From Brumimicrobium salinarum (GTDB lineage: Bacteria > Bacteroidota > Bacteroidia > Flavobacteriales_D > Crocinitomicaceae): a stretch of DNA of 64,000 nucleotides. The translations under genes and the position numbers were made by a program. Position 1 is the stretch's first letter; the number at the start of each line of letters is the position of its first letter. The notes beneath the pieces were generated by a model. The model searched no databases, was not told the origin of the DNA, and was given only the letters and a program-made list of their open reading frames with translations. Positions 1 to 64,000 of the stretch are shown one piece after another. Where the stretch lies: positions 124,001-188,000 of the forward strand of contig NZ_PJNI01000003.1 in assembly GCF_002844555.1 (NCBI RefSeq), given 5' to 3'.

Positions 1-1
1 T

Positions 2-370
2 TCGAGTATTCATACAAAAGATGAAAGTAGAGATGGAAAAATCAATGAATTCTTCTTCGGTAAAATCAATACGGAGGTAATTTCAGGAGAGGTAATAGAC
101 CTTGATGATGCTACTGGAAAAGCAACTTTAGCCATTACCATGAATGAGATTACTAAAGAGGTTGAAGGAGAGTATTTGTTGGCAGATACCGAATTTTCAT
201 TTGACACAGAGATAAATGTGTTAGATTGGGAAGCAGAAGCAGGAATTGAAGCGTTGAATGAGGAATGTAAAGAACTACACACTGACTTTGCTAATGGAGA
301 TACAGAGTCTAAATTATGGCCTGATGTAAGTCTTTCATTTTCCACAAAGCTTGAAAAAGTTTGTGAATAG
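2..370 (+). CDS. YceI family protein, C-terminal part (5' end outside window)
   Basis: The frame is open from base 2 and ends with TAG, leaving 122 residues. The pattern SRDGKINEFFFGK, then a beta-rich stretch, then LDWEAEAGIEALNEEC and the closing LWPDVSLSF resembles the C-terminal half of YceI-like lipocalin-fold proteins, which bind isoprenoids or other amphiphiles in the periplasm. The start and any signal peptide lie outside the window. A hairpin with a T-run follows 25 bases after the stop, so this is probably the last gene of its transcript. The family call is from pattern recognition; the ligand is unknown. Confidence 0.7.
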   Translation, partial: SSIHTKDESRDGKINEFFFGKINTEVISGEVIDLDDATGKATLAITMNEITKEVEGEYLLADTEFSFDTEINVLDWEAEAGIEALNEECKELHTDFANGDTESKLWPDVSLSFSTKLEKVCE

Positions 371-394
371 TTTACTAATCATTATAAAAACAAT

Positions 395-426
395 GAAAAA
401 GTCGGGTTTTACTCGGCTTTTTTTGT
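395..426 (+). terminator. Rho-independent terminator after YceI gene
   Basis: An inverted repeat, aaaaagtcg ... cggcttttt with one G-T pair, is followed by a run of T residues. It lies just after the YceI stop codon. Confidence 0.7.
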
Positions 427-446
427 TTATCCCGCATTCCAAGACA

Positions 447-745
447 GGGTCTTTTGTAACATAAAATAGCTAACTTCATCAATTACGTCGAATTTTTTAG
501 TTTGAATTACACCTGACGCTGAAGGTGTCAAGTAATTGTAGCCCCGTGTAAGCAAAGCGCAACGCGGGGCTATCAATATCGGTATAATTCTTTTTGGCGG
601 CATTTTTGTCGCGTAGCAAGACAAAAATGATGACAAAAAAAATCGTGAATCAAAATATTACCTGTCTTCTAAAGTAGCGGGGCTTTTGTGATATAAAATA
701 GCTGATTTTAGTAACTTAGTCAATTTGTAAGATAGAATTATTCAC
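447..745. repeat. Decayed intergenic repeat element: two imperfect direct copies around two hairpins
   Basis: This fills most of the gene-free stretch 427-1035. Bases 447-512 and 679-745 are imperfect direct copies: both begin ggg(t/g)cttttgt and share ataaaatagct, then (g)aatta(c/t)tcacc-like ends. Between them are a hairpin at 539-572 (tagccccgtgt paired with acgcggggcta, loop of 12) and a perfect 10-bp hairpin at 601-629 (catttttgtc / gacaaaaatg). A further agccccgcg occurs near 883. There is no transposase frame. It resembles a REP-like or non-autonomous element now degenerating; that identity is inference. Confidence 0.5.
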
Positions 746-989
746 CAATCTTAAAGCCCAAGAATATTAACATCTGTAAGTCAGCATTTTAACTATATTT
801 CCTGTAATAGTTGAGAAACCCATTTTTGGGTACTTGTGTATTGGTAAGATTTTGATTTAATTTTGATCTATTCGTCTTTACAAGCCCCGCGAAATATACA
901 CATATTACTTTAGGTCTTGTGCCTAGAATAGATTTTAAATTAAATGCATGAATAATCCGGGTTATGAAATAAATATCAAAATATAATAA

Positions 990-997
990 TATTTTTG
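990..997 (+). promoter_or_regulatory. -7 promoter element for porW/sprE
   Basis: TATTTTTG is a perfect match to the Bacteroidota -7 consensus TAnnTTTG and lies 39 bases before the porW start. I see no TTG at the expected -33 distance, so only half of the promoter is supported. Confidence 0.45.
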
Positions 998-1035
998 TAA
1001 GATTTGAGTTTATTAGTAGGGACAGAACATTTTTT

Positions 1036-3714
1036 ATGACGAAGAAACAGAACAGTCGGATGATGGTAACAAGCATGATAATTTCATGCGTTGCGTTTTT
1101 ACTTATTATTGTAGGATGTTCTACGGAGAAAAACACATTTATTAACCGAACCTATCACAGCACTACCGCAAAATACAATGGTTATTTCAATGCAAAAGAG
1201 CTCATTAGAATAGGATTGAAAGAATTTAGACAAAATGCTCGAGAGGATTATAACGAAATCTTACCTATAGAACTGTATCCCAACGAAGAAGAAGTTGTTA
1301 ATTTATATCCTGTTGTAGATACCGCAATTTCTAAATGTCAGAAAGTAATCTCTAAACATAGTATGCCAACGGCTTCTAAACCTTCTCGTAAGAAGACGGA
1401 ACATGCCAATTGGATTGATCAAAACTGGATTATCATTGGGAGAGCAAATTACATTCGTAGAGATTATGATAAGGCATTAACGACTTTTGAGTACATAAGA
1501 AAATTTTACGTAAATCGACCGAGTACTTACACGGGACAACTATGGGAAGCAAAAACATTGATTCAGTTAGAAAATTACGCTGAAGCAACACGAACGATAC
1601 AAAAAATTGAAAAACGAAAAACGCTTGTTAGAAATGTGGAAGAAAACAATAGCAAGCGCAAAAAATCGAAAAAGAGTTCAGAGGATAAATCACCAGAATT
1701 ACCAAAAAACTTTGACTTTGAATTTGCAAAGGTAAAAGCCATGTTGGCCCTTGCAAAGGAAGATCATAAAGAGGCTATAAAACAGCTTGAAGAAGCACTA
1801 GAAAAAGCCAAACAAAAAGAGGATAAAGCTCGACTTAGTTTTATTCTGGGGCAATTATACCAAGCAAAGGGAGATCCTAAGGCGAGAGAATACTACACGC
1901 AAAGTATCAAGAAGAACGCACCTTTTGAAATGAGTTTTAATGCTAAAATCAATCGTTCGGTTGTGAGTAATTTAGCGGATGACGAAATGATTGAAGAACT
2001 TAAAAAGTTAGCTAAAGAAGAGCGATACCTTGAATTTAGAGATCAAATTTATTTTGCTATGTCTAAAGTTGAATTAAATAGACAGCAAAGAGATATGGGT
2101 AAATATTACTTATCGCGTTCTGTTTTTTATTCCTTGAATAATCCTAGACAAAAAGGGGTTAGCTATGAAAAACTGGGAGATTTAACTTTTGAAGAAAAAA
2201 ACTATGTTTCTGCTCAGAAATACTACGACAGTTCTGCTCAAGTCATTCCAGAAACATACTTTAATGCGGAAGTGATCAAAATGAAAGCAGATAAGCTAGC
2301 TGATTTGGTAGAACACATCAACATCGTATCTTACGAAGATAGTGTGCAAATGATTGCTCAATTATCTGAGACGGACCGAAAGGATTTTGTAAAGGATGTT
2401 ATTAAACAACTCAAAGAAGAAGAAAAGAAAAGAAAGGAAAGAGAAGCAATAAGGGCTGAACAGCTAAGGAAATTGCAACAAACCTACGCTGAACAGAATC
2501 AAAAACCTGGCAATAAATGGTATTTCTCCAATCCAAAAGCTATGCAAGAAGGAATTGAAGACTTTAAGCGAATATGGGGGCAACGAGAAAACGAAGATTA
2601 TTGGCGTTTATCAAATAAACCTTTGCGAATTGTTTCTGATGTGTTAGAAAATGATTCTGTTTCCATCGATTCAAATCTTGTTGCGAAAAACCCTGAAGAC
2701 ATTTCGGTGGAAGACTTAACGGTTGACGATTTAATGCCCAACATTCCATTATCAGACTCCATGTTAAATGCAAGTAATGAAAGGTTACTGGCTTCACTTT
2801 ATAATTCAGGAATGATTTATAAAGAACAATTAGACGAGGAGGCAATGGGCGCAATTCAGTTTCAAAGGGTGATCGACCATGATGTTGAAGATGAACACAA
2901 TGTTCTTTCTGCTTTTCAGCTCTACAAAATAAATGAAAACAAAGGTAATTCAGATGTTTACAAACGTTATATTTTAAATAATTACCCAAATTCTGATTAT
3001 GCTAATTATCTAAGAGATCCAGACTTCTTTATTAAAAAGAAGGAGAGAGACGCTTTAGCTTTAAAGGAATACCTCAGATCTGTTAAACGTTTTGAACAAG
3101 GCTTATACTATCCTGTCATATTAAAAGCAGATCGAGTAATTGACAACGAACCAGAAAATCTTTTCCGAAAAGAATATTTCCTATTGAAAGCAATGGCAAT
3201 GGGGCAGGTTAACAGAGATAAAACATCTCTACTTCCAGTATTAGAGCAGGTAATACAAGAATATCCAGAAACAGATGTAGCTGAACGTGCCAATGAATTG
3301 ATAAAATTAATAAAGGAAGGAGTACCCGTTTTTGAAGAATTTGACAAAGGTGAATCAGAATTATTTAGCTATGATTCTAAAGAGTTTTATGTGTTGATTT
3401 TCTTAAACGAAAGACAAAACTCAAATGCCTCAGGAGGTAACGTTTCGAACTTTAACAGAGAGTTTTTTGGTAGATCTGACTTAAGATCATTATCCCAATT
3501 ATATGGCAAGGATTTATCTTTTATTTTAATTAAACCATTCAACACCGCACCAGCTGCCAAAGATTATATGAGAGACTTCAAAAATGCAAGAAGATATGTA
3601 GCCAACATGAAAGAAAACGAAATGTTTTTAATTTCAAAGGAAAATTTTAAAATAATGATGCAACAACAAAAACTTGAAGAATATAGGGTTTTTGTTAAAA
3701 ATAATTACGAGTAA
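1036..3714 (+). CDS. porW: Type IX secretion system lipoprotein PorW/SprE
   Basis: This TPR-rich lipoprotein of 892 residues has the family's usual length. The signal peptide is followed by a lipobox ending at Cys28 (IIVGC), then the family's opening STEKNTFINRTYHSTTAKYN. TPR-like helical pairs fill residues about 120-420; a Lys/Glu-rich coiled stretch lies near 465-495 and more TPRs near 580-800. PorW/SprE is needed for type IX secretion and gliding, and is thought to link the outer-membrane translocon to the PorKLMN motor ring. The downstream bactofilin starts 4 bases after its stop. Two likely cargo proteins of this system lie at 6495-8375 and 15827-19150. An internal ATG at codon 9 or 10 is an alternative start. 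Confidence 0.88.
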   Translation: MTKKQNSRMMVTSMIISCVAFLLIIVGCSTEKNTFINRTYHSTTAKYNGYFNAKELIRIGLKEFRQNAREDYNEILPIELYPNEEEVVNLYPVVDTAISKCQKVISKHSMPTASKPSRKKTEHANWIDQNWIIIGRANYIRRDYDKALTTFEYIRKFYVNRPSTYTGQLWEAKTLIQLENYAEATRTIQKIEKRKTLVRNVEENNSKRKKSKKSSEDKSPELPKNFDFEFAKVKAMLALAKEDHKEAIKQLEEALEKAKQKEDKARLSFILGQLYQAKGDPKAREYYTQSIKKNAPFEMSFNAKINRSVVSNLADDEMIEELKKLAKEERYLEFRDQIYFAMSKVELNRQQRDMGKYYLSRSVFYSLNNPRQKGVSYEKLGDLTFEEKNYVSAQKYYDSSAQVIPETYFNAEVIKMKADKLADLVEHINIVSYEDSVQMIAQLSETDRKDFVKDVIKQLKEEEKKRKEREAIRAEQLRKLQQTYAEQNQKPGNKWYFSNPKAMQEGIEDFKRIWGQRENEDYWRLSNKPLRIVSDVLENDSVSIDSNLVAKNPEDISVEDLTVDDLMPNIPLSDSMLNASNERLLASLYNSGMIYKEQLDEEAMGAIQFQRVIDHDVEDEHNVLSAFQLYKINENKGNSDVYKRYILNNYPNSDYANYLRDPDFFIKKKERDALALKEYLRSVKRFEQGLYYPVILKADRVIDNEPENLFRKEYFLLKAMAMGQVNRDKTSLLPVLEQVIQEYPETDVAERANELIKLIKEGVPVFEEFDKGESELFSYDSKEFYVLIFLNERQNSNASGGNVSNFNREFFGRSDLRSLSQLYGKDLSFILIKPFNTAPAAKDYMRDFKNARRYVANMKENEMFLISKENFKIMMQQQKLEEYRVFVKNNYE

Positions 3715-3718
3715 GATT

Positions 3719-4180
3719 ATGTTTAAAGGAGATAAAACAAAACAATTGAAAGACGATCCAGACCGCTTAAATATTTTGGTAGAAGGAACTCACATGACAG
3801 GAGATTTAGTTACCAAAAGTAGTATTAGAGTAGAAGGATTAATTGATGGCAGCATCGATTGTAAAGGGAAAATTGTTTTAGGTGAAGCTGGTGTAGTGAC
3901 GGGAAACATCAATACAATTGAAATAGAAGTATATGGAACAGTCGAAGGAAATATTCACGCTGAATCTTTATTAACACTTCGCAAGTCTGCTGTAATAAAA
4001 GGCGATATAAAAACGAGTCGCTTAGTGATTGAAGATGGTGCTCAAATAGAAGGTAATATTTTAACTGGAGATTTTCCCAATGACGCCTTAGTTCAGAACG
4101 CTAAACCTTCAAAAAAAAATAAGAAGACTGAAAAGTCAGATAAAACAGCATCAAAAAAGCAAGAAGACCTTGTTTATTAA
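3719..4180 (+). CDS. Bactofilin (polymer-forming cytoskeletal protein)
   Basis: The product is 153 residues with a right-handed beta-helix core typical of bactofilins (DUF583): repeating GD/GN-I-containing turns such as GDLVTKSSIRVEGLIDG, GKIVLGEAG, GNIHAESLLTLR and GDIKTSRLVIEDGAQIEGNI. The C-terminal tail is Lys/Ser-rich. I chose the ATG at 3719, 4 bases after the porW stop, rather than the earlier in-frame ATG at 3674 inside porW, because homologues start with a short MFKGDK-like segment. Its TAA overlaps the atpZ ATG (TAATG), so translation is probably coupled. Bactofilins form membrane-associated filaments; the role here is not shown. Confidence 0.88.
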   Translation: MFKGDKTKQLKDDPDRLNILVEGTHMTGDLVTKSSIRVEGLIDGSIDCKGKIVLGEAGVVTGNINTIEIEVYGTVEGNIHAESLLTLRKSAVIKGDIKTSRLVIEDGAQIEGNILTGDFPNDALVQNAKPSKKNKKTEKSDKTASKKQEDLVY

Positions 4181-4437
4181 TGAAAGAAAAGAAAAAAAAG
4201 GAGAAGAAGAAGAAGTCCAATGTTCAGAATTACATTCGATTTTCAAATATTGCTTTACAAATGGGAATTGTAATTACTGCCGGTGCACTCGGAGGTCAAT
4301 GGCTGGATGATAAACAAAAAAACGACTTCCCATTTTGGACATTGATCTTAACACTTATTGCCATATTTGCTTCACTTTTTCAGATTATAAGAACCGTCAT
4401 AAAAATGAGTAAAGATGAAGACAATTCTAAAGGATAA
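4180..4437 (+). CDS. AtpZ/AtpI family protein
   Basis: This is a small 85-residue protein: a Lys-rich N-terminus, then two membrane helices (about 27-45 and 53-72) with the family motif GALGGQWLDDK between them. AtpZ/AtpI proteins are encoded ahead of F1Fo ATP synthase operons and are implicated in assembly or ion supply of the enzyme. The start overlaps the bactofilin stop by one base, and its end overlaps the next gene by 23 bases. No ATP synthase subunit gene follows: after one further small gene the strand switches. Confidence 0.8.
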   Translation: MKEKKKKEKKKKSNVQNYIRFSNIALQMGIVITAGALGGQWLDDKQKNDFPFWTLILTLIAIFASLFQIIRTVIKMSKDEDNSKG

Positions 4438-4798
4438 TGCTGTTTTTATGCTGTTTTTCACAGGATTGGCATGTATTCATTTTGGAGTATACCAACTTTT
4501 TCCTGAACTATATTTTGGCGATGAAATCATTCTATCTTACGCCGTACTTTTTATCTTGAATAGTATAGGAGCAACAATCTTTTTTCTTGGCAATAGTGGA
4601 AGTTTTAAAATTGATTTTGCTCAATTATTTTTAGTATTTACTACCCTTCAAATGCTGGGTTCATTTGCTTTTGCAGCTTATATAAAGCTAAGTTATATCG
4701 AAAATACAAAGCCTGCTCTTATGCAGTTTGTTGTTTTATTTATGATAACGTTAGTGTTTCAAACTACTTATTTTGTAAAAACGAAAATCAAAAGTTAA
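4415..4798 (+). CDS. Conserved four-helix membrane protein downstream of atpZ
   Basis: The product is 127 residues with four predicted membrane helices (about 9-28, 38-58, 68-90 and 102-121) and no motif I recognise. The start lies inside atpZ (23-base overlap), so the two are almost certainly co-translated. Related small membrane proteins occupy the slot between atpZ and atpB in other flavobacteria, which suggests a link with ATP synthase; that is inference from position. Here the next gene is rfaE2 on the opposite strand, 26 bases away. Confidence 0.7.
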   Translation: MKTILKDNAVFMLFFTGLACIHFGVYQLFPELYFGDEIILSYAVLFILNSIGATIFFLGNSGSFKIDFAQLFLVFTTLQMLGSFAFAAYIKLSYIENTKPALMQFVVLFMITLVFQTTYFVKTKIKS

Positions 4799-4824
4799 GC
4801 GCAAAGGGAAATCTACTTTTAGGG

Positions 4825-5337
4825 TTACTTCAATTTTTCTATAATTCCTGTAGTTGAATATCCATCTTCAAAGGCAATTGTTTGCACCTTACCTCCGCGT
4901 GATTTCACCTCATTAGCACCAACAATATATTGTGGATGTTCAGGGTCGTTCACCTTTGCATCATAATCTGCTCCTTTCACCAAGATTGTTGGTGATAAAG
5001 ATTCAATGATGGACAATGGTGTATCTTCTGAAAACACAATTACTAAATCAACGACTTCTAAAGAAGCAATTATTAAGGCACGTGCCTCTTCTGTATTAAC
5101 AGGTCGGTTTGAGCCTTTACCTAATCGACGTACACTATCATCTGAATTCACAGCAACAACCAGTCGATCTCCTAAAGACGCAGCTTTAGCAAGATAACTC
5201 ACGTGTCCAAGGTGTAAAATATCAAAACATCCATTTGTGAAAACGACCTCTTCTCCTCCACTTTTCCATGTAGAAATAATAGATGTTGCTTCAGTTTTAT
5301 CTGCACATTTACTTTTGATTTTCTGCCATTTTTTCAT
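4825..5337 (-). CDS. rfaE2: D-glycero-beta-D-manno-heptose 1-phosphate adenylyltransferase
   Basis: This cytidylyltransferase-like nucleotidyl transferase of 170 residues adenylylates heptose-1-phosphate to make ADP-heptose for lipopolysaccharide. It corresponds to the C-terminal half of the bifunctional HldE. Signatures are [15 protein letters not shown] with the HxGH nucleotide-binding motif at residues 42-45, and the [12 protein letters not shown] and KGADY motifs. The separate kinase domain is not encoded nearby. The gene starts 29 bases inside the upstream flippase-like gene, so the pair is one transcript. Confidence 0.9.
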
Positions 5338-6364
5338 CTTTTTCTTTTTTATAATTTCGTGGTAACAAAACTAAAGATAACAAACCTAAAACAATCATCA
5401 TTACCGTTTGAGAAAGCCAAATGATCATTCCTAATGCTTTTCCAACTCCTTCTGCCGCTAATGGATTGTCAAAATCACTTCCGATAAAGAAGATAACAAC
5501 AATTCCTACAAGATAAGGATAGGCACCGATTCCTCCATTGGTAAACATTAATCCAAATGTTCCAGCGATAAACCCTATTAAAATGCCATTGATTGGAAAG
5601 TTTTCGGTTTGTTCAAATGCTTTAAAACATATTCCAAAAAAGAGTATATATAAGACCCAAACCATTATGGTTGAAAATATAAATAGAAAAGGGTTTTTAG
5701 ATTTAAAAATGGAAAATACGCCATTGAGCATATCTTTAACAAAATCCGTTACCTTTTTCCTAAACTTATCGAGTTTTACCCATAAAACAGCAAATAACAA
5801 AACACCTCCAATAAATAAAGAAATCAATAATTGAAAAATCCAATCAGCGCCTTCACTTCCGCCTTCTGGTGCACCTGAGACAATAATATTTTTAATCTCA
5901 ACTAGTTCTTCAAAACTTAAAAACAAAGTAGCCAAAAATATGATTACTAGCATAAACAAATCAAAAACTCTTTCTGCGATGATTGTTCCAAAACTCTTCG
6001 AAAAAGGTATCTTATCTGTTTGATACAGTAAAGCCGGACGTGTAATTTCACCAGCACGTGGAACCAATAAGTTTACCAAATATCCAACCATCATGGCGTG
6101 ATAACGATGCCAAAATTTAGGTCGATACCCGATGGGCTCCAACATAAACTTCCAACGATAAGCACGAATGAGATGACTTAAAAACCCCAGAAACATAGAA
6201 AGGAAAATCCAGAAGTAATTAGCTTCTCTAATGGCCTTAAAGAAAATTGCTCTAGTGGAAGTGTCCATTGCGTTGTAAAAATGCCAAGTAAGATATACCC
6301 CAATTAGCAATGGAAAAACAATCTTGATTACATTTATGACTTTTTTATTTATTTTTTTCCCCAT
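5309..6364 (-). CDS. Flippase-like membrane protein (lysylphosphatidylglycerol synthase TM / YbhN family)
   Basis: This polytopic protein of 351 residues has about eight membrane helices. The family signatures are [16 protein letters not shown] near residue 62 and [19 protein letters not shown] near residue 94, the conserved core of the LPG_synthase_TM / UPF0104 family. A later [11 protein letters not shown] segment matches the family's second conserved loop. Members are lipid transporters or flippases, but the substrate cannot be read from sequence. It lacks the soluble lysyl-transferase domain of MprF. It lies directly upstream of rfaE2, which hints at an envelope role. Confidence 0.78.
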
Positions 6365-6494
6365 TCAAGTTTAAAAATTGAGCTCACGAAGTTAAAATTT
6401 TAAACGAAACATTAAGGTATTCATAAAAGTAATTAGCATCTCTTAATCTGGTGTTAATCCATAAAAAAAGGACAGTAAAGCAACTTAATGCGCA

Positions 6495-8375
6495 TTACCT
6501 ATGCAAATGCACATAGCCGTGTTTTACCTCTTTCTCTCCAGATTTACCCTTAATTTTTAAGGTGTAAAAATAAACGCCCGTTGTGCAATCCAGTCCTGAA
6601 TTATTAATGCTCCCATTCCATTTAAAGTCAACTGAATCACTTTTAAAGACAGTACTCCCCCATCGATTTAATATAATTACTTCAATTTCTTTAATGTTTA
6701 CAGGGTCTATTAGTTGAAAGACATCATTATCTGAATCTGTATTTGGCGTAAACACATTTGGCACCGTATAATCCATCTCAGGAGCTGTTATCACGATAAC
6801 TTGAGTTGAATTATCTGAGCAACCGTTTTCGTCTGTCGCCGTTAATACGACCGTATATGTACCCGGTTCTTGGTCAGGGAAATTATAATGTGGGTGAATA
6901 TGTGTATAAACACTTGAGTTAGTTCCAAAATCCCATTCATAATTTGAAGCGTTTTGAGATTCATTAGTAAAAATTACTGTTGTGTTCTCTATTGTTGTAT
7001 TTGTTGGTGTAGCTGTGAAATCAGCGATTGGACCATTAACAGTAACGGAAACCTGAGCAGAATCTACGCAAAATCCATTTCCAACGGTGTAAGTATATAT
7101 ACCACCTTCCATATTTTGAGGATTAAAACCTCCTTGAAAACCAGACCCTAATGATGATGGCCCAGTCCATACACCTGATGAGTCTGGAGCACCATTCAAC
7201 GATTCAAATAAATATAAATAGGCATCACTTTTACATAATTCGATACTGCTTGACGCGCCAGGGTTGCCAGTTTGTGTATTCACAACCTCAACAAATGAAC
7301 TGATTGTACAAGGAGGTGTACCAATTGTGTATTCATAAATTCCAGAAACCATAAATTGTGGATCAAAAGTTCCTAAATGGCCATTTGTTAGGTTTGACGG
7401 ACCAGACCACACCCCTACTGGACTAGGATTCTCTCCTAACACATTAAACAAATCAATTGGTGATTGATCAGCACAAATTTCCATAGTTTCATCAGTCCCA
7501 GCATCAAAAAAACTAATATCATTCACTGTAACCGTTGCTGTTTCTTCACACGGAGCACTTCCCACAGTGTAAGTATAGACTCCAGGTAACATACTCGAAG
7601 AATCAAAAGTACCTAGACTTCCACCAAGTAAAGCTGATGGTCCAGTCCAACTCCCTGTACTAACAGGACTTCCTCCTAAATAATCAAACAAATTCATGGT
7701 AGTTGAGGATGGACAAAAATACGCCTCTCCATCAAGACCAGCGCTTTCACCTCCACAAGAAACCTTTATATTATCAATTTGCCAATGTTCATTTCCTGCC
7801 CAACATTGAGCCATGATTTTAATTTTCAATCCATTTCCACCAGCAGGAATACATCCTGTTGAATAGTTTGTTAAGGGAGAATCACCTGACGCAACGACAT
7901 CAATTTCTGCACAAGGGCCGGCGCAATAGTTAGCATTGTTTGGTGCTAGCCAACTAGCTCCATCAATACTGTAGTGCAAACTCACCCAATCCACAGCATT
8001 ACATCCATCTCCACAACCTTCCATAGGTCCTACACTTTCGATATCAAAACTAATTTCAATATTGCTACACGTAGAGATATCAATTTCGTCATCAGTAATC
8101 CAAATGGCTTCTCCATTGGTATCTTTTCCTTCAAAAACACCTGATTTAACCTCCCAATGATCACCACTAAGACAGGTGGGACAAGTTGAAGACCAGTTTA
8201 CACCATTTGCCACTCCTGAAGTCGTTCCGTCAGGTTGATTAAAATTTTCTTCGAAAATAATTTGACCTAACGAATCAAATGAAAACAAGAAAAATAAAAG
8301 ACCAACAAAACATCGACCTAAATTCGTATTCTTAAGACTTAAAATCACGTTGTAAAGGTTCTTGGCTATTATCAT
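6495..8375 (-). CDS. Secreted T9SS cargo protein with three 80-residue repeats, PKD domain and gliding-motility C-terminal domain
   Basis: The 626 residues begin with a basic N-terminus and hydrophobic signal ending near SLGQ38. An N-terminal jelly-roll-like module (39-208) has several CxxC and C..C pairs. Three tandem modules follow, with opening cysteines at 221, 301 and 381 and closing cysteines at 276, 356 and 436, a period of exactly 80 residues; each carries a G(s/v)W(t/s)GPS..L and GxYxYT(V/I)G pattern. A PKD domain (about 450-530) and a type B sorting domain (TVPNVFTPN ... NRWG ... GVYFYTL..KG ... HGYVHL) end the protein. It is predicted to be exported by the type IX system and displayed on or released from the surface. 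No enzymatic domain is visible. Confidence 0.85.
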   Translation of the reverse strand: MIIAKNLYNVILSLKNTNLGRCFVGLLFFLFSFDSLGQIIFEENFNQPDGTTSGVANGVNWSSTCPTCLSGDHWEVKSGVFEGKDTNGEAIWITDDEIDISTCSNIEISFDIESVGPMEGCGDGCNAVDWVSLHYSIDGASWLAPNNANYCAGPCAEIDVVASGDSPLTNYSTGCIPAGGNGLKIKIMAQCWAGNEHWQIDNIKVSCGGESAGLDGEAYFCPSSTTMNLFDYLGGSPVSTGSWTGPSALLGGSLGTFDSSSMLPGVYTYTVGSAPCEETATVTVNDISFFDAGTDETMEICADQSPIDLFNVLGENPSPVGVWSGPSNLTNGHLGTFDPQFMVSGIYEYTIGTPPCTISSFVEVVNTQTGNPGASSSIELCKSDAYLYLFESLNGAPDSSGVWTGPSSLGSGFQGGFNPQNMEGGIYTYTVGNGFCVDSAQVSVTVNGPIADFTATPTNTTIENTTVIFTNESQNASNYEWDFGTNSSVYTHIHPHYNFPDQEPGTYTVVLTATDENGCSDNSTQVIVITAPEMDYTVPNVFTPNTDSDNDVFQLIDPVNIKEIEVIILNRWGSTVFKSDSVDFKWNGSINNSGLDCTTGVYFYTLKIKGKSGEKEVKHGYVHLHR

Positions 8376-8752
8376 GGCTAAACTATTATGAGAAACTCAA
8401 TTATTCTACAAATAACGAACATTTTTTTTAGCTATCCTGATAGTTTCATAATAAAATATTATATGGTTCTGTATTTTATTATTGATTTTTATTTTGAATT
8501 GAAAGGAAAACACATCTATATACGGGTTTATAATCAATTGATCAATGGCAATCTTCTACATAACTAATTTAGTAAAGTGAATTGATCATGTAAGCTAATC
8601 TTGTTTCCGTAACTATATTTTTGATAAATCAAATGGTTTAACCTTTCAATCGATTACTAACATGCAGAAGCTAACAACTATTCCATACGTGCCGAAAACT
8701 TGTTATAAAAGTTAGTAGTTTTACTTTTCATAATATTATAAACAACAAGCAG
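8376..8752. other. Divergent intergenic region (377 bp)
   Basis: An AT-rich spacer separates two divergent genes. Apart from the probable promoter at 8700-8729 for the lpxD-type gene, I see no reading frame, strong hairpin or repeat. Confidence 0.5.
8700..8729 (+). promoter_or_regulatory. Probable promoter of the lpxD-type gene
   Basis: A TTG at 8700-8702 and TACTTTTC at 8722-8729 (7 of 8 with TAnnTTTG) are separated by 19 bases, the spacing expected for flavobacterial vegetative promoters. The start codon follows 23 bases later. Confidence 0.5.
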
Positions 8753-9679
8753 ATGAGATTAAAAGAAGCTAAAACACTTGAACAATTGGCAACCCTTCTA
8801 AAATGTGACTATGTTGGAGAAGCACTTCATAAAATCACAGGTTTAAATGAAATCCATCGTGTTGAAGCAGGCGATTTAGTCTTTGTGGATCATCCGAAGT
8901 ATTATGACAAAGCACTAAACAGCAAGGCGACGACCATTCTAATAGATAAAAAAGTGGAATGTCCAGCAGGAAAAGGATTACTCATTAGCGAAAATCCTTT
9001 TGATGATTTCAATAAACTAACTAAATTATACAAACCAACAACATTCTTAACCCAAGCCATTGGAGAAAACACAACAATTGATTCTTCTGCTCGTATTTTC
9101 CCAAATGTAACGATTGGTAACAATGTAAAAATCGGTAAAAATGCTGTGATTTATCCGGGTGTGGTAATAATGGATGATACAGTTATTGAAAATAATGTTT
9201 TAATTGGCGCTAATACAGTAATAGGGCAGCATGCATTTTATTATAAGAAGAAAGATTATGGCTACGAAAGATTACATAGTAGCGGAAAGGTTCTCATTAA
9301 AAACAATGTTGAAATTGGTGCTTTATGTACCATCGACGCAGGTGTAACGGCAACTACAATTATTGGTGAAGGAACAAAAATAGATAATCAAGTTCAGATT
9401 GGACACGACACAATTATCGGAAAGAATTGTTTATTTGCAGCAAATGTGGGAATTGCTGGATGTGTGGATATCAAAGACAACGTAACAATGTGGGGGCAAG
9501 TTGGTTGTGCAAGTGATGTTGTAATTGGAGAAAATGTTGTTGTATTAGCCAAATCTGGAATTTCAAAGAGTTTAGCAGCTAATAAAACTTATTTTGGTAG
9601 TCCAGCTAAAGACATCAGACTAGTTTACAGAGAGATGGCAGCACTAAGAAAATTGCCCGAGGTATTAGAAAGTTTATAA
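8753..9679 (+). CDS. lpxD: LpxD-type UDP-3-O-acylglucosamine N-acyltransferase
   Basis: The product is 308 residues, close to the LpxD length. Residues 1-95 resemble the uridine-binding LpxD domain; residues about 100-265 are hexapeptide-repeat left-handed beta helix. The acyl-transfer histidine is seen as His218 in QIGHDTIIG, within the LpxD-like DNQVQIGHD...FAANVGIAG run. LpxD adds the second hydroxyacyl chain to the lipid A precursor. Bacteroidota often carry a second LpxD-like copy, and here the neighbours are not lpxC/fabZ/lpxA, so this could be the paralogue with a different sugar substrate. Its TAA overlaps the ATG of the SpoIIE phosphatase. Confidence 0.75.
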   Translation: MRLKEAKTLEQLATLLKCDYVGEALHKITGLNEIHRVEAGDLVFVDHPKYYDKALNSKATTILIDKKVECPAGKGLLISENPFDDFNKLTKLYKPTTFLTQAIGENTTIDSSARIFPNVTIGNNVKIGKNAVIYPGVVIMDDTVIENNVLIGANTVIGQHAFYYKKKDYGYERLHSSGKVLIKNNVEIGALCTIDAGVTATTIIGEGTKIDNQVQIGHDTIIGKNCLFAANVGIAGCVDIKDNVTMWGQVGCASDVVIGENVVVLAKSGISKSLAANKTYFGSPAKDIRLVYREMAALRKLPEVLESL

Positions 9680-10920
9680 TGGCACAATACGCTATAAATC
9701 AAGAATTGATAAAACAATTGAAGTTCAAAGAATTTGAGCTTAACGCCATTCTTGAATTAACCAAAGAAATTAACACCAATCAATCAGCAGATCACTTAAT
9801 TGATGTGTATGCCTTTGTACTTAAAGAGCGTTTACGCTTAGACCGTTTTGTTTTGTATAATAAACAAAAAGACTGGAGTATTATCCTTAAATCTGGTATA
9901 AAGGGAAACATCAGAAACATTTCTATTGAAGAGCATTTATCAAAATTTAAAAAGATTACCTTAATAGAGTCATCTAGTAGCGAGGAACTTAGTCAGTTTG
10001 ACGTTTGCATTCCCGTTTTTCATCAAGGAAATGCCATCGCATACTTACTCCTAAAGGAAAACCATCAAGTATCCTATAATTTTGTTCCATCTAGTTCTAT
10101 TACAGAATTATCATTTATTCAAACGCTAACCAACCTCATCGTTATGGCGATTGAAAACAAACGAATGAATCAACAGCGCGTCGTTCAAGAGCGCATTAAT
10201 AAAGAGTTGGAAGTTGCATCAGAAATGCAAAAGATGCTATTCCCAAAAGACCTTCCTTCTGATAAAAGATTGGATCTTGCAGCTACATATACCGCTCGAC
10301 ACGAAGTAGGTGGTGATTATTACGATTTTATTCCAATAAAAAAAGATGAATTTATTGTTTGTATTGCCGATGTTTCGGGAAAAGGAATCGGAGCTGCTAT
10401 GTTAATGGCGAATTTTCAAGGAGCGATAAAAACTTTGCTTAGTTATGAGCATTATGATTTGGAGTACCTTATTCATCAACTCAACGACAAAGTGATGCAT
10501 GCTGCGCAAGGAGAAAAATTTATCACTTTCTTTATTGGACATTACCATACTAAAAGCAGGACTTTAAAATATATAAATGCAGGTCACAATCATCCGATTT
10601 TGACGAATGGAAAAAAAGCTACTTTTCTAGACAGAGGTTCCACAGGTTTAGGCATGTTTGATCAAATTCCATTTATAGAGCCAGGTGAAGTTAAAATATC
10701 TTCAAACTCTACCTTAGTTTTATATACTGATGGAGTTGTAGAATTACAAAACACGCGGGGTGAATATTTTGAAACAGATCGTTTGATTAAGATCATCCAT
10801 AGTTTCTATCCTTTAAAAATGGAAGACTTGAATAACATAATCTTCTCTAAGTTAGATGAGTTTAGAGGAAAAGAAGAACTCGTTGATGACACGGCGATCT
10901 TTAGTTGCCGATTTTTTTAA
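9679..10920 (+). CDS. GAF-like/SpoIIE-type PP2C serine phosphatase (RsbU-like)
   Basis: The product is 413 residues. The N-terminal half (about 15-165) looks like a degenerate GAF sensor domain. A helical linker leads into a SpoIIE-type PPM phosphatase, with metal-binding acidic motifs VGGDYYDF, ADVSGKG, YTDGVVEL and VDDTAIF. Such enzymes dephosphorylate anti-sigma-factor antagonists in partner-switching systems or act as response phosphatases. No anti-sigma kinase or STAS-domain gene is adjacent, so the target is unknown. The start overlaps the lpxD-type stop by one base (TAATG), indicating coupled translation. Confidence 0.85.
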   Translation: MAQYAINQELIKQLKFKEFELNAILELTKEINTNQSADHLIDVYAFVLKERLRLDRFVLYNKQKDWSIILKSGIKGNIRNISIEEHLSKFKKITLIESSSSEELSQFDVCIPVFHQGNAIAYLLLKENHQVSYNFVPSSSITELSFIQTLTNLIVMAIENKRMNQQRVVQERINKELEVASEMQKMLFPKDLPSDKRLDLAATYTARHEVGGDYYDFIPIKKDEFIVCIADVSGKGIGAAMLMANFQGAIKTLLSYEHYDLEYLIHQLNDKVMHAAQGEKFITFFIGHYHTKSRTLKYINAGHNHPILTNGKKATFLDRGSTGLGMFDQIPFIEPGEVKISSNSTLVLYTDGVVELQNTRGEYFETDRLIKIIHSFYPLKMEDLNNIIFSKLDEFRGKEELVDDTAIFSCRFF

Positions 10921-10929
10921 GATTAAAAG

Positions 10930-11376
10930 TTATTTTTTATCTATATCAAAAACCGCAGTATAATTTGATGGAACTTTAGAAGTTAATACCCAATTACTAA
11001 TCGTTGTAGTGTTTGAACAAGTTGAACATTCCGTAATTTGAATACTATAGGTAACCACTTCATTTTTTGCATCCATTGAAACATTCCTGTCATAACCTGA
11101 ACTACAGGAAGATGAAGTAACTAAGGAAAACACAGAGTATTTTGAATAGTCAACAGGAGTATAAGATTGACCTCCGTTCAAACTCATCTCTATTTGTTGG
11201 TCTGGATAATCAGCGGCAGAAGCTACAAACAGTCCACCTTGCGGTGCATTTCCAATTACACGAACGATGGCGTCCTTTATAATCAAACCTGATTCGCTAT
11301 TTGAAGGATCACATTTTTTACAAGAAGTAGTAAACGTAACGAGTACAATAACAAAAAAATAAATTAGCTTCTTCAT
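10930..11376 (-). CDS. Hypothetical lipoprotein
   Basis: The product is 148 residues from the ATG at 11376; the longer frame begins with TTG and is less likely. A signal peptide ends in a lipobox at TTSC (Cys19 from this start), followed by KKCDPSN. The rest is beta-rich with a Ser/Cys-rich segment (SSSCSSGYD) and a CSTC motif near the C-terminus. I recognise no domain. It lies between the convergent phosphatase gene (9 bases away) and lptB upstream on the same strand (27 bases), so it may be at the end of the lptB transcript. Confidence 0.6.
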   Translation of the reverse strand: MKKLIYFFVIVLVTFTTSCKKCDPSNSESGLIIKDAIVRVIGNAPQGGLFVASAADYPDQQIEMSLNGGQSYTPVDYSKYSVFSLVTSSSCSSGYDRNVSMDAKNEVVTYSIQITECSTCSNTTTISNWVLTSKVPSNYTAVFDIDKK

Positions 11377-11403
11377 AACTCTTTTCAATATTTATATAAA
11401 TAA

Positions 11404-12135
11404 CTATGTTTTTTTTCTAAGTTCAAAATTTTGACCCAAATAAACCTTCCTAACTTGCTCATCTGCTGCCAATTCCTCAGCAGTTCCAGCTTTTAGTATA
11501 CTACCCTCAAAAAGTAAATACGCACGATCGGTAATCGACAATGTTTCTTGCACATTGTGGTCTGTAATTAAAATCCCAATATTTCTCTTTTTCAAATCCG
11601 CTACAATAGACTGAATATCTTCAACAGCAATAGGATCAACCCCTGCAAAAGGCTCATCTAACAAAACAAATTTTGGATCGGTTGCCAAAGCCCTAGCAAT
11701 TTCAGTTCTTCTTTTTTCACCACCAGAAAGCGCAGAGCCTTTGTTTTTTCTAACGTGATTTAACCCAAACTCACTAATAAGTTTTTCTAATTTATTTTTT
11801 CGTTCTGTTTTATTCAGCTTTGTCATCTCCAATATCGCCATGATATTGTCTTCAACGCTTAATTTCCGAAAAACTGACACCTCCTGTGGAAGATATCCTA
11901 CTCCCAATTGAGACCTTCTATACATCGGTAATTTAGTAATGTTTTCATGATCTAAATGGACAGTCCCATCATCAGGTGTAACCAATCCTACTATCATGTA
12001 AAAAGAAGTGGTTTTCCCTGCACCGTTTGGACCCAACAAACCTACTATTTCACCTTGGTTGACTTCAATAGAGATACCTTTAACCACCTTTCGGTTTCGG
12101 TATGACTTGGTAATATTTTTAGTAAATAGCTTCAT
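11404..12135 (-). CDS. lptB: LPS export ABC transporter ATP-binding protein LptB
   Basis: The product is 243 residues, typical for LptB. It has Walker [10 protein letters not shown], the Q-loop region [19 protein letters not shown] signature [15 protein letters not shown] (the LSGGERRR-like form that marks LptB), Walker [14 protein letters not shown] and the H-loop ITDHNV. LptB powers extraction of lipopolysaccharide from the inner membrane with LptFG, which are not in this window. It lies downstream of the DUF5686 gene on the same strand, with a 68-base gap. Confidence 0.93.
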
Positions 12136-12203
12136 TTCTTAAAAGGTCTACTAAATTAATATAAAGAAATAACATCTTTGTCTTTTCATTAGGAAAAACT
12201 TCT

Positions 12204-14654
12204 TTAAAAACGAATCGTAAATTTCGCACGAATTCCCACAGGAGCATCCCCTTCACGCAGGTGAGTCATTCTCCATACAGCATCTACACGAAAAACCTTA
12301 AAGATATTCTCTATTCCGATTGCACTTTCAACATAAGGTGTATTACCAAAAGGAATGGTATTATCAGGGATCATCATTACCGTTTTTTGCTTGTCAGAAA
12401 GTTCTCCCCAAACAGACTTTGCTGATGCCACCAAACGCCATTTCAACTTTCTAACTAAAGGAATACGATCGAAAAACAATCCATTAAAGTGATGTTCTGC
12501 TGTTGCTCCGACATAACGATCAGAAATAAACTCAAAGTAATCCATTCGGTTATGTGCCGCAGATTGAAACCAATAGGTTTGTGATCCTTCATGGATTTGC
12601 AACAATGGGTATGCTGCTTGACCAAAATAAATTCCACCATAAACTTCATAAAACAGTTTACCAAAAACACCTAATTTGGGGCTGTGCTTCATTTTTAATT
12701 CAAGTTTTTGATATTCATAATCGGAACCAAGTATTCCTTTTATACCTAACACACCTTCAAGACTGAAGATTGGATATTTGGAACCTATAGAAATACGATC
12801 AAAAGTTCCCGAAATAAACTCTTCATTTTTCGCGTATCTGATTTTTAAAGAAGTTTCGAACGTACTAATATCATTAATGTGGTGATAACTTATTGATGAA
12901 GTTGGAACACGAAATTGAGTTGCCCCCAAGGCTGTTAAATTTTTCCATTGTCCACCTACGGTAAAAATAAAGGACTTTCCTATGTCTTTTTCTAGTCGAA
13001 CGCCAAATTTCTCTACCAATGTTAACTGTGTTAATGGGCGTGTTCTCAATAAAGACCCAAATGCTGCATCGATATCTTCGGCATTATCTCCTAACCCCAA
13101 CTGTTTTACATCATAATCGTAAAAAAGATTCAACATCCCTCTTTTTTTCGGAGTAATATTATAGCGTATTCCTCCTCCGTATTTGAAATTTTGGTCTAAA
13201 TAACCATACGCAACTTTACCAGACAATTCTATTCTCTCACTAAAATCGTTAGAAGTCCTCAACTGTATCTGATTTCTAAAACCTTCAACAGTATTGTAAC
13301 TAATTAAGCTTTTTATATTTCCTAACTCTACTTTTCCGAGCGGATAAAACCCAGTAGTGGCTAAAAAAGTCAAGTTTTTAAAGGCTTTAAATAATGGAAC
13401 TTCGTTTAGAGAGTCGATCATAACATCAATATCCTCCTCTTGTTTATTTAAAGGAACATGTCTATGCTTTTTCCAATACGCCTCATCTCTATCCTCTGCA
13501 CCATCTTCAATGACGACATTCTCACTGGTTTTATAAAAATCAACTGGATGTGGTTTATTGATAACAAAATCTTTTCTTGTTGTTAGTTTTCGTCCATAAA
13601 AACCGAGAAGTTTAGATTTTTCGTACACTTTTAAGTCCACTATCAATCGATCGTAGGTAAGCATCCAGACTTCGTCTTCTACTTGGTTGAACATTTGCTC
13701 TAAATAAAAACCGTTTACATAGTTGATATTTGCATCATCAGCTACGGAGGCTGTCCATTGTTTAACCGCATAAGTTGTATCATGAATCCACATTTCCCCT
13801 TCGAAAGTAAGGTCTCCTTTTCTCTTCGGTTTGAATGTTAATTGATAACACCATTGGTTATCAATAAACATACTATCTGTTAATCTAAATCGATAATAGC
13901 CCATTGCAAAATTGGCGATTGGACTGATAAAAGATTTGTCGAAAATACCGATATAGTTATCATAAACATTGATATCTTGATACATTTCACCTAAAAACTG
14001 ATTTACTTCAAGATTCTCCACCCCAGTTATACGTGAAGCTTTTACGACCTCTTTTTTCTTTTTAGGATTAGTTCTGTAATAATATTCTGACAAAGATTCG
14101 GTGAGAATAAGTGGTAAATACTGCCCTCCATTCATGGTGTCTAAATACTCCATCACGACATCTAAGTTTTGGACGATCTTACGGTCTGAAAATTTATCTC
14201 CTATATTATTGAGGTCTAACTGTATTTTGTTGTAAGATTCATACTCATAAGATGTTAGTTTTGCTTTATTATTGATGTTTTTATTTCTAACTACGCGACG
14301 GTGTAAAATCGTAGACGGTTTTTCATCAGGTGCACGAATAACAACCTCTTCTGTTATTTGCGTAACTGGCCCTAATTGAAAGTTAATTTCCTGTGTTTTA
14401 TCTTTTACTACTGCCACAGTTTGTGACGCAAAACCAGAAGCTCTAACAGTTAATGAATCTGTTGCATAATAAGATGAAAGCATAAATTTTCCATCGAGGT
14501 CCGTTTCCGTTCCAATTTTTGAATCCTTAAAAAACACACTTGCAAACGGCACAGGCTCTCCTGTTTCTTTTTCAGTTACGAGACCTGAAACACCTGTTTT
14601 TTGAGCGTATATATTTATGTGGACTAAAAGTAATATAAGTAGGCTCCATCTCAT
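12204..14654 (-). CDS. Outer-membrane protein with carboxypeptidase-regulatory-like domain and DUF5686
   Basis: The 816 residues start with a signal peptide ending near NIYAQ18. Residues about 20-105 form a CarboxypepD_reg-like beta sandwich (GVSGLVTEKETGEPVPFASVFF), as in SusC/TonB-dependent proteins. The rest is DUF5686 with the features of a large beta barrel, alternating amphipathic strands and a C-terminal aromatic residue (RAKFTIRF). There is no TonB box or plug domain. Members are widespread in Bacteroidota; the function is not established. It sits upstream of lptB on the same strand. Confidence 0.85.
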   Translation of the reverse strand: MRWSLLILLLVHINIYAQKTGVSGLVTEKETGEPVPFASVFFKDSKIGTETDLDGKFMLSSYYATDSLTVRASGFASQTVAVVKDKTQEINFQLGPVTQITEEVVIRAPDEKPSTILHRRVVRNKNINNKAKLTSYEYESYNKIQLDLNNIGDKFSDRKIVQNLDVVMEYLDTMNGGQYLPLILTESLSEYYYRTNPKKKKEVVKASRITGVENLEVNQFLGEMYQDINVYDNYIGIFDKSFISPIANFAMGYYRFRLTDSMFIDNQWCYQLTFKPKRKGDLTFEGEMWIHDTTYAVKQWTASVADDANINYVNGFYLEQMFNQVEDEVWMLTYDRLIVDLKVYEKSKLLGFYGRKLTTRKDFVINKPHPVDFYKTSENVVIEDGAEDRDEAYWKKHRHVPLNKQEEDIDVMIDSLNEVPLFKAFKNLTFLATTGFYPLGKVELGNIKSLISYNTVEGFRNQIQLRTSNDFSERIELSGKVAYGYLDQNFKYGGGIRYNITPKKRGMLNLFYDYDVKQLGLGDNAEDIDAAFGSLLRTRPLTQLTLVEKFGVRLEKDIGKSFIFTVGGQWKNLTALGATQFRVPTSSISYHHINDISTFETSLKIRYAKNEEFISGTFDRISIGSKYPIFSLEGVLGIKGILGSDYEYQKLELKMKHSPKLGVFGKLFYEVYGGIYFGQAAYPLLQIHEGSQTYWFQSAAHNRMDYFEFISDRYVGATAEHHFNGLFFDRIPLVRKLKWRLVASAKSVWGELSDKQKTVMMIPDNTIPFGNTPYVESAIGIENIFKVFRVDAVWRMTHLREGDAPVGIRAKFTIRF

Positions 14655-14864
14655 TGACAGCTAAAATAAACAAATTCAAAAGATAAATGAGATACTAAAT
14701 AAATATATTAAATATTTTTAAGTTTTTTCTGAGGATAAAATCATTTTTGGATTTTCTCACCCGACAATTATAGCAAATTTAAACCAGGTTGTTCATCAAA
14801 AGCATTTCAGGTTAAAACGTTGTAATTTAGTTAAAGGTGACTCTTTTCTATCACTTATCAATGA

Positions 14865-15662
14865 CTAAACACGTTCTCTTTTTAATCGATTCTTTTCAAC
14901 ACGAGCGCTAATCAAAATCCCAATTTCATAAAGTATAATTATTGGAATGGAGACAATCACTTGTGATATAAAATCAGGAGGAGTGATTAAAGCCGATAAT
15001 ATAAGAACGCCTACAATTGAATGTTTCCTATATTTACGTAAAAACTCAGGGGTAAGAATACCTATTTTGGTTAAAATATATACAATAACAGGCAATAGAA
15101 AAAGTAGTCCAGTGAAAATTACACTTGAAATAATTAATGACATGAAGGAGCCAATCATCCATATATTTTCAAATTCATTAGCGAGTGAAAAGCCACCAAA
15201 GAACTGAATACATAGAGGTGCAACAACGATATATCCGAAAACAACACCTAGTAAAAATAAAATGGTTACAAAGAAGGTAATTCCATTAACCACACTTTTC
15301 TCGTTGGCCCTTAAGCCTGGTTTTACAAAAGCCCATAATTGATAAAAAACAAATGGAAATGCAACAATAAATCCGCCTACGAAAGACATTAAAAGGGCGT
15401 AGGAAAATTGAGAACCCACTTTATTAGACTGAAACTTAATGGGAATCTCTCCAATGCAAATGTTAAGGTAATCGCACATAAAACGGAAAGAAACAAAATC
15501 TGGTTTAGTCATCGCGATAAAAAGGTTTTGAATAAGCCACTCCTTAAAAAACCACATTACAACAGCAAATACTAAAATAGCAATGACCGCTTTTACGATT
15601 CTCCATCGCAACTCCTCTAGGTGTTCGAGGAATGACATTTCATTTTCTTCCTGACTTTCCAT
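14865..15662 (-). CDS. tatC: Sec-independent protein translocase TatC
   Basis: From the ATG at 15662 the product is 265 residues with six membrane helices. The N-terminal FLEHLEELRWRI motif and the later FVKPGLRANEK stretch are TatC hallmarks, forming the twin-arginine signal recognition site. The longer frame starts at a TTG inside a -7 promoter element, so it is rejected. No tatA/B gene is adjacent. The gene stands alone, with 202 bases or more of AT-rich spacer on its downstream side. Confidence 0.93.
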   Translation of the reverse strand: MESQEENEMSFLEHLEELRWRIVKAVIAILVFAVVMWFFKEWLIQNLFIAMTKPDFVSFRFMCDYLNICIGEIPIKFQSNKVGSQFSYALLMSFVGGFIVAFPFVFYQLWAFVKPGLRANEKSVVNGITFFVTILFLLGVVFGYIVVAPLCIQFFGGFSLANEFENIWMIGSFMSLIISSVIFTGLLFLLPVIVYILTKIGILTPEFLRKYRKHSIVGVLILSALITPPDFISQVIVSIPIIILYEIGILISARVEKNRLKRERV

Positions 15663-15671
15663 AATATGTTG

Positions 15672-15679
15672 CAAAAATA
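15672..15679 (-). promoter_or_regulatory. -7 promoter element for tatC
   Basis: Read on the minus strand this is TATTTTTG followed by CAACATATT and the ATG. The element ends 9 bases before the start codon, implying a leader of only about 5 bases. Confidence 0.45.
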
Positions 15680-15826
15680 CTGTATTTTCTTATGAAATCA
15701 ATTAAAAAGAATAACATTCGAAATCTTGATTAAGCTGATTCAGTAAAACAATAAAAATCTAAGGATAAAATGATATGTTACATATTCACAATTGAGTCCA
15801 TATAAAGTAACGTTCAATTATAAATA

Positions 15827-18800
15827 TTAATCTACCGATCTATAATCTAAAAGCGTGACATGTCCATGTTTTATAATAGCTATTCCTTCACCATTCCTCA
15901 TGGATAAGCGGTAAACATATACACCTTCTCTAGCTATTCGTTTTTGTCCTTTTAATTGTCCGTTCCATCCTTCGTTAGGGTTTTGCGTTTCAAAAATCAC
16001 TCTTCCATAGCGGTCATATACCTCAAAAAGATAATCCGTAACTTGATGCTGACTCGTTTCTGGTTTGAAAATAGGATTATGTCCCCCTACTGTAAAAGCA
16101 TTGGGAATAAAAACCTTTGGCTGTATAACTCCACAAACAATATTGCTATAACTTCGTTCTTCCATACCATAAGCGTTACTTGCCTCATTAGCGACTACCA
16201 GGTAACATATTTTCCCATCGTCATACGTCCCAATATTACTCACTGAATCTGTATAAGTTCTCACATTATGTGGTAATGTTGCGATTGGAGCTGTATCAAA
16301 ACTTCCATCAATAGAACGATACAAGGTGTAATTATTTATATTCCCAATAAAATCCTCATATCCTGACCACTGAAGTACATGTACTTCTCTTTCTTCGTTT
16401 GTAATAACATTTAACAAAATAGTTCTTCCTTGATTTGAATAACCTAGCGCTTGATTACACGTATCAATAACCTTAGTTCTGTAAGTATAACTGTATTTAT
16501 CTGTTTCTACATCAGCATCTATAAACTTCACTACTTCGGTATTATTGACTGGCTTTTCATCAATTTTTTCAAACGTTGAACTTCTTTGATTAAATCGTTC
16601 CAATTGAACAAAATCACCACCCTCGCCATAAGAAATATTGTGTTTTATGAGCACTTCATCTTCTCGCACTGTTGCTACACTCAAATAAGACATTTCTGGC
16701 CCTGTTTCTCCAGCAAACTCAAGCGTATCCATATTAGAGAATGCTGTTTCTCCATTTTTAGAAATGCTCTGAACTACGGCAACAATCTGATCACCAGGCT
16801 GGATATCAATGCTAATATCATTCGTATTGGTTTGTCCGCCTTGCGTCCAAGCAGATCCGTTTTTCTTAATAAATAACAGATGTTCTTCAATTTCATCAAA
16901 ACCAATATATCCAGACCACTCAAACTTAGCTAAACGCGCGCAAACATCAATAGATGACGATAAAAAGTTAGTAGTATGCGGATTAGCCTTTGCTGACGTT
17001 TGATAGGTAGGCGGAATATTTGAAGTATAACATGAATCAAAAGCAGCAATAGAATATTCGTAAGGTCCTTCACTTGGATTTTGAAAATGTGTATAACTCG
17101 TATTCGGTCTTCCCCAAACGGTATCAATCTCGACTAAATTACCATTTGGATCTGTCTGATAAACCACATATCCATAGGTGTCTTCCTGTCTATTTTCATC
17201 CCAAGAGACCGTAATATTACTATTTAAAGTATCAATATCAACTGAAGTAATCAATGGAATATCTGGAACTATTTTATCTTCAAAAACATCAGACACCTGA
17301 TTACTTGAAAAGTCGCAGTTGCTTGTTTTAAGTACGATTTGATAACCTAGAGTTTCTTGACATACAGATATTGTATCTTTATAAGTTGTGGTGCTATAGG
17401 GAACAGAATCAATTAACGTCCATGTTCCAACAGGAAATTCTCGATAAATATAAAAATCATCATGATAAGCTGTTTTCTGGCTACTGTAAGGCTGATTCCA
17501 TTGAAGAATGGCTTCCCCTGTTCCTGGATTATTTAAGTCTAAGAATATATTGCTTATTGTATCGGAAGAACTTTTGGTCAAACCATCGCAACCCGACAAG
17601 GTGTTTATGTAGAATTGTTGTTGCGATCCAACACTCGTCGTAATCGAAGTGCTATTAATATTGTTTTCAGTTTGAATAAGTCCACCATTAACCGTGTTTA
17701 TTTCATATCCATCAAATGTACCAAAAGGGTCAGTAATTGAAGTCCAATTCACAGTAGCATTGCCAGAAGCATCGGTTGTTATACAGGTGATTTCAGGCGC
17801 GGGCAATACATCTTTATTCTTCAAAGTAATCACAACCGTAGCATATCGTACCTTAGGAATAGGACAATAATCATCTTCTATTTTAAACACAAATACATAA
17901 GGTACAGTACTACGTGCACTCCCTGTTGCATCAACTAAATGATTACAGCTAGTTTGCCAATCAAACTCAAGCGTAGCATTATTTATAGCCGTTATTGAGG
18001 GATTATCTAATGTTGCGCATGGCGTAATAATACAACCATTATTAGGATCTGAAAATCCATTTCCATAAATTAATCCTGAAGGTGTTATGGTAATAGACTG
18101 TGGATTTCCGTCTTGGAGTAAATCAGTATCAGTAGCATCAATTTGAAAATTAATAGCATCTCCAGCAAAAATTTCAGTTTCAAAAGATGTTCCACCTGCA
18201 AAAGGAGGTGTCACTGTTGGTGCATTATTATTACCACTACACGAGGCAACAATAAACTGCATTTCACGCTCAACCGTGGCTATTTTCTGTCCATTTCGAT
18301 AAGCATCAACCATAACTTTTACAATAAAGTTTCCTTGTGTAAAAGACTTAAATTGAATCCGACCATTTTCATCATTTAATGTGGCTGCTTGATTATTGGC
18401 ATTTATATTGGCATCTGGTGTAGGATTGTCAAAGCTAAAGCCTGGTTCGAAAAGCACAGGTGCTGGACTTGTTGGAGGTGTATATATTCCACTAGGAAAA
18501 TAATCTAAAGGTTTCCCCCACCTAAAATGAAGCGAATCGAGGTCAGTATCTACCGCATTGGGATTATAATCGTAATCATCTCCAGTACAACTCACAAAGT
18601 AAGGCGACTGCAAAAAAGTAGGTGAATTATCAATACAACCTCCTGTCGCTCCTTGTATTGGAAACATTGAGGCTGTAAGCGTAATTCCATAAGAAGTAGG
18701 GTTTTGTATATTGGTAAGCGCACCACTTCGAGAGAAATTCTGAAAAGTAAAATGCCACCCTTCATTTGGCGGCACACCAATAATAGTGATGGGCGCACTG

Positions 18801-19150
18801 CGATAGGTTACTTTTTCAATTGCTCCAATACCATTACCTCCAGATACCCCAGTGCCGCAATCAAAAGGAGTATTTCCAGCAGCAGCTGTACAATTTGGAG
18901 AAATATCCGTTCTACTTACAAAATCAACTTGAATTGAATTCAGCGTTGGATGTCCCCAAACATCAATCGTTTCAAAATTGGCATCGACTTCAAAACCATT
19001 ACAATCTCTGTAAAATACCAATTCAAAAATGTAATCTCCGCTCCCCTGACAACTCCATGTAATCTCACCTCCCATACTATGTGTAGCATAGCTATTTGGA
19101 AGACAAAAACCGGTAATCAATAACAATAGAAAAAGAATTTTCTTAAACAT
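15827..19150 (-). CDS. Giant secreted T9SS cargo protein with fibronectin-like modules and gliding-motility C-terminal domain
   Basis: The 1107 residues have a signal peptide ending near SYA|THSMGGEITW. The N-terminal region (about 23-310) is the beta-rich module seen in large Bacteroidota surface proteins (GGEITWSC ... ELVFYRDCNG). Several fibronectin-type-III-like modules follow (for example PEITCITTDASGNATVNW, and PLITSVDIDTLNSNITVSW near residue 620). The C-terminus (VFIPNAFTVGGHNPIF ... YDRYGRVIFE ... GVYVYRLSMRNG ... KHGHVTLL) is a type B T9SS sorting domain. It is probably a surface adhesin or matrix protein; no catalytic motif is visible. It is transcribed alone. Confidence 0.85.
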   Translation of the reverse strand: MFKKILFLLLLITGFCLPNSYATHSMGGEITWSCQGSGDYIFELVFYRDCNGFEVDANFETIDVWGHPTLNSIQVDFVSRTDISPNCTAAAGNTPFDCGTGVSGGNGIGAIEKVTYRSAPITIIGVPPNEGWHFTFQNFSRSGALTNIQNPTSYGITLTASMFPIQGATGGCIDNSPTFLQSPYFVSCTGDDYDYNPNAVDTDLDSLHFRWGKPLDYFPSGIYTPPTSPAPVLFEPGFSFDNPTPDANINANNQAATLNDENGRIQFKSFTQGNFIVKVMVDAYRNGQKIATVEREMQFIVASCSGNNNAPTVTPPFAGGTSFETEIFAGDAINFQIDATDTDLLQDGNPQSITITPSGLIYGNGFSDPNNGCIITPCATLDNPSITAINNATLEFDWQTSCNHLVDATGSARSTVPYVFVFKIEDDYCPIPKVRYATVVITLKNKDVLPAPEITCITTDASGNATVNWTSITDPFGTFDGYEINTVNGGLIQTENNINSTSITTSVGSQQQFYINTLSGCDGLTKSSSDTISNIFLDLNNPGTGEAILQWNQPYSSQKTAYHDDFYIYREFPVGTWTLIDSVPYSTTTYKDTISVCQETLGYQIVLKTSNCDFSSNQVSDVFEDKIVPDIPLITSVDIDTLNSNITVSWDENRQEDTYGYVVYQTDPNGNLVEIDTVWGRPNTSYTHFQNPSEGPYEYSIAAFDSCYTSNIPPTYQTSAKANPHTTNFLSSSIDVCARLAKFEWSGYIGFDEIEEHLLFIKKNGSAWTQGGQTNTNDISIDIQPGDQIVAVVQSISKNGETAFSNMDTLEFAGETGPEMSYLSVATVREDEVLIKHNISYGEGGDFVQLERFNQRSSTFEKIDEKPVNNTEVVKFIDADVETDKYSYTYRTKVIDTCNQALGYSNQGRTILLNVITNEEREVHVLQWSGYEDFIGNINNYTLYRSIDGSFDTAPIATLPHNVRTYTDSVSNIGTYDDGKICYLVVANEASNAYGMEERSYSNIVCGVIQPKVFIPNAFTVGGHNPIFKPETSQHQVTDYLFEVYDRYGRVIFETQNPNEGWNGQLKGQKRIAREGVYVYRLSMRNGEGIAIIKHGHVTLLDYRSVD

Positions 19151-19281
19151 GAAGTATAAACGTAATTTATGTGCTAATAGTATAACGTAAAAATAAGTAT
19201 TTCGTTGCCCAATAGATATATTTTGTATTTGTTTTTTTACAATTGCTTTAACTCGAGTTATTAACTTCGTTTCGAGGCTCT

Positions 19282-19694
19282 GAGCTTACCGAGATGAACT
19301 AGCAAGCTCGGTTCATGAGATTATTTCGTATTTTAGAATGAGAAACCTGAATTTAACTTTCTATTTCACGCTTCCACAATATGGTGAGTTACAAGGTCAA
19401 CGCCCGTGAAGTTAAAGAATAATTTAAAAGCCGTTTAAACGGCTGGTTGTTCAGAGAGAAGCTTTATTGATTGAAAAATGTTCTATTGAAAAACCATTTC
19501 ATTAATTAGATTTGAACAAAGCTAACCATTTTTAACAGATTCCATTGGTGAGGGATTCATCCCTTACTAATGGAAACTATGAGCAATCCCTGAGTGGTTT
19601 TAACCACTTATTTTATAAAGTTAGTTATCCCTATTTTCAGTTAATAAATAACAATACAAACTAAGGGGGCTGCTGCGAGATTCCATCTCGTAGC
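19282..19694. repeat. Cluster of palindromic (REP-like) sequences
   Basis: The gene-free stretch 19151-19699 holds a run of different inverted repeats. They are gagctt/aagctc overlapping atgaac/gttcat (19282-19316); a perfect 16-base palindrome agccgtttaaacggct (19429-19444); a 16-bp stem with a 4-base loop and two G-T pairs (19540-19575); gtggtt/aaccac (19594-19607); and a 9-bp stem gctgcgaga/tctcgtagc (19672-19694) ending six bases before the M16 gene stop. The density is far above a normal spacer. The last hairpin could also act as a terminator, but it lacks a T-run. No transposase frame is present. Confidence 0.55.
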
Positions 19695-19699
19695 CGAAC

Positions 19700-20953
19700 T
19701 CACCCCGCACAAACCACAACAAAGTCCTCCCAATTCAAGTATCTATTCGCCAACTCTTTTAATTCTTCCGCTGTAACCTCTTTCACTTGCTTGATAAAAT
19801 CATCGTAATACGAAAAATCTAACCCGAAAGTCTCTACTGAAATGAATCGATCCATCATGGCTTGCGCTCCGTCAGATTGTTCTAAAATTTGACCGATGAT
19901 GTAGTTTTTTACTAAATCGAGTTCTTTTTTACTGACTTCTTCCGTTTGTAAAAGTGTGATTTCCTCTTGAATCGCTTCGAGTGTCAAGTCTTTGAACTCT
20001 TTTCCGACTTCGGTGCTGATAAAGAAATAACCCGTTTCGGATAGTTGTGCAACGCCCGAACCAATTCCATACGTATACCCTTTGTCTTCGCGAATAGAAG
20101 TCATTAATCGACTGCCGAAATAACCGCCCAAAATGGTGTTCACTACACTGAACTTGATAAAATCGGTGTGTTGTTTGTTGAATAAAACCCTACCCACACG
20201 AATTGCGGTTTGAACGGCTTGGTCTTTTTCTATGTGAATGTTGTTTGGCGAATAACTATAGTCGTAATCGAAACTGGTGATTTCTTCTTTTTTGAATTGT
20301 TCTCCAAGCGATTGAATAGTTGCTAAATCTTGATCATCTATAGCTCCAACAATGCTGATGTACTTTAATCCTTTTAGGTATTTCTCTTTGTGAAATTCAA
20401 TTAAATCACTTTGTTCGATGTGATCATAATCTTCCAATTGCACCAAATCTCCGTAAGGCGAATTTTGCATTAAATCACTGATAAAAGCACGTCTAGCTTG
20501 AGTAGAAACCTTTTCCAAAGAAATGGCCATTTTCTTCTTTTTGGATTGTAAAAGTTGCTTGATTTCTTTAGGATTAAAATTGACATTCATTATGGCATCA
20601 ACCAATGTCTCAGCAATACTTACAATGTGTTCTCTTAAACCAATTACAGAAATTTTTGCTTTTTCTTTGGTTATTTCCACCCCGTTAAATCCTCCTAAAG
20701 CGTCTATGGCTTCTTCTATTTCGTCACTGCTTTTATCGTGAGTTCCAGAAAGTAATAAATCGCCTGTCAATTGCGCAATGATTTTTGAAGTTTTTAAACT
20801 TCCTGCGTCAAAAACAAAGTCAATGCGTACTGTTTCATCGTTGGTTTTACGAATGGCGTACAACTTTGCTCCGTTTTGTAAGGTGATGATTTCTGGAGAT
20901 TGAAAATCGATATGGCTAACTGTGGATGTTTTCGGTGCAAGTGTTCTATTCAT
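19700..20953 (-). CDS. M16 family peptidase, non-catalytic partner subunit
   Basis: The product is 417 residues from the second of two tandem ATGs (20956 and 20953) that overlap the upstream gene's stop (ATGATGAATAG). It has the M16 fold, with the conserved second-half pattern GGYFGSRLMTSIREDKGYTYGIGSG. The zinc-binding HxxEH is absent: where it should lie the sequence reads AQLTGDLLLSGT. This matches the inactive subunit of heterodimeric M16 proteases such as mitochondrial-processing-peptidase-like pairs. The overlap with the active subunit points to a stoichiometric complex. Confidence 0.87.
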   Translation of the reverse strand: MNRTLAPKTSTVSHIDFQSPEIITLQNGAKLYAIRKTNDETVRIDFVFDAGSLKTSKIIAQLTGDLLLSGTHDKSSDEIEEAIDALGGFNGVEITKEKAKISVIGLREHIVSIAETLVDAIMNVNFNPKEIKQLLQSKKKKMAISLEKVSTQARRAFISDLMQNSPYGDLVQLEDYDHIEQSDLIEFHKEKYLKGLKYISIVGAIDDQDLATIQSLGEQFKKEEITSFDYDYSYSPNNIHIEKDQAVQTAIRVGRVLFNKQHTDFIKFSVVNTILGGYFGSRLMTSIREDKGYTYGIGSGVAQLSETGYFFISTEVGKEFKDLTLEAIQEEITLLQTEEVSKKELDLVKNYIIGQILEQSDGAQAMMDRFISVETFGLDFSYYDDFIKQVKEVTAEELKELANRYLNWEDFVVVCAG

Positions 20954-22193
20954 CATTCTTTTTCGCTTTAATAATGAGTTGTGTACAATTCGTTTTTTGT
21001 AAAATGTTTTGAGCATGGGTTTGAATTCCCTCGACGTTTACTTTTTCGTATTCTTCTGTTTCTGTATTGATGAGGTTTGCATCGCCCAACAATTCATTCA
21101 TGCACAAAGCAATACTGGTGTTCAAAACGCCTTGCTCAGAAAATGCTTTGGTGGTTTTTACCTTATTGATGATTTTTTCTAATTCTGAAGCTTCAATTGG
21201 AGTAGATTTTAATTCCTCTAACACCTTCCAAATTTCAGTATCAATTTCTTCTAAAGTTGTACCATCACTTGGATGAACTGATAACATCAATAGACCAGGA
21301 TCCATTGATCCCATAACATAGGCATTGATCTCTGTTACCAATTCTAGTTCTTTTTTTAATCGCTTATACAAACGGGAAGATTTTCCTCTTCCCAGTACAT
21401 CAGAAATTAAATCGGCTTCGTAATATCCTTGTTGACCTTTTCCAGCCATTTTAAATCCGTAGGTGTAAAGATCAGAAGGCACTTCTCTTTCAATGGTTTT
21501 TGTCCTGAATTCTGTTTGCTTTGGCTCTTGTGGTAAATTCCTCACTTTCTTTTCTCGTGCAGGAATATCGCCATACCATTTTCCGACCAGTCTTTTTACT
21601 TCCTCCAATTCCAAGTTTCCAGCAATACACAAAATGGCATTTCCCGGATGATAATGCGTGTGGAAAAAATCTTTCACTTCTTCCATGGTCGCTTCTTCGA
21701 TGTGCTCGATGTTTTTCCCAATAGTTGCCCATTGATAAGGATGCACTTTATAGGCCAAAGGACGGAATTCAAGCCACAAATCACCATAAGGCTGATTCAA
21801 ATAGCGTTGTTTAAACTCTTCGATAACTACGCTTCTTTGCACTTCGAGGCTTTTGTCGGTAAACGCCAAAGAAAGCATACGGTCGCTTTCCAGCCACAAA
21901 GCTGTTTCGATATTCTGCACCGGAACAACATCGTAATAATTCGTCATGTCGTTGCTTGTAAAAGCATTGTTGTTTCCTCCTGCCTCTTGCAAAGGACCAT
22001 CGAAATTGGGGATATTAATAGACCCGCCGAACATTAAATGCTCAAATAAATGAGCAAATCCTGTTCTTTCTGGAGATTCATCTCGTGCGCCTACGTCGTA
22101 TAAGGTGTTTACCACCGCCATTGGTGTGGTTACATCTTTATGGAAAATGACCCGCAAGCCATTGTCGAGTTCAAAACGTTCAAATTTTACCAT
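20946..22193 (-). CDS. M16 family zinc metallopeptidase, catalytic subunit
   Basis: This insulinase-like peptidase has 415 residues. The inverted zinc motif HLFEH is at residues 48-52, and the downstream glutamate of the M16 signature lies in the VVIEEFKQRY region. The C-terminal M16 domain is also present. It probably clips peptides in the cytoplasm, since no signal peptide is seen; the natural substrate is unknown. The start overlaps the stop of the nitronate-monooxygenase-like gene by one base, and its stop overlaps the partner subunit, giving a tight three-gene operon. Confidence 0.9.
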   Translation of the reverse strand: MVKFERFELDNGLRVIFHKDVTTPMAVVNTLYDVGARDESPERTGFAHLFEHLMFGGSINIPNFDGPLQEAGGNNNAFTSNDMTNYYDVVPVQNIETALWLESDRMLSLAFTDKSLEVQRSVVIEEFKQRYLNQPYGDLWLEFRPLAYKVHPYQWATIGKNIEHIEEATMEEVKDFFHTHYHPGNAILCIAGNLELEEVKRLVGKWYGDIPAREKKVRNLPQEPKQTEFRTKTIEREVPSDLYTYGFKMAGKGQQGYYEADLISDVLGRGKSSRLYKRLKKELELVTEINAYVMGSMDPGLLMLSVHPSDGTTLEEIDTEIWKVLEELKSTPIEASELEKIINKVKTTKAFSEQGVLNTSIALCMNELLGDANLINTETEEYEKVNVEGIQTHAQNILQKTNCTQLIIKAKKNDE

Positions 22194-23149
22194 TAAAACT
22201 TAAATTTTGCATTTGTATTTTGTGCTGATAATGCAGCTTTGAAGTCTGTAACAATCTCCTCCACAATTTGTGCGGCAGGAAGTACTTCATTGATAAGACC
22301 TGAAACTTGTCCTATTTCGAGTTCTCCTTCGTCTAAATCTCCTTCAAACATTCCCTTTTTAGCTCGACCGCGACCAAGAAGATCAATCAATTCATCCACA
22401 GACTTGCAGTCGGTGTAGGCTTCCACAACCTGACTATAAAAAGCGTTCTTAATCAAACGAACAGGAGTAATTTCTTTTAAGGTCAAAATCGTATCTCCTT
22501 CTTTCGATTCAACTACGGTGTTTTTAAAATTATCGTGCGCTGAAGATTCTTCAGAAGCCACAAAACGACTTCCAATTTGAACGGCGTCTGCACCTAAATT
22601 CATAGCAGCCAACATTCCTGCACCGTTTCCAATTCCTCCTGCGGCAATCACGGGAATATTTACTGCTTCCCTCACCATAGGAATTAAACAAAAAGTAGTG
22701 GTTTCATCTTTTCCGTTGTGTCCGCCTGCTTCAAAACCTTCCGCCACAACAGCATCAACTCCTGCTGCTTCAGATTTTTGTGCAAATTTCACACTCGAAA
22801 CCACATGAACGACTTTTATACCGTGATCTTGCAAATGTTTTGTCCAAGTTTTTGGATTTCCAGCCGAAGTAAAAACGATAGGCACTTCGTGTTTGATAAT
22901 CGTTTCAATATGCTTGTCGATATCCGGATATAGCATTGGTAAATTAACAGCAAAAGGTTTGTCCGTCGCCTCCTTGCATTTACGCACATGTAAATCCAAA
23001 ATTTCAGGATACATACTTCCCGAACCGATAATTCCGAGTCCGCCCGCATTAGAAACAGCTGCTGCCAATTCCCAACCCGAACACCAAATCATCCCGGCTT
23101 GAATGAGTGGATATTCTATATTAAATAATGAAGTGATTCTATTTTTCAT
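22193..23149 (-). CDS. Nitronate monooxygenase / FabK-like FMN enzyme
   Basis: The product is 318 residues with a TIM-barrel FMN fold. Signatures are YPLIQAGMIWCSG at the N-terminus, the EAGGHNG loop, PVIAAGGIGNG and GADAVQIGSRFVASEE, all typical of the 2-nitropropane dioxygenase family, which also includes the enoyl-ACP reductase FabK. The reaction (nitronate oxidation or enoyl reduction) cannot be decided here. It is the first gene of an operon with the two M16 subunits (TAATG overlap). Confidence 0.82.
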   Translation of the reverse strand: MKNRITSLFNIEYPLIQAGMIWCSGWELAAAVSNAGGLGIIGSGSMYPEILDLHVRKCKEATDKPFAVNLPMLYPDIDKHIETIIKHEVPIVFTSAGNPKTWTKHLQDHGIKVVHVVSSVKFAQKSEAAGVDAVVAEGFEAGGHNGKDETTTFCLIPMVREAVNIPVIAAGGIGNGAGMLAAMNLGADAVQIGSRFVASEESSAHDNFKNTVVESKEGDTILTLKEITPVRLIKNAFYSQVVEAYTDCKSVDELIDLLGRGRAKKGMFEGDLDEGELEIGQVSGLINEVLPAAQIVEEIVTDFKAALSAQNTNAKFKF

Positions 23150-23389
23150 AAAATGATATTTTTCTAATTTTATTGAAGAATGTAAAGTTATTAGGAATAT
23201 TTTGAAAAAGGGTATGAAAAAGGGAGAAAGAAAGGGAGAGGGAGAGAAAGATTGGAAGTATTAGAGTTAGAGGTTTAAGCTGGTTAAGTAGGAAGTAGGG
23301 GTGCAGATTTAAACTCTACATTTGCTAATAGGAAGTATTCCCTTATAAAGTTAATGACATCTTTTTATGTCAGAAATAATTTTTATACT

Positions 23390-23397
23390 TATCTTTG
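23390..23397 (+). promoter_or_regulatory. -7 promoter element for higBA
   Basis: TATCTTTG is a perfect TAnnTTTG match, 25 bases before the higB ATG. The -33 TTG is weak (ATG at 23367-23369). Because it includes the TTG used by the longer frame, it supports the downstream ATG as the true start. Confidence 0.5.
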
Positions 23398-23421
23398 ACG
23401 TTAGTAACGTTCATCGTAATT

Positions 23422-23703
23422 ATGATTATTTCATTTGGTACAAAAGAAACAGAAAAGATTTGGGACGGAATTCGTGTTAAAAAAATGCCCATTGAAATTC
23501 AAAAAGTTGGACGTAGAAAATTAAGAATGATAAATAACTCTGAGGATTTGAATGATTTAAGGATTCCGCCCTCGAATCGTTTAGAGAAGCTGTCTGGAGA
23601 TCTAAATAATTATTTTAGTATAAGGATAAACAGACAATGGAGAATTATATTTCAGTGGGAGAACGGAAAAGCAAGCGAAGTTCAAATCATTGATTATCAT
23701 TAA
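23422..23703 (+). CDS. higB: HigB/RelE-type toxin of a type II toxin-antitoxin system
   Basis: The product is 93 residues from the ATG at 23422; the longer frame uses a TTG inside the promoter. The pattern DLRIPPSNRLEKLSGDLNNYFSIRINRQWRIIF matches plasmid-maintenance killer proteins of the HigB branch of RelE, ribosome-dependent mRNA interferases. The conserved basic C-terminal region (RINRQWRI) carries likely catalytic residues. The higA antitoxin gene follows after 17 bases, the toxin-first order typical of hig loci. Confidence 0.87.
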   Translation: MIISFGTKETEKIWDGIRVKKMPIEIQKVGRRKLRMINNSEDLNDLRIPPSNRLEKLSGDLNNYFSIRINRQWRIIFQWENGKASEVQIIDYH

Positions 23704-23720
23704 AATTAAAATAGAATACA

Positions 23721-24008
23721 ATGGAGAAATTATCAAACATACACCCCGGAGAAGTTTTAAAAGAAGAGTTTTTAATTCCGCTAAAACTATCGGCTTATAA
23801 ACTGTCAAAAGATATAAATGTACCGCAAACACGAATCTCAGAAATCATTAATGGACGAAGAAGAATAACCGCAGATACTGCATTGCGTTTAAGCAAATAC
23901 TTCGATAATTCTCCAAGATTCTGGCTCGGACTACAAGAAGATTACGATTTAGAAGATGCAATCAACAATCTAAAGACAGAATTGGATAAGATAAAAAGTT
24001 TTAATTGA
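23721..24008 (+). CDS. higA: HigA-type antitoxin, XRE-family DNA-binding protein
   Basis: The product is 95 residues. NIHPGEVLKEEFLIPLKLSAYKLSK and the following VPQTRISEIINGRRRITADTALRLSKYF form the helix-turn-helix of the HigA/VapI family, and the FWLGLQEDYDL tail is a family hallmark. It neutralises HigB and represses its own operon. It pairs with the toxin gene just upstream. A small hairpin at 24069-24088 lies between it and convergent lgt. Confidence 0.9.
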   Translation: MEKLSNIHPGEVLKEEFLIPLKLSAYKLSKDINVPQTRISEIINGRRRITADTALRLSKYFDNSPRFWLGLQEDYDLEDAINNLKTELDKIKSFN

Positions 24009-24068
24009 AGCGATACTGCTATACTCTTAAAATGATTCTCCTGTTTATTCAATTAAAAGCGCATGTAC

Positions 24069-24088
24069 GGACGTTTTGAAAAACGTCC
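24069..24088. terminator. Possible hairpin terminator between higA and lgt
   Basis: The stem ggacgtttt / aaaacgtcc has a 2-base centre and is followed on the plus strand by only a short T stretch. It lies between two convergent genes and may serve both. Confidence 0.4.
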
Positions 24089-24117
24089 TTTCGTCCTTAA
24101 AGCAAAGCTAATAAAAA

Positions 24118-24951
24118 TCACTCCTTCTTAGGATTCAACTTCTTTCCCATTGCCAACAAGACAATCACAATTCCAGCGATCACAAAAGGAACGCTCAACC
24201 ACTGACCTGTGTTAATAATCAATCCTGCATCTCTTTCGGCTTGTCCTACTTTTACAAACTCTACGATAAAACGCCATCCGAAAATAAAAATCAAGAACAA
24301 TCCAAACAAGAATCCGCTTTTCTCCTTGATTTTCGTTTTCCAGTAAAGACTCAGTAGAATAATGAAGCTAAAAAGATATCCAATCGCTTCATAAAGCTGT
24401 GCAGGGTGACGATAAACATGCACCATTTCACCATCTACTTCTACCAAGTTATTGATACTTTCATGCATAAACATAAAACCCCAAGGTAAATCTGTGGGTT
24501 GACCAATAATCTCATGATTCACTAAGTTTCCAAGTCGAATAAAACAACCTGCAATGGCAATCGGTGCAACGATACGATCCAGAATCCACCACATCGATTT
24601 TTTAGTCACTACTTTACTGTAAATGAAAAGCGCAATCAATATAGCAATAGCGCCACCATGACTCGCTAATCCACCCTCCCAGACTTTAAGAATGTCAATC
24701 GGGTTTTCTTTATAAATGTGCCAATCATAAAAGAAAACGTGCCCTAATCGAGCCCCAACAATGGTAGCAATTACAACATAAATCAATAATTTATCTAACC
24801 ATGCTTCTGGAATACCTTCATCTTTAAACATGCGTTTAATTACGTAAAAGCCAATGATTAGTCCCGTAACAAAAAGTAATCCGTATAAATTTGGTGTGCT
24901 CCAACCGTCAATCAGTTGCGAGGTCATATTCCATTCTATTCCTAATATCAC
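24118..24951 (-). CDS. lgt: Prolipoprotein diacylglyceryl transferase
   Basis: This polytopic enzyme of 277 residues attaches diacylglycerol to the lipobox cysteine of prolipoproteins. Seen: the N-terminal IEWN and YGLLF segment, GARLGHVFFYDW, GGLASHGG with the family histidine, and the Lgt signature IRLGNLVNHEIIGQPTDLPWG. The start is GTG at 24951; an ATG eight codons later would remove the conserved IEWN segment, so GTG is preferred. It stands alone between higA and the helicase gene. Confidence 0.92.
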   Translation of the reverse strand: MILGIEWNMTSQLIDGWSTPNLYGLLFVTGLIIGFYVIKRMFKDEGIPEAWLDKLLIYVVIATIVGARLGHVFFYDWHIYKENPIDILKVWEGGLASHGGAIAILIALFIYSKVVTKKSMWWILDRIVAPIAIAGCFIRLGNLVNHEIIGQPTDLPWGFMFMHESINNLVEVDGEMVHVYRHPAQLYEAIGYLFSFIILLSLYWKTKIKEKSGFLFGLFLIFIFGWRFIVEFVKVGQAERDAGLIINTGQWLSVPFVIAGIVIVLLAMGKKLNPKKE

Positions 24952-25037
24952 AATGTGTATTTTTTAATTGTGGTGGAAAGATACTTTTTTTATGGGAAAG
25001 AACGTCTAGTATTTATAAAAAATCAATTTACTGTGAC

Positions 25038-26867
25038 TTAGTAAATCAATTCAAACACACTCCTGTATCCGCCAACTTCCTCAGCGTATTCAACGAATTC
25101 CTTGTAAAATTGATCATTTGCCAAAGTAGCTGAATCTCCAATCACAACTAGCTTTTTCTTTGCTCTTGTGAGTGCCACATTCATTCTTCGGTAATCTTTT
25201 AGAAATCCGATTTTCCCCTCGGTGTTACTTCTCACAAGACTTAATATTACGACATCGGCTTCTTGACCTTGGAATGAATCAATCGTGCTAACTGATATTT
25301 CTTTGAAGGCTTCTTTTGCCAATTCCACTTGACTTGAATAAGGAGAAATAAATACAGCAGATTGTCCCTTTACTATCCAATTTTCAGCGTTTTCTTCAAC
25401 GATTCTTAATTCCTCAGGATTATTGGTACTTCTACTGTTTTCCTGTTTTTTCTCGTCAAATCCAGCCCCAGCAGTATCATAATAAATCAATGAATCCGGC
25501 AGTGAGTCAGCCGCAGAAGACAGTTTTCCATCGTAGAAATAACGAGAGGAAAACCCAGCAATTTCTGGTGTCATTCGGTATTGAATCCCCAAGAGATTGC
25601 TTGAAACCTCTGAGTTCATTGCGTGTTCAAGAACAGAAGTTGACAGTCCTTTTCGAGCAGCTTCTTCGCTAATAATCGTTGGTGGAAGTTGTAAATGATC
25701 TCCACTCAAAATCGCACGATTGGCTTTTTCTAATACCAACCAAGCCATGGGTTCTATGCATTGGCCAGCTTCATCTAAAAAGGCCACATCAAAAGTTTGC
25801 TCTTTCAACAATGGATCGATTAATCCAATGGGTGTTCCTAAAATTACATCAGCTTCCTTATAGAATTGGGACAAATAATAAGTAGACAAAGACTTAATTT
25901 CATCGCGAATAGCATAAACTTCCTTAAAAAGTAGTTTTCTTTGTTCCCGTTCTGATTTTCCAAAACTACGTTTATATTGATGTGCCATTTTGCGGAATTC
26001 AGCAGCTTGAATTTTTAATCTTTTAATTTTCTTACTGTATTTGTCCTGACTCATAATTCCAGCTGGCGTGTGTTCCCAAACCTTTTGATTGACTTTAGCC
26101 GTATTTCCTAAACGCAGCACTTTCAGTCCATTATTTAATAATTGTTGTGCCAAATGATCCACCGCGGCATTACTTGGAGCTGAGGCAACTATGCTCTTCC
26201 CTTGTTTTCTTAATTCTTGAATTAAAGCAACAATAGTTGTCGTTTTTCCAGTGCCTGGAGGTCCATGAATCAATTGAAGTGGTAAATCACACAAGCCATG
26301 TTCAACTGCCAATTTTTGATAAGCATTCAAATCAGGAAGTTTTAAAGACTTTACATCAGTCTGCTCCAAAGGTTTTTGCTTTTTTAGACCGTGAACAATC
26401 TCAAATAATTCAGTTAATCTCTTATTCTCTCCCTTTGAAATGCGTTTCAACACACCATGCATTTGTTGGAAAGTTCGATTATCCGGCAATCTTTTAATGC
26501 CAATTCCTTTCTCATCAATCCAATCTGGAAAATCGTCTGTGTAAAGCAAAACTTCAGCTTTACGTTCAGCAATAGACAGTAACTGACCATTGCAAATATC
26601 ATCGGTATTAGGTAAAAAAACAGCCACTGGAGTTCCCTCACTAAAAAATGCGCGATTCACGCCACCTTCAGCATGAAAGGAAACGGTAATCACTGGCTGA
26701 TCAGTATATCCAAAAGATTTATTTTGAATTTTTACAGGATGCAAAATAGCACCTTCTTTTCTTAGTTCTTTTAAAGAAACATCTTTTTCAAACCATTTCT
26801 TCTCTTGTTCCTCCTCTTCGAGACGCAAAAGAGATCTTATTTCCTGAATAAGGGATTTTACCTCCAT
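25038..26867 (-). CDS. UPF1/SMUBP2-like superfamily 1B helicase
   Basis: The product is 609 residues from the ATG at 26867; the longer frame begins with TTG. Motifs in order: Walker A GPPGTGKTTT, SAPSNAAVDHL (Ia), FLDEAGQ (II, DEAG), SGDHLQLPPT (III), YRMTPEIAGF (IV), STIDSFQGQEADVVILS (V) and RMNVALTRAKKKLVVIGD (VI). This is the IGHMBP2/DNA2-like helicase family, found in many Bacteroidota as a free-standing enzyme acting on DNA or RNA. Its cellular role in bacteria is not settled. It is monocistronic. Confidence 0.88.
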   Translation of the reverse strand: MEVKSLIQEIRSLLRLEEEEQEKKWFEKDVSLKELRKEGAILHPVKIQNKSFGYTDQPVITVSFHAEGGVNRAFFSEGTPVAVFLPNTDDICNGQLLSIAERKAEVLLYTDDFPDWIDEKGIGIKRLPDNRTFQQMHGVLKRISKGENKRLTELFEIVHGLKKQKPLEQTDVKSLKLPDLNAYQKLAVEHGLCDLPLQLIHGPPGTGKTTTIVALIQELRKQGKSIVASAPSNAAVDHLAQQLLNNGLKVLRLGNTAKVNQKVWEHTPAGIMSQDKYSKKIKRLKIQAAEFRKMAHQYKRSFGKSEREQRKLLFKEVYAIRDEIKSLSTYYLSQFYKEADVILGTPIGLIDPLLKEQTFDVAFLDEAGQCIEPMAWLVLEKANRAILSGDHLQLPPTIISEEAARKGLSTSVLEHAMNSEVSSNLLGIQYRMTPEIAGFSSRYFYDGKLSSAADSLPDSLIYYDTAGAGFDEKKQENSRSTNNPEELRIVEENAENWIVKGQSAVFISPYSSQVELAKEAFKEISVSTIDSFQGQEADVVILSLVRSNTEGKIGFLKDYRRMNVALTRAKKKLVVIGDSATLANDQFYKEFVEYAEEVGGYRSVFELIY

Positions 26868-27151
26868 TGTTGTTTTTTTGGTCAAACAAAATTAATAAAA
26901 CTTGTTACTTTGAATGGGGTGGGAGTTTTTGGATTGTGGAGGTGCAGATACTTTCCAAAATAAACACAATTCACAAAACTTTTATGTTCTCCTTTTGTTC
27001 TTTGTCATACAAGATGGTTAGGGATAAGCATTGCAGGCATTCAATTAAAATAAAAATAAGGTAAAGAAAAGCTATTCTTATTCAAATTGAAGCTTACTAA
27101 TTCAATGTTAGGAATTCTGTTTCTCCTAAAATATTCCCCATCTTTGCAAAA

Positions 27152-27832
27152 ATGGACATTGTGAATTTTAAAGATAAAGAACTTATAATATTTGATTTTG
27201 ACGGAACGCTCATTAATAGCATACCCGATCTTACTTTGGCAATAAATAAAATGTTGTCGCATTTCAAATTTTCTACTTTAACGATAACAGAGGTTACACC
27301 TTTTATTGGAAATGGTGCGAAACCTTTAGTTAAAAGAGCTTTGGATGCAGCAATGAAAAAAGAAGGTTCAATTGAAGTCGATTTTAAAGAAGCATTTGAC
27401 ATTTATTTAGCCGCTTATAAAGAGATTACTTGCAAAGACACGTTTATGTATCCTGGCGTTTTAGATACACTTAATTATCTCAAGGAAAAAGAATACAAAA
27501 TGGTCATTTGTACAAATAAACCTATGGAATTTGTTGAGCCTATTTTGGACACGCTAAAGATTAAAGATTTCTTTCAATTGTGGATTGGTGAGAATTCTTT
27601 AGCAGAGAAAAAACCAAGTGCTTTGCCTTTGCTTCATTTAGTAGAAGAAATGAATTCTAGCATTGAGAAAAGTATCATGATTGGAGATTCTAAGAATGAT
27701 ATTCTTGCCGCCCAAAATGCCAAAATGGACAGTATTGGCGCTACTTATGGATATAATTACAATGAAAACATTTCAGATTACAAGCCTACAATGGTCTTAG
27801 ACAATTTTACAGATTTACAAAAGTCTTTCTAG
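27152..27832 (+). CDS. HAD-superfamily phosphatase, phosphoglycolate-phosphatase-like
   Basis: The product is 226 residues. Motif I FDFDGTLINS (nucleophile Asp), motif II VICTNKP, the lysine region AEKKPSALPL and motif III GDSKNDILAAQNA are those of the Gph/PGP branch of subfamily IA HAD hydrolases with a helical cap. It probably removes phosphate from 2-phosphoglycolate or a similar small metabolite. A near-consensus -7 box (CATCTTTG, 27139-27146) is only 5 bases from the ATG, so the leader would be minimal. The FAD oxidoreductase gene follows with no gap. Confidence 0.85.
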   Translation: MDIVNFKDKELIIFDFDGTLINSIPDLTLAINKMLSHFKFSTLTITEVTPFIGNGAKPLVKRALDAAMKKEGSIEVDFKEAFDIYLAAYKEITCKDTFMYPGVLDTLNYLKEKEYKMVICTNKPMEFVEPILDTLKIKDFFQLWIGENSLAEKKPSALPLLHLVEEMNSSIEKSIMIGDSKNDILAAQNAKMDSIGATYGYNYNENISDYKPTMVLDNFTDLQKSF

Positions 27833-29266
27833 ATGAATAAAGTGTACAAAGTTGGAATCGTTGGTGGTGGAGTTTCTGGAGCAGTAACAGCTTTAGAGTT
27901 GGACAAATACGGGATAGACAATGTACTTTTCGAAAAGGAAAGTAGTGTTGTTAATGGACCGCCGTTTTGCCATCTACACGCTGGAGGGAATTTGTATCCT
28001 GACATTTCGGACGAGCAATGCCGTATTTTAATGAAGCAATCCATTGAAATGGCACGTTTATTTCCTCAATCTATAGATGAACGTCCTACCTTTATAAGTA
28101 TTCAAAAATCACAGAAATACAGCGTCGAAGAGATTCAAGATCGTTTAAAAATGTTGGTCAACTATTATAAAAGTCTGATTGAAGAAGATTCCGAAAATGA
28201 AATACTCGGTGCTCCAGAAGACTATTATAAAACATATTCTAAAGCAGACCTTGTCGAGTTATATAAAAACGATTACTCTGAAAATCCAACAACGCCAGAC
28301 CAATGGATGACTAATGCCATAAAGTTCATCGATTACGAACAAGTAAAAACGCCGGTTACCCTAGTACAAGAATTTGGATGGAACCTATTTAGATTGGGAG
28401 CACAAGCCCAACTTGCATTAAAAAAAGCTGAAAACAGTCTGCTAAAAACCAACACCAAAGTTCAATCAATAAAAGATGTTCGAGACAAGCAGGTTGACCA
28501 CAATTGGGAAATTCATACCAAAAATGAGATTTTTAAGGTCAACTATTTGGTAAATGCCAGCGGTTTTAAAACAGGAAAAATTGATGAATCTTTACATATA
28601 AAATCGGAGAGACTGATAGAATTTAAGGCGGCTTATGTTTCAAAATGGGAACCTATTGCAGGATTAATTCCCGAACTTATTTTTCATGGCGAACGCGGAA
28701 CTCCCAATGGAATGGTGCAACTGACACCATACAGCGGTGACTATTACCAAATTCATGGAATGACAAAAGACATTACTTTGTTTAAAGATGGATTGATAAA
28801 ATCTAGAGATAATGAAGCGCAACCTCACTTTAATGATGAAATTAACCAAAAGCTAATAAAAGGTTGGGATAGCGAAGATGTTAAAACGCGTACAGAAAAA
28901 GCGATTAACTCTGTTGCTAAATTTGTTCCCTCGTTTAAATCTGCTAAGGTTGGTGGTCCACCGCTTTTTGGAGCGCAACAAATCCCAGGAAAAGATGAAA
29001 CGTTGAGAGTTGGAGAAGTGAGTTTTCCTTACCCTTCTTATGCGAGAAGCGAAATTGTAAAAGCATCTTCAGCATTAACTGTAGCCAATCAAATCATTGA
29101 TAAGATTCAAGAAGAAGAAATTGTGCCTTTCATTTCAGAAAGAACAAATCTAAATCCGCTATTGGCGAGTATTTCTAAAAATGAAATTGATAAAATGGCC
29201 GCTCAATTGGCGCTTAGCAGAAGTTACCCAGAGGCTTTATCAAGATTAGTAATAGAACGAGATTAG
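27833..29266 (+). CDS. FAD-dependent oxidoreductase (DAO-like)
   Basis: The product is 477 residues with an N-terminal Rossmann dinucleotide motif VGIVGGGVSGAV and a downstream FE acidic end of strand 2. A second flavin contact is likely at LVNASGFKTG. The C-terminal region (GGPPLFGAQQIPGKDETLRVGEVSFP) resembles the GD/ATG-type closing motif of this superfamily. The substrate cannot be named. It begins one base after the HAD gene stop, so the two are one transcript; the shared pathway is unknown. Confidence 0.72.
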   Translation: MNKVYKVGIVGGGVSGAVTALELDKYGIDNVLFEKESSVVNGPPFCHLHAGGNLYPDISDEQCRILMKQSIEMARLFPQSIDERPTFISIQKSQKYSVEEIQDRLKMLVNYYKSLIEEDSENEILGAPEDYYKTYSKADLVELYKNDYSENPTTPDQWMTNAIKFIDYEQVKTPVTLVQEFGWNLFRLGAQAQLALKKAENSLLKTNTKVQSIKDVRDKQVDHNWEIHTKNEIFKVNYLVNASGFKTGKIDESLHIKSERLIEFKAAYVSKWEPIAGLIPELIFHGERGTPNGMVQLTPYSGDYYQIHGMTKDITLFKDGLIKSRDNEAQPHFNDEINQKLIKGWDSEDVKTRTEKAINSVAKFVPSFKSAKVGGPPLFGAQQIPGKDETLRVGEVSFPYPSYARSEIVKASSALTVANQIIDKIQEEEIVPFISERTNLNPLLASISKNEIDKMAAQLALSRSYPEALSRLVIERD

Positions 29267-29377
29267 ATTTTTAGTAATTGGGCTACCAAGTTAGGTCGTT
29301 AACTCTTTATGTTGCAAATTGTAATCGATAAATTACAATTTTTCCATTGTGAACACACGTAATAAATTGATTTGTAA

Positions 29378-29550
29378 AGATTTCTCGTCGCCCCGAGTTC
29401 TCGGGACTCTGTCGAAATGACAGGATTGAAGAGATAGATGGAAAAAAAGAGGAAAAGCTACGCTTTTCCTCTTTTTTTCCTATACCAACCCTAAAGTGAA
29501 TGTCATTTCGATCATCCCTAAAATCTTTGATTTTTGGGATGGAGAAATCT
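29378..29550. repeat. Pair of inverted REP-like elements flanking a terminator
   Basis: Left copy 29378-29421 runs agatttctc, an internal palindrome (cccgag/ctcggg), tcgaaatgac. Right copy 29502-29550 is the same design reversed: gtcatttcgat, an internal 12-bp hairpin (29514-29540, one mismatch), then gagaaatct. The ends are conserved while the internal palindromes differ. This end motif is common in flavobacterial spacers (from memory, not searched). The rest of 29267-29986 is AT-rich with no gene that I can support. Confidence 0.6.
29442..29478. terminator. Strong bidirectional terminator, perfect 17-bp stem
   Basis: aaaaaaagaggaaaagc (29442-29458) pairs perfectly with 29462-29478 around a 3-base loop tac, with A/T runs on both sides. 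It lies 176 bases after the FAD oxidoreductase stop and between two inverted repeat elements. Confidence 0.8.
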
Positions 29551-29940
29551 TTTAGAAATAGTGATTAATTACCGACTAATCTTGGTAACTCAATTTAATA
29601 ACTTGAATTGAACACCCAATTTACGGTGTCAATCCTTCAAATCTTAAAGTATTTAGAGTTTCTAACTAAGCACCAAAAACTTCGGGAAACTTCAAAAATA
29701 TTGCAGAATCTAAATCCTAAAAGTTGAGCAAGATCCCTTACCATTTGCCTTTTTTCCTCACCTTTAATTCACACTCTACCCTGTTTTACAACATCCTCCC
29801 TTCTTCTCTTTCCACTTCAATCCTGACCTACATCATATTTTAACACTTCGCAACAACAAGATAGTCAACTCATTAAAGATAAAACCTGTTTTAAATCATA
29901 TTTTTTATCCAACTTATTTAGAATGATTCAATTTAATTTC

Positions 29941-29948
29941 TACATTTG
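29941..29948 (+). promoter_or_regulatory. -7 promoter element for the cbb3 oxidase operon
   Basis: TACATTTG matches TAnnTTTG exactly and lies 38 bases before the ccoN start. The -33 region has only a TTA. I saw no clear FNR/CRP-type TTGAT...ATCAA box upstream. Confidence 0.5.
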
Positions 29949-29986
29949 CCAAATAAAAGACAAATTTATCCTTTATTAAAAATTGT

Positions 29987-31732
29987 ATGGAAGATTCAAG
30001 TATTTTTAGTCAAGCGGGAATAATCATCACCGTGTTTTTAATTGCCGTTCCAGTCCTTATTGCTACTGTAATCGCAGTAATGCGCGGAAGAGGTGTGCTT
30101 CAAGATCATCAAGATGAGAAAGAACTGAAAAAGTTTAGAAAACGTCTCCGTAAAATGTCACCTGAGGAGATTGAAAAACTGAAAGAACGCAAGAAGGAAC
30201 TAGAATATCAATTGGAAAATGATGAGTTGTCAGGCAAGTCAGCTCCTAAAGACAGTAAAGGTCTTATCGACAATGTAGCATCAGCAGAAGAATTGAAGTT
30301 TATAGAAACCAAGAAAAAAGCCATTCCAAGACCGAATATAGAACCCAAACTTACACGTTTAATTTTATGGTTCTTGGCAACAGCTATTTTCTGGTTAGTG
30401 CTAGGAACAACAATTGGGGAGTATTTGGGAATCAAATTCGTAGCTCCTGATGTAGATCAAGTGAGTTGGTTAAGTTTTGGTCGTTTACGTCCTGTTCATA
30501 CCAACATGGTTTTTTGGGGCTGGGCTTCTCTTGCCATGATAGGCTTAGCTTACTATGTTGTTCAACGGGTAAGTAATGTGCGTGTTCACAGTTTAAAAAT
30601 CGGTTTTTATTCCCTAATTCTCATTAACGCTTCTGTAATTATTGGAAGCATTTGTCTAATGGCAGGAATCAACAATGGTGGTGGAGAATACAGAGAATAC
30701 ATCTGGCCGGTGATGGCTTTATTTGGTGTAGGCGTTTTTATTTCTCTGTTAAATTTCTGGAAAACAATTGCCAATAGAAAGAAAAAGGAAATCTATGTTT
30801 CTAACTGGTACATTGTTGCAGCAATGATGTACGTTTTAGTTATCGCATTTGTGGCTTACTGGCCAACATGGCAAACAGGTTTAGGCGAAACAATTGTTCA
30901 AGGTTATTACATGCACCAAGGAGTTGGAATGTGGTTTATGCTGCTCACCTTAGGATTAATGTACTACTTTTTGCCGCAGCAACTCAATAAGCCAATTTAC
31001 TCTTACAGTTTAGGAATCTTGGCATTTTGGACACAGATTTTATTTTACACATTGATTGGAACACATCACTTTATTTTCAGTGCAATTCCATGGTGGTTAC
31101 AAACAGTTGCAATTGTGGGAAGTATGGGAATGGTGATTCCTGTAATTGCTGGAACAACTAACTTTTTGATGACTTTTAAAGGTTCATGGCATAAACTTTC
31201 AAGTAGTTATACGCTTCCCTTCTACCTCATCGGAATTATATTTTATTTCACAGGTTCATTACAAGGAACTGCAGAAGCTTTTCGTTTTACCAACCTGATT
31301 TGGCACTTTACAGATTTCACAGTTGCTCATTCACACTTAACCATGTACGGCATCATTACTTTTATGTTATGGGGCTTCATTTATACCCTAGTTCCGCGAC
31401 TCACAGGAAAAGAACCACCACAAATTATAGTAGGAGCACATTTTTGGTTAGCACTCATCGGACTCATGTTCTACACCGTTCCATTAATGTATGGTTCAAC
31501 CTTACGCGGTATCATGTGGATGGACTTAAAGCCATTTATTGAAAGTGTTGAGATGATGGCGCCTTACTGGTTATGGAGAGCAATTGGAGGTTCATTAATG
31601 TGGCTTTCTCACTTGCTCTTTGCTTATAATTTTTATGTAATGGTAAAGAAAAGAATACGCAAAAAAGTACCAAAATCACCCGTTGAGATTTTAAAAGCAA
31701 AAGAACAATTAGATAAAAACATAAACTATTAA
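29987..31732 (+). CDS. ccoN: cbb3-type cytochrome c oxidase subunit I (CcoN) with N-terminal extension
   Basis: The product is 581 residues. The catalytic core (about 115-570, twelve helices) has haem and copper ligands in GRLRPVHTNMVF, MHQGVGMWF, GTHHFIF and HFTDFTVAHSHLTMYG, matching CcoN. Ahead of this is an unusual extension: a membrane helix at about 9-31 followed by some 70 residues of Lys/Glu-rich likely coiled coil (KKFRKRLRKMSPEEIEKLKE). Typical CcoN begins near the first core helix. The oxidase is a high-affinity terminal oxidase of the inner membrane. The ccoO/P-type gene starts 4 bases after its stop. Confidence 0.88.
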   Translation: MEDSSIFSQAGIIITVFLIAVPVLIATVIAVMRGRGVLQDHQDEKELKKFRKRLRKMSPEEIEKLKERKKELEYQLENDELSGKSAPKDSKGLIDNVASAEELKFIETKKKAIPRPNIEPKLTRLILWFLATAIFWLVLGTTIGEYLGIKFVAPDVDQVSWLSFGRLRPVHTNMVFWGWASLAMIGLAYYVVQRVSNVRVHSLKIGFYSLILINASVIIGSICLMAGINNGGGEYREYIWPVMALFGVGVFISLLNFWKTIANRKKKEIYVSNWYIVAAMMYVLVIAFVAYWPTWQTGLGETIVQGYYMHQGVGMWFMLLTLGLMYYFLPQQLNKPIYSYSLGILAFWTQILFYTLIGTHHFIFSAIPWWLQTVAIVGSMGMVIPVIAGTTNFLMTFKGSWHKLSSSYTLPFYLIGIIFYFTGSLQGTAEAFRFTNLIWHFTDFTVAHSHLTMYGIITFMLWGFIYTLVPRLTGKEPPQIIVGAHFWLALIGLMFYTVPLMYGSTLRGIMWMDLKPFIESVEMMAPYWLWRAIGGSLMWLSHLLFAYNFYVMVKKRIRKKVPKSPVEILKAKEQLDKNINY

Positions 31733-31736
31733 GCAG

Positions 31737-32750
31737 ATGGACTTTTTCGACAATCATAAAAAATTATTCAGAACTGCTTTAGCGCTGTTCTTGGGATTAA
31801 CGCTCATCGTTGCGATTTTACCCGCCATAAATAATCAGAAAAATAATGCTCCACTTCCTGGCTCTGCTCCATTGACAAAGAATGAACATGCAGGAAAAAA
31901 GAGTTTTATTGCAAACGGTTGTGTGGCATGTCATACACAACAAGTGAGAAACGTAGACATGGACAAGGTCTTTGGCGATCGACCTGGAATTCCAGCAGAT
32001 TATGCCCGAATAGAAAGAGAAGACTTTTGGAGAAATACTGCAACCTTAATGGGAACAGAAAGAACAGGTCCTGATTTAACCAACGTAGGAAAACGTCAGC
32101 CTTCTATGGCTTGGAATTTACTGCATTTGTATCAACCCAGAGCGGTAGTGGAAACATCGATTATGCCCGCTTATCCGTGGTTATTTAAAGTAAAGAAAAA
32201 CGCCGATACTTCTGATATTACGATAAATGTTCCCGATGAATACAGAAAAGGAATTCAGGGAGAAATTGTAGCAACACAAGAAGCACTTGACTTGGTGGCG
32301 TATTTACAAAGTTTAAAGCAAACGCCATTGCCTACAGGCAAAAAACCAATGAAATTTTTATACAAACGTGAAAAGCCGAAAGTGGCAAATAACGCAGCTT
32401 CAAGTGGAGATAATTTACCCGATGGAGGAAAACTCTACGCAGCAAATTGTCAGGCTTGTCACCAAGCAAACGGAGAAGGTTTAAAAGGCGCGTTTCCTAG
32501 TTTAGTAGGTAGTCAAGTTGTTCTAGACGACGACATTGAACTTTTTGTGGACATTATCATGAACGGTTACAACGCACGTGAAGAGTACGCAGTAATGAAT
32601 GCCGTTGGAACAGATAACAATTTAAGTGCAGAAGAGGTTACAGCTATAATCAACCATGAGCGAACAAGTTGGGGGAATGATGCTGATCCAGTTACGCTTG
32701 AAGAAGTGCAAAAAATTATGGAGTTTTTGAAATTAACCTCAGAAAAATGA
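31737..32750 (+). CDS. ccoO: CcoO-type monohaem subunit fused to a second cytochrome c domain
   Basis: The 337 residues have an N-terminal membrane anchor (about 12-31). A CcoO domain has haem motif CVACH followed by the family's TQQVR, and Met ligand region TSIMPAYPWLF. A linker leads to a second cytochrome c domain with CQACH, near residue 240. The second domain could replace CcoP, for which no separate gene is present, so the subunit looks like a CcoO-CcoP-type di-haem fusion. It passes electrons from soluble cytochrome c to CcoN. A 7-bp tandem repeat follows the stop. Confidence 0.87.
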   Translation: MDFFDNHKKLFRTALALFLGLTLIVAILPAINNQKNNAPLPGSAPLTKNEHAGKKSFIANGCVACHTQQVRNVDMDKVFGDRPGIPADYARIEREDFWRNTATLMGTERTGPDLTNVGKRQPSMAWNLLHLYQPRAVVETSIMPAYPWLFKVKKNADTSDITINVPDEYRKGIQGEIVATQEALDLVAYLQSLKQTPLPTGKKPMKFLYKREKPKVANNAASSGDNLPDGGKLYAANCQACHQANGEGLKGAFPSLVGSQVVLDDDIELFVDIIMNGYNAREEYAVMNAVGTDNNLSAEEVTAIINHERTSWGNDADPVTLEEVQKIMEFLKLTSEK

Positions 32751-32753
32751 TTG

Positions 32754-32788
32754 AATTCGTAATTCGTAATTCGTAATTCGTAATTCGT
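32754..32788 (+). repeat. Tandem repeat, five perfect copies of aattcgt
   Basis: Five head-to-tail 7-base units begin 3 bases after the ccoO/P stop and end 17 bases before the next gene. Two other arrays with 7-base period lie at 35136-35174 and 36078-36105. Confidence 0.9.
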
Positions 32789-32805
32789 AATTTAAAAATA
32801 ATAAG

Positions 32806-33069
32806 ATGAAGAAACAATATTGGATTTTACTGATTTTAATAGGATTTGCACAAGTGAGTTTGGCCTGTCCAGTTTGTGAGCGACAACAACCAAAAGTTAC
32901 GATGGGATTAACGCATGGTGCGGGACCTGGAAGCAATTGGGATTGGGTCATTATTGTATTCATGACAATTTTAACATTACTGACGCTCTATTTCTCCATA
33001 AAATTCTTGGTTAAGCCCGGTGAAAAAGGAAAAGACCATGTTAAGCAATCCATTTTGAATGAACAATAA
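32806..33069 (+). CDS. Small exported membrane protein with CPVC motif in the cbb3 operon
   Basis: The product is 87 residues: an N-terminal signal-like helix (5-20) ending at SLA|CPVCERQQP, then a Gly-rich segment and one membrane helix (about 47-68), then a short charged tail. The CPVC pair would face the periplasm and could bind metal or take part in thiol chemistry, for example copper delivery or haem handling; that is inference. It is cotranscribed with ccoN/ccoO and overlaps the next gene by 11 bases. I do not recognise a named family. Confidence 0.7.
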   Translation: MKKQYWILLILIGFAQVSLACPVCERQQPKVTMGLTHGAGPGSNWDWVIIVFMTILTLLTLYFSIKFLVKPGEKGKDHVKQSILNEQ

Positions 33070-33484
33070 ATTAGAAAAGATGAAAAATGATCCGTGTAAA
33101 GTACGCCTTTTTATCGATGATGATGAACAGCCCATTGCAGAATTAAATACGCCTGTTCAATTTGAATTGGACACCAGTAAACTCATAGATGGTGAGCACA
33201 CTTTGCGTATTGTAGGAAAATCAATCAATGGTCGAGAAGGTATAAGAAAAATCAATTTTATTGTTAGAAACGGTCCTGCCATCGACATTGAAGGCATCAG
33301 CGAGAACAAGGTTGTCGACGGTACGCTCCCTTTAATGATTAACGCTTACGATAAAGGAGATTATAACAAGTTTGTAATTGAAGGATCTGAAACGCCGAAA
33401 AGTATTCCGAGTTGGCTTTGGATAATTCTAATTGCATTTGTAGGCTGGGCAGCATTTTACTTGATTACTTATTTCAATATATAA
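33059..33484 (+). CDS. Tail-anchored Ig-like protein in the cbb3 operon
   Basis: The product is 141 residues. Residues about 12-105 look like an immunoglobulin-like beta sandwich (VQFELDTSKLIDGEHTLRIVG ... KINFIVRNGP), and a single C-terminal membrane helix (about 118-138) anchors it. An alternative ATG at 33080 (codon 8) follows a purine-rich stretch and may be the real start. It overlaps the CPVC protein gene and closes the operon, ahead of a terminator. Assembly or stability of the oxidase is a guess from position. Confidence 0.65.
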   Translation: MNNKLEKMKNDPCKVRLFIDDDEQPIAELNTPVQFELDTSKLIDGEHTLRIVGKSINGREGIRKINFIVRNGPAIDIEGISENKVVDGTLPLMINAYDKGDYNKFVIEGSETPKSIPSWLWIILIAFVGWAAFYLITYFNI

Positions 33485-33568
33485 TTTTTAAAATGAGATA
33501 AAGATGTTTAAAAAGTGAATCAATCCAGACAATATGTTTGTCATACTTTAATTGTTTGGTTTTTTGTT

Positions 33569-33604
33569 CCTCTTCAGTCGTAAAGATTGAAGAGGATTTT
33601 TTTT
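33569..33604 (+). terminator. Terminator of the cbb3 operon
   Basis: The stem cctcttca / tgaagagg (33569-33576 with 33588-33595) is followed by a run of eight T residues. It lies 84 bases after the last gene of the operon. Confidence 0.75.
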
Positions 33605-33701
33605 AAACAATTTGAAATAAACCTAAAATTAGAATAGAGTCAGGTAGTTTCAAAATAAATATTTTTTTATTCAAAGGGACTTCTACCGTTATTAAAATCT
33701 C

Positions 33702-33709
33702 TATATTTG
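33702..33709 (+). promoter_or_regulatory. -7 promoter element for the FkbM methyltransferase
   Basis: TATATTTG is an exact TAnnTTTG match 54 bases before the start codon; no -33 TTG is seen at the expected distance. Confidence 0.4.
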
Positions 33710-33763
33710 GACGAATAAATCAGTGAATTAAAAGAAAAAAAGGTTTAAACACAAAGCGGCATA

Positions 33764-34492
33764 ATGATATTAAAAGATATTCTTAGAGAGACACTGATTA
33801 ATCTGGGTATAGATCTAACAAAAAATTTAGAATACGATCGATTAACTCGAGAAATTCTAAAACGATTTATCAAAACCAATCATAACTGTATTGATATTGG
33901 TTGTCATAAAGGTGAAATTTTAGAACTTATTCTTAAATATGCACCAAATGGAAGACATTATGCTTTTGAGCCTATTCCTTATTTATTTAAAGGTCTAAAA
34001 GAAAAATTTGACCATAAAGTACGTCTTTTTCCCTATGCATTATCTCATAGAAATGGTATAACTAATTTTCAATTGGTAAAAAATGCACCAGCGTATAGTG
34101 GCATAAAAAAACGAAAGTATAACATTAAAAATCCAATCATTGAGGAAATACAAGTTGAATTGAAAACCCTTGATTCGGTTATTCCAGATAAGGAAAATAT
34201 TCATTTTATTAAAATAGATGTTGAGGGTGGTGAATTTGGTGTATTAAAGGGAGCACAGCAACTATTAGAGAAAAACAAACCTATTATTTTGTTTGAATGT
34301 GGTAAGGGTGCAAGCGACTATTACGGAACACATCCTGAGAAGCTACATGAATTCTTAACAAAAACAATTGGTTTATCAGTTTATACTTTAAAGTCATTTA
34401 TAAAAGAAAGTTCCTCACTAAATACTGAAACATTCGTTCAACATTTCAACACAAATGATGAATATTATTTTGTTGCAGCGCCAGAACAATAA
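33764..34492 (+). CDS. FkbM family methyltransferase
   Basis: The product is 242 residues. The SAM-binding motif CIDIGCHKGE, the post-strand-2 acidic FEP (YAFEPIPYL), and the IKIDVEGGEFGVLKGA motif are characteristic of the FkbM family. Members O-methylate sugars or small molecules, often on polysaccharides. It stands alone with its own promoter, between the cbb3 operon and a pentapeptide protein, so the acceptor cannot be inferred. Confidence 0.85.
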   Translation: MILKDILRETLINLGIDLTKNLEYDRLTREILKRFIKTNHNCIDIGCHKGEILELILKYAPNGRHYAFEPIPYLFKGLKEKFDHKVRLFPYALSHRNGITNFQLVKNAPAYSGIKKRKYNIKNPIIEEIQVELKTLDSVIPDKENIHFIKIDVEGGEFGVLKGAQQLLEKNKPIILFECGKGASDYYGTHPEKLHEFLTKTIGLSVYTLKSFIKESSSLNTETFVQHFNTNDEYYFVAAPEQ

Positions 34493-34523
34493 GAAGATTA
34501 ACACCTTTATCACATCCATTAAT

Positions 34524-34553
34524 TTGCTTTAGGATTTTGCGGGCTTATCTTTG
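34524..34553 (+). promoter_or_regulatory. Full-consensus promoter of the pentapeptide-repeat gene
   Basis: TTG (34524-34526), 19 bases, then TATCTTTG (34546-34553): both halves match the flavobacterial consensus exactly. The ATG is 22 bases further on. This is the best promoter in the window. Confidence 0.7.
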
Positions 34554-34575
34554 TCTTTTTCAATAAAACAAGCTC

Positions 34576-35148
34576 ATGATCAATTATACGGAAGACAAAA
34601 TATTCGAGAAACAAGACTTTACAACAGATTCTTTATCAAGAGGAGATTACGAAAATTGTAAATTTATAAACTGTAATTTTGCTAATGGTGAATTAACCAA
34701 TCTTCGTTTCATTGATTGTGAATTTAAAGATTGTAATCTAAGCGCCACTCAAATTGCAGGTACAGGTTTTCAAGATGTACATTTCTACAATTGTAAGATG
34801 TTAGGTTTACAATTTGATGAATGCAGCGATTTTTTATTTAAAGTGCATTTCGACAACTGTCAATTAAGTCATTCTTCATTTTTCAAAAATAAATTAGGAA
34901 AAACAGGTTTTATTTCCTCAAACTTAGAAGGTGTAGGATTTACAGATTGTAATTTGACCTCTGCAAATTTTTCCGATTCTGATCTTATGGAAACAATGTT
35001 TACAAATTGTAACTTAACCAAGGCAAATTTCAAAAATGCCTTTAATATTTCAATAGATCCAGAAAAAAACAAAATGAAAAACGCTCAATTTTCATCTCAG
35101 AATGCATTGGGACTGTTGAGCAAATATGAAATCAAAATTGAAAATTAA
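34576..35148 (+). CDS. Pentapeptide-repeat protein (Qnr/McbG-like fold)
   Basis: The product is 190 residues, with almost the whole chain made of A(D/N)LXX-type pentapeptides: CKFINCNFANGELTNLRF, CEFKDCNLSATQ, NLEGVGFTDCNLTSANF, NLTKANFKNAF. This predicts a right-handed quadrilateral beta helix. The length and two-part layout, with a short break near SHSSFFKNK, resemble Qnr-type DNA mimics that protect gyrase, but many such proteins have other or unknown roles. The stop codon lies inside a 7-base-period repeat. Confidence 0.85.
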   Translation: MINYTEDKIFEKQDFTTDSLSRGDYENCKFINCNFANGELTNLRFIDCEFKDCNLSATQIAGTGFQDVHFYNCKMLGLQFDECSDFLFKVHFDNCQLSHSSFFKNKLGKTGFISSNLEGVGFTDCNLTSANFSDSDLMETMFTNCNLTKANFKNAFNISIDPEKNKMKNAQFSSQNALGLLSKYEIKIEN

Positions 35149-35174
35149 TTGAGAATTGAGAGTTGAAAATTATG
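35136..35174 (+). repeat. Degenerate 7-bp-period repeat across a stop codon
   Basis: Units aattgaa, aattgag, aattgag, agttgaa and aattatg, with a 4-base slip after the first, run across the TAA of the pentapeptide gene (35146-35148). Confidence 0.6.
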
Positions 35175-35330
35175 TGCTTTGTGTTTTTAATAATTACAGA
35201 CTAGCTGATAATAGTTTCTGTTAGAACAGTGGGGAATTCTAAATATCATTAAGACTATCCGAATAATCATTTCTTTTTAATTTAAAAAAATCTACTTTTA
35301 CAGTCAGTAACACATTGAAGCGATGTACTT

Positions 35331-36083
35331 ATGGGAATGAAGACCAAATTAAGGAAGATAGTTGATGACAATACCACAAAAAAGGGTAAAATCTTTGATT
35401 ATATCATTCAGTTTTTGATTTATTTGTCGCTCACCGCTTACGCCATTGAAACTTTACCTAACCTTTCGAAGATTACAATTTCGATTTTGTATTGGATAGA
35501 AACAGTATGTATTCTATTGTTCACCATTGAATATTTACTGCGTATTTACATCGCTAAGAATTCTTTCAAATACATTTTTAGTTTTTACGGAATTATAGAT
35601 TTCCTAGCGATTATTCCTTTCTTCCTCACTGCAACATACGATTTAATGGCATTACGTGCATTTAGAATTTTCAGAATCTTTCGTGCCTTTAAACTTATTA
35701 GATACAACAAAGCTTTAAACAGATTTAATATCGTTGCAAAGTTAATTCGAGAGGAGGTAATCCTGTTCCTTATTGTGACAGGAATTTTTATTTTCTTAGC
35801 TTCTGCTGGAATTTATTACTTTGAAAACAAAGCCCAACCTGAACTTTTCGCTTCAATTTTCCATAGCGGTTGGTGGGCAATTGTAACCTTAACTACAGTT
35901 GGCTATGGAGACGTTTATCCAATTACTGTTGGCGGGAAAATCTTTACTTTTTTCATGTTAATGGTGGGAGTTGGTATTGTTACGATTCCTGCTGGTTTGG
36001 TGGCAAGTGCGCTAACAAAAGCACGTCAAATGGAAGATGAAGCACTTTTGGAAAAAGAAGAAAAGGAGAAAGAAAATAATTGA
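35331..36083 (+). CDS. Voltage-gated-type potassium channel (ion transport family)
   Basis: The product is 250 residues with six membrane helices. Helix S4 carries regularly spaced arginines (LRAFRIFRIFRAFKLIR), the voltage-sensor pattern. The pore loop has the K+ selectivity filter TTVGYGD, and S6 follows (GVGIVTIPAGLVASAL). The C-terminus is a short acidic tail (DEALLEKEEKEKE). It probably works as a tetrameric K+ channel of the inner membrane. It is monocistronic; a 7-base-period repeat starts at its stop. Confidence 0.88.
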   Translation: MGMKTKLRKIVDDNTTKKGKIFDYIIQFLIYLSLTAYAIETLPNLSKITISILYWIETVCILLFTIEYLLRIYIAKNSFKYIFSFYGIIDFLAIIPFFLTATYDLMALRAFRIFRIFRAFKLIRYNKALNRFNIVAKLIREEVILFLIVTGIFIFLASAGIYYFENKAQPELFASIFHSGWWAIVTLTTVGYGDVYPITVGGKIFTFFMLMVGVGIVTIPAGLVASALTKARQMEDEALLEKEEKEKENN

Positions 36084-36105
36084 TAATTGAAAGTTGATAA
36101 GTGAT
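36078..36105 (+). repeat. Degenerate 7-bp-period repeat at the channel gene stop codon
   Basis: Four units, aattgat, aattgaa, agttgat and aagtgat, begin 3 bases before the TGA of the channel gene. Confidence 0.6.
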
Positions 36106-36195
36106 AATTTGCTGCTTTATCCATCATTATAAATCGAATGAAGAGTATTTCTCCAAGTCAAGCATAAGAACACTGAATAAGACAATCACTTTTCA

Positions 36196-36720
36196 TCAAT
36201 CCTGACAAGCTGCGCAGTTGGCCTCGCCTACTAATTTTCCATTTTTGTTATATTTATATTTACAACATTCGTTGAAGCGTTGAGTAAGCATTTCTTTTGC
36301 TCTTTTTATTCTTGCTTTAACATTCTCAAGGCTGATTTCTAATTCCTTTGCGGTCTCTTTTTGTTTTTGTCCTTTTATGTAGGTCAACTCTATGACTTGC
36401 TTATAAATTTCAGGTAATTCATCGATAAATTTATCAAAACAACAAACTTCTTGAAAGTCTTGAAAGTCATCTGTTGAGCTCTCTTTCAACCTTTCAACAA
36501 AGACATTTTCTTGTTTATGATGATCTATTATTTCATTTCTAGCAATTTGAAAAATCCACGCTTTTACTTTCTTTTCGTCTTTTAGTTTCGGCAGATTGGC
36601 ATGAATCTTTACAAATGTATTCTGGAACACATCATTGGTAAGCGTCTTACTCTTCACTCTTTTTAGAATAAAGAAATAAAGCTCATTTTTGTATTCATTC
36701 CAAATCTTTTGTGTTTCCAT
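36196..36720 (-). CDS. sigZ: ECF-type RNA polymerase sigma factor, SigZ-like, with Cys-rich tail
   Basis: The product is 174 residues. Region 2 (about 5-70: NDVFQNTFVKIHANL ... KVKAWIFQIARNEIIDHHK) and region 4 (about 100-155: LPEIYKQVIELTYIKGQKQKETAKELEISLENVKARIKRA) are intact. After region 4 there is a tail with CC and CAAC pairs (NECCKYKYN ... GEANCAACQD), as in SigZ relatives, which might bind metal or sense redox state. No anti-sigma gene is adjacent. The Cys-rich microprotein lies just upstream on the same strand. Confidence 0.85.
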   Translation of the reverse strand: METQKIWNEYKNELYFFILKRVKSKTLTNDVFQNTFVKIHANLPKLKDEKKVKAWIFQIARNEIIDHHKQENVFVERLKESSTDDFQDFQEVCCFDKFIDELPEIYKQVIELTYIKGQKQKETAKELEISLENVKARIKRAKEMLTQRFNECCKYKYNKNGKLVGEANCAACQD

Positions 36721-36732
36721 ATATCTAAATAT

Positions 36733-36761
36733 AAAAAAGGTCAGCTAAAAAGCCAACCTTT
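36733..36761 (-). terminator. Hairpin with T-run between the Cys-rich peptide and sigZ
   Basis: On the minus strand aaaggttggct pairs with agctgaccttt (two G-T pairs), followed by six T. It lies 7 bases after the peptide stop and 13 bases before the sigZ ATG, so it would end or attenuate transcription into sigZ. Confidence 0.6.
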
Positions 36762-36767
36762 ACTGCC

Positions 36768-36881
36768 TTAACAACAGCTACATTTTGAACATTCGCATTT
36801 TGTGCAAGGACAATTATTTTCTGTGCAGTTCCCACAATTGCATTGCTTACACGCGCAGTCAGTACATTTACAATTATTCAT
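36768..36881 (-). CDS. Cysteine-rich microprotein (37 aa, 14 Cys), metallothionein-like
   Basis: This complete ATG-to-TAA frame has 37 residues with cysteines at 4, 6, 9, 11, 14, 16, 19, 24, 26, 29, 31, 34, 36 and 37. The regular CxC/CxxC spacing alternates with Lys, Thr, Asn and Glu, and there are no hydrophobic residues of note. The pattern is that of a metal-thiolate peptide rather than a random frame. It begins MNNCKCTDCACK. It sits directly upstream of sigZ, which has its own Cys tail, with a hairpin between them. Binding of Zn, Cu or Cd is inference; it does not match a bacterial metallothionein family I can name. Confidence 0.7.
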   Translation of the reverse strand: MNNCKCTDCACKQCNCGNCTENNCPCTKCECSKCSCC

Positions 36882-37099
36882 ATCTTTTTATTTTTTTGTT
36901 TCACTATGTAGACTAGGAAATCTCAAAAAAGATACATTAATTTTGGGTTAATTTATAAAAAGAAAAATAAGTGAACTTTTAATCCATCATGATTCAAATC
37001 AGTTTTCACTAAAGCGTCACTTTAAATTGAGCCAAAACACAAAAAATGTATTATCTTAAAGACATAAGGGTAATTTCGCTCTTATTTAAATAATAAAAC

Positions 37100-37738
37100 A
37101 TGAGTAATCAACATTTAAAAGCTTTAACGAATACCGTAAAGAACTGGTATATTCCACTTATTGTCGGAATTCTATTTATTGGGGCAGGAATTTTCACATT
37201 CGCCTCACCTACTTCATCATTTTTAGCTTTATCGCTTCTTTTTAGTACTTCCTTTCTTATTGCTGGATTTTTTGAAGTCGTGTTTTCAATTGCCAATAGA
37301 AACAGCATGGACAATTGGGGATGGTCGCTAATTTTTGGATTAGTTACCTTTTTCTTTGGTTTTATAATGACCGTGCAACCAAAATTTTCAATGCTCACTC
37401 TTGCGATTTTTGTAGGATTTACCTTATTATTTAGATCGATTGCAGCGATAAGCTTTGCTATTGACATCAAAAATTATGGTGTTAAACAATGGGGATGGTT
37501 ATTGGCGATTGGAATTCTAGGAATAATATTTTCTACAATTTTGTTAGTTGATCCAGTTTTTGCTGGTGCAACAATCGTCGTTTGGACAGGAATTACTTTA
37601 ATTATTGTAGGAATATTTAATATTTTCCTTTCTATTCAACTGAATAAAGTTAAAAAATCGACTCAAAAGGTATCTAAAAAACTACGTGATAGATTTGATG
37701 ATTTCGTAGAAGAAATAAAAGATGAATTAGATGATTAA
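37100..37738 (+). CDS. HdeD family membrane protein (DUF308)
   Basis: The product is 212 residues with six membrane helices in three pairs and the repeated DUF308 pattern (WYIPLIVGILFIGAGIFTF; WGWSLIFGLVTFFFGFIM; WGWLLAIGILGIIFSTILL). The C-terminus is a charged amphipathic tail (KLRDRFDDFVEEIKDELDD) not typical of enteric HdeD. HdeD is linked to acid resistance in Escherichia coli, but the molecular role is unknown. It is transcribed divergently from the Cys-rich peptide and sigZ, so a shared stress regulation is possible. Confidence 0.82.
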   Translation: MSNQHLKALTNTVKNWYIPLIVGILFIGAGIFTFASPTSSFLALSLLFSTSFLIAGFFEVVFSIANRNSMDNWGWSLIFGLVTFFFGFIMTVQPKFSMLTLAIFVGFTLLFRSIAAISFAIDIKNYGVKQWGWLLAIGILGIIFSTILLVDPVFAGATIVVWTGITLIIVGIFNIFLSIQLNKVKKSTQKVSKKLRDRFDDFVEEIKDELDD

Positions 37739-37796
37739 TGAAAATCTTAAAAGAATAAGGAAGAAAAATAAGGGCAGTTAATTAACAAATTTGATT

Positions 37797-38852
37797 TTAT
37801 TTTTCTTTTTCTTTTTTCCAAAATACGTTTCTTGGAAAAGTTATGACATTATTGAACTCTTCTTGATTTTCGTTTAATATAACAGGTTTCAAAAAACCAT
37901 CACATATAGCGAGATCGTATATTTCTTCTATATCTGCTTCATACTCTAAAGTACCAATAATTTGATTTGTTTTTAAATCAAAAATACAGAAACCTGCAAG
38001 ATTATTGTTATCATCAAAGGTTATACTGCCAAATGTTTTAGATGACTTCCGCAAAGCCGAAAAGGAAACAATAAAGCAATCATCAATCCGTTTTATACCT
38101 CTTACAAATCGTTGGAAATTGTAAACTAACTCTGAAATGCCTGTGCGTTTATTTACTTTATTTAATGTACCTCTTCCAGATTCCAAAAAGTAAATAAAAT
38201 CACCATCATCGATTAGCGAATGTGGCAGTGCAAGGTTTTGAATTAAAACTTCACCTGTAGGCACTTTCATTATGGCTCCCGAATTCATAATATCCTTTCT
38301 CCATCCTTCTTTTTCATTGGTCATAGAAAGCATTGAAACATAGGTCGGCATGCCTTCATTCATGATCATACTATTCATGTGACAACGATCTTCAGGCACT
38401 AACTCAGTAATAAATGGAGGTTTCCATTTCGGGGTAAAACTATGATTGATATCGAAAACAGAAATACAAGAAAACAAGGTATTAACGCCCCAAAGCAAAC
38501 CTTTTCCAAATCCTATATCATGGATATCTAGTGTGCTTGTAGAGTACTTTGCTCTTTGTAGATAGACTGTATCAAATTGCTTTTCATTGAGATGTAAAGT
38601 ATTGACAACTTTTTCCTTATTTGAAAAAAAGAAAATATTATCTAAAGTTGCGATGGCTAATTTATTCCCTTCCAGACTTAAACCCATTGGTTTTTTGAAT
38701 CCTATGGGTACTTGATGTAAATTCAAACCATCCAAACTACCTAAAATCATTACTCTACCAGCTTGGTAAGTTGAGATTATAAGGCTAATCTTTTTATCAA
38801 ATAGAAATTTTGCAACTTCGTTATCAAAGTTGATCGGATATTTTTTAAGCAT
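37797..38852 (-). CDS. DUF4915 / TIGR03032 family protein
   Basis: The product is 351 residues, probably a beta propeller. The family features are LIISTYQAGRVMILG near residue 23, a PMGLSLEGNKLAIAT segment, the HMNSM region and LPHSLIDDGDFIYFLESGRGTL. No signal peptide is seen. The family is found with sulfotransferase or glycan-modification genes in some bacteria, but no function is established. It lies 9 bases downstream of the lipoprotein gene on the same strand, so the two are cotranscribed. Confidence 0.7.
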   Translation of the reverse strand: MLKKYPINFDNEVAKFLFDKKISLIISTYQAGRVMILGSLDGLNLHQVPIGFKKPMGLSLEGNKLAIATLDNIFFFSNKEKVVNTLHLNEKQFDTVYLQRAKYSTSTLDIHDIGFGKGLLWGVNTLFSCISVFDINHSFTPKWKPPFITELVPEDRCHMNSMIMNEGMPTYVSMLSMTNEKEGWRKDIMNSGAIMKVPTGEVLIQNLALPHSLIDDGDFIYFLESGRGTLNKVNKRTGISELVYNFQRFVRGIKRIDDCFIVSFSALRKSSKTFGSITFDDNNNLAGFCIFDLKTNQIIGTLEYEADIEEIYDLAICDGFLKPVILNENQEEFNNVITFPRNVFWKKEKEK

Positions 38853-38861
38853 TGAAGACTT

Positions 38862-39269
38862 TTATTTAGCTTCTAATCTCCATTCTTCATTTGAAATATT
38901 ACTTTCCATCCAAAGCTCTTTGTTGGTTAAGCGTAAAATTTCAAAAGTCTGTAATTCATTATCAAAAAACAACCTCAGATCTTCTTTATCACTTGAGAAT
39001 TCCCATTCACCAAAATATCCGTAACTGTAGAATCCATAAGAGTAATTAAAAGAAAAATCGCCACCTTTTTCAAATGACATTTCCAAAGAATATCCTCCAG
39101 AAGGAAACATTTGATTGCCTATACGGACAACTTCCCAATCCCCTTTAAGACGATTAGCTTTTGTACGTAAAGAAAATTTTGGACCTTCTTCATATTTAGA
39201 GCAGCTCTGAAAGTTTAGAGCAATTATTACTGATGCAGCTAGCAACAAGTTTTTTCTGTTATCGATCAT
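38862..39269 (-). CDS. Lipocalin-like hypothetical lipoprotein
   Basis: The product is 135 residues: a signal peptide with lipobox at QSC (Cys23), then KYEEGPKFSLRTKANRLKGDWEVV, the opening of a Bacteroidota lipocalin-like lipoprotein family, and a Tyr/Phe-rich beta region (FNYSYGFYSYGYFGEWEF) ending in WRLEAK. The ligand is unknown. The gene leads into the DUF4915 gene. Confidence 0.7.
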   Translation of the reverse strand: MIDNRKNLLLAASVIIALNFQSCSKYEEGPKFSLRTKANRLKGDWEVVRIGNQMFPSGGYSLEMSFEKGGDFSFNYSYGFYSYGYFGEWEFSSDKEDLRLFFDNELQTFEILRLTNKELWMESNISNEEWRLEAK

Positions 39270-39301
39270 TTCGGTAAGTTTTAATCAAATATAATTAATT
39301 T

Positions 39302-39309
39302 TATATTTG
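39302..39309 (+). promoter_or_regulatory. -7 promoter element for cysC
   Basis: TATATTTG matches the consensus exactly and is followed by C, as at several other starts here. It lies 55 bases before the ATG. Confidence 0.45.
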
Positions 39310-39364
39310 CTTTGCAACATAAATAGAGCCTAAATAGATATTAATTACCCAATTTAGAATAATA

Positions 39365-39934
39365 ATGAATAGCTCGAAACCTTCAAAGACTTCTAAAGAT
39401 AAGCTGAACAAACGTCCCGTTGTATGGATGACTGGGCTGTCGGGTGCTGGAAAAACGGCAATTGCAAATGCTTTGGCTGAAAAATTAAAGCGAAAACAAA
39501 TTCCTGTTACGGTATTAGATGGTGATGTTATTCGGACTGGACTCAGCAAAGATTTAACTTTTTCCAATGAAGATAGAATAGAAAATATGAGAAGAATCGC
39601 TGAAGTAGCCAAACTTTTTTCAGTTGCTGAGGTTATTCCCATTGTTTCATTTATTTCTCCGTTTAAAAAGGAACGAGAAAATTGTAAAAATACAATTGGA
39701 GAAGATCAATTTATTGAGGTATTCATCAGCACTTCTTTACACATTTGCGAAATTAGGGATCCAAAGGGGCTTTATGCGAAAGCCAGAGCTGGAACCATAC
39801 CGAATTTCACAGGCATCGACTCTCCTTATGAAGAACCTGAAAATCCAGACTTAATTATTTCAACAGAAACACAAACAATTGAAGAAAGCACCTCAATTAT
39901 ATTTAATTATCTGATCAAACAAATGAACGATTAA
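39365..39934 (+). CDS. cysC: Adenylylsulfate (APS) kinase
   Basis: The product is 189 residues. P-loop GLSGAGKT at 24-31, the DGDVIRTGL and RRIAEVAKLF motifs, FISPF (the phosphoserine-type loop of the family) and GLYAKARAG identify CysC, which phosphorylates APS to PAPS. The sulfurylase genes cysD/cysN and PAPS reductase are not in the window, so this is an isolated copy. It may supply PAPS for sulfation rather than assimilation, but that cannot be decided here. Confidence 0.88.
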   Translation: MNSSKPSKTSKDKLNKRPVVWMTGLSGAGKTAIANALAEKLKRKQIPVTVLDGDVIRTGLSKDLTFSNEDRIENMRRIAEVAKLFSVAEVIPIVSFISPFKKERENCKNTIGEDQFIEVFISTSLHICEIRDPKGLYAKARAGTIPNFTGIDSPYEEPENPDLIISTETQTIEESTSIIFNYLIKQMND

Positions 39935-39968
39935 CAGCAATACAATTTATGATATAGACTAACTTGTT

Positions 39969-41147
39969 TTAGTGTTTTTCTAGATACTGCTTTAAAATAT
40001 GCTGTTGTATCTTATCCCCTTTTTCAATGAGTTTTTCTCGACTCATCACCTTTTGTCGAACTTTATTTCCCGTTTTTAAAGTATTTGGTATAAATCCAGC
40101 ATTCCAAACTTTTGGTAACTCTAGTCTTTCAAAGACCTCATCGTCTAACAAAAACTTAGAACTCGATACATGAATATAATTGAGAAAATTACGCTGAAAC
40201 TGAAATCTAAGCACAGGATTTTCAAGCGATTCATTAACGAGGGATTGCGCCAAAAACACAGAATCTTCATCTGCCGGTGGCTGCACAGATGTCCACCGAT
40301 AGAAATTCTCTACGGCCTCTTTTGCGTTGTTCGGTAAAGCACCAGCGGGAACTCCCATCAAGTAAGAAATATATTTCCATAAGTGAAAAACACCTAATTC
40401 TTCCTTTGGAGTGATTTCATTTCCCAACTTTTTTATTCCGTGAAGCAAAATCAAACTAAAACCATTGGAAGTGGCTGTCATGTCCCATAAGTTAATGGGC
40501 TCTCCCATTTCTTTAACATCCCAATTGGGCACATGTTTTTTAATTTGATAACGCGCAAAAGAATGGATCATCCGAGTTTTTATAGCGGATTCATATCCTT
40601 TATCATGAATGTTCATTGCGTTTTTTCTCGTTACATTTACCCAAAAATTTAACGTTTCTGATAGCCGTTTAAAAGCACCTTTTCTCAATGCTCCAGTATG
40701 AACAAGTGGTTTGTTGAGATAAGCATAATCATAACCGCCCATTAAGGAATAATCTCTTAAGGTAATTAATGCATCTCTGCCAACTCTCATCGAAGTTTCT
40801 GCTCCGATATTTAATAAATCTCTATCCAGCCAGTCAGGTGATTTTTCTGTGAACCCAAAAAGTCGCTTCACACTTTCCGGAACATCATTCTGCTTTTCGA
40901 TTCCTTTTCTAATGCAGTTTTCAAGCCTTTGTGATGCTTGCTGATAAGATTGATTCAAATAGAAATCTTGAATAATCTGATCTCCCAATTCATCTACCTG
41001 AAAGTAAAGTTGAGATTGTTCTTCAAATCCATCCAATGAAAGTTTGGCTCCACTCCATTCTTTTAGTTCCCTACCATTTCCTTTCTTCCAATAATTTTGA
41101 AAATGCGCTGCGTCTTTAAATCTTGGATAAATACAGAAATGCTCCAT
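39969..41147 (-). CDS. Oxygenase MpaB / rubber-oxygenase-like family protein (DUF2236)
   Basis: The product is 392 residues, mainly alpha-helical. The family is recognised from ALITLRDYSLMGGYDYAYLNKPL, the RMIHSFARYQI helix whose histidine would ligate haem b in latex-clearing proteins, and the later PINLWDMTATSNGFSLILLHG segment. There is no signal peptide, so a cytoplasmic location is likely, unlike the secreted rubber oxygenases. The substrate is unknown. It lies downstream of the peroxidase gene on the same strand, separated by a terminator, so it is probably its own unit. Confidence 0.75.
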   Translation of the reverse strand: MEHFCIYPRFKDAAHFQNYWKKGNGRELKEWSGAKLSLDGFEEQSQLYFQVDELGDQIIQDFYLNQSYQQASQRLENCIRKGIEKQNDVPESVKRLFGFTEKSPDWLDRDLLNIGAETSMRVGRDALITLRDYSLMGGYDYAYLNKPLVHTGALRKGAFKRLSETLNFWVNVTRKNAMNIHDKGYESAIKTRMIHSFARYQIKKHVPNWDVKEMGEPINLWDMTATSNGFSLILLHGIKKLGNEITPKEELGVFHLWKYISYLMGVPAGALPNNAKEAVENFYRWTSVQPPADEDSVFLAQSLVNESLENPVLRFQFQRNFLNYIHVSSSKFLLDDEVFERLELPKVWNAGFIPNTLKTGNKVRQKVMSREKLIEKGDKIQQHILKQYLEKH

Positions 41148-41280
41148 GTTTTAAAGATAGTGAATTGTTCATTTGATTCTTCGTCTTTTTACAGTCAAAA
41201 CTTATAAATATTTATAAAAAACATCTATCTTTTTTAAGCGATAAGCTACTGCACATTACTTTCTGAAAGTATATAAAATT

Positions 41281-41316
41281 AAAAAAGCTTTCCTGTTAAA
41301 ACCAAGAAAGCTTTTC
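41281..41316 (-). terminator. Terminator of the di-haem peroxidase gene
   Basis: aaaagctttc (41283-41292) pairs perfectly with gaaagctttt (41306-41315); on the minus strand the stem runs into six T. It lies 34 bases after the peroxidase stop. Confidence 0.75.
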
Positions 41317-41349
41317 ATAGACAATATTCAAACTTCTTTTATTTAAGGT

Positions 41350-42423
41350 CTACTCATTTTCTGGCAAAGCAGTTAAACTTTTCAAAAAGGCAGTAATATC
41401 TTTCACTTCTTGATCTGTCAACTCTTCATTAATTTGTAGTTGTCCCATAATTCTAACAGCATCCTCTAACTTCTCTACAGAACCATCATGGAAGTACGGG
41501 AAAGTCATTTCTACATTTCTTAATCCTGGTGTCTTAAATTTGTAGCGATCTCGTTCTTCTTGTGTTAAGTCGAATAATCCATGATCGATAATTTCACTTT
41601 TAGTTAGTTCCCAGTAATCACCATTTATACCAAACTTTTGCAGCATATTCCCTCCAAAGGCTGGCCCATTGTGGCACGTAATACATTGTTTATCGATAAA
41701 AGCTGTTAACCCATCTTTCTCTTGCGAATTTAAGGCATCATTTTCTCCATCTAACCATTTATCAAAACGACTTAAAGGAGTTAATTGACGTTCAAAAGCT
41801 CCTATAGCTTTCGTTATGGTTTCAAAAGTAATGGGTTGGGCAGAATCTGGATAAACATTAGCAAACATTTCTTGATATTCCTCAATTCCTCTAATGCGTT
41901 CCTCCAAAAACTCTTCGGAAGGAATGTTGTGTTCCACCGGATTCAAAATAGGACCACCAGCTTGCTCTTCAACATCCTTCGCTCTTCCATCCCAAAACTG
42001 CATACCGTGAAGATGTGCATAAAAGACAGTAGGAGAATTCCTTGCACCCAACTCATCTGTATCACCCGGAGATAATGGTAAGTTATCAACTCCATAAGTT
42101 TTTAAGTTATGACAAGAGTTACAACTAATATTCCCATCCTTTGAGAGTCGGGTGTCCATAAATAATTTTTCACCTAGTTCAATTTTTTCTTCAGGAAATT
42201 CTTGTTTAGGCAACGATGAAATAGAAGCAAAATAAATTTCAGCTTTTTCTTTTAGTGCTTTGTCTTCTTTCAAATCCTCACTTGTCTCAGGTTTTTGTGC
42301 TAGTTTTTCGGTTTCTCCAACGCTTTTATTTGTACATTGATTAAATAAAACAGCAAAACCACCAATAAATCCAACAAAGGCAATTTTATAAATCAAATTT
42401 TCTTTACTTCTTTTTAACTTCAT
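41350..42423 (-). CDS. Di-haem cytochrome c peroxidase (CCP/MauG family)
   Basis: The product is 357 residues from the ATG at 42423. The longer frame from 42471 would bury the signal segment; a near-consensus -7 box (TATTTTTC) lies between the two ATGs. A hydrophobic N-terminal segment ends at FNQC, a possible loose lipobox. Two haem motifs, CNSCH and CITCH, and the family's FMDTRLSKDGNISC, NSPTVFYAHLHGMQFWDGRA and FKTPGLRNVEMTFPYFHDGS segments are present. It reduces hydrogen peroxide with electrons from cytochrome c in the periplasm. Confidence 0.87.
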   Translation of the reverse strand: MKLKRSKENLIYKIAFVGFIGGFAVLFNQCTNKSVGETEKLAQKPETSEDLKEDKALKEKAEIYFASISSLPKQEFPEEKIELGEKLFMDTRLSKDGNISCNSCHNLKTYGVDNLPLSPGDTDELGARNSPTVFYAHLHGMQFWDGRAKDVEEQAGGPILNPVEHNIPSEEFLEERIRGIEEYQEMFANVYPDSAQPITFETITKAIGAFERQLTPLSRFDKWLDGENDALNSQEKDGLTAFIDKQCITCHNGPAFGGNMLQKFGINGDYWELTKSEIIDHGLFDLTQEERDRYKFKTPGLRNVEMTFPYFHDGSVEKLEDAVRIMGQLQINEELTDQEVKDITAFLKSLTALPENE

Positions 42424-42471
42424 AATATTTGAGAAAAATAATTTACGTAAAATTAACAACTTTTGATTCAT

Positions 42472-42858
42472 TCAATAGATCTTTCAATAACAAACCTCAT
42501 AATTTAAAACCTTTCTAAGTTAGTTTGAGAATCAGTTAACATCAGAAAAAAATAATCTTACCAAAAAAACAAATCCCTCGTTTTATCGCTTATACTTTTA
42601 AAGAAAAAAACATAAAGTTGAATTACTTTCACATCAAAAACAAATATCAACAAAGCATCACGCTACTAAAACACTCATTTTCAAATGTTAATTTTTATCT
42701 CTATTTTTTATAAAGGCAGTACAAATGAAAAACAATGATAATATTGATGCTTGAGGGAAACGTTTTTTTTTTAAATCTTGTTATATTTAGGAATTCTGAT
42801 TTTTGACTTTCAAAATTTAGGACACTTTACTCATAGGATATAAACATAAGAATACCTC
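42472..42858. other. AT-rich divergent spacer (387 bp)
   Basis: This lies between the divergent peroxidase and antiporter genes. It is very AT-rich with homopolymer runs; I see no reading frame, strong hairpin or clear full-consensus promoter. Confidence 0.4.
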
Positions 42859-44355
42859 ATGACAAATACATTTATTATTGCCTTTTGCGTACTCATAATA
42901 ATGGCTTATATTTTTGATCTAACTACATCAAAAACGAAAATTCCTTCCGTTATCCTTTTACTTATTTTAGGCTGGGGACTGCAACAAATCACAGATATTT
43001 TTAACATTAACGTTCCAAATCTAAGTGGTTTACTGCCTATTTTAGGAACGATAGGTTTGATTGTCATTGTTCTTGAAGGGGCATTAGAGTTAGAATTTAA
43101 CGAATCAAAACTGCCCGTCCTACGGAAATCGATGATTGTGGCGCTTATTCCTATGATGGTACTTGGCTTTTTACTTGCTGGTGCCTTCTTTTATTATCAA
43201 ACACATTATGGAGACGGAAACGTAGATCCTGACTTTAGGAAAGCATTAATTGGAGCCATTCCGCTAACGGTAATTAGTTCTGCTATAGCTATACCTAGTG
43301 CGGTTAATCTTGGAAAGAAAAATAAAGAATTTGTAACTTATGAAAGCAGTTTATCTGACATCTTAGGAGTTTTATTTTTCGATTTTATGTTTAGAAACGC
43401 TACCATTGATTTCCATTCATTTTGGGTGTTTTTGCTTCAATTACTTTTAATCGCAGTAGTTTCATTTATAGCAACAATTGGTTTATCCTACTTATTGGCA
43501 CAAATAAAACATCAAATTAAATTTGTTCCGATTATTATTTTAGTGATTTTAATCTATACGATCTCTAAAATTTATCATCTTCCAGGGCTAATTTTTATAA
43601 TGTTATTCGGAATGTTTTTGGGCAATTTAGAAGAAATAAAACGCATAAAATTCATGCAGCGTTTTAAATTAAGAAAATTAGAAAATGAGGTTCAAAAATT
43701 TCATGAAATCCTTGCTGAAGGTACTTTTCTCGTTCGGGTAATGTTTTTCTTATTATTCGGTTTTTTAATTGACACACAAGAACTATTAGATCTTCAAACA
43801 TTTTATTGGGCGCTAGGTATTTCAGGATTAATTTTCCTTATTAGGTTTATTCAATTAAAAATATCTGGTTTGCCGGCAATGCCACTAATGTTTATTGCTC
43901 CAAGAGGATTAATTACCATTTTATTATTCTTATATATCGATCCGGGAGATAATATCGCAATTGTGAGTGAAACATTAATTACTCAGGTAATACTATTAAC
44001 TGTTACCATCATGATGATTGGCCTTCTGTTTAATAAAGAAAAGGATGAAACTATTTTTGCTAAAATCAAAGAGAAGATGGCTATGGGACCTAGTGATGCG
44101 GAAATTTCTTTTGAAAAAATAGCAAAAGAAGAAATCAAAAAAGACATCAAACAAGAAAAGGCTAAAGAAGCAAAAGACGACCTTGCTGATACTTTACAAG
44201 AAGCCAAAGAGGTAATTGACATGAAAATATCGTCTGAAATCACTTCTGAAATAACTGAAAGTAATGAAGATGGTGAAAATGGTGAGGATGAAAATGATAA
44301 AAATGACGGGGCAGATGAGCAGGAGGAAAAGAACAAAAACAACGATAAAGAGTAA
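42859..44355 (+). CDS. Cation:proton antiporter (CPA1 type) with acidic C-terminal tail
   Basis: The product is 498 residues. About twelve membrane helices occupy residues 1-400, with the monovalent cation/proton antiporter fold (VPNLSGLLPILGTIGLIVIVLEGALELEF; LIGAIPLTVISSAIAIPSAV; YESSLSDILGVLFFDF, whose SDILG corresponds to the ion-binding region). Residues about 410-498 form a soluble Lys/Glu/Asp-rich tail, likely coiled coil then acidic disorder (EDGENGEDENDKNDGADEQE). It exchanges Na+ or K+ for protons. It is monocistronic. Confidence 0.82.
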   Translation: MTNTFIIAFCVLIIMAYIFDLTTSKTKIPSVILLLILGWGLQQITDIFNINVPNLSGLLPILGTIGLIVIVLEGALELEFNESKLPVLRKSMIVALIPMMVLGFLLAGAFFYYQTHYGDGNVDPDFRKALIGAIPLTVISSAIAIPSAVNLGKKNKEFVTYESSLSDILGVLFFDFMFRNATIDFHSFWVFLLQLLLIAVVSFIATIGLSYLLAQIKHQIKFVPIIILVILIYTISKIYHLPGLIFIMLFGMFLGNLEEIKRIKFMQRFKLRKLENEVQKFHEILAEGTFLVRVMFFLLFGFLIDTQELLDLQTFYWALGISGLIFLIRFIQLKISGLPAMPLMFIAPRGLITILLFLYIDPGDNIAIVSETLITQVILLTVTIMMIGLLFNKEKDETIFAKIKEKMAMGPSDAEISFEKIAKEEIKKDIKQEKAKEAKDDLADTLQEAKEVIDMKISSEITSEITESNEDGENGEDENDKNDGADEQEEKNKNNDKE

Positions 44356-44670
44356 TTTTTCTACTTGACTTTTATTTAGACAGCTTTCCATCTATCAATT
44401 TGAAGTTATGGCTGTCAAAATTTGAAAATAAATAACCTTTCTTAAAATGTGGACGAAATCCTTTTTTTCTGTAAAACGTGTATTCAACACTTATCGTTTT
44501 TACGCTCAAGCATACACCTTTCGATGTGAATCGTTTGAAGTTAGCATTCTATATATCAAAAACCTCTGTCTTAGCATCCAGGCTAAGTTAATTCTAGAAG
44601 TCGAGTCCATGAATAAAAAAAGCTCCACAAGAAAACTTATGGAGCTTAATATATATTGTTTATCTCAAGT
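44356..44670. other. Convergent spacer (315 bp)
   Basis: A 75-codon open frame at 44447-44674 runs through the accD terminator, has no family resemblance and is not accepted as a gene. The only structured element is the hairpin at 44615-44647. Confidence 0.5.
44615..44647 (-). terminator. Terminator of the fbaA-accD transcript
   Basis: On the minus strand aagctccataag (44647-44636) pairs with cttgtggagctt (44631-44620), with one G-T pair, followed by six T. It begins 24 bases after the accD stop. Confidence 0.75.
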
Positions 44671-45516
44671 TTAGTTTCTAAACATTCTAACTGATTTTGA
44701 GACTTCCTCTCTTAAATGATGACGATCTACAATGTAATCTAAAAAACCGTGTTCCAACACGAATTCTGAGCGCTGGAAACCAGAAGGCAGTTCTCTTCCA
44801 ATGGTTTCTTTAACCACACGAGGACCTGCAAACGCTATTAAAGCTTCTGGCTCAGCAATATTAATATCTCCCAACATTGCAAAAGAAGCCGTTACACCTC
44901 CAGTGGTTGGGTCTGTTAAAAATGAAATATACGGTAACTTAGCTTGAGAAAGTTGATTTAACTTAGCACTTACTTTTGCCATCTGCATAAGTGAAAGACC
45001 TGCTTCCATCATTCTTGCACCTCCAGATTTTGATATGATCATGAATGAAGCTTTCTTTTTAATAGCCACATCAATTGCCCGCGCTATTTTTTCTCCCATA
45101 ACAGAACCTAAGGAGCCACCAATAAAACTAAAGTCCATTGCAGCAATTACCAGATCTTCGCCATCTATTTTCCCATGAGCTGTTCTAATAGCATCTGTCA
45201 AACCCGTTTTCTTTTGGGTTTGTTTAATTCTATCAACATATTTTTTTGTATCCTCAAATTCTAGCGGATCGCCCGATTTCATTTTTTTGTTTAACTCTTT
45301 ATACTCAGCGTTATCGAAGAAAAGTTGAAAATACTCCTCGGAACCAATTCGCTCATGAAAACTACATCTTTCACAAACGAAAAAGTTTAAAATATGGTCT
45401 TCTGTAGTAACAACTGTCTGACACTTTGGGCATTTATACCAAAGTCCTTCAGGTGTTTCTTTCTTATCCTTTGTGGATGTCTGTATTCCTTCTACTTTTC
45501 GTTTAAACCAAACCAT
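44671..45516 (-). CDS. accD: Acetyl-CoA carboxylase carboxyltransferase subunit beta
   Basis: The product is 281 residues. The N-terminal four-cysteine zinc finger (C29, C32, C48, C51) and the crotonase-fold motifs SGGARMMEAGLSLMQMAK, FLTDPTTGGVTASFAMLGD and EPEALIAFAGPRV are diagnostic. With AccA it transfers the carboxyl group from biotin to acetyl-CoA, the first step of fatty acid synthesis; AccA is not in the window. It lies 51 bases downstream of fbaA on the same strand. Confidence 0.95.
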   Translation of the reverse strand: MVWFKRKVEGIQTSTKDKKETPEGLWYKCPKCQTVVTTEDHILNFFVCERCSFHERIGSEEYFQLFFDNAEYKELNKKMKSGDPLEFEDTKKYVDRIKQTQKKTGLTDAIRTAHGKIDGEDLVIAAMDFSFIGGSLGSVMGEKIARAIDVAIKKKASFMIISKSGGARMMEAGLSLMQMAKVSAKLNQLSQAKLPYISFLTDPTTGGVTASFAMLGDINIAEPEALIAFAGPRVVKETIGRELPSGFQRSEFVLEHGFLDYIVDRHHLREEVSKSVRMFRN

Positions 45517-45567
45517 TAAATTCTATTTTTAATTACTAAAATAGTGATATTATTTTATTTCTAAAAC

Positions 45568-46635
45568 TTAGAGTGTGTCTATATTATTTAAATCATCGAA
45601 AGATTTTGTGAGTCTTTCAACAAAAGCGATCTCTCCTTCTCTAAGCCATTTTCTTGGATCGTAGTACTTTTTATTTGGAAGATCTTCGCCATCTGGATTA
45701 CCAATTTGTGAATTCAAATATTGATCATATTTATCCATATATGTTTTCACTCCTGTATTGAAAGCATATTGCATATCAGTATCCAAATTCATTTTAATTA
45801 CGCCGTAACCAATTGCTTCACGAATTTGAGCCACAGAAGATCCTGAACCTCCGTGAAAAACAAAATCTACAGGATTTTTATCTGTTTTATAATTCTTTTC
45901 TATATATTCTTGAGAATCCTTTAAGATTTTGGGAGTTAACACAACATTTCCAGGACGATATACACCATGGACGTTTCCAAAAGCAGCAGCAATAGTGAAT
46001 TTATCACTAATCTTTAACAATTCCTCATACGCATAAGCAACTTCTTCAGGCTGCGTGTAAAGCTTTGAAACATCAACGTCGGTGTTATCTACACCATCCT
46101 CTTCACCACCAGTTATACCTAATTCAATCTCTAAAGTCATCCCCATTTTGCTCATTCGCTTCAGGTATTTTTTACAGATTTCAATATTTTCTTCAATTGG
46201 CTCTTCAGACAAATCAATCATGTGAGAGCTAAACAAAGGCTTTCCTGTTTTTGCGAATTCTTTCTCGCTTGCATCCAACAGCCCATCAATCCAAGGTAAT
46301 AGTTTCTTGGCACAATGATCAGTATGCAAAATAACTGTTGCTCCATACAACTCCGCCATTAGGTGAACATGCCTTGCACCTGCAATACTTCCAGCAATTG
46401 CCGCTTGATGATTATCATTGGGAAGTCCCTTTCCCGCATTAAAAACACCTCCTCCATTTGAAAATTGGATAATGATTGGCGCATTATTTTTAGCTGCAGT
46501 TTCCATACATGCATTCATTGTACTGGAATTCACAACGTTTACAGCAGGTAATGCATAACCGTTTTCTTTAGCGTGTTTAAAAATCTTTTGAACCTCATCA
46601 CCTGTTGCAACTCCAGGCTTAATTGAATGTGACAT
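45568..46635 (-). CDS. fbaA: Class II fructose-bisphosphate aldolase
   Basis: The product is 355 residues, the size of the long (type A) class II enzymes. Zinc and substrate motifs: VILHTDHCAKK, EIELGITGGEEDGVDN, AAAFGNVHGVY and FHGGSGSS, then IKMNLDTDMQYAF. It splits fructose-1,6-bisphosphate in glycolysis and works backwards in gluconeogenesis. Pairing with accD is often seen in Bacteroidota. A -7 element lies 27 bases upstream of the start. Confidence 0.95.
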   Translation of the reverse strand: MSHSIKPGVATGDEVQKIFKHAKENGYALPAVNVVNSSTMNACMETAAKNNAPIIIQFSNGGGVFNAGKGLPNDNHQAAIAGSIAGARHVHLMAELYGATVILHTDHCAKKLLPWIDGLLDASEKEFAKTGKPLFSSHMIDLSEEPIEENIEICKKYLKRMSKMGMTLEIELGITGGEEDGVDNTDVDVSKLYTQPEEVAYAYEELLKISDKFTIAAAFGNVHGVYRPGNVVLTPKILKDSQEYIEKNYKTDKNPVDFVFHGGSGSSVAQIREAIGYGVIKMNLDTDMQYAFNTGVKTYMDKYDQYLNSQIGNPDGEDLPNKKYYDPRKWLREGEIAFVERLTKSFDDLNNIDTL

Positions 46636-47003
46636 AATTCTATTTTTATCTTTTAAGAAAACAAATGTACTAAATATCTTTCACAAGCGGTAAACAATAA
46701 AAAGGTTCAATTTAGTTTTTTTAATCCTCAATATTTCGCTAAGACATTGTAAGAAAACGCAAAACCTTTCAACCGAAAATTTTTATAAGTCAAACAACAA
46801 AGTTTGAGACGAATAAAAGGTTTTTTCAACATTTACTGTGCTTAAACGAAGATGGTTTTGTTCTATATCTGTTGTAAGTATACTTTGCTCGTATATGTAA
46901 TGCTTTCTATTTTTATTAATTCCTTAGAAATCTTGAAATAGACATTGCTTTTGAAGTGTAAATCGCTTATTTTTTATAAATTCACTTTTTAAAAATAATA
47001 GAT
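46636..47003. other. Divergent spacer between fbaA and the S9 peptidase (368 bp)
   Basis: AT-rich; apart from the fbaA -7 box I see no further element or gene. Confidence 0.4.
46662..46669 (-). promoter_or_regulatory. -7 promoter element for fbaA
   Basis: Reads TACATTTG on the minus strand, an exact consensus match, 26 bases before the ATG. No TTG is found at ideal spacing. Confidence 0.45.
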
Positions 47004-49034
47004 ATGAAATTAAGATTTTTAGCAGGTAGTTTTTTATTGTTGCTTTCTTCATTTGTTTTTGGACAATCACAAGACTTCACTTCTAATCAACTATGGAAAC
47101 TCAAAAGAATTAGCGGAGGTACAGTCTCAACTGATCAAAGTAAGATTCTTTATCAATCCTCGACCTTCTCTGTAGATGATAACAATAGTGAAAGCTCCTA
47201 TTATGTCTATGATATAAAAAAGGACAAACATCAGAAAATTGAAGGAGAAACCGCTGAAATCAAAAATTTAAGATGGATAAAAGATGGGTTAGCAGGTATA
47301 AAAATAACAGACAACAAGAAGCAAATTGTAACTATTTCTAAAAAACATGAAGTATTAGGTACATTGCTAACAAAAACTAAAGATCGGTTGCTTGACTTCA
47401 AAATAAGCCCTGAAATGAATATCTTAATTACGCTTGAGCGTGTAAAAACAGGCACTTCAATTTCAGATCAATACCCAAAATATAGTGAGGCAAATGTCAA
47501 AATTTATGATGATTTAATGTACAAACACTGGGATCATTGGACAGATGAATATAGCGATCAACTTTTTGTTTACAACATCAAAAATGGAAAAGTTAGCGGC
47601 GAAGGAACAAATATCTTGGCGGGAACACCTTATGATGGCGTATTGAAACCTTTTGGTGGGCTTGAAGGTGTCACATTTCTAAATGAAGAGCAAATCATTT
47701 ACACATCCAAGAAAAAAACAGGAAAAGAATATGCTACAAGTACAGATACTGAACTTTATGTCTATACTATAAAAACAAACGAAACTAGCAATTGGACAGA
47801 AGCGTATCAAGGATATGATAGAAATCCTGTTGTTCACAAAGCAACTCAGAAACTCGCTTGGCTAAGCATGTCCAATGATGGTTTCGAATCTGATAAAAAT
47901 GACATTATTGTGCGAGATATAACAACACAAGAAGATCAAAATTTAACAGAGAGTATCGATCTTACAGTAAGCGACTTTATATGGAATAAAGATGGTGATA
48001 AGATATTTTTCCTAGCAACCATAGAAGCAACTTATCAGCTTTTTGAACTAGATGTAAAAACTCATGAATACAAGATGATTACATCAGGAGATCACAATTA
48101 TGGAAGCTTAAGGCTCGCCAACGACAAAATAATAGCGCTGCGTCAGTCTATGCTGCATCCTAATGAATTATTCTCTGTAGATATTGAAAGTGGTAAAGCA
48201 ACACCAATCACTACAGCCAATACAGAAAAGTTAAAAACTTTTGATGCACCAACAATTGAAAAAAGATGGATAACAACTTCCGATAATAAAAAAATGTTGA
48301 CGTGGGTTGTTTTACCTCCTAATTTTGATGAAACCAAGAAATACCCTACACTTCTTTATTGCCAAGGCGGACCACAAAGCCCAGTAAGTCAATTTTTTTC
48401 CTTCCGATGGAACTTTCGCTTAATGGCTTCAAAAGGATATATTGTTGTAGCTCCAAACAGAAGAGGATTACCCGGTTTTGGTCAAAAGTGGAACGACGCA
48501 ATTTCAAAAGATTGGGGAGGTCAATCGATACGAGATTACCTATCAGCAATTGACAATGTAAGTAAAGAAGATTATGTAGACACTAAACGTATTGGAGCAG
48601 TTGGAGCTTCTTATGGCGGATATTCTGTTTTTTATTTAGCAGGCGTTCATGAAGGACGTTTCAAATCGTTAATAGCTCATGCTGGGTTATTTAATATGAC
48701 CTCGTGGTATGGAACAACGGAGGAGTTATTTTTTGCCAATTGGGATTTAGGAGGACCTTATTGGGAAGAAGAAAACAAAAAGTCGTATGAAAAGTTTAGT
48801 CCGCATAAATTAGTTAACAACTGGGATACACCAATTTTAATAACCCAAGGCGGTAAAGACTTCAGGGTTCCTGAAGGTCAAAGCTTTGAAGCTTTTCAGG
48901 TAGCTCAATTAAAAGGAATTCAATCAAAATTGATTTATTTCCCAGAGGAAAATCACTGGATTCTATCTCCGCAAAATGCAATTATCTGGCAAAAAGAATT
49001 TTATAAATGGCTGGATGAAACCTTGAAAAATTAG
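47004..49034 (+). CDS. Exported S9 family (prolyl oligopeptidase) peptidase
   Basis: The 676 residues have a signal peptide ending near VFGQ21. The middle (about 25-420) is a beta propeller. The C-terminal alpha/beta hydrolase domain carries the catalytic triad: Ser536 in GASYGG, Asp619 in GGKDFRVP and His651 in EENHW. It corresponds to dipeptidyl-peptidase-like S9 enzymes of the Bacteroidota periplasm that trim peptides; exact specificity is uncertain. It is monocistronic. Confidence 0.88.
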   Translation: MKLRFLAGSFLLLLSSFVFGQSQDFTSNQLWKLKRISGGTVSTDQSKILYQSSTFSVDDNNSESSYYVYDIKKDKHQKIEGETAEIKNLRWIKDGLAGIKITDNKKQIVTISKKHEVLGTLLTKTKDRLLDFKISPEMNILITLERVKTGTSISDQYPKYSEANVKIYDDLMYKHWDHWTDEYSDQLFVYNIKNGKVSGEGTNILAGTPYDGVLKPFGGLEGVTFLNEEQIIYTSKKKTGKEYATSTDTELYVYTIKTNETSNWTEAYQGYDRNPVVHKATQKLAWLSMSNDGFESDKNDIIVRDITTQEDQNLTESIDLTVSDFIWNKDGDKIFFLATIEATYQLFELDVKTHEYKMITSGDHNYGSLRLANDKIIALRQSMLHPNELFSVDIESGKATPITTANTEKLKTFDAPTIEKRWITTSDNKKMLTWVVLPPNFDETKKYPTLLYCQGGPQSPVSQFFSFRWNFRLMASKGYIVVAPNRRGLPGFGQKWNDAISKDWGGQSIRDYLSAIDNVSKEDYVDTKRIGAVGASYGGYSVFYLAGVHEGRFKSLIAHAGLFNMTSWYGTTEELFFANWDLGGPYWEEENKKSYEKFSPHKLVNNWDTPILITQGGKDFRVPEGQSFEAFQVAQLKGIQSKLIYFPEENHWILSPQNAIIWQKEFYKWLDETLKN

Positions 49035-49232
49035 ACGTTATTTGTAAGACGTGATGGTTTTATGGATTATGTTTTGTGTTGAAACACACGTATTATTTTT
49101 GCGTTGAATGATTTTCTATAAAAAAAACGTTTATTACCAATCGTCAATCAACCCTACAAAACCGTGATGTCGTAACACGACAATCCAATCAAAAAAAACA
49201 TAATCCCGCCAATTTATTACATTTTAACCCAT

Positions 49233-49272
49233 AAAAAAGCCGAATTTCAAATAAATGAAATTCGGCTTTTCA
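49233..49272. terminator. Bidirectional terminator between S9 peptidase and metK
   Basis: aaaagccgaatttca (49235-49249) pairs perfectly with 49256-49270 around a 6-base loop, with A/T runs outside. It serves two convergent genes. Confidence 0.82.
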
Positions 49273-49290
49273 ATTATATAAACCTATTGA

Positions 49291-50547
49291 TTACAATCCA
49301 AACTTCGATTTAATTTGGTCGACAAAGTCTAATTTCTCCCATGTAAAAAACTCTACTTCCATTGACTCTTCTCTACCTCCATTTTTAAAGGTTACTTTTC
49401 GTGTTTCAGGTTTTCTTCCCATATGCCCGTATGCTGCCGCTGGTCCATAAATAGGATTTCTTAATTTCAAACGCTCTTCAATCGCAGCAGGACGCATATC
49501 AAACATTTTAGAGATTTCGCGTGCTATATCTCCATCTGTCATATCTACTTTTGCTGTACCATACGTATTTACATATAATCCCATAGGTTCAGCGACTCCG
49601 ATAGCGTATGATACCTGAACTAAAACTTCTTCACATAATCCTGCAGCAACCAAGTTTTTCGCTATATGTCGAGTTGCGTAAGCTCCAGAACGGTCAACTT
49701 TAGAAGGGTCTTTCCCTGAGAAAGCACCTCCACCATGCGCACCTTTTCCGCCATAAGTATCTACGATAATTTTCCTTCCTGTTAATCCAGAATCTCCGTG
49801 TGGACCACCAATAACAAATTTCCCTGTAGGGTTGATATGGTAGGTAATATCACCTTTAAACAGCTCTTCAACCATTGGGTTATTTAACTTCTTGATTAAA
49901 CGTGGAATTAAAATCTCCCTTACGTCATTTTTAATCTTTTCAAGCATTACCTTTTCATCTGCATCAAACTCGTCATGCTGAGTAGAAAGAACGATTGCAT
50001 CAATTCTTTGCGGTTTGTTGTCATCGCTATATTCAATTGTCACTTGTGCTTTAGCATCAGGACGTAAATAGGTGATTTCCTTTTCTTCTCTCCTTAATTC
50101 GGCTAGCTCCATCAACAGTCTATGCGATAAATCAAGTGCTAAAGGCATGTAATCCTCTGTTTCATTGGTTGCATATCCAAACATCATCCCTTGATCACCT
50201 GCACCTTGATCTTCTGGATTCTCTTTATCCACTCCACGATTTATATCTTCAGACTGTTCATGAATTGCAGAAATAACACCACAAGACTTGGCATCAAATT
50301 GATATTCACTTTTTGTATACCCTATTTTTTCTATGGTATCACGGGCGATTTTCTGAACATCTAAATAAATATTAGAATTAACCTCACCAGCTAAAACAAC
50401 GAGTCCTGTTGTAACCATTGTTTCACACGCGACCTTTGAATTTTTGTCAAATGCTAAAAAATGATCTATTAAATTATCGGAAATTTGATCCGCTACTTTA
50501 TCTGGATGTCCTTCTGATACTGATTCGGACGTAAATAAATATGACAT
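49291..50547 (-). CDS. metK: S-adenosylmethionine synthase
   Basis: The product is 418 residues. Motifs: [19 protein letters not shown] at the N-terminus, [12 protein letters not shown], the [25 protein letters not shown] loop with its phosphate-binding lysines, and YAIGVAEP. It makes AdoMet from methionine and ATP, and several methyltransferases in the window depend on it. The enzyme is slightly longer than the enteric form (384). The transcript ends at the perfect hairpin just downstream. Confidence 0.97.
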
Positions 50548-50575
50548 GATTTTTGTTTTTCTTATTTCGAACCAT

Positions 50576-50608
50576 CAAAAATAGTAATACTTCACTAAAA
50601 GACTCCAA
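50576..50608 (-). promoter_or_regulatory. Promoter of metK
   Basis: On the minus strand TTG (50608-50606), 22 bases, TATTTTTG (50583-50576). The spacing is at the upper end of the accepted range. No SAM riboswitch-like structure is evident in the short leader. Confidence 0.5.
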
Positions 50609-50674
50609 ATTTTATGAGAATTAAATGAGATTCGTTAAAAAATTGTATTCTTGCAAACTGAAACATTTAGGAAA

Positions 50675-51352
50675 ATGGCAAGATTTTTACATATAGAAAC
50701 TTCAACCAAGGTATGCTCTGTTGCATTATCTGAAAACGGAAAACTTGTTGATTCAATGGAGGCCTCATCTGATAAATATATTCATGCTGAACGCTTAACT
50801 GTTTTTATCGAAAAGATTATTGAAAACAATAACTGGAAGTTACCAAAAATCGACGCCATTGTAGTCACACGGGGTCCAGGCTCTTATACAGGTTTGCGCA
50901 TCGGAGTATCAACTGCAAAAGGCTTATGTTACGCTCTCAATAAACCCTTAATATCTGTTGACACCTTGGAAAGCATTGCACAATTAGCCAGTACTAAACA
51001 CCCCAACACCAATATTTGCGCTATGATAGATGCGCGAAGAATGGAGGTTTTCTCAACTATTTTCAATTCGCGTTTTAACGTTATCAAACCTCTCTCTGCT
51101 GATGTTTTAGAAGAAAACACCTATCAAGAATTCTTACCTATGGTCGTAGTTGGAGATGGAGCGAGTAAAACAAAAGAAATTTGGAAGAATAGAGAATTAA
51201 CCCTTGACGAATCCATTTCTTCAAGTGCAAAAGGACAAATTGAATTAGCTTTTAAAAAATATCAAGCAAATGAATTTGAAGACGTAGCGTACTTTGAACC
51301 ACAATATTTAAAGGACTTTGTGGTAACACCGTCAAAGAAAAAATTGCTATAA
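50675..51352 (+). CDS. tsaB: tRNA threonylcarbamoyladenosine biosynthesis protein TsaB
   Basis: The product is 225 residues from the ATG at 50675; the longer frame starts with TTG. It has the actin-like N-domain HIETSTKVCSVALSENGK, IVVTRGPGSYTGLRIGVSTAKGLCYA and AMIDARRMEVF, all TsaB signatures. TsaB is the non-catalytic partner of TsaD in making t6A37 on ANN-decoding tRNAs. It is transcribed divergently from metK. Confidence 0.92.
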   Translation: MARFLHIETSTKVCSVALSENGKLVDSMEASSDKYIHAERLTVFIEKIIENNNWKLPKIDAIVVTRGPGSYTGLRIGVSTAKGLCYALNKPLISVDTLESIAQLASTKHPNTNICAMIDARRMEVFSTIFNSRFNVIKPLSADVLEENTYQEFLPMVVVGDGASKTKEIWKNRELTLDESISSSAKGQIELAFKKYQANEFEDVAYFEPQYLKDFVVTPSKKKLL

Positions 51353-51416
51353 CCTTAAGAAGGGAGCTTCTAGCAGATGATTTGATTGTGTTTTACGGTG
51401 AAAGCAATTAGTGCTT

Positions 51417-51869
51417 CTAATTATGAATAGCAGGTCTTAACCTTAAAAACCCAGCAATTGCAAAACCGATAACTAAAGTGAAATCGGCGCAATGATAAAT
51501 CCAAAATTGGTCTTCTAACAACATGATACTTGCTTGTTGTTCAATTGTATGGACAACATAGTATAGATGAATAGCCCATCCAGGGAAAAACGCAAATACA
51601 CTAGCTACAATAAAGGAATTAAAAGCCTGTCCTTTTTCTTCTGCCGTAGACTTTTCACTTTTATTTAAGGTAGATAACATGGCGATGGTAACTACAAATA
51701 AAACTAGATACATCAGCTTTAAAAAGGCAGGACGTATGTACTCAAAAGGATGGTCTACAATAGCAGATATAATTTGTGCTGAAGTTTTATCAATCGTAAA
51801 CAAAAACACACCAAAAACAAGCGTAAGAACGAGACCTAGTCGATACTCTTTTTTTAATAGAAAGCTCAA
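51417..51869 (-). CDS. Hypothetical four-helix membrane protein
   Basis: The product is 150 residues with four predicted membrane helices (about 10-28, 45-65, 82-105 and 118-140) and histidines near the last two helices (WAIHLYYVVH; WIYHCADF). There is no ATG in the first third of the frame; translation probably begins at the TTG at 51869, five bases after the upstream gene's stop, implying coupling. I do not recognise a family. Confidence 0.6.
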   Translation of the reverse strand: MSFLLKKEYRLGLVLTLVFGVFLFTIDKTSAQIISAIVDHPFEYIRPAFLKLMYLVLFVVTIAMLSTLNKSEKSTAEEKGQAFNSFIVASVFAFFPGWAIHLYYVVHTIEQQASIMLLEDQFWIYHCADFTLVIGFAIAGFLRLRPAIHN

Positions 51870-51874
51870 AATTA

Positions 51875-53134
51875 CTATGTTTTACGTTTTTTCTTTTTAG
51901 CAGCTGGAAAAAGAACATTATTTAAGATAAGTCTATATCCAGGTGAATTTGGGTGTAAACTTAAATCCGTATGCGGGTCGCCCACTCTATGTTGATAATC
52001 CTCTGGATCGTGACCACCATAAAAAGTCCATGTACCATTTCCTAATTCACCATGTAAATACTTAACAGTTTCAATACCTTTTGATTCTCCCATAATGGTA
52101 ACAGATGGCTTTATGTAATCCTTTACAAAATCCGTTGTTTGTCCATAGAAATTTTTAATAATTGACGTGTGATTTTGTGTTAACATAGTAGGTACAACAT
52201 CCCATTTTGCTGAAAACTCAAACAAAGTAAAAATGTCGTCCTTCTCGCTGATACGCCTATGCCGGTTCGTTCCATCAATTGTTGAGTATTCATACTCCAT
52301 AGGATTTTCAATAATCTCGTAATTCTCAAAAGCGAGTGCATTCTCGAAATCAAGTTTAGATTTATAGTTAGGATCTATGCCGTCTCCATCAAACATGTGC
52401 TCTACAATATCTGTCTGATGAGCTGCAAGTGCGATATCAAAACTATCCGTACCGCTACACATAGTAAACAAGAAGCCACCAACAAAAACATAATTCTTTA
52501 TTGCAGTAGCAACGGCTAACTTCATATCAGATACCTTATCAAATCCTAAACTTTTCGCACTAGCCTCTAATTTTTGAACTTGTTCTTTATACCACGGGGC
52601 ATTTCGATAGGCAGCATAGAACTTGCCATACTGTCCTGTAAAATCTTCATGGTGCAAATGCAGCCAGTCATATTCTTTCAATCCACCTGCAATAACAGTA
52701 CTGTCGTAAACTTTATCATAAGGAATTTCAGCGTACTCCATAACCAAAGTTACTGCATCATCCCAAGGCTGCTTCCCTCCTGGTGTATAAACGGCTATTT
52801 TTGGTGCAACCTCAAGCTGAACCACTTCTTGATTTATTTCAGGCGATCCAATCTTTCGTTTAATTGTATTCACTTGACCATCAGCTACAATCTCATAGCT
52901 CACTCCTCTAATTACAAGTTCATTTTCGAGTGCACTTAAATGAGGCATTAAAAAGGATCCTCCGCGATGATTTAAAAGCCATTCCATTACCACTCCGTTT
53001 TCCAGCGCGAAATAAGCTATTCCATAAGCTTTCAAATGATTGGTCTGACTATCGTCCATTGGAACAAGGATTTGCGCAGCATTTAGTTGCACAGTTAAAA
53101 AAACACAGGATAATAGGGTTAAAAAATATCTCAT
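51875..53134 (-). CDS. Exported protein of the Bacteroidota 'asparagine synthetase B'-like family
   Basis: The 419 residues have a signal peptide ending near LNA|AQILVP. Homologues in Bacteroidota carry the label asparagine synthetase B, but I see no synthetase motif: no N-terminal catalytic Cys and no ATP-pyrophosphatase SGGxDS. The fold looks like a glutamine-amidotransferase-like domain (KIAVYTPGGKQPWDDAV; FTMCSGTDSFDIALAA). The conserved end is FYGGHDPEDYQHRVGDPHTDLSLHPNSPGYRLILNN. The real function is unknown; the cell envelope is the likely location. Confidence 0.7.
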   Translation of the reverse strand: MRYFLTLLSCVFLTVQLNAAQILVPMDDSQTNHLKAYGIAYFALENGVVMEWLLNHRGGSFLMPHLSALENELVIRGVSYEIVADGQVNTIKRKIGSPEINQEVVQLEVAPKIAVYTPGGKQPWDDAVTLVMEYAEIPYDKVYDSTVIAGGLKEYDWLHLHHEDFTGQYGKFYAAYRNAPWYKEQVQKLEASAKSLGFDKVSDMKLAVATAIKNYVFVGGFLFTMCSGTDSFDIALAAHQTDIVEHMFDGDGIDPNYKSKLDFENALAFENYEIIENPMEYEYSTIDGTNRHRRISEKDDIFTLFEFSAKWDVVPTMLTQNHTSIIKNFYGQTTDFVKDYIKPSVTIMGESKGIETVKYLHGELGNGTWTFYGGHDPEDYQHRVGDPHTDLSLHPNSPGYRLILNNVLFPAAKKKKRKT

Positions 53135-53168
53135 TCTCCTAATTTAAAAAGAAATTTTATCATAACAA

Positions 53169-54746
53169 TTAAAAAGGTGTATCACTATCTCCTCCACTTG
53201 ATAAATCAAACTCATCATCGTCATCTATATCGTCCATTCGACTAGATTTAATCATGAAACTCTCCGCCTCAGAAGTATCAAAGTCACTTCCTGTTGGCAT
53301 AGCACCCAATTGTGGAATATCTTCGTCACCTCCAAAAGAATCTACATTATCAAACTTGGCATATTTTCCAATAAATTTAAGTCGAACTGTATCGGTAGAA
53401 CCGTTCCTGTGTTTGGCAATAATAATATCACCCATTCCTTGAGTAGGTCCTTTTTCGTCTTCCAACAAACCATAATACTCTGCTCGATAAATAAAAGAAA
53501 CAATATCTGCATCTTGCTCAATTGCACCCGACTCTCTCAAATCGGAAAGGATAGGTCGTTTGTCTCCTCCTCTTTGCTCAACCGATCGACTTAATTGAGA
53601 CAAGGCAATGACAGGAACATTCAATTCTTTTGCAATTTCCTTTATGGATCGAGAGATTTGAGAAATTTCCTGCTCTCTATTTCCACCTCCTTTATTTGTT
53701 CCCGCGGTCATCAGCTGAAGATAATCAATAATGATGACTTCGATATTGTGTTTCTGCTTGAGTCTTCTACATTTAGCACGTAATTCAAAGATAGAAATAC
53801 CTGGAGTATCATCAATAAAAATAGGAGCTTTTGAAAGACGAGATATTTTACTGTGAATCATTTGAAATTCGTGATCCTCTATATTTCCTTTTCTTAATTT
53901 TTCTGCATCAATTTGTGCCTCAGAAGAGATTAAACGTTTCACTAATTGAACACTCGACATCTCAAGAGAGAAAATAGCAACTCCCATATTATAATCAACC
54001 GCAGTATTTCTAGCCATGGAAAGTACAAATGCTGTTTTTCCCATTGCAGGTCGGGCGGCAATAACAATCATATCAGACCGTTGCCAACCAGATGTCATTC
54101 GATCTAAATCTTTAAATCCTGTTGGAATTCCAGAAACTCCATCACTATTACCACGCGCATTTTCTATCTCTTCAATAGCGCCTTTCATTGCAGTTTGCAT
54201 CGTATCATAACTCTTTTTCATGTTATTTTGAGCAATAGCAAATAAATCCTCCTCTGCTTTTGAGAGCACACTAAAAACATCTTTTGTTTCATCGTATGCT
54301 TCTTTTAGAATCTCGCTAGAAATACCTATAATTTCTCGCTGAATATATTTTTCAATTATAATTCGTGCATGGTGTTCAACATGGGCTGCAGAAGCTACTT
54401 TATTAGTTAAAGTTGATAAATAATAGGCTCCACCTGCAAGTTCTAGGCTACCCATTTTTCGCAATTGTTCTGAAACGGTCAATAAATCAATTGGCGTTGT
54501 CGTTTCATAAAGCTCCTTCATCGCCTCAAAAATCGCTTGATGTTTAGGATCATAAAAAGCGTCCTTTGTACGTAAAATATCAATTACGTTGTTCATCGCT
54601 CCACCATCAATCATCATCGCTCCCAAAACAGCCTGCTCTAAATCAATAGCTTGAGGTGGTACACGACCGATATCTGATGGGTTTTTCCCACCGCGATTAC
54701 TTCTACTTACGGCAAACTTGCCTTCCTTTTTATCTTGCTTCTCCAT
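53169..54746 (-). CDS. dnaB: Replicative DNA helicase DnaB
   Basis: The product is 525 residues: the N-terminal primase-interaction domain (about 28-130, PPQAIDLEQAVLGAMMID), a linker, and the RecA-like domain with Walker A ARPAMGKTAF, IFSLEMSSVQLVKRL, Walker B VIIIDYLQLM, the ALSQLSRSVEQR finger and DLRESGAIEQDAD. The C-terminal tail is Asp/Ser-rich (DDIDDDDEFDLSSGGDSD). It unwinds DNA at the replication fork. No intein is present. A -7 element ends 4 bases before the ATG, suggesting a leaderless mRNA. Confidence 0.96.
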   Translation of the reverse strand: MEKQDKKEGKFAVSRSNRGGKNPSDIGRVPPQAIDLEQAVLGAMMIDGGAMNNVIDILRTKDAFYDPKHQAIFEAMKELYETTTPIDLLTVSEQLRKMGSLELAGGAYYLSTLTNKVASAAHVEHHARIIIEKYIQREIIGISSEILKEAYDETKDVFSVLSKAEEDLFAIAQNNMKKSYDTMQTAMKGAIEEIENARGNSDGVSGIPTGFKDLDRMTSGWQRSDMIVIAARPAMGKTAFVLSMARNTAVDYNMGVAIFSLEMSSVQLVKRLISSEAQIDAEKLRKGNIEDHEFQMIHSKISRLSKAPIFIDDTPGISIFELRAKCRRLKQKHNIEVIIIDYLQLMTAGTNKGGGNREQEISQISRSIKEIAKELNVPVIALSQLSRSVEQRGGDKRPILSDLRESGAIEQDADIVSFIYRAEYYGLLEDEKGPTQGMGDIIIAKHRNGSTDTVRLKFIGKYAKFDNVDSFGGDEDIPQLGAMPTGSDFDTSEAESFMIKSSRMDDIDDDDEFDLSSGGDSDTPF

Positions 54747-55122
54747 GTTGCAAATATATTCAAAACGATTTCGATTTTAGACTTTATCTGAAGCATCTTC
54801 TCATAATGTTCAAAACTCTATTTTAGTGGATAACTTTTATATGCTTAAAACCTTAATTGTTGTTTTGTTCCGCTGTTTTTTATTTAAAATAGTAGAATAG
54901 TTTTAAACAAACAGATTTTATGAAAATTTGATGAAGATATAAAAAAAGATAAATGATTTTCTTTAAGACTAAAGAACCCTTTTTTTAAATTCTGGGGCAT
55001 GCAGACCTTCAAGTAAATCAAAAAGGGGAAAAGCAAAGTTACAAAGCAGAACAACACATTCTATTTGGCTTTCTTCGCCCATGAATGTTATACATTGATT
55101 AACTTTACGTCAAATAAGTGAT
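54747..55122. other. Divergent spacer between dnaB and mnmD (376 bp)
   Basis: AT-rich. It holds the dnaB -7 element at its left edge and a weak box (TAACTTTA, 55100-55107) before mnmD. I see no gene or strong hairpin. Confidence 0.4.
54751..54758 (-). promoter_or_regulatory. -7 promoter element abutting the dnaB start
   Basis: Reads TATATTTG then CAAC and ATG on the minus strand. With transcription starting about 5 bases after the element, the mRNA would begin at or next to the start codon. Confidence 0.4.
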
Positions 55123-55785
55123 ATGAAAAGAGAAATAATAGCAACAAAAGATGGCTCTAACACCATACATTTACCTTCTCTCAACGAAAGTTACCATTCT
55201 ACACATGGTGCTATTCAAGAAGCTAAACACGTTTTTCTTAAGAGCGGACTTGATCAGGTCAAAAAAGATCAATGTTCTATTTTAGAAATAGGTTTTGGAA
55301 CTGGTCTCAATGCAATACTCACCTATATTTCAGCTAACAAAAAAAGAATATCCATCAACTACACAGGATTGGAAGCCTTTCCGGTTTCAACAAAAGAGTT
55401 GAAAAGCTTAGCGTATTCGAAGATTGAAGAAATAAAAAACTACAAAAATCAATACGAAGCCCTTCATCAAACGTCTTGGGATGAATCTCATGAAATTTCT
55501 TCATTTTTTAATTTAGAGAAAAAACACCGAGATCTAAAGGACTTTTCACCTAGGGAATCAACTTATAATTTAATCTATTTTGACGCTTTTGGTCCACGTG
55601 TGCAACCTGAAATGTGGAGCTTAGAAAATTTAACGAAAATGTATAAAAGCTTAAAAAAAGAAGGAATATTCGTCACCTACTGTGCCAAAGGTGAAGTAAG
55701 ACGAAACCTAATGAAAGTAGGGTTTAACGTTGAAAAAATACCAGGACCTCCGGGCAAGCGAGAAATGCTCCGTGGTGTAAAATAG
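55123..55785 (+). CDS. mnmD: tRNA 5-methylaminomethyl-2-thiouridine methyltransferase domain protein MnmD
   Basis: The product is 220 residues, the methyltransferase half of the bifunctional MnmC without the FAD-dependent half. It has ESYHSTHGAIQEAKHVF at the N-terminus, the SAM motif ILEIGFGTGLNA, YTGLEAFP, LIYFDAFGPRVQPEMW and YCAKGEVRRNL near the end. It methylates the wobble uridine side chain in tRNAs. The frame ends in GPPGKREMLRG, another family mark. It is monocistronic. Confidence 0.9.
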   Translation: MKREIIATKDGSNTIHLPSLNESYHSTHGAIQEAKHVFLKSGLDQVKKDQCSILEIGFGTGLNAILTYISANKKRISINYTGLEAFPVSTKELKSLAYSKIEEIKNYKNQYEALHQTSWDESHEISSFFNLEKKHRDLKDFSPRESTYNLIYFDAFGPRVQPEMWSLENLTKMYKSLKKEGIFVTYCAKGEVRRNLMKVGFNVEKIPGPPGKREMLRGVK

Positions 55786-55840
55786 GTGTTTTATTTATTG
55801 TTAAGAACCAATGCAACACCACAAAACCTTTGGAATTACT

Positions 55841-55848
55841 TATCTTTG
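55841..55848 (+). promoter_or_regulatory. -7 promoter element for the TPR lipoprotein gene
   Basis: TATCTTTG is an exact match 26 bases before the chosen ATG (55875). It falls inside the longer frame, which supports the later start. Confidence 0.5.
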
Positions 55849-55874
55849 TGTCTAAAAATAAAAAAAGAAGCTTT

Positions 55875-56915
55875 ATGATTAAATATATTTTCTCAATCGT
55901 GATTTTAGTGCTTTTGGTAGCTTGTGAAACAGAGGAGCCTCAAAATGAACAGTTTTTTGATACAGAAGAAGAAAACAATGATGTAGCATCTCTAAAAAGT
56001 ATTTCGAAACGCTTAGAAAAAGAACCTAACAATATTAAATTATGGATAGAAAAGGGAGAGCTTTGCAAAGACAATCTTGATTACGATTGCGCATTAGATG
56101 CTGGAGCAAAAGCATACCGTTTAGATTCTAGTAACATTGATGCAAGACAATTATACGCTTGGACATTAATCAATAAACCGGATGCGCCCATCTCTGACAT
56201 CGAACGTGCACAAAAACATTATAAATACATTCTTTCTTTGTCTCCGAACAATCCCAAAACACTTGTAGATTTAGCCAATACATTTGCATTAACTGGTGAT
56301 ATGAAAACTGCAATTAAATATATAAATGACGCTTTAAGAATTGATGAACGTTATCGCGATGGATATGTATTAAAAGGTTCTATTTACAAGACTTTAGACA
56401 AAAAAAAATTGGCACTTTCTAGCTATCAGACAGCTGTTCAATTAGACCCCGATTTCTTTATGGGGCACCTCAACACAGGTTGGTTGCTGACTGATATGGA
56501 AGATCACAAATTAGCGTTAGAATACTATGAAAATGCAACAGATTTAAAGCCGAACAACTTAAACGCCATTTACGGTGTAGCCAAAAGTTTACAAGATTTA
56601 GAAAAATATGATGAAGCCCTTATTCATTATCGAAAATTAGAAAAATTAAAGCCCGCTTTCCACATTACCTATTTCAATGAAGGATATATAAAACATCACT
56701 ATCAAAAGCAATTAGACAGTGCCACCTTCTTTTACAGTAAAGCACTAGATTATAATCCTGAATATGTTCCTGCATGGTATCAAATAGGAAAGGTATACGA
56801 AGCACAAGGTAGAAAAACCGAAGCAGCAAACGCCTATTCGGAAGCCGTTAAAATTGATAAAAACTTTACTCCTGCGATTGAAGCAGCCGAAGCATTAAAT
56901 TTATTTGAACAATGA
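55875..56915 (+). CDS. TPR-repeat lipoprotein
   Basis: From the ATG at 55875 the product is 346 residues, with a signal peptide and canonical lipobox LVAC (about Cys17). About seven tetratricopeptide repeats fill residues 50-340 (for example PKTLVDLANTFALTGDMKTAIKYINDALRID, with the usual W/LG/Y/A/P pattern). Such proteins scaffold envelope complexes; no partner is evident. The earlier ATG at 55830 would start before the promoter. The downstream gene begins 4 bases after its stop. Confidence 0.82.
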   Translation: MIKYIFSIVILVLLVACETEEPQNEQFFDTEEENNDVASLKSISKRLEKEPNNIKLWIEKGELCKDNLDYDCALDAGAKAYRLDSSNIDARQLYAWTLINKPDAPISDIERAQKHYKYILSLSPNNPKTLVDLANTFALTGDMKTAIKYINDALRIDERYRDGYVLKGSIYKTLDKKKLALSSYQTAVQLDPDFFMGHLNTGWLLTDMEDHKLALEYYENATDLKPNNLNAIYGVAKSLQDLEKYDEALIHYRKLEKLKPAFHITYFNEGYIKHHYQKQLDSATFFYSKALDYNPEYVPAWYQIGKVYEAQGRKTEAANAYSEAVKIDKNFTPAIEAAEALNLFEQ

Positions 56916-56919
56916 TCTG

Positions 56920-57513
56920 ATGCGCCGTTTAAAACTCATAAATGCAATAAGCGAAGCAATTATCCCCATACTTGGTGTACTCTTTTTTGAGTGGGGTATT
57001 TACTTCATTTTACTGTTTTACTTTATTGATTTAATTGTTTCTGAAGCCTTTATTTATCTTAAAGTAGATAAAATCATAGCTTTTCAACGGATAAAATTTC
57101 CTTTTAAAATTAGATATGGTAGATTAATATTCAATACACTTTTGATGTGTGTTTTAATCCTGCTTGCACACATTGCGCTTTACTTTATAGTACCTAGCAT
57201 TAATTTTTATCAAGAGTTCGTGGATTTCATCAATTATGTTGAGGTTGGAATTCCTATCCCTCAAGGCTACATTTTACTTCCCTTGGTGATTTTAGGAAAC
57301 TTTCAACAGTATAAAGTCGGGTTTATTAAAACCAACTCTTACAAATTCCTTTCTTGGAAGAATGTTGTTTACTCAAGAAGAAAAGCGCTTTTAATTGGAA
57401 TGATCGGTGGAATGATCGCAATAACATTTGCTTTCTTTTTGACTATACCAGCTTCAATTTATATCTTTTTAATAATCACTGTTAAATTTTACATTGACGC
57501 CTACATGACCTAA
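56920..57513 (+). CDS. Hypothetical polytopic membrane protein
   Basis: The product is 197 residues from the ATG at 56920, 4 bases after the TPR lipoprotein stop; the longer frame begins with TTG inside that gene. About five membrane helices are interrupted by basic loops (FQRIKFPFKIRYGR; SWKNVVYSRRKAL). I recognise no family. Cotranscription with the TPR lipoprotein is likely. Confidence 0.65.
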   Translation: MRRLKLINAISEAIIPILGVLFFEWGIYFILLFYFIDLIVSEAFIYLKVDKIIAFQRIKFPFKIRYGRLIFNTLLMCVLILLAHIALYFIVPSINFYQEFVDFINYVEVGIPIPQGYILLPLVILGNFQQYKVGFIKTNSYKFLSWKNVVYSRRKALLIGMIGGMIAITFAFFLTIPASIYIFLIITVKFYIDAYMT

Positions 57514-57542
57514 ACAGTTAAAAATATTGCGATCTTCAAAAA

Positions 57543-57605
57543 TAAAAAATCCTTTCAATTTAATTATACGCTAATCTAACGTAAACAAACTGAAAGGATC
57601 TTTTC
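57543..57605. terminator. Long-loop terminator between convergent genes
   Basis: atcctttcaattt (57549-57561) pairs with aaactgaaaggat (57587-57599), with one G-T pair, a 25-base loop, and A/T runs on both flanks. Confidence 0.65.
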
Positions 57606-57624
57606 TTAAAGTTAATAATCTAAT

Positions 57625-58998
57625 CTATTTCCATGTCTGCTCTTCATTATACAAGCGTGGAGGATGAATTTGTTTTTCAGTAAATTTAATTCCATACTCC
57701 TCCAATTCCTTTAGAATAGGCGCATATACCTCTTTACTTGTTGGAATAAGCACCCCTTTCGTTTGTATCGTTTCGTTAAGAATTTTCTTCACACATATTC
57801 CTAATGGTAAACCAACTGTATTACTCATTGAAGTAAATGTTTGGTCCTCCCCAATATTCACCATTTCTGATGTAATTTCTTTTAATTCACCTTTTAGTTT
57901 ATAAACAAATTTATGATACATCACAATCATATCTTTGTCATCTGGTTGTAAAGCCCATTTTTCCTCTAATATTTTTTGCAACATTTGAGCAGGAGTCGCA
58001 TTTTTGAGACCAATTTTCTTTTCTCCGTCAAAAATTCCCAGCCAGACTAACTTATCCCAGAGTGAATCATCAAGGTCGATTTTTGCGTAATGTCGTAATT
58101 TAAGCTCAACAGAATCGCTATGATTGTAAGGTAAAAATGCATTAATGAAATCGCGGTTTGTCATATTCTCACTACCTTCTAAAACGTAAGAATCATCTGT
58201 TATACCCAATTGAACAAACACATCCCAAGCTCGAGAGAAACCAACCCTACGCAAGGTTCCTCTGTAAATAGTAGGGATTTCTTCTAAACCATATAACGAC
58301 CTATACATTAAAGAATTTCGATTAGCATATCCTTCAAATCTTCCAAAATCCTCCAAATCTATAATTTCAGTTCTTCTGAATAATTTGTTGTAAGGAATAT
58401 ACTTATATTTTCCTTCTTGAATAAATTGTGCTGCTCCGCCTTGCCCAGCTAAAACAACATTTCTTGGGTTCCAAGTAAATTTATAATTCCAAGGATTATC
58501 GTCACTTTCAGGAGCGACTAGCCCCCCTGTAAAAGATTCAAAAATTTTCATTTCACCACCCGCATCACGTATTTCATCGATAACACGCATTGCACTCATA
58601 TGATCAATTCCAGGATCTACTCCTATTTCATTCATTATAGTTATCCCAGCAGCCTTTGCTTCTTCATTTAACGCTTTCATTTCTGGAGAAACATAAGAAG
58701 GTGTAATCAAGTTCTTTTTTAGAGCAATACAATCTTTTGCTACATCAACATGAAAACGTGCGGGCAGCATACTAATTATGATATCGGCTTTTTCAATCTC
58801 AGGCTTTCTTTCATCTGGATCTAATGCATTAAAAACTTTTGCCTCGGCAGATTTTGAACCATTGATTTTCTTCTCAATCTCAATTTGATTCTGATCAACG
58901 ATGGTAAGAAACCATTGCTCTTTTTCTGCATTTTGTAATAAATAACGTATTAGTGAGGAAGATGACAACCCTGCTCCTAATATTAGAATATTTTTCAT
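57625..58998 (-). CDS. Saccharopine dehydrogenase-like NAD(P)-dependent oxidoreductase
   Basis: The product is 457 residues. The N-terminal Rossmann motif ILILGAGLSSSSLIRYLL, the ADIIISMLPARFHVDVAK strand and the NEIGVDPGIDHMSAM segment are those of saccharopine reductase/dehydrogenase. A C-terminal catalytic domain starts at about residue 150 (ESFTGGLVAPESDDNPWNYKFTWNP). It would interconvert saccharopine with lysine/alpha-aminoadipate semialdehyde or a related imino acid. No bifunctional LKR domain is present and the pathway partners are absent here. Confidence 0.83.
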   Translation of the reverse strand: MKNILILGAGLSSSSLIRYLLQNAEKEQWFLTIVDQNQIEIEKKINGSKSAEAKVFNALDPDERKPEIEKADIIISMLPARFHVDVAKDCIALKKNLITPSYVSPEMKALNEEAKAAGITIMNEIGVDPGIDHMSAMRVIDEIRDAGGEMKIFESFTGGLVAPESDDNPWNYKFTWNPRNVVLAGQGGAAQFIQEGKYKYIPYNKLFRRTEIIDLEDFGRFEGYANRNSLMYRSLYGLEEIPTIYRGTLRRVGFSRAWDVFVQLGITDDSYVLEGSENMTNRDFINAFLPYNHSDSVELKLRHYAKIDLDDSLWDKLVWLGIFDGEKKIGLKNATPAQMLQKILEEKWALQPDDKDMIVMYHKFVYKLKGELKEITSEMVNIGEDQTFTSMSNTVGLPLGICVKKILNETIQTKGVLIPTSKEVYAPILKELEEYGIKFTEKQIHPPRLYNEEQTWK

Positions 58999-59264
58999 TG
59001 TTTGTATTTTTTTGATTGCGAGACTGTTCTCATATCATCGAAATTTTAGATGGATTCATTCCTCACAATCGTATATTGTTTAATAACAAAACAACTAAAT
59101 TTAAGTTAACATATCAAGTTATTTAAAGCATTGTTTTACACAAAATCTGTTCATTATTTAAAAGCAAAGAAAATACATTGTGATTTAAAGTCATTTAAGG
59201 ATAAAAATTGAACATTATTGATCTAGTTATGCATTAATTAGCTCTACGGATGCGAAAACATAAC

Positions 59265-60011
59265 TTAATAGATATAGAGGTTTTCATGTTTTATCCACAT
59301 CAAGTTATTTTTTTGGGACCTTACTTGTACCCAAGTGCTATCCTTAAAAAAGTTCTCAATGTAAAATCGCTGAGCTTTAACAGGTTTTTCGTCTATTTCC
59401 ATCCCATTGGGAGAGATATAGAACACGACTTCTTGACTTTTTACTATCGCAAATCGCTCTGAATTAAAATGATTATTTAACTTTTGAATTCCATACATTG
59501 AAACTAAAAAGACAATAGAAACGGGTACAAGAAGTCTTAAACACCATTTCTTAGTTTTATTAATGCTTTTTCTTCGGGCTAAAATCAAAAAGAGTAGTAC
59601 CCCAATCACAATAGAAGATAAAACAGCCATAACGATCCAAAGATTAAATCCAAATCCGAAAATGATTCGTTCTATCCAAGGATAAGGATGCGTCCATTCG
59701 ACTCCGGGATTAATCTGGGTAGTTGCAAATGACGCATTATACTGAGCATCCCCGTTCATAGGTTTGTACTTTAATGCGGACTCAAAAGCCCACTTTGCCT
59801 TATCCCACTGTTCTAATTTTCCTGATGCAACACCCAAATTGTAGAAGGAAGAGAAAGATGGTGATTGTGACACGTCTACTTCGAAATATGCTTGAGCTGA
59901 TTCAAAATCTTCATTATACAAGGACTCGACGCCTTGATTAAATAAAGAATCAATAGAGAAGCTATTAAAAGCAAACAATAAGCCGAAAATAATACTTCCT
60001 AAATATTTCAT
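59265..60011 (-). CDS. batE: BatE: TPR plus SH3-like membrane protein
   Basis: The product is 248 residues with a signal peptide, TPRs at about 22-105 (FNQGVESLYNEDFESAQAYF), two membrane helices (about 122-145 and 157-175) and a C-terminal SH3-like beta domain ending in IKHENLYIY. It is the last gene of the bat operon, whose proteins are linked to oxygen tolerance in Bacteroides. It overlaps batD by 4 bases (ATGA). Confidence 0.85.
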   Translation of the reverse strand: MKYLGSIIFGLLFAFNSFSIDSLFNQGVESLYNEDFESAQAYFEVDVSQSPSFSSFYNLGVASGKLEQWDKAKWAFESALKYKPMNGDAQYNASFATTQINPGVEWTHPYPWIERIIFGFGFNLWIVMAVLSSIVIGVLLFLILARRKSINKTKKWCLRLLVPVSIVFLVSMYGIQKLNNHFNSERFAIVKSQEVVFYISPNGMEIDEKPVKAQRFYIENFFKDSTWVQVRSQKNNLMWIKHENLYIY

Positions 60012-61726
60012 TTCGTAAATCCTTTTATTAAAACCTCTATACGATCAATTAATGGATTGATGTCAGTGTCATTAAAACTACCACCATATTTCAACAAATC
60101 TAACTCATCAAAAACATTAATAAACGCTACATATTGTTTTTGTGATAATAATTCTGGCACATTCTTTTTCAAAAGTGCTCTTGTGATTTCTCCTTTTTGG
60201 ACTCCGAACTGATGCGCTAAAAACATTATCAATAACTGGGTGATTTGGATCACCTTATCACTGTTATTCTCCACTGTCTTTAGTGTGTTCAGCTCATTAA
60301 AAATATCACTTCTCAACTGTGATTCTTGCTTTAAAAAATCTTTTTTTGTTTGGTTCTTTTTATTTAATCTAACGACCATTCCTAGTAAAAACCCAAGCAT
60401 AATTGGAGAACAAAATAACAAAGTGCCACCCCAACCCGTTAACAATGATACGGGTTGAACTTTATCTTTTTGGTATTTAACCACATACGGTAACATGACA
60501 GGGTCTTCCACCTCTTGCTCCTCCTCTCTTTCCTCAAGCTCTGGCGCATCAGCATCAGGTTTTACACGAAGTGTTTTAACCTTGGCCGATATAACCTCGT
60601 AGCTTTCATTTGTTGGATCGAAATAAGCAATTTTCACAGGATTCAAATGCACGTCTCCACCTTTGTTTACCTGAATAAAATAAGTGAAATACTTGGTTCC
60701 AACAGCTCCATTACTCGTAAAAGAAATAGAATCTGTAATTTCAGGATCACCATAAAAAGAAAGACCATGAGGCAATTTTATTTCAGGGTTTTTGATATTA
60801 TGCAAATTTCCTTCTCCAGATATTTCTACCTTTAGTTCTACTACGCCACCCTGATCTAGTCGTGTATTAGCAAGTTTTGCATTAAGTTCAAACTTCCCAA
60901 CCGCATCAATAAAATATTCAGGCACTCCCTCAGGAAGTGGTTTGACAGTTAAGACAGTAGTATTAGATACAACTTTTTCCCGTTCAGGGAAGATTTTTCT
61001 AGGATCATTATAAGCGATAATCGTTTGAAATGGAAGTATAGTAAATTCACCTACGGTTTCAGGAAACATCAACTGTTTGCCTATTCTAAATGTTTGTATA
61101 TCCTTTCCATTAATGACTTCGTATGCGCTAGTAACTTGGTTGGGTCTGCCTAAAGCATGACTCTCTGCTGGTCCATCCAATTTAAAGGGCGTATAATTTT
61201 CAACCCTAAGTATTTCTGCCTGTGCAAAGACCTTTCCTTCCAAAACAATTGATTCACCTTCATAAATTTCTTGTTTTGATTGTTGAATAATTCCAAAAAC
61301 CAGTTGATTCAGGTTCTTACTTGGATCATCACTAATCATATTTTGACGAGATGACACATTGATAATAAATGATTTTGAAGCATATTCTTTATTTTTCGTA
61401 TTCACCTTTACAGGACCTATGGTAAATTTTCCTTCACCTTCAAAATATCCTGTGAAAGATTGGAAATTGTATCGAATTGCTTTTTGACGACCGTTAACAT
61501 ATTCAATCGATGAAGACATCCCTGACTGAACCGCCCCAGACTGAATAAACTCATCGGGTAAAATCATGTCTAAGTCTCCATCAACATTTGTTTTTATGGT
61601 TATTGTAACAGCCTGTCCTACCTCTACACTTTTAGGACTCACTTCTAAATCAACAAACTGATTTTGACTTCGTGCAAATAAGCTACAAATGAATACGAAA
61701 AATGATATAAAAAATATTCTTACCAC
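60008..61726 (-). CDS. batD: BatD: large periplasmic-facing membrane protein
   Basis: The product is 572 residues starting at GTG, overlapping the batC stop. A signal peptide (VRIFFISFFVFICSLFARS) is followed by a long region of immunoglobulin-like beta domains (about 25-390, with VEVGQAVTITIKT and DQGGVVELKVEISGEGN type repeats), a membrane helix near 430-450 and a helical cytoplasmic end. This layout is BatD (the oxygen tolerance protein family). Confidence 0.88.
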   Translation of the reverse strand: MVRIFFISFFVFICSLFARSQNQFVDLEVSPKSVEVGQAVTITIKTNVDGDLDMILPDEFIQSGAVQSGMSSSIEYVNGRQKAIRYNFQSFTGYFEGEGKFTIGPVKVNTKNKEYASKSFIINVSSRQNMISDDPSKNLNQLVFGIIQQSKQEIYEGESIVLEGKVFAQAEILRVENYTPFKLDGPAESHALGRPNQVTSAYEVINGKDIQTFRIGKQLMFPETVGEFTILPFQTIIAYNDPRKIFPEREKVVSNTTVLTVKPLPEGVPEYFIDAVGKFELNAKLANTRLDQGGVVELKVEISGEGNLHNIKNPEIKLPHGLSFYGDPEITDSISFTSNGAVGTKYFTYFIQVNKGGDVHLNPVKIAYFDPTNESYEVISAKVKTLRVKPDADAPELEEREEEQEVEDPVMLPYVVKYQKDKVQPVSLLTGWGGTLLFCSPIMLGFLLGMVVRLNKKNQTKKDFLKQESQLRSDIFNELNTLKTVENNSDKVIQITQLLIMFLAHQFGVQKGEITRALLKKNVPELLSQKQYVAFINVFDELDLLKYGGSFNDTDINPLIDRIEVLIKGFTK

Positions 61727-62475
61727 TTTTTATCAGATCTATTTTGATTTTCTTTATTTGACTCCACGCCTCTTATTTTCTTTTTTGTCTTAATTTCTTG
61801 TCGCAGTAAATCTTCAAGCATACGCTCTGTTTTACGTTCTGTTAACTTGGCTTCATGATTGCCACCTGAATTATTTTGATCTTGGCCACCTGAGTTATCA
61901 GATTGTGTTTGATCGTTTTTACTTTGATTTTGGTCTTGATGCTCTTTATCGTTTTGATTGCCTTCTTGATTTTTATTCTGTTGATCGGAAGGTTGATCCT
62001 GATTATCGTTAGAACTTTTATCTTGATTTTTCTCCTGCTGCTTTTTTTCTTGTTTTAATTTCCTTTGAGCTTGAGCTAAGTTATATCTCGCTGCCTTATC
62101 ATTTGGATTTTTACGCAGTACATCTTTGTAACTTTCTATGGCAGAAGCATAATCTTTATTTTGCATTTGACTATTTCCAATATTATATACCTGCTTTGTT
62201 TGTAATTCGACATCTTCTGTTGATTCTGCAGCAGCGCTAAAAGCCTTCTCAGCCATTTCATAATTCTTATTTCGATAGGCAGCATTTCCAATATCTTGAG
62301 ATAAATCAATTTCAACTGGAGCTAACTTCTGGGCATTTAGAAACTTTTGGTATGCCGCTTCATAATCTCCTTGCACATAAAACTTTTTTCCAAGTCTTAA
62401 TTCTTCTTTCCAATCTTGACTAAACAGCAAAGAGGATAGCATTATAAAAGGTAATATGATTGCAATTCTAATCAA
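61720..62475 (-). CDS. batC: BatC: TPR protein with Gln/Asn/Lys-rich tail
   Basis: From the TTG at 62475 the product is 251 residues, and that codon overlaps the batB stop (TTGA). This start puts the signal peptide (LIRIAIILPFIMLSSLLFSQ) at the very N-terminus; the ATG at 62553 would add 26 residues inside batB. TPRs span about 22-140 and a low-complexity region rich in Gln, Asn, Lys and Asp follows (about 145-215). It works with BatA/BatB, presumably in the periplasm. Confidence 0.83.
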   Translation of the reverse strand: MIRIAIILPFIMLSSLLFSQDWKEELRLGKKFYVQGDYEAAYQKFLNAQKLAPVEIDLSQDIGNAAYRNKNYEMAEKAFSAAAESTEDVELQTKQVYNIGNSQMQNKDYASAIESYKDVLRKNPNDKAARYNLAQAQRKLKQEKKQQEKNQDKSSNDNQDQPSDQQNKNQEGNQNDKEHQDQNQSKNDQTQSDNSGGQDQNNSGGNHEAKLTERKTERMLEDLLRQEIKTKKKIRGVESNKENQNRSDKKW

Positions 62476-63620
62476 CTTATATTTTCTTTTTTTAAAGTAA
62501 TTTCTCGACCTAAAAGCATTAATAAAAATAATATTGACAAAATTAAAGGCCATTGAAATCGATTGTGTTCAACTTCAAAGGATAAATTTATCGGCTTATC
62601 TCCGGTATTGCTGTTAAATTCAGTTAAAATTTTAGAAAGATTCGGAAATGATTCATTTGACAAAAACACCTTTCCATTTAAAGCAGCAGCCATTTCTTCC
62701 AACATCTTTAAATTAACTTTAGACACAACAGATCTTCCATTATTATCTTTAAGTGATCTGGCATTTGGCATTTCACTTTGAGGCACAATACCGCCGGTTT
62801 CTGTTCCAATTCCCATTAAAAAAACTTCTATATTTTTATCCTTGATTGCTTTATAAGCATCTTTCATTTGACCTTCATGATCTTCTCCATCAGTTATTAA
62901 AACCATTATTTTTTTATTTTTCTCTTTTGAGAAAAATCTACTCGTTTCTTGTAAAGCAGCAGAAATATGAGTTCCTTGATCTGAAATGATAGAAGTATTA
63001 AGTTCATCAATATACATCTTTGCTGCGGCTTTATCTGCAGTAAGTGGTAATTGAGGATATGCATTTCCGGCAAACACCAATAAACCCACTCGACCAGCAG
63101 AGGATTCATTGATCAACTGATTCATAACCCTTTTGGCTACGGTAAGTCTTGTTTCACCCCCTTCAATATCTCTGGTATTCATAGAATTTGAAACATCAAC
63201 TGTAAATATTAACTCTATATCACTACTTGAACCTTTTACTGTTTTTGTACCTAAGGCTGGTTGCATTAAAGCAAAAATTAAAAAAGCCAAGGCGTTCCGA
63301 ATAAAGAAATATCGAATAAAGACATTTCGCGTGGAAACTGGTCGAATATATGTTCTTAGCGTTTTAACACTTCCGAGATTTTCAATAAGTTGATTGCGTT
63401 GATAAATTTGATAACTAAAAACAACAATAAGTAATGGAATACATACGAACCACCAAGCTTGGTGCGGATTTAAAAAGTTAAGTTGTTCTCCTGCTAAATT
63501 TGTATCAAAAATCCCAAAAATATTAAGCACCTGCCATGTCAAAAGCCAAAAAACAAACTCCAATGCTATAACAGCACCAAGGAAAAACAATAATCGATAT
63601 TTAAACTCTCTTTTAGGCAT
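62472..63620 (-). CDS. batB: BatB: von Willebrand factor A domain membrane protein
   Basis: The product is 382 residues with N-terminal membrane helices (about 10-35 and 50-72, plus one near 105-125), a VWA domain with the MIDAS motif DVSNSM and matching Thr/Asp further on (TDGEDHEG), and a C-terminal helix (about 355-375). The MIDAS would bind Mg2+ and a partner protein. It overlaps batA by 8 bases and batC by a few. Confidence 0.9.
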   Translation of the reverse strand: MPKREFKYRLLFFLGAVIALEFVFWLLTWQVLNIFGIFDTNLAGEQLNFLNPHQAWWFVCIPLLIVVFSYQIYQRNQLIENLGSVKTLRTYIRPVSTRNVFIRYFFIRNALAFLIFALMQPALGTKTVKGSSSDIELIFTVDVSNSMNTRDIEGGETRLTVAKRVMNQLINESSAGRVGLLVFAGNAYPQLPLTADKAAAKMYIDELNTSIISDQGTHISAALQETSRFFSKEKNKKIMVLITDGEDHEGQMKDAYKAIKDKNIEVFLMGIGTETGGIVPQSEMPNARSLKDNNGRSVVSKVNLKMLEEMAAALNGKVFLSNESFPNLSKILTEFNSNTGDKPINLSFEVEHNRFQWPLILSILFLLMLLGREITLKKENIS

Positions 63621-64000
63621 GTTTTTTTAAAAGTATTTGTTCAGTCATTAGCCCTAAAAATATGAGTATCATACCTATTAGCATAAAAGTGTGAGGTCGA
63701 TAGGGAGGTTCTCTTTTCACTGTGCTATTTACCATCTTAACGGTCTCCATTTCATCAATGGTCTGATAAATTTTCCTCAATGAGTTTTCATCTGTGGCTC
63801 TAAAATACTCACCTCCTGTCATCTTCGCCATTTTTTCAAGTAGTTTTTCGTCAATATTAACCTGCGTGTTTTGCATTATTTGTCCAAACGGAGTATTAAT
63901 TGGCATTTTTACAATCCCCTTTTTACCGACTCCAATAGTATAAACAGTAATATTTTTATTTTTTGCTAATTCTGCAGCGGCTATAGGAGAGATTTCACCT
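63613..64000 (-). CDS. batA: BatA: VWA domain membrane protein, C-terminal part (5' end outside window)
   Basis: The frame is open from base 63999 to the stop at 63613, giving 128 visible residues. GEISPIAAAELAKN, the YTIGVG strand, TPFGQIMQNTQVNIDEKLLEKMAKMTGG, YFRATDENSLRKIY and a C-terminal membrane helix (near FMLIGMILIFLGL) match the end of the BatA VWA domain. The MIDAS motif lies beyond the window edge. It leads the visible bat operon. Confidence 0.87.
   Translation of the reverse strand, partial: GEISPIAAAELAKNKNITVYTIGVGKKGIVKMPINTPFGQIMQNTQVNIDEKLLEKMAKMTGGEYFRATDENSLRKIYQTIDEMETVKMVNSTVKREPPYRPHTFMLIGMILIFLGLMTEQILLKKHA

Follow-up and report, generated by a model that had tools for sequence, protein, structure and literature searches.

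A SigZ-like sigma factor gene and a metallothionein-like peptide gene form a conserved, probably metal(loid)-responsive unit in Bacteroidota

In the stretch of Brumimicrobium salinarum DNA analysed here (the window, 64,000 nucleotides), a gene for a very small cysteine-rich peptide stands upstream of a gene for a SigZ-like ECF sigma factor. The two genes probably make up a self-regulated system, in which SigZ would sense a metal or metalloid through its own cysteines and direct the making of a metallothionein-like buffer. The original prediction, that a metallothionein-like peptide and a cysteine-tailed sigma factor are co-regulated, is strongly supported: the pairing is conserved, a promoter is common to both gene orders, and the hairpin between the genes covaries. 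At the level of the sequence, the coding nature of the peptide gene, its pairing with sigZ, the promoter motif, the covarying hairpin and the invariant cysteines are established. Among the open-access papers searched, none was found that links SigZ to a Cys-rich peptide or to a metallothionein.

Results

A 37-residue peptide with 14 invariant cysteines

The peptide gene (36768..36881, minus strand) reads from ATG to TAA and translates from 36881 to 36768 as MNNCKCTDCACKQCNCGNCTENNCPCTKCECSKCSCC, so that the complete frame of 37 residues and 14 cysteines originally predicted was confirmed. The claim that the order of its cysteines is beyond chance was borne out as well, since open reading frames with at least 10 cysteines and at least 25% cysteine numbered exactly one in the real window and none in 60 first-order Markov resamples. 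No family in Pfam or NCBIfam matched the peptide at E-values up to 1, and against PDB sequences the top match was at E 0.27; by sequence the peptide thus falls outside the described families. Among 23 gapless 37-mers the 14 Cys columns are all invariant, and both Cys codons (TGT and TGC) occur at 13 of these 14 columns; pN/pS is 0.171 overall and 0.373 outside the Cys columns (the misaligned L094 was excluded from the codon analysis). Histidine is absent from all 64 peptides that were compared. The length and the amino acids of the peptide are thus under selection, and its invariant CxC/CxxC pattern would fit metal binding. The best reading of the sequence is that the peptide would serve as a metallothionein-like buffer for thiophilic metals or metalloids.

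The peptide gene accompanies sigZ across genera

A scan made with the sigma protein only, taking one genome per species, gave 31 loci in Psychroflexus, Maribacter, Salegentibacter, Mesonia, Echinicola and other genera, three of them in congeners (B. aurantiacum, B. glaciale and an uncultured Brumimicrobium isolate); the search pattern sits around the CC pair of the sigma linker, which biases this set toward the present sigma type. At 31 of 31 loci a Cys-rich frame (35–49 amino acids, 11–14 Cys) lies upstream of sigZ on the same strand, with a spacing from peptide to sigZ of 11–260 nt. The original prediction had looked to a homologue upstream of sigZ with conserved Cys spacing, which was found at every one of these loci, and had named frameshifts in relatives as evidence against a gene; no frameshifted peptide copy occurs among the 31. 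Frames with at least 10 Cys and at least 25% Cys number 31 in the 341 kb that these loci span, a count equal to that of the loci, and no other neighbour family (genes of at least 90 amino acids) is present in more than 3 of 32 loci.

Searches with a profile of the peptide gave the same picture. In 29 genomes there were 31 copies, two of them at second copies of the unit and the other 29 at the primary unit. Second promoter-peptide-sigZ units are present whole in Aequorivita sp. CIP111184 and Salegentibacter sp. 24 (L127 and L128). Peptide matches were found in 6 of 59 genomes (relatives and the own genome), of which one, L006, is false, leaving five real cases with the window counted, and sigZ is directly downstream of the peptide in all five. 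The rejected L006 match is a 188-residue frame that, judged by eye, resembles a pentapeptide-repeat protein. Across 399 genomes of the order, the profile recovered the same five and one weak partial match; the L008 match was set aside (E 0.007, covering positions 17–37 only). In the six peptide-less genomes of the genus, SigZ is also absent at the search threshold. A profile of the sigma factor found 27 places in 26 of the 399 genomes, with the Cys-rich frame upstream at 7, downstream at 15 and none passing the filter at 5. At one of these five, L032, the promoter and sigZ are kept and the peptide frame is seemingly broken. A plasmid search returned distant SigZ only, in 16 records, every one below 60% identity.

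Conserved cysteines in the linker and tail of the sigma factor

The sigma factor (36196..36720, minus strand, 174 amino acids) belongs to the ECF group, with Pfam Sigma70_r2 (PF04542, 43.2 against a cut-off of 24) and Sigma70_r4_2 (PF08281, 51.1 against 25.7) both over cut-off, sigma2 and sigma4 as its only domains and the HTH intact. The name SigZ, given in the original prediction, stands in that NCBIfam SigZ is the best specific family, matched over nearly the whole protein, and is loose in that the scores fall below the equivalog cut-offs (TIGR02959, 144.3, or 143.7 on rerun, versus 168.65; PRK09637, 151.9 versus 212 bits). We retain it in this loose sense.

Three groups of cysteines were followed in an alignment of 38 relatives, of which 28 belong to the upstream type and 10 to the downstream type. 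In the tail, the predicted CC and CAAC pairs proved to be C152-C153 at the end of a sigma4 helix (codons 36262..36267, minus strand) and the C-terminal CxxC, C169-A-A-C172 (codons 36205..36216, minus strand), and all four cysteines are invariant in 38 of 38. A further conserved pair, which the original prediction had not mentioned, lies between the two sigma domains (C93-C94, codons 36439..36444, minus strand), and its C94 is likewise invariant in the 38. In an AlphaFold model the sigma domains are confident and the linker and tail weak (tail pLDDT 50–63, pTM 0.41); a fold search returned ordinary ECF sigma factors as its matches, with no information on the tail.

The spacing of the tail cysteines goes with that of the peptide. 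Comparing 64 loci, near-identical ones included, three or more CxxC occur in the peptide at 40 of the 42 loci whose sigma tail carries CxxC and at 2 of the 18 whose tail carries CxC only, four further loci having neither spacing. The two tail classes largely track gene order and probably follow sigma clades. The match of spacings is a hint, drawn from sequence, that tail and peptide may share a matched metal geometry. A further SigZ-like sigma gene, with CC in its tail and N-terminus and no Cys-rich peptide alongside, is present in the same Mesonia locus as a unit (L076:10230-10892, minus strand).

Neighbouring genes and the likely signal

Across the phylum, 74 of 395 genomes gave a sigma match. 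Of 85 places, the 48 examined (E up to 4.2e-30) divide into 18 with a Cys-rich peptide (14 upstream and 4 downstream, the window included), 23 with a CC-bearing sigma factor and no peptide, and 7 with no frame passing the CC filter. Downstream of the 23 peptide-less sigma genes there is an ArsI/CadI-family gene in 10 cases and an arsenite methyltransferase (ArsM) gene in two, all over the curated cut-off (these loci are L150, L160, L165, L169, L171, L172, L183-L186, L198 and L199). One further case has an ArsE-like thioredoxin (below cut-off) and another an ArsR/SmtB regulator as the second gene; the other nine have DapB, MATE, or weak or no matches, with no arsenic- or ArsR-type gene that could be named. 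The relatives that precede ArsI/CadI or ArsM genes may well be arsenic-type ECF sigma factors.

Around units with a peptide, examples chosen by eye include Flavivirga (L068), where ArsR, DUF6428 and ACR3 genes come after the unit, Roseivirga (L070), with a cation-efflux gene after the unit, and a Brumimicrobium locus (L080), with a ZIP transporter gene after the unit on the opposite strand. The neighbours of L069, L074 and L077, scanned alike, held no metal or arsenic gene. The ArsI/CadI, ArsM and ACR3 genes near relatives, together with the precedent of CorE, lend indirect support to a metal(loid) role of the unit, and the likeliest signal would be thiophilic metal(loid)s, arsenite or cadmium foremost.

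The same cysteines could instead respond to redox state, with those of SigZ and of the peptide forming disulfides when oxidants or electrophiles are present; the peptide would then be a thiol buffer or scavenger. What is conserved is cysteine, which suits either role, and the sequence does not name a ligand. Against this stand the ArsI/CadI and ArsM genes that peptide-less sigma relatives precede, and the clustering of CxC and CxxC, a spacing typical of metal thiolates. We regard a redox signal as improbable.

An ECF-type promoter that follows the peptide gene

Ahead of the peptide gene lies an ECF-type promoter (36909..36936, minus strand), with a –35 element TGTATC (36936-36931), a 17-nt spacer that starts with a T-run and a –10 element GTCTA (36913-36909). 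The motif, TGTATCTTTTTTGAGATTTCCTAGTCTA (36936-36909), stops 27 nt short of the peptide ATG and is the sole exact match in the 3.4-Mb genome of B. salinarum. An alignment of 30 homologous loci gave the consensus GTATCtTTTtt....tTT...aGTCTaC. Of the 33 upstream-type loci, 30 have the form GTATC[CT]TTT-N13-GTC[TA] ahead of the peptide, and two of the remaining three have a TGCATC or TGCGTC variant; between peptide and sigZ neither form occurs in any of the 33. The motif has the layout of an ECF promoter, and from its co-occurrence with sigZ we infer that SigZ itself reads it.

The size of the likely regulon was estimated in 30 genomes. Allowing at most one mismatch, GTATCYTTTT-N12-GTCTMC matched 45 times, of which 29 were at the primary unit, two at second copies and 14 elsewhere, versus 17 matches for the reversed pattern, and the exact matches were at a unit in 23 of 23 cases. 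At this stringency no targets beyond the unit were detectable above the control in these genomes, weaker promoters being possible. With two mismatches allowed, counts in 10 genomes of the genus resembled those of the reversed-pattern control. In the window, a gene for a DUF308 (HdeD-like) membrane protein (37100-37738, plus strand) is divergent from the peptide operon and has a common upstream region with it; the gene was not found beside the unit in the other loci clustered.

The gene order is reversed in more distant SigZ relatives, sigZ coming first and the peptide second. At 19 of 19 such downstream-type loci, TGC[GA]TC-N16/17-GT[CT] occurs both ahead of sigZ and in the gap that separates sigZ from the peptide; the expression was composed after the sequences had been viewed, and the control, the remainder of the same loci (about 50.8 kb, both strands), held 0 matches. 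The spacer is 16 nt in 34 of these 38 promoters, which is why a pattern with a fixed 17-nt spacer matched in only 4 of 18 downstream-type genomes. Since the motif precedes the peptide in both arrangements, the promoter follows the peptide whatever the order. The peptide's own promoter behind sigZ can be seen at L155 (G535:C83:4145-4171), and with such a promoter the levels of sigma gene and peptide become separable in the downstream type. A stop was flagged within the sigma match at three of the 19 loci (L017, L027 and L034); a 178-amino-acid sigma frame is nevertheless readable in L017. The sigma genes of L027 and L034 look interrupted, as in decaying units.

Under a further alternative, the peptide would act as a soluble anti-sigma factor that depends on metal: a metal common to both would bridge it to the cysteines of SigZ and keep SigZ inactive. 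The downstream-type peptide does sit where ECF operons usually have the anti-sigma gene, and the Cys spacings of tail and peptide covary. However, residues between the peptide cysteines vary freely, as the pN/pS off the Cys columns indicates; the zinc anti-sigma motif requires histidine, which the peptides lack; and the downstream-type peptide has a promoter copy of its own, as for a main product. We regard a role as anti-sigma factor as improbable, and one as a metallothionein-like buffer made under SigZ control as the probable one.

A covarying hairpin between peptide and sigZ

The T-run hairpin that had been predicted to separate the peptide from sigZ is present as a terminator-like structure (36730..36761, minus strand), with a stem of 11 pairs (36761-36736) and a T-rich tail. 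It starts 6 nt past the peptide stop and has an RNA fold z of –2.95; a scan of 36600-37100 gave this one terminator-like site, against 0.1 expected from shuffled sequences. By fold energy, at the chosen cut-off, a hairpin is present in 28 of 33 intergenic regions, and there is no clear one in five (L080, L091, L092, L096 and L005). In 23 aligned loci, which were picked from the 33 for showing the hairpin, a choice that favours pairing and not two-sided change, 92.8% of cells pair and two-sided changes occur at 10 of the 11 pairs; the observed covariation score was reached by none of 500 shuffles. Its position and T-rich tail suggest that the hairpin is a partial terminator.

Many Cys codons, then a terminator-like hairpin, then sigZ is also the order expected of leader-peptide attenuation, in which ribosomes stalling at Cys codons under cysteine shortage would melt the terminator so that sigZ is made, but we reject this as very improbable, because complementarity of the hairpin arm to the frame shows no excess over codon shuffles (6.36 versus 6.44 nt, 28 loci), the peptide follows sigZ in the 19 downstream-type loci, its length and amino acids are under selection, and a clear hairpin is missing in the five regions named above.

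Copies of the unit in cassette-like settings

In Roseivirga spongicola (Cytophagales) and Psychroflexus tropicus (Flavobacteriales), the two units share a block of 804 bp at 97.8% identity, which opens 90 nt ahead of the peptide and closes 24 nt past sigZ; the Psychroflexus contig is only 6.6 kb long, and contamination is possible there. By BLASTN, the only other stretch common to these two loci measures 152 nt (87.5% identity). In Psychroflexus it immediately precedes the unit and in Roseivirga it surrounds the end of the following gene, one for cation efflux, a placement like that of a repeat common to cassettes. In both genomes the unit ends in GTTGGCAG and CTGCCAAC and is flanked by attC-like hairpin repeats (z –2.6 to –4.0 for five folds at four sites, one site on both strands; L067 gave z 0.30). 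One or both end sequences recur in similar form at four other loci; the window copy, like most other copies, is without ends of this type. In Roseivirga (L070), a gene for an integron-integrase-like tyrosine recombinase ends 97 nt before the block; its score is just over the cut-off of NF040815 (220.5 versus 220) and under that of TIGR02249 (212.5 versus 265). The unit in these two genomes may be an integron-type cassette (L070:4591-7632 and L072:694-1644). The own genome has two tandem integron-integrase-like recombinase matches, below the family cut-off (G000:C23:272781-275390), near the end of the window's contig and about 110 kb from the unit.

Discussion

We propose that the operon, in the order SigZ-type promoter, metallothionein-like peptide, partial terminator and sigZ, is autoregulated. 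SigZ, which has no recognisable anti-sigma partner, would have its activity set by a thiophilic metal(loid), As(III), Sb(III), Cd(II), Zn(II) or Cu, bound to the linker cysteines and the CC...CxxC tail, on the model of copper control of Myxococcus CorE. Once active, SigZ would transcribe from its own promoter; at the hairpin most transcripts would stop after the peptide and a minority would enter sigZ, giving a burst of peptide, and the 14 thiols of the peptide would then take the metal off SigZ and turn the system off. In this scheme the identity of the metal, the feedback and the partial termination are inferred. Several observations count against it: the tail cysteines do not follow the CorE pattern, the tail is poorly modelled, five of 33 loci have no clear hairpin, and there are SigZ genes with no Cys-rich peptide (5 of 27 places in the order) and peptide-less relatives with no arsenic- or ArsR-type neighbour that could be named (9 of 23 in the phylum).

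A stricter form of the proposal, which we put forward tentatively and hold to be possible rather than probable, is that sensor and buffer are a closed pair: SigZ would be dedicated to one product and compete with it for the same metal(loid), with matched Cys geometry (CxxC with CxxC, CxC with CxC), and the regulon would consist of a single unit, some 800 bp long, that brings its own promoter and can move between orders as an integron-type cassette.

The peptide represents an as yet unnamed family of very small genes, conserved across Bacteroidota and without a curated family match. For this branch of ECF factors, the analysis supplies a promoter that can be tested, together with the likely target and class of signal. 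With a detectable regulon of one promoter, such a sigma factor would also offer a simple model and might be used as a metal biosensor.

Bacterial metallothioneins such as SmtA/BmtA and MymT are small, Cys-rich proteins with CxC and CxxC clusters, and SmtA is controlled by the repressor SmtB. The present peptide is likewise small and Cys-rich with CxC/CxxC; it is 38% cysteine, has no histidine in any of the 64 copies and, unlike SmtA under SmtB, stands behind an ECF-type promoter. In comparison with integron cassettes, the unit brings its own promoter, and its Roseivirga and Psychroflexus copies sit between attC-like repeats. Among sigma factors, the SigZ families TIGR02959 and PRK09637 are the best specific match, yet the protein scores below their equivalog cut-offs.

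The closest parallel is CorE. In Myxococcus CorE, a Cys-rich C-terminal domain of 38 residues and six cysteines, four of them invariant among proteins with this domain, is described as essential for copper-dependent activity, and CorE-type factors are described as having no linked anti-sigma gene (PMC3107203). Like SigZ here, CorE and CorE2 of Myxococcus xanthus (former ECF44, now ECF238) are reported with cysteines in the linker and in a short C-terminal extension, and CorE, again like SigZ, with no anti-sigma gene linked (PMC8999054, PMC3107203). Compared by eye against the published description, the tail is CC...CxxC or CC...CxC (four cysteines in the window SigZ) versus the six-cysteine domain of CorE, and the linker has C or CC versus the CXC given for the sigma2-sigma4 linker of CorE-like factors (PMC8999054). 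Sensing of metals by a sigma factor's own cysteines, as in CorE, has been described in four other phyla (PMC3107203), and our findings suggest that it is common in Bacteroidota too, here with a Cys-rich peptide gene as the partner in place of the copper oxidase or ATPase genes of CorE.
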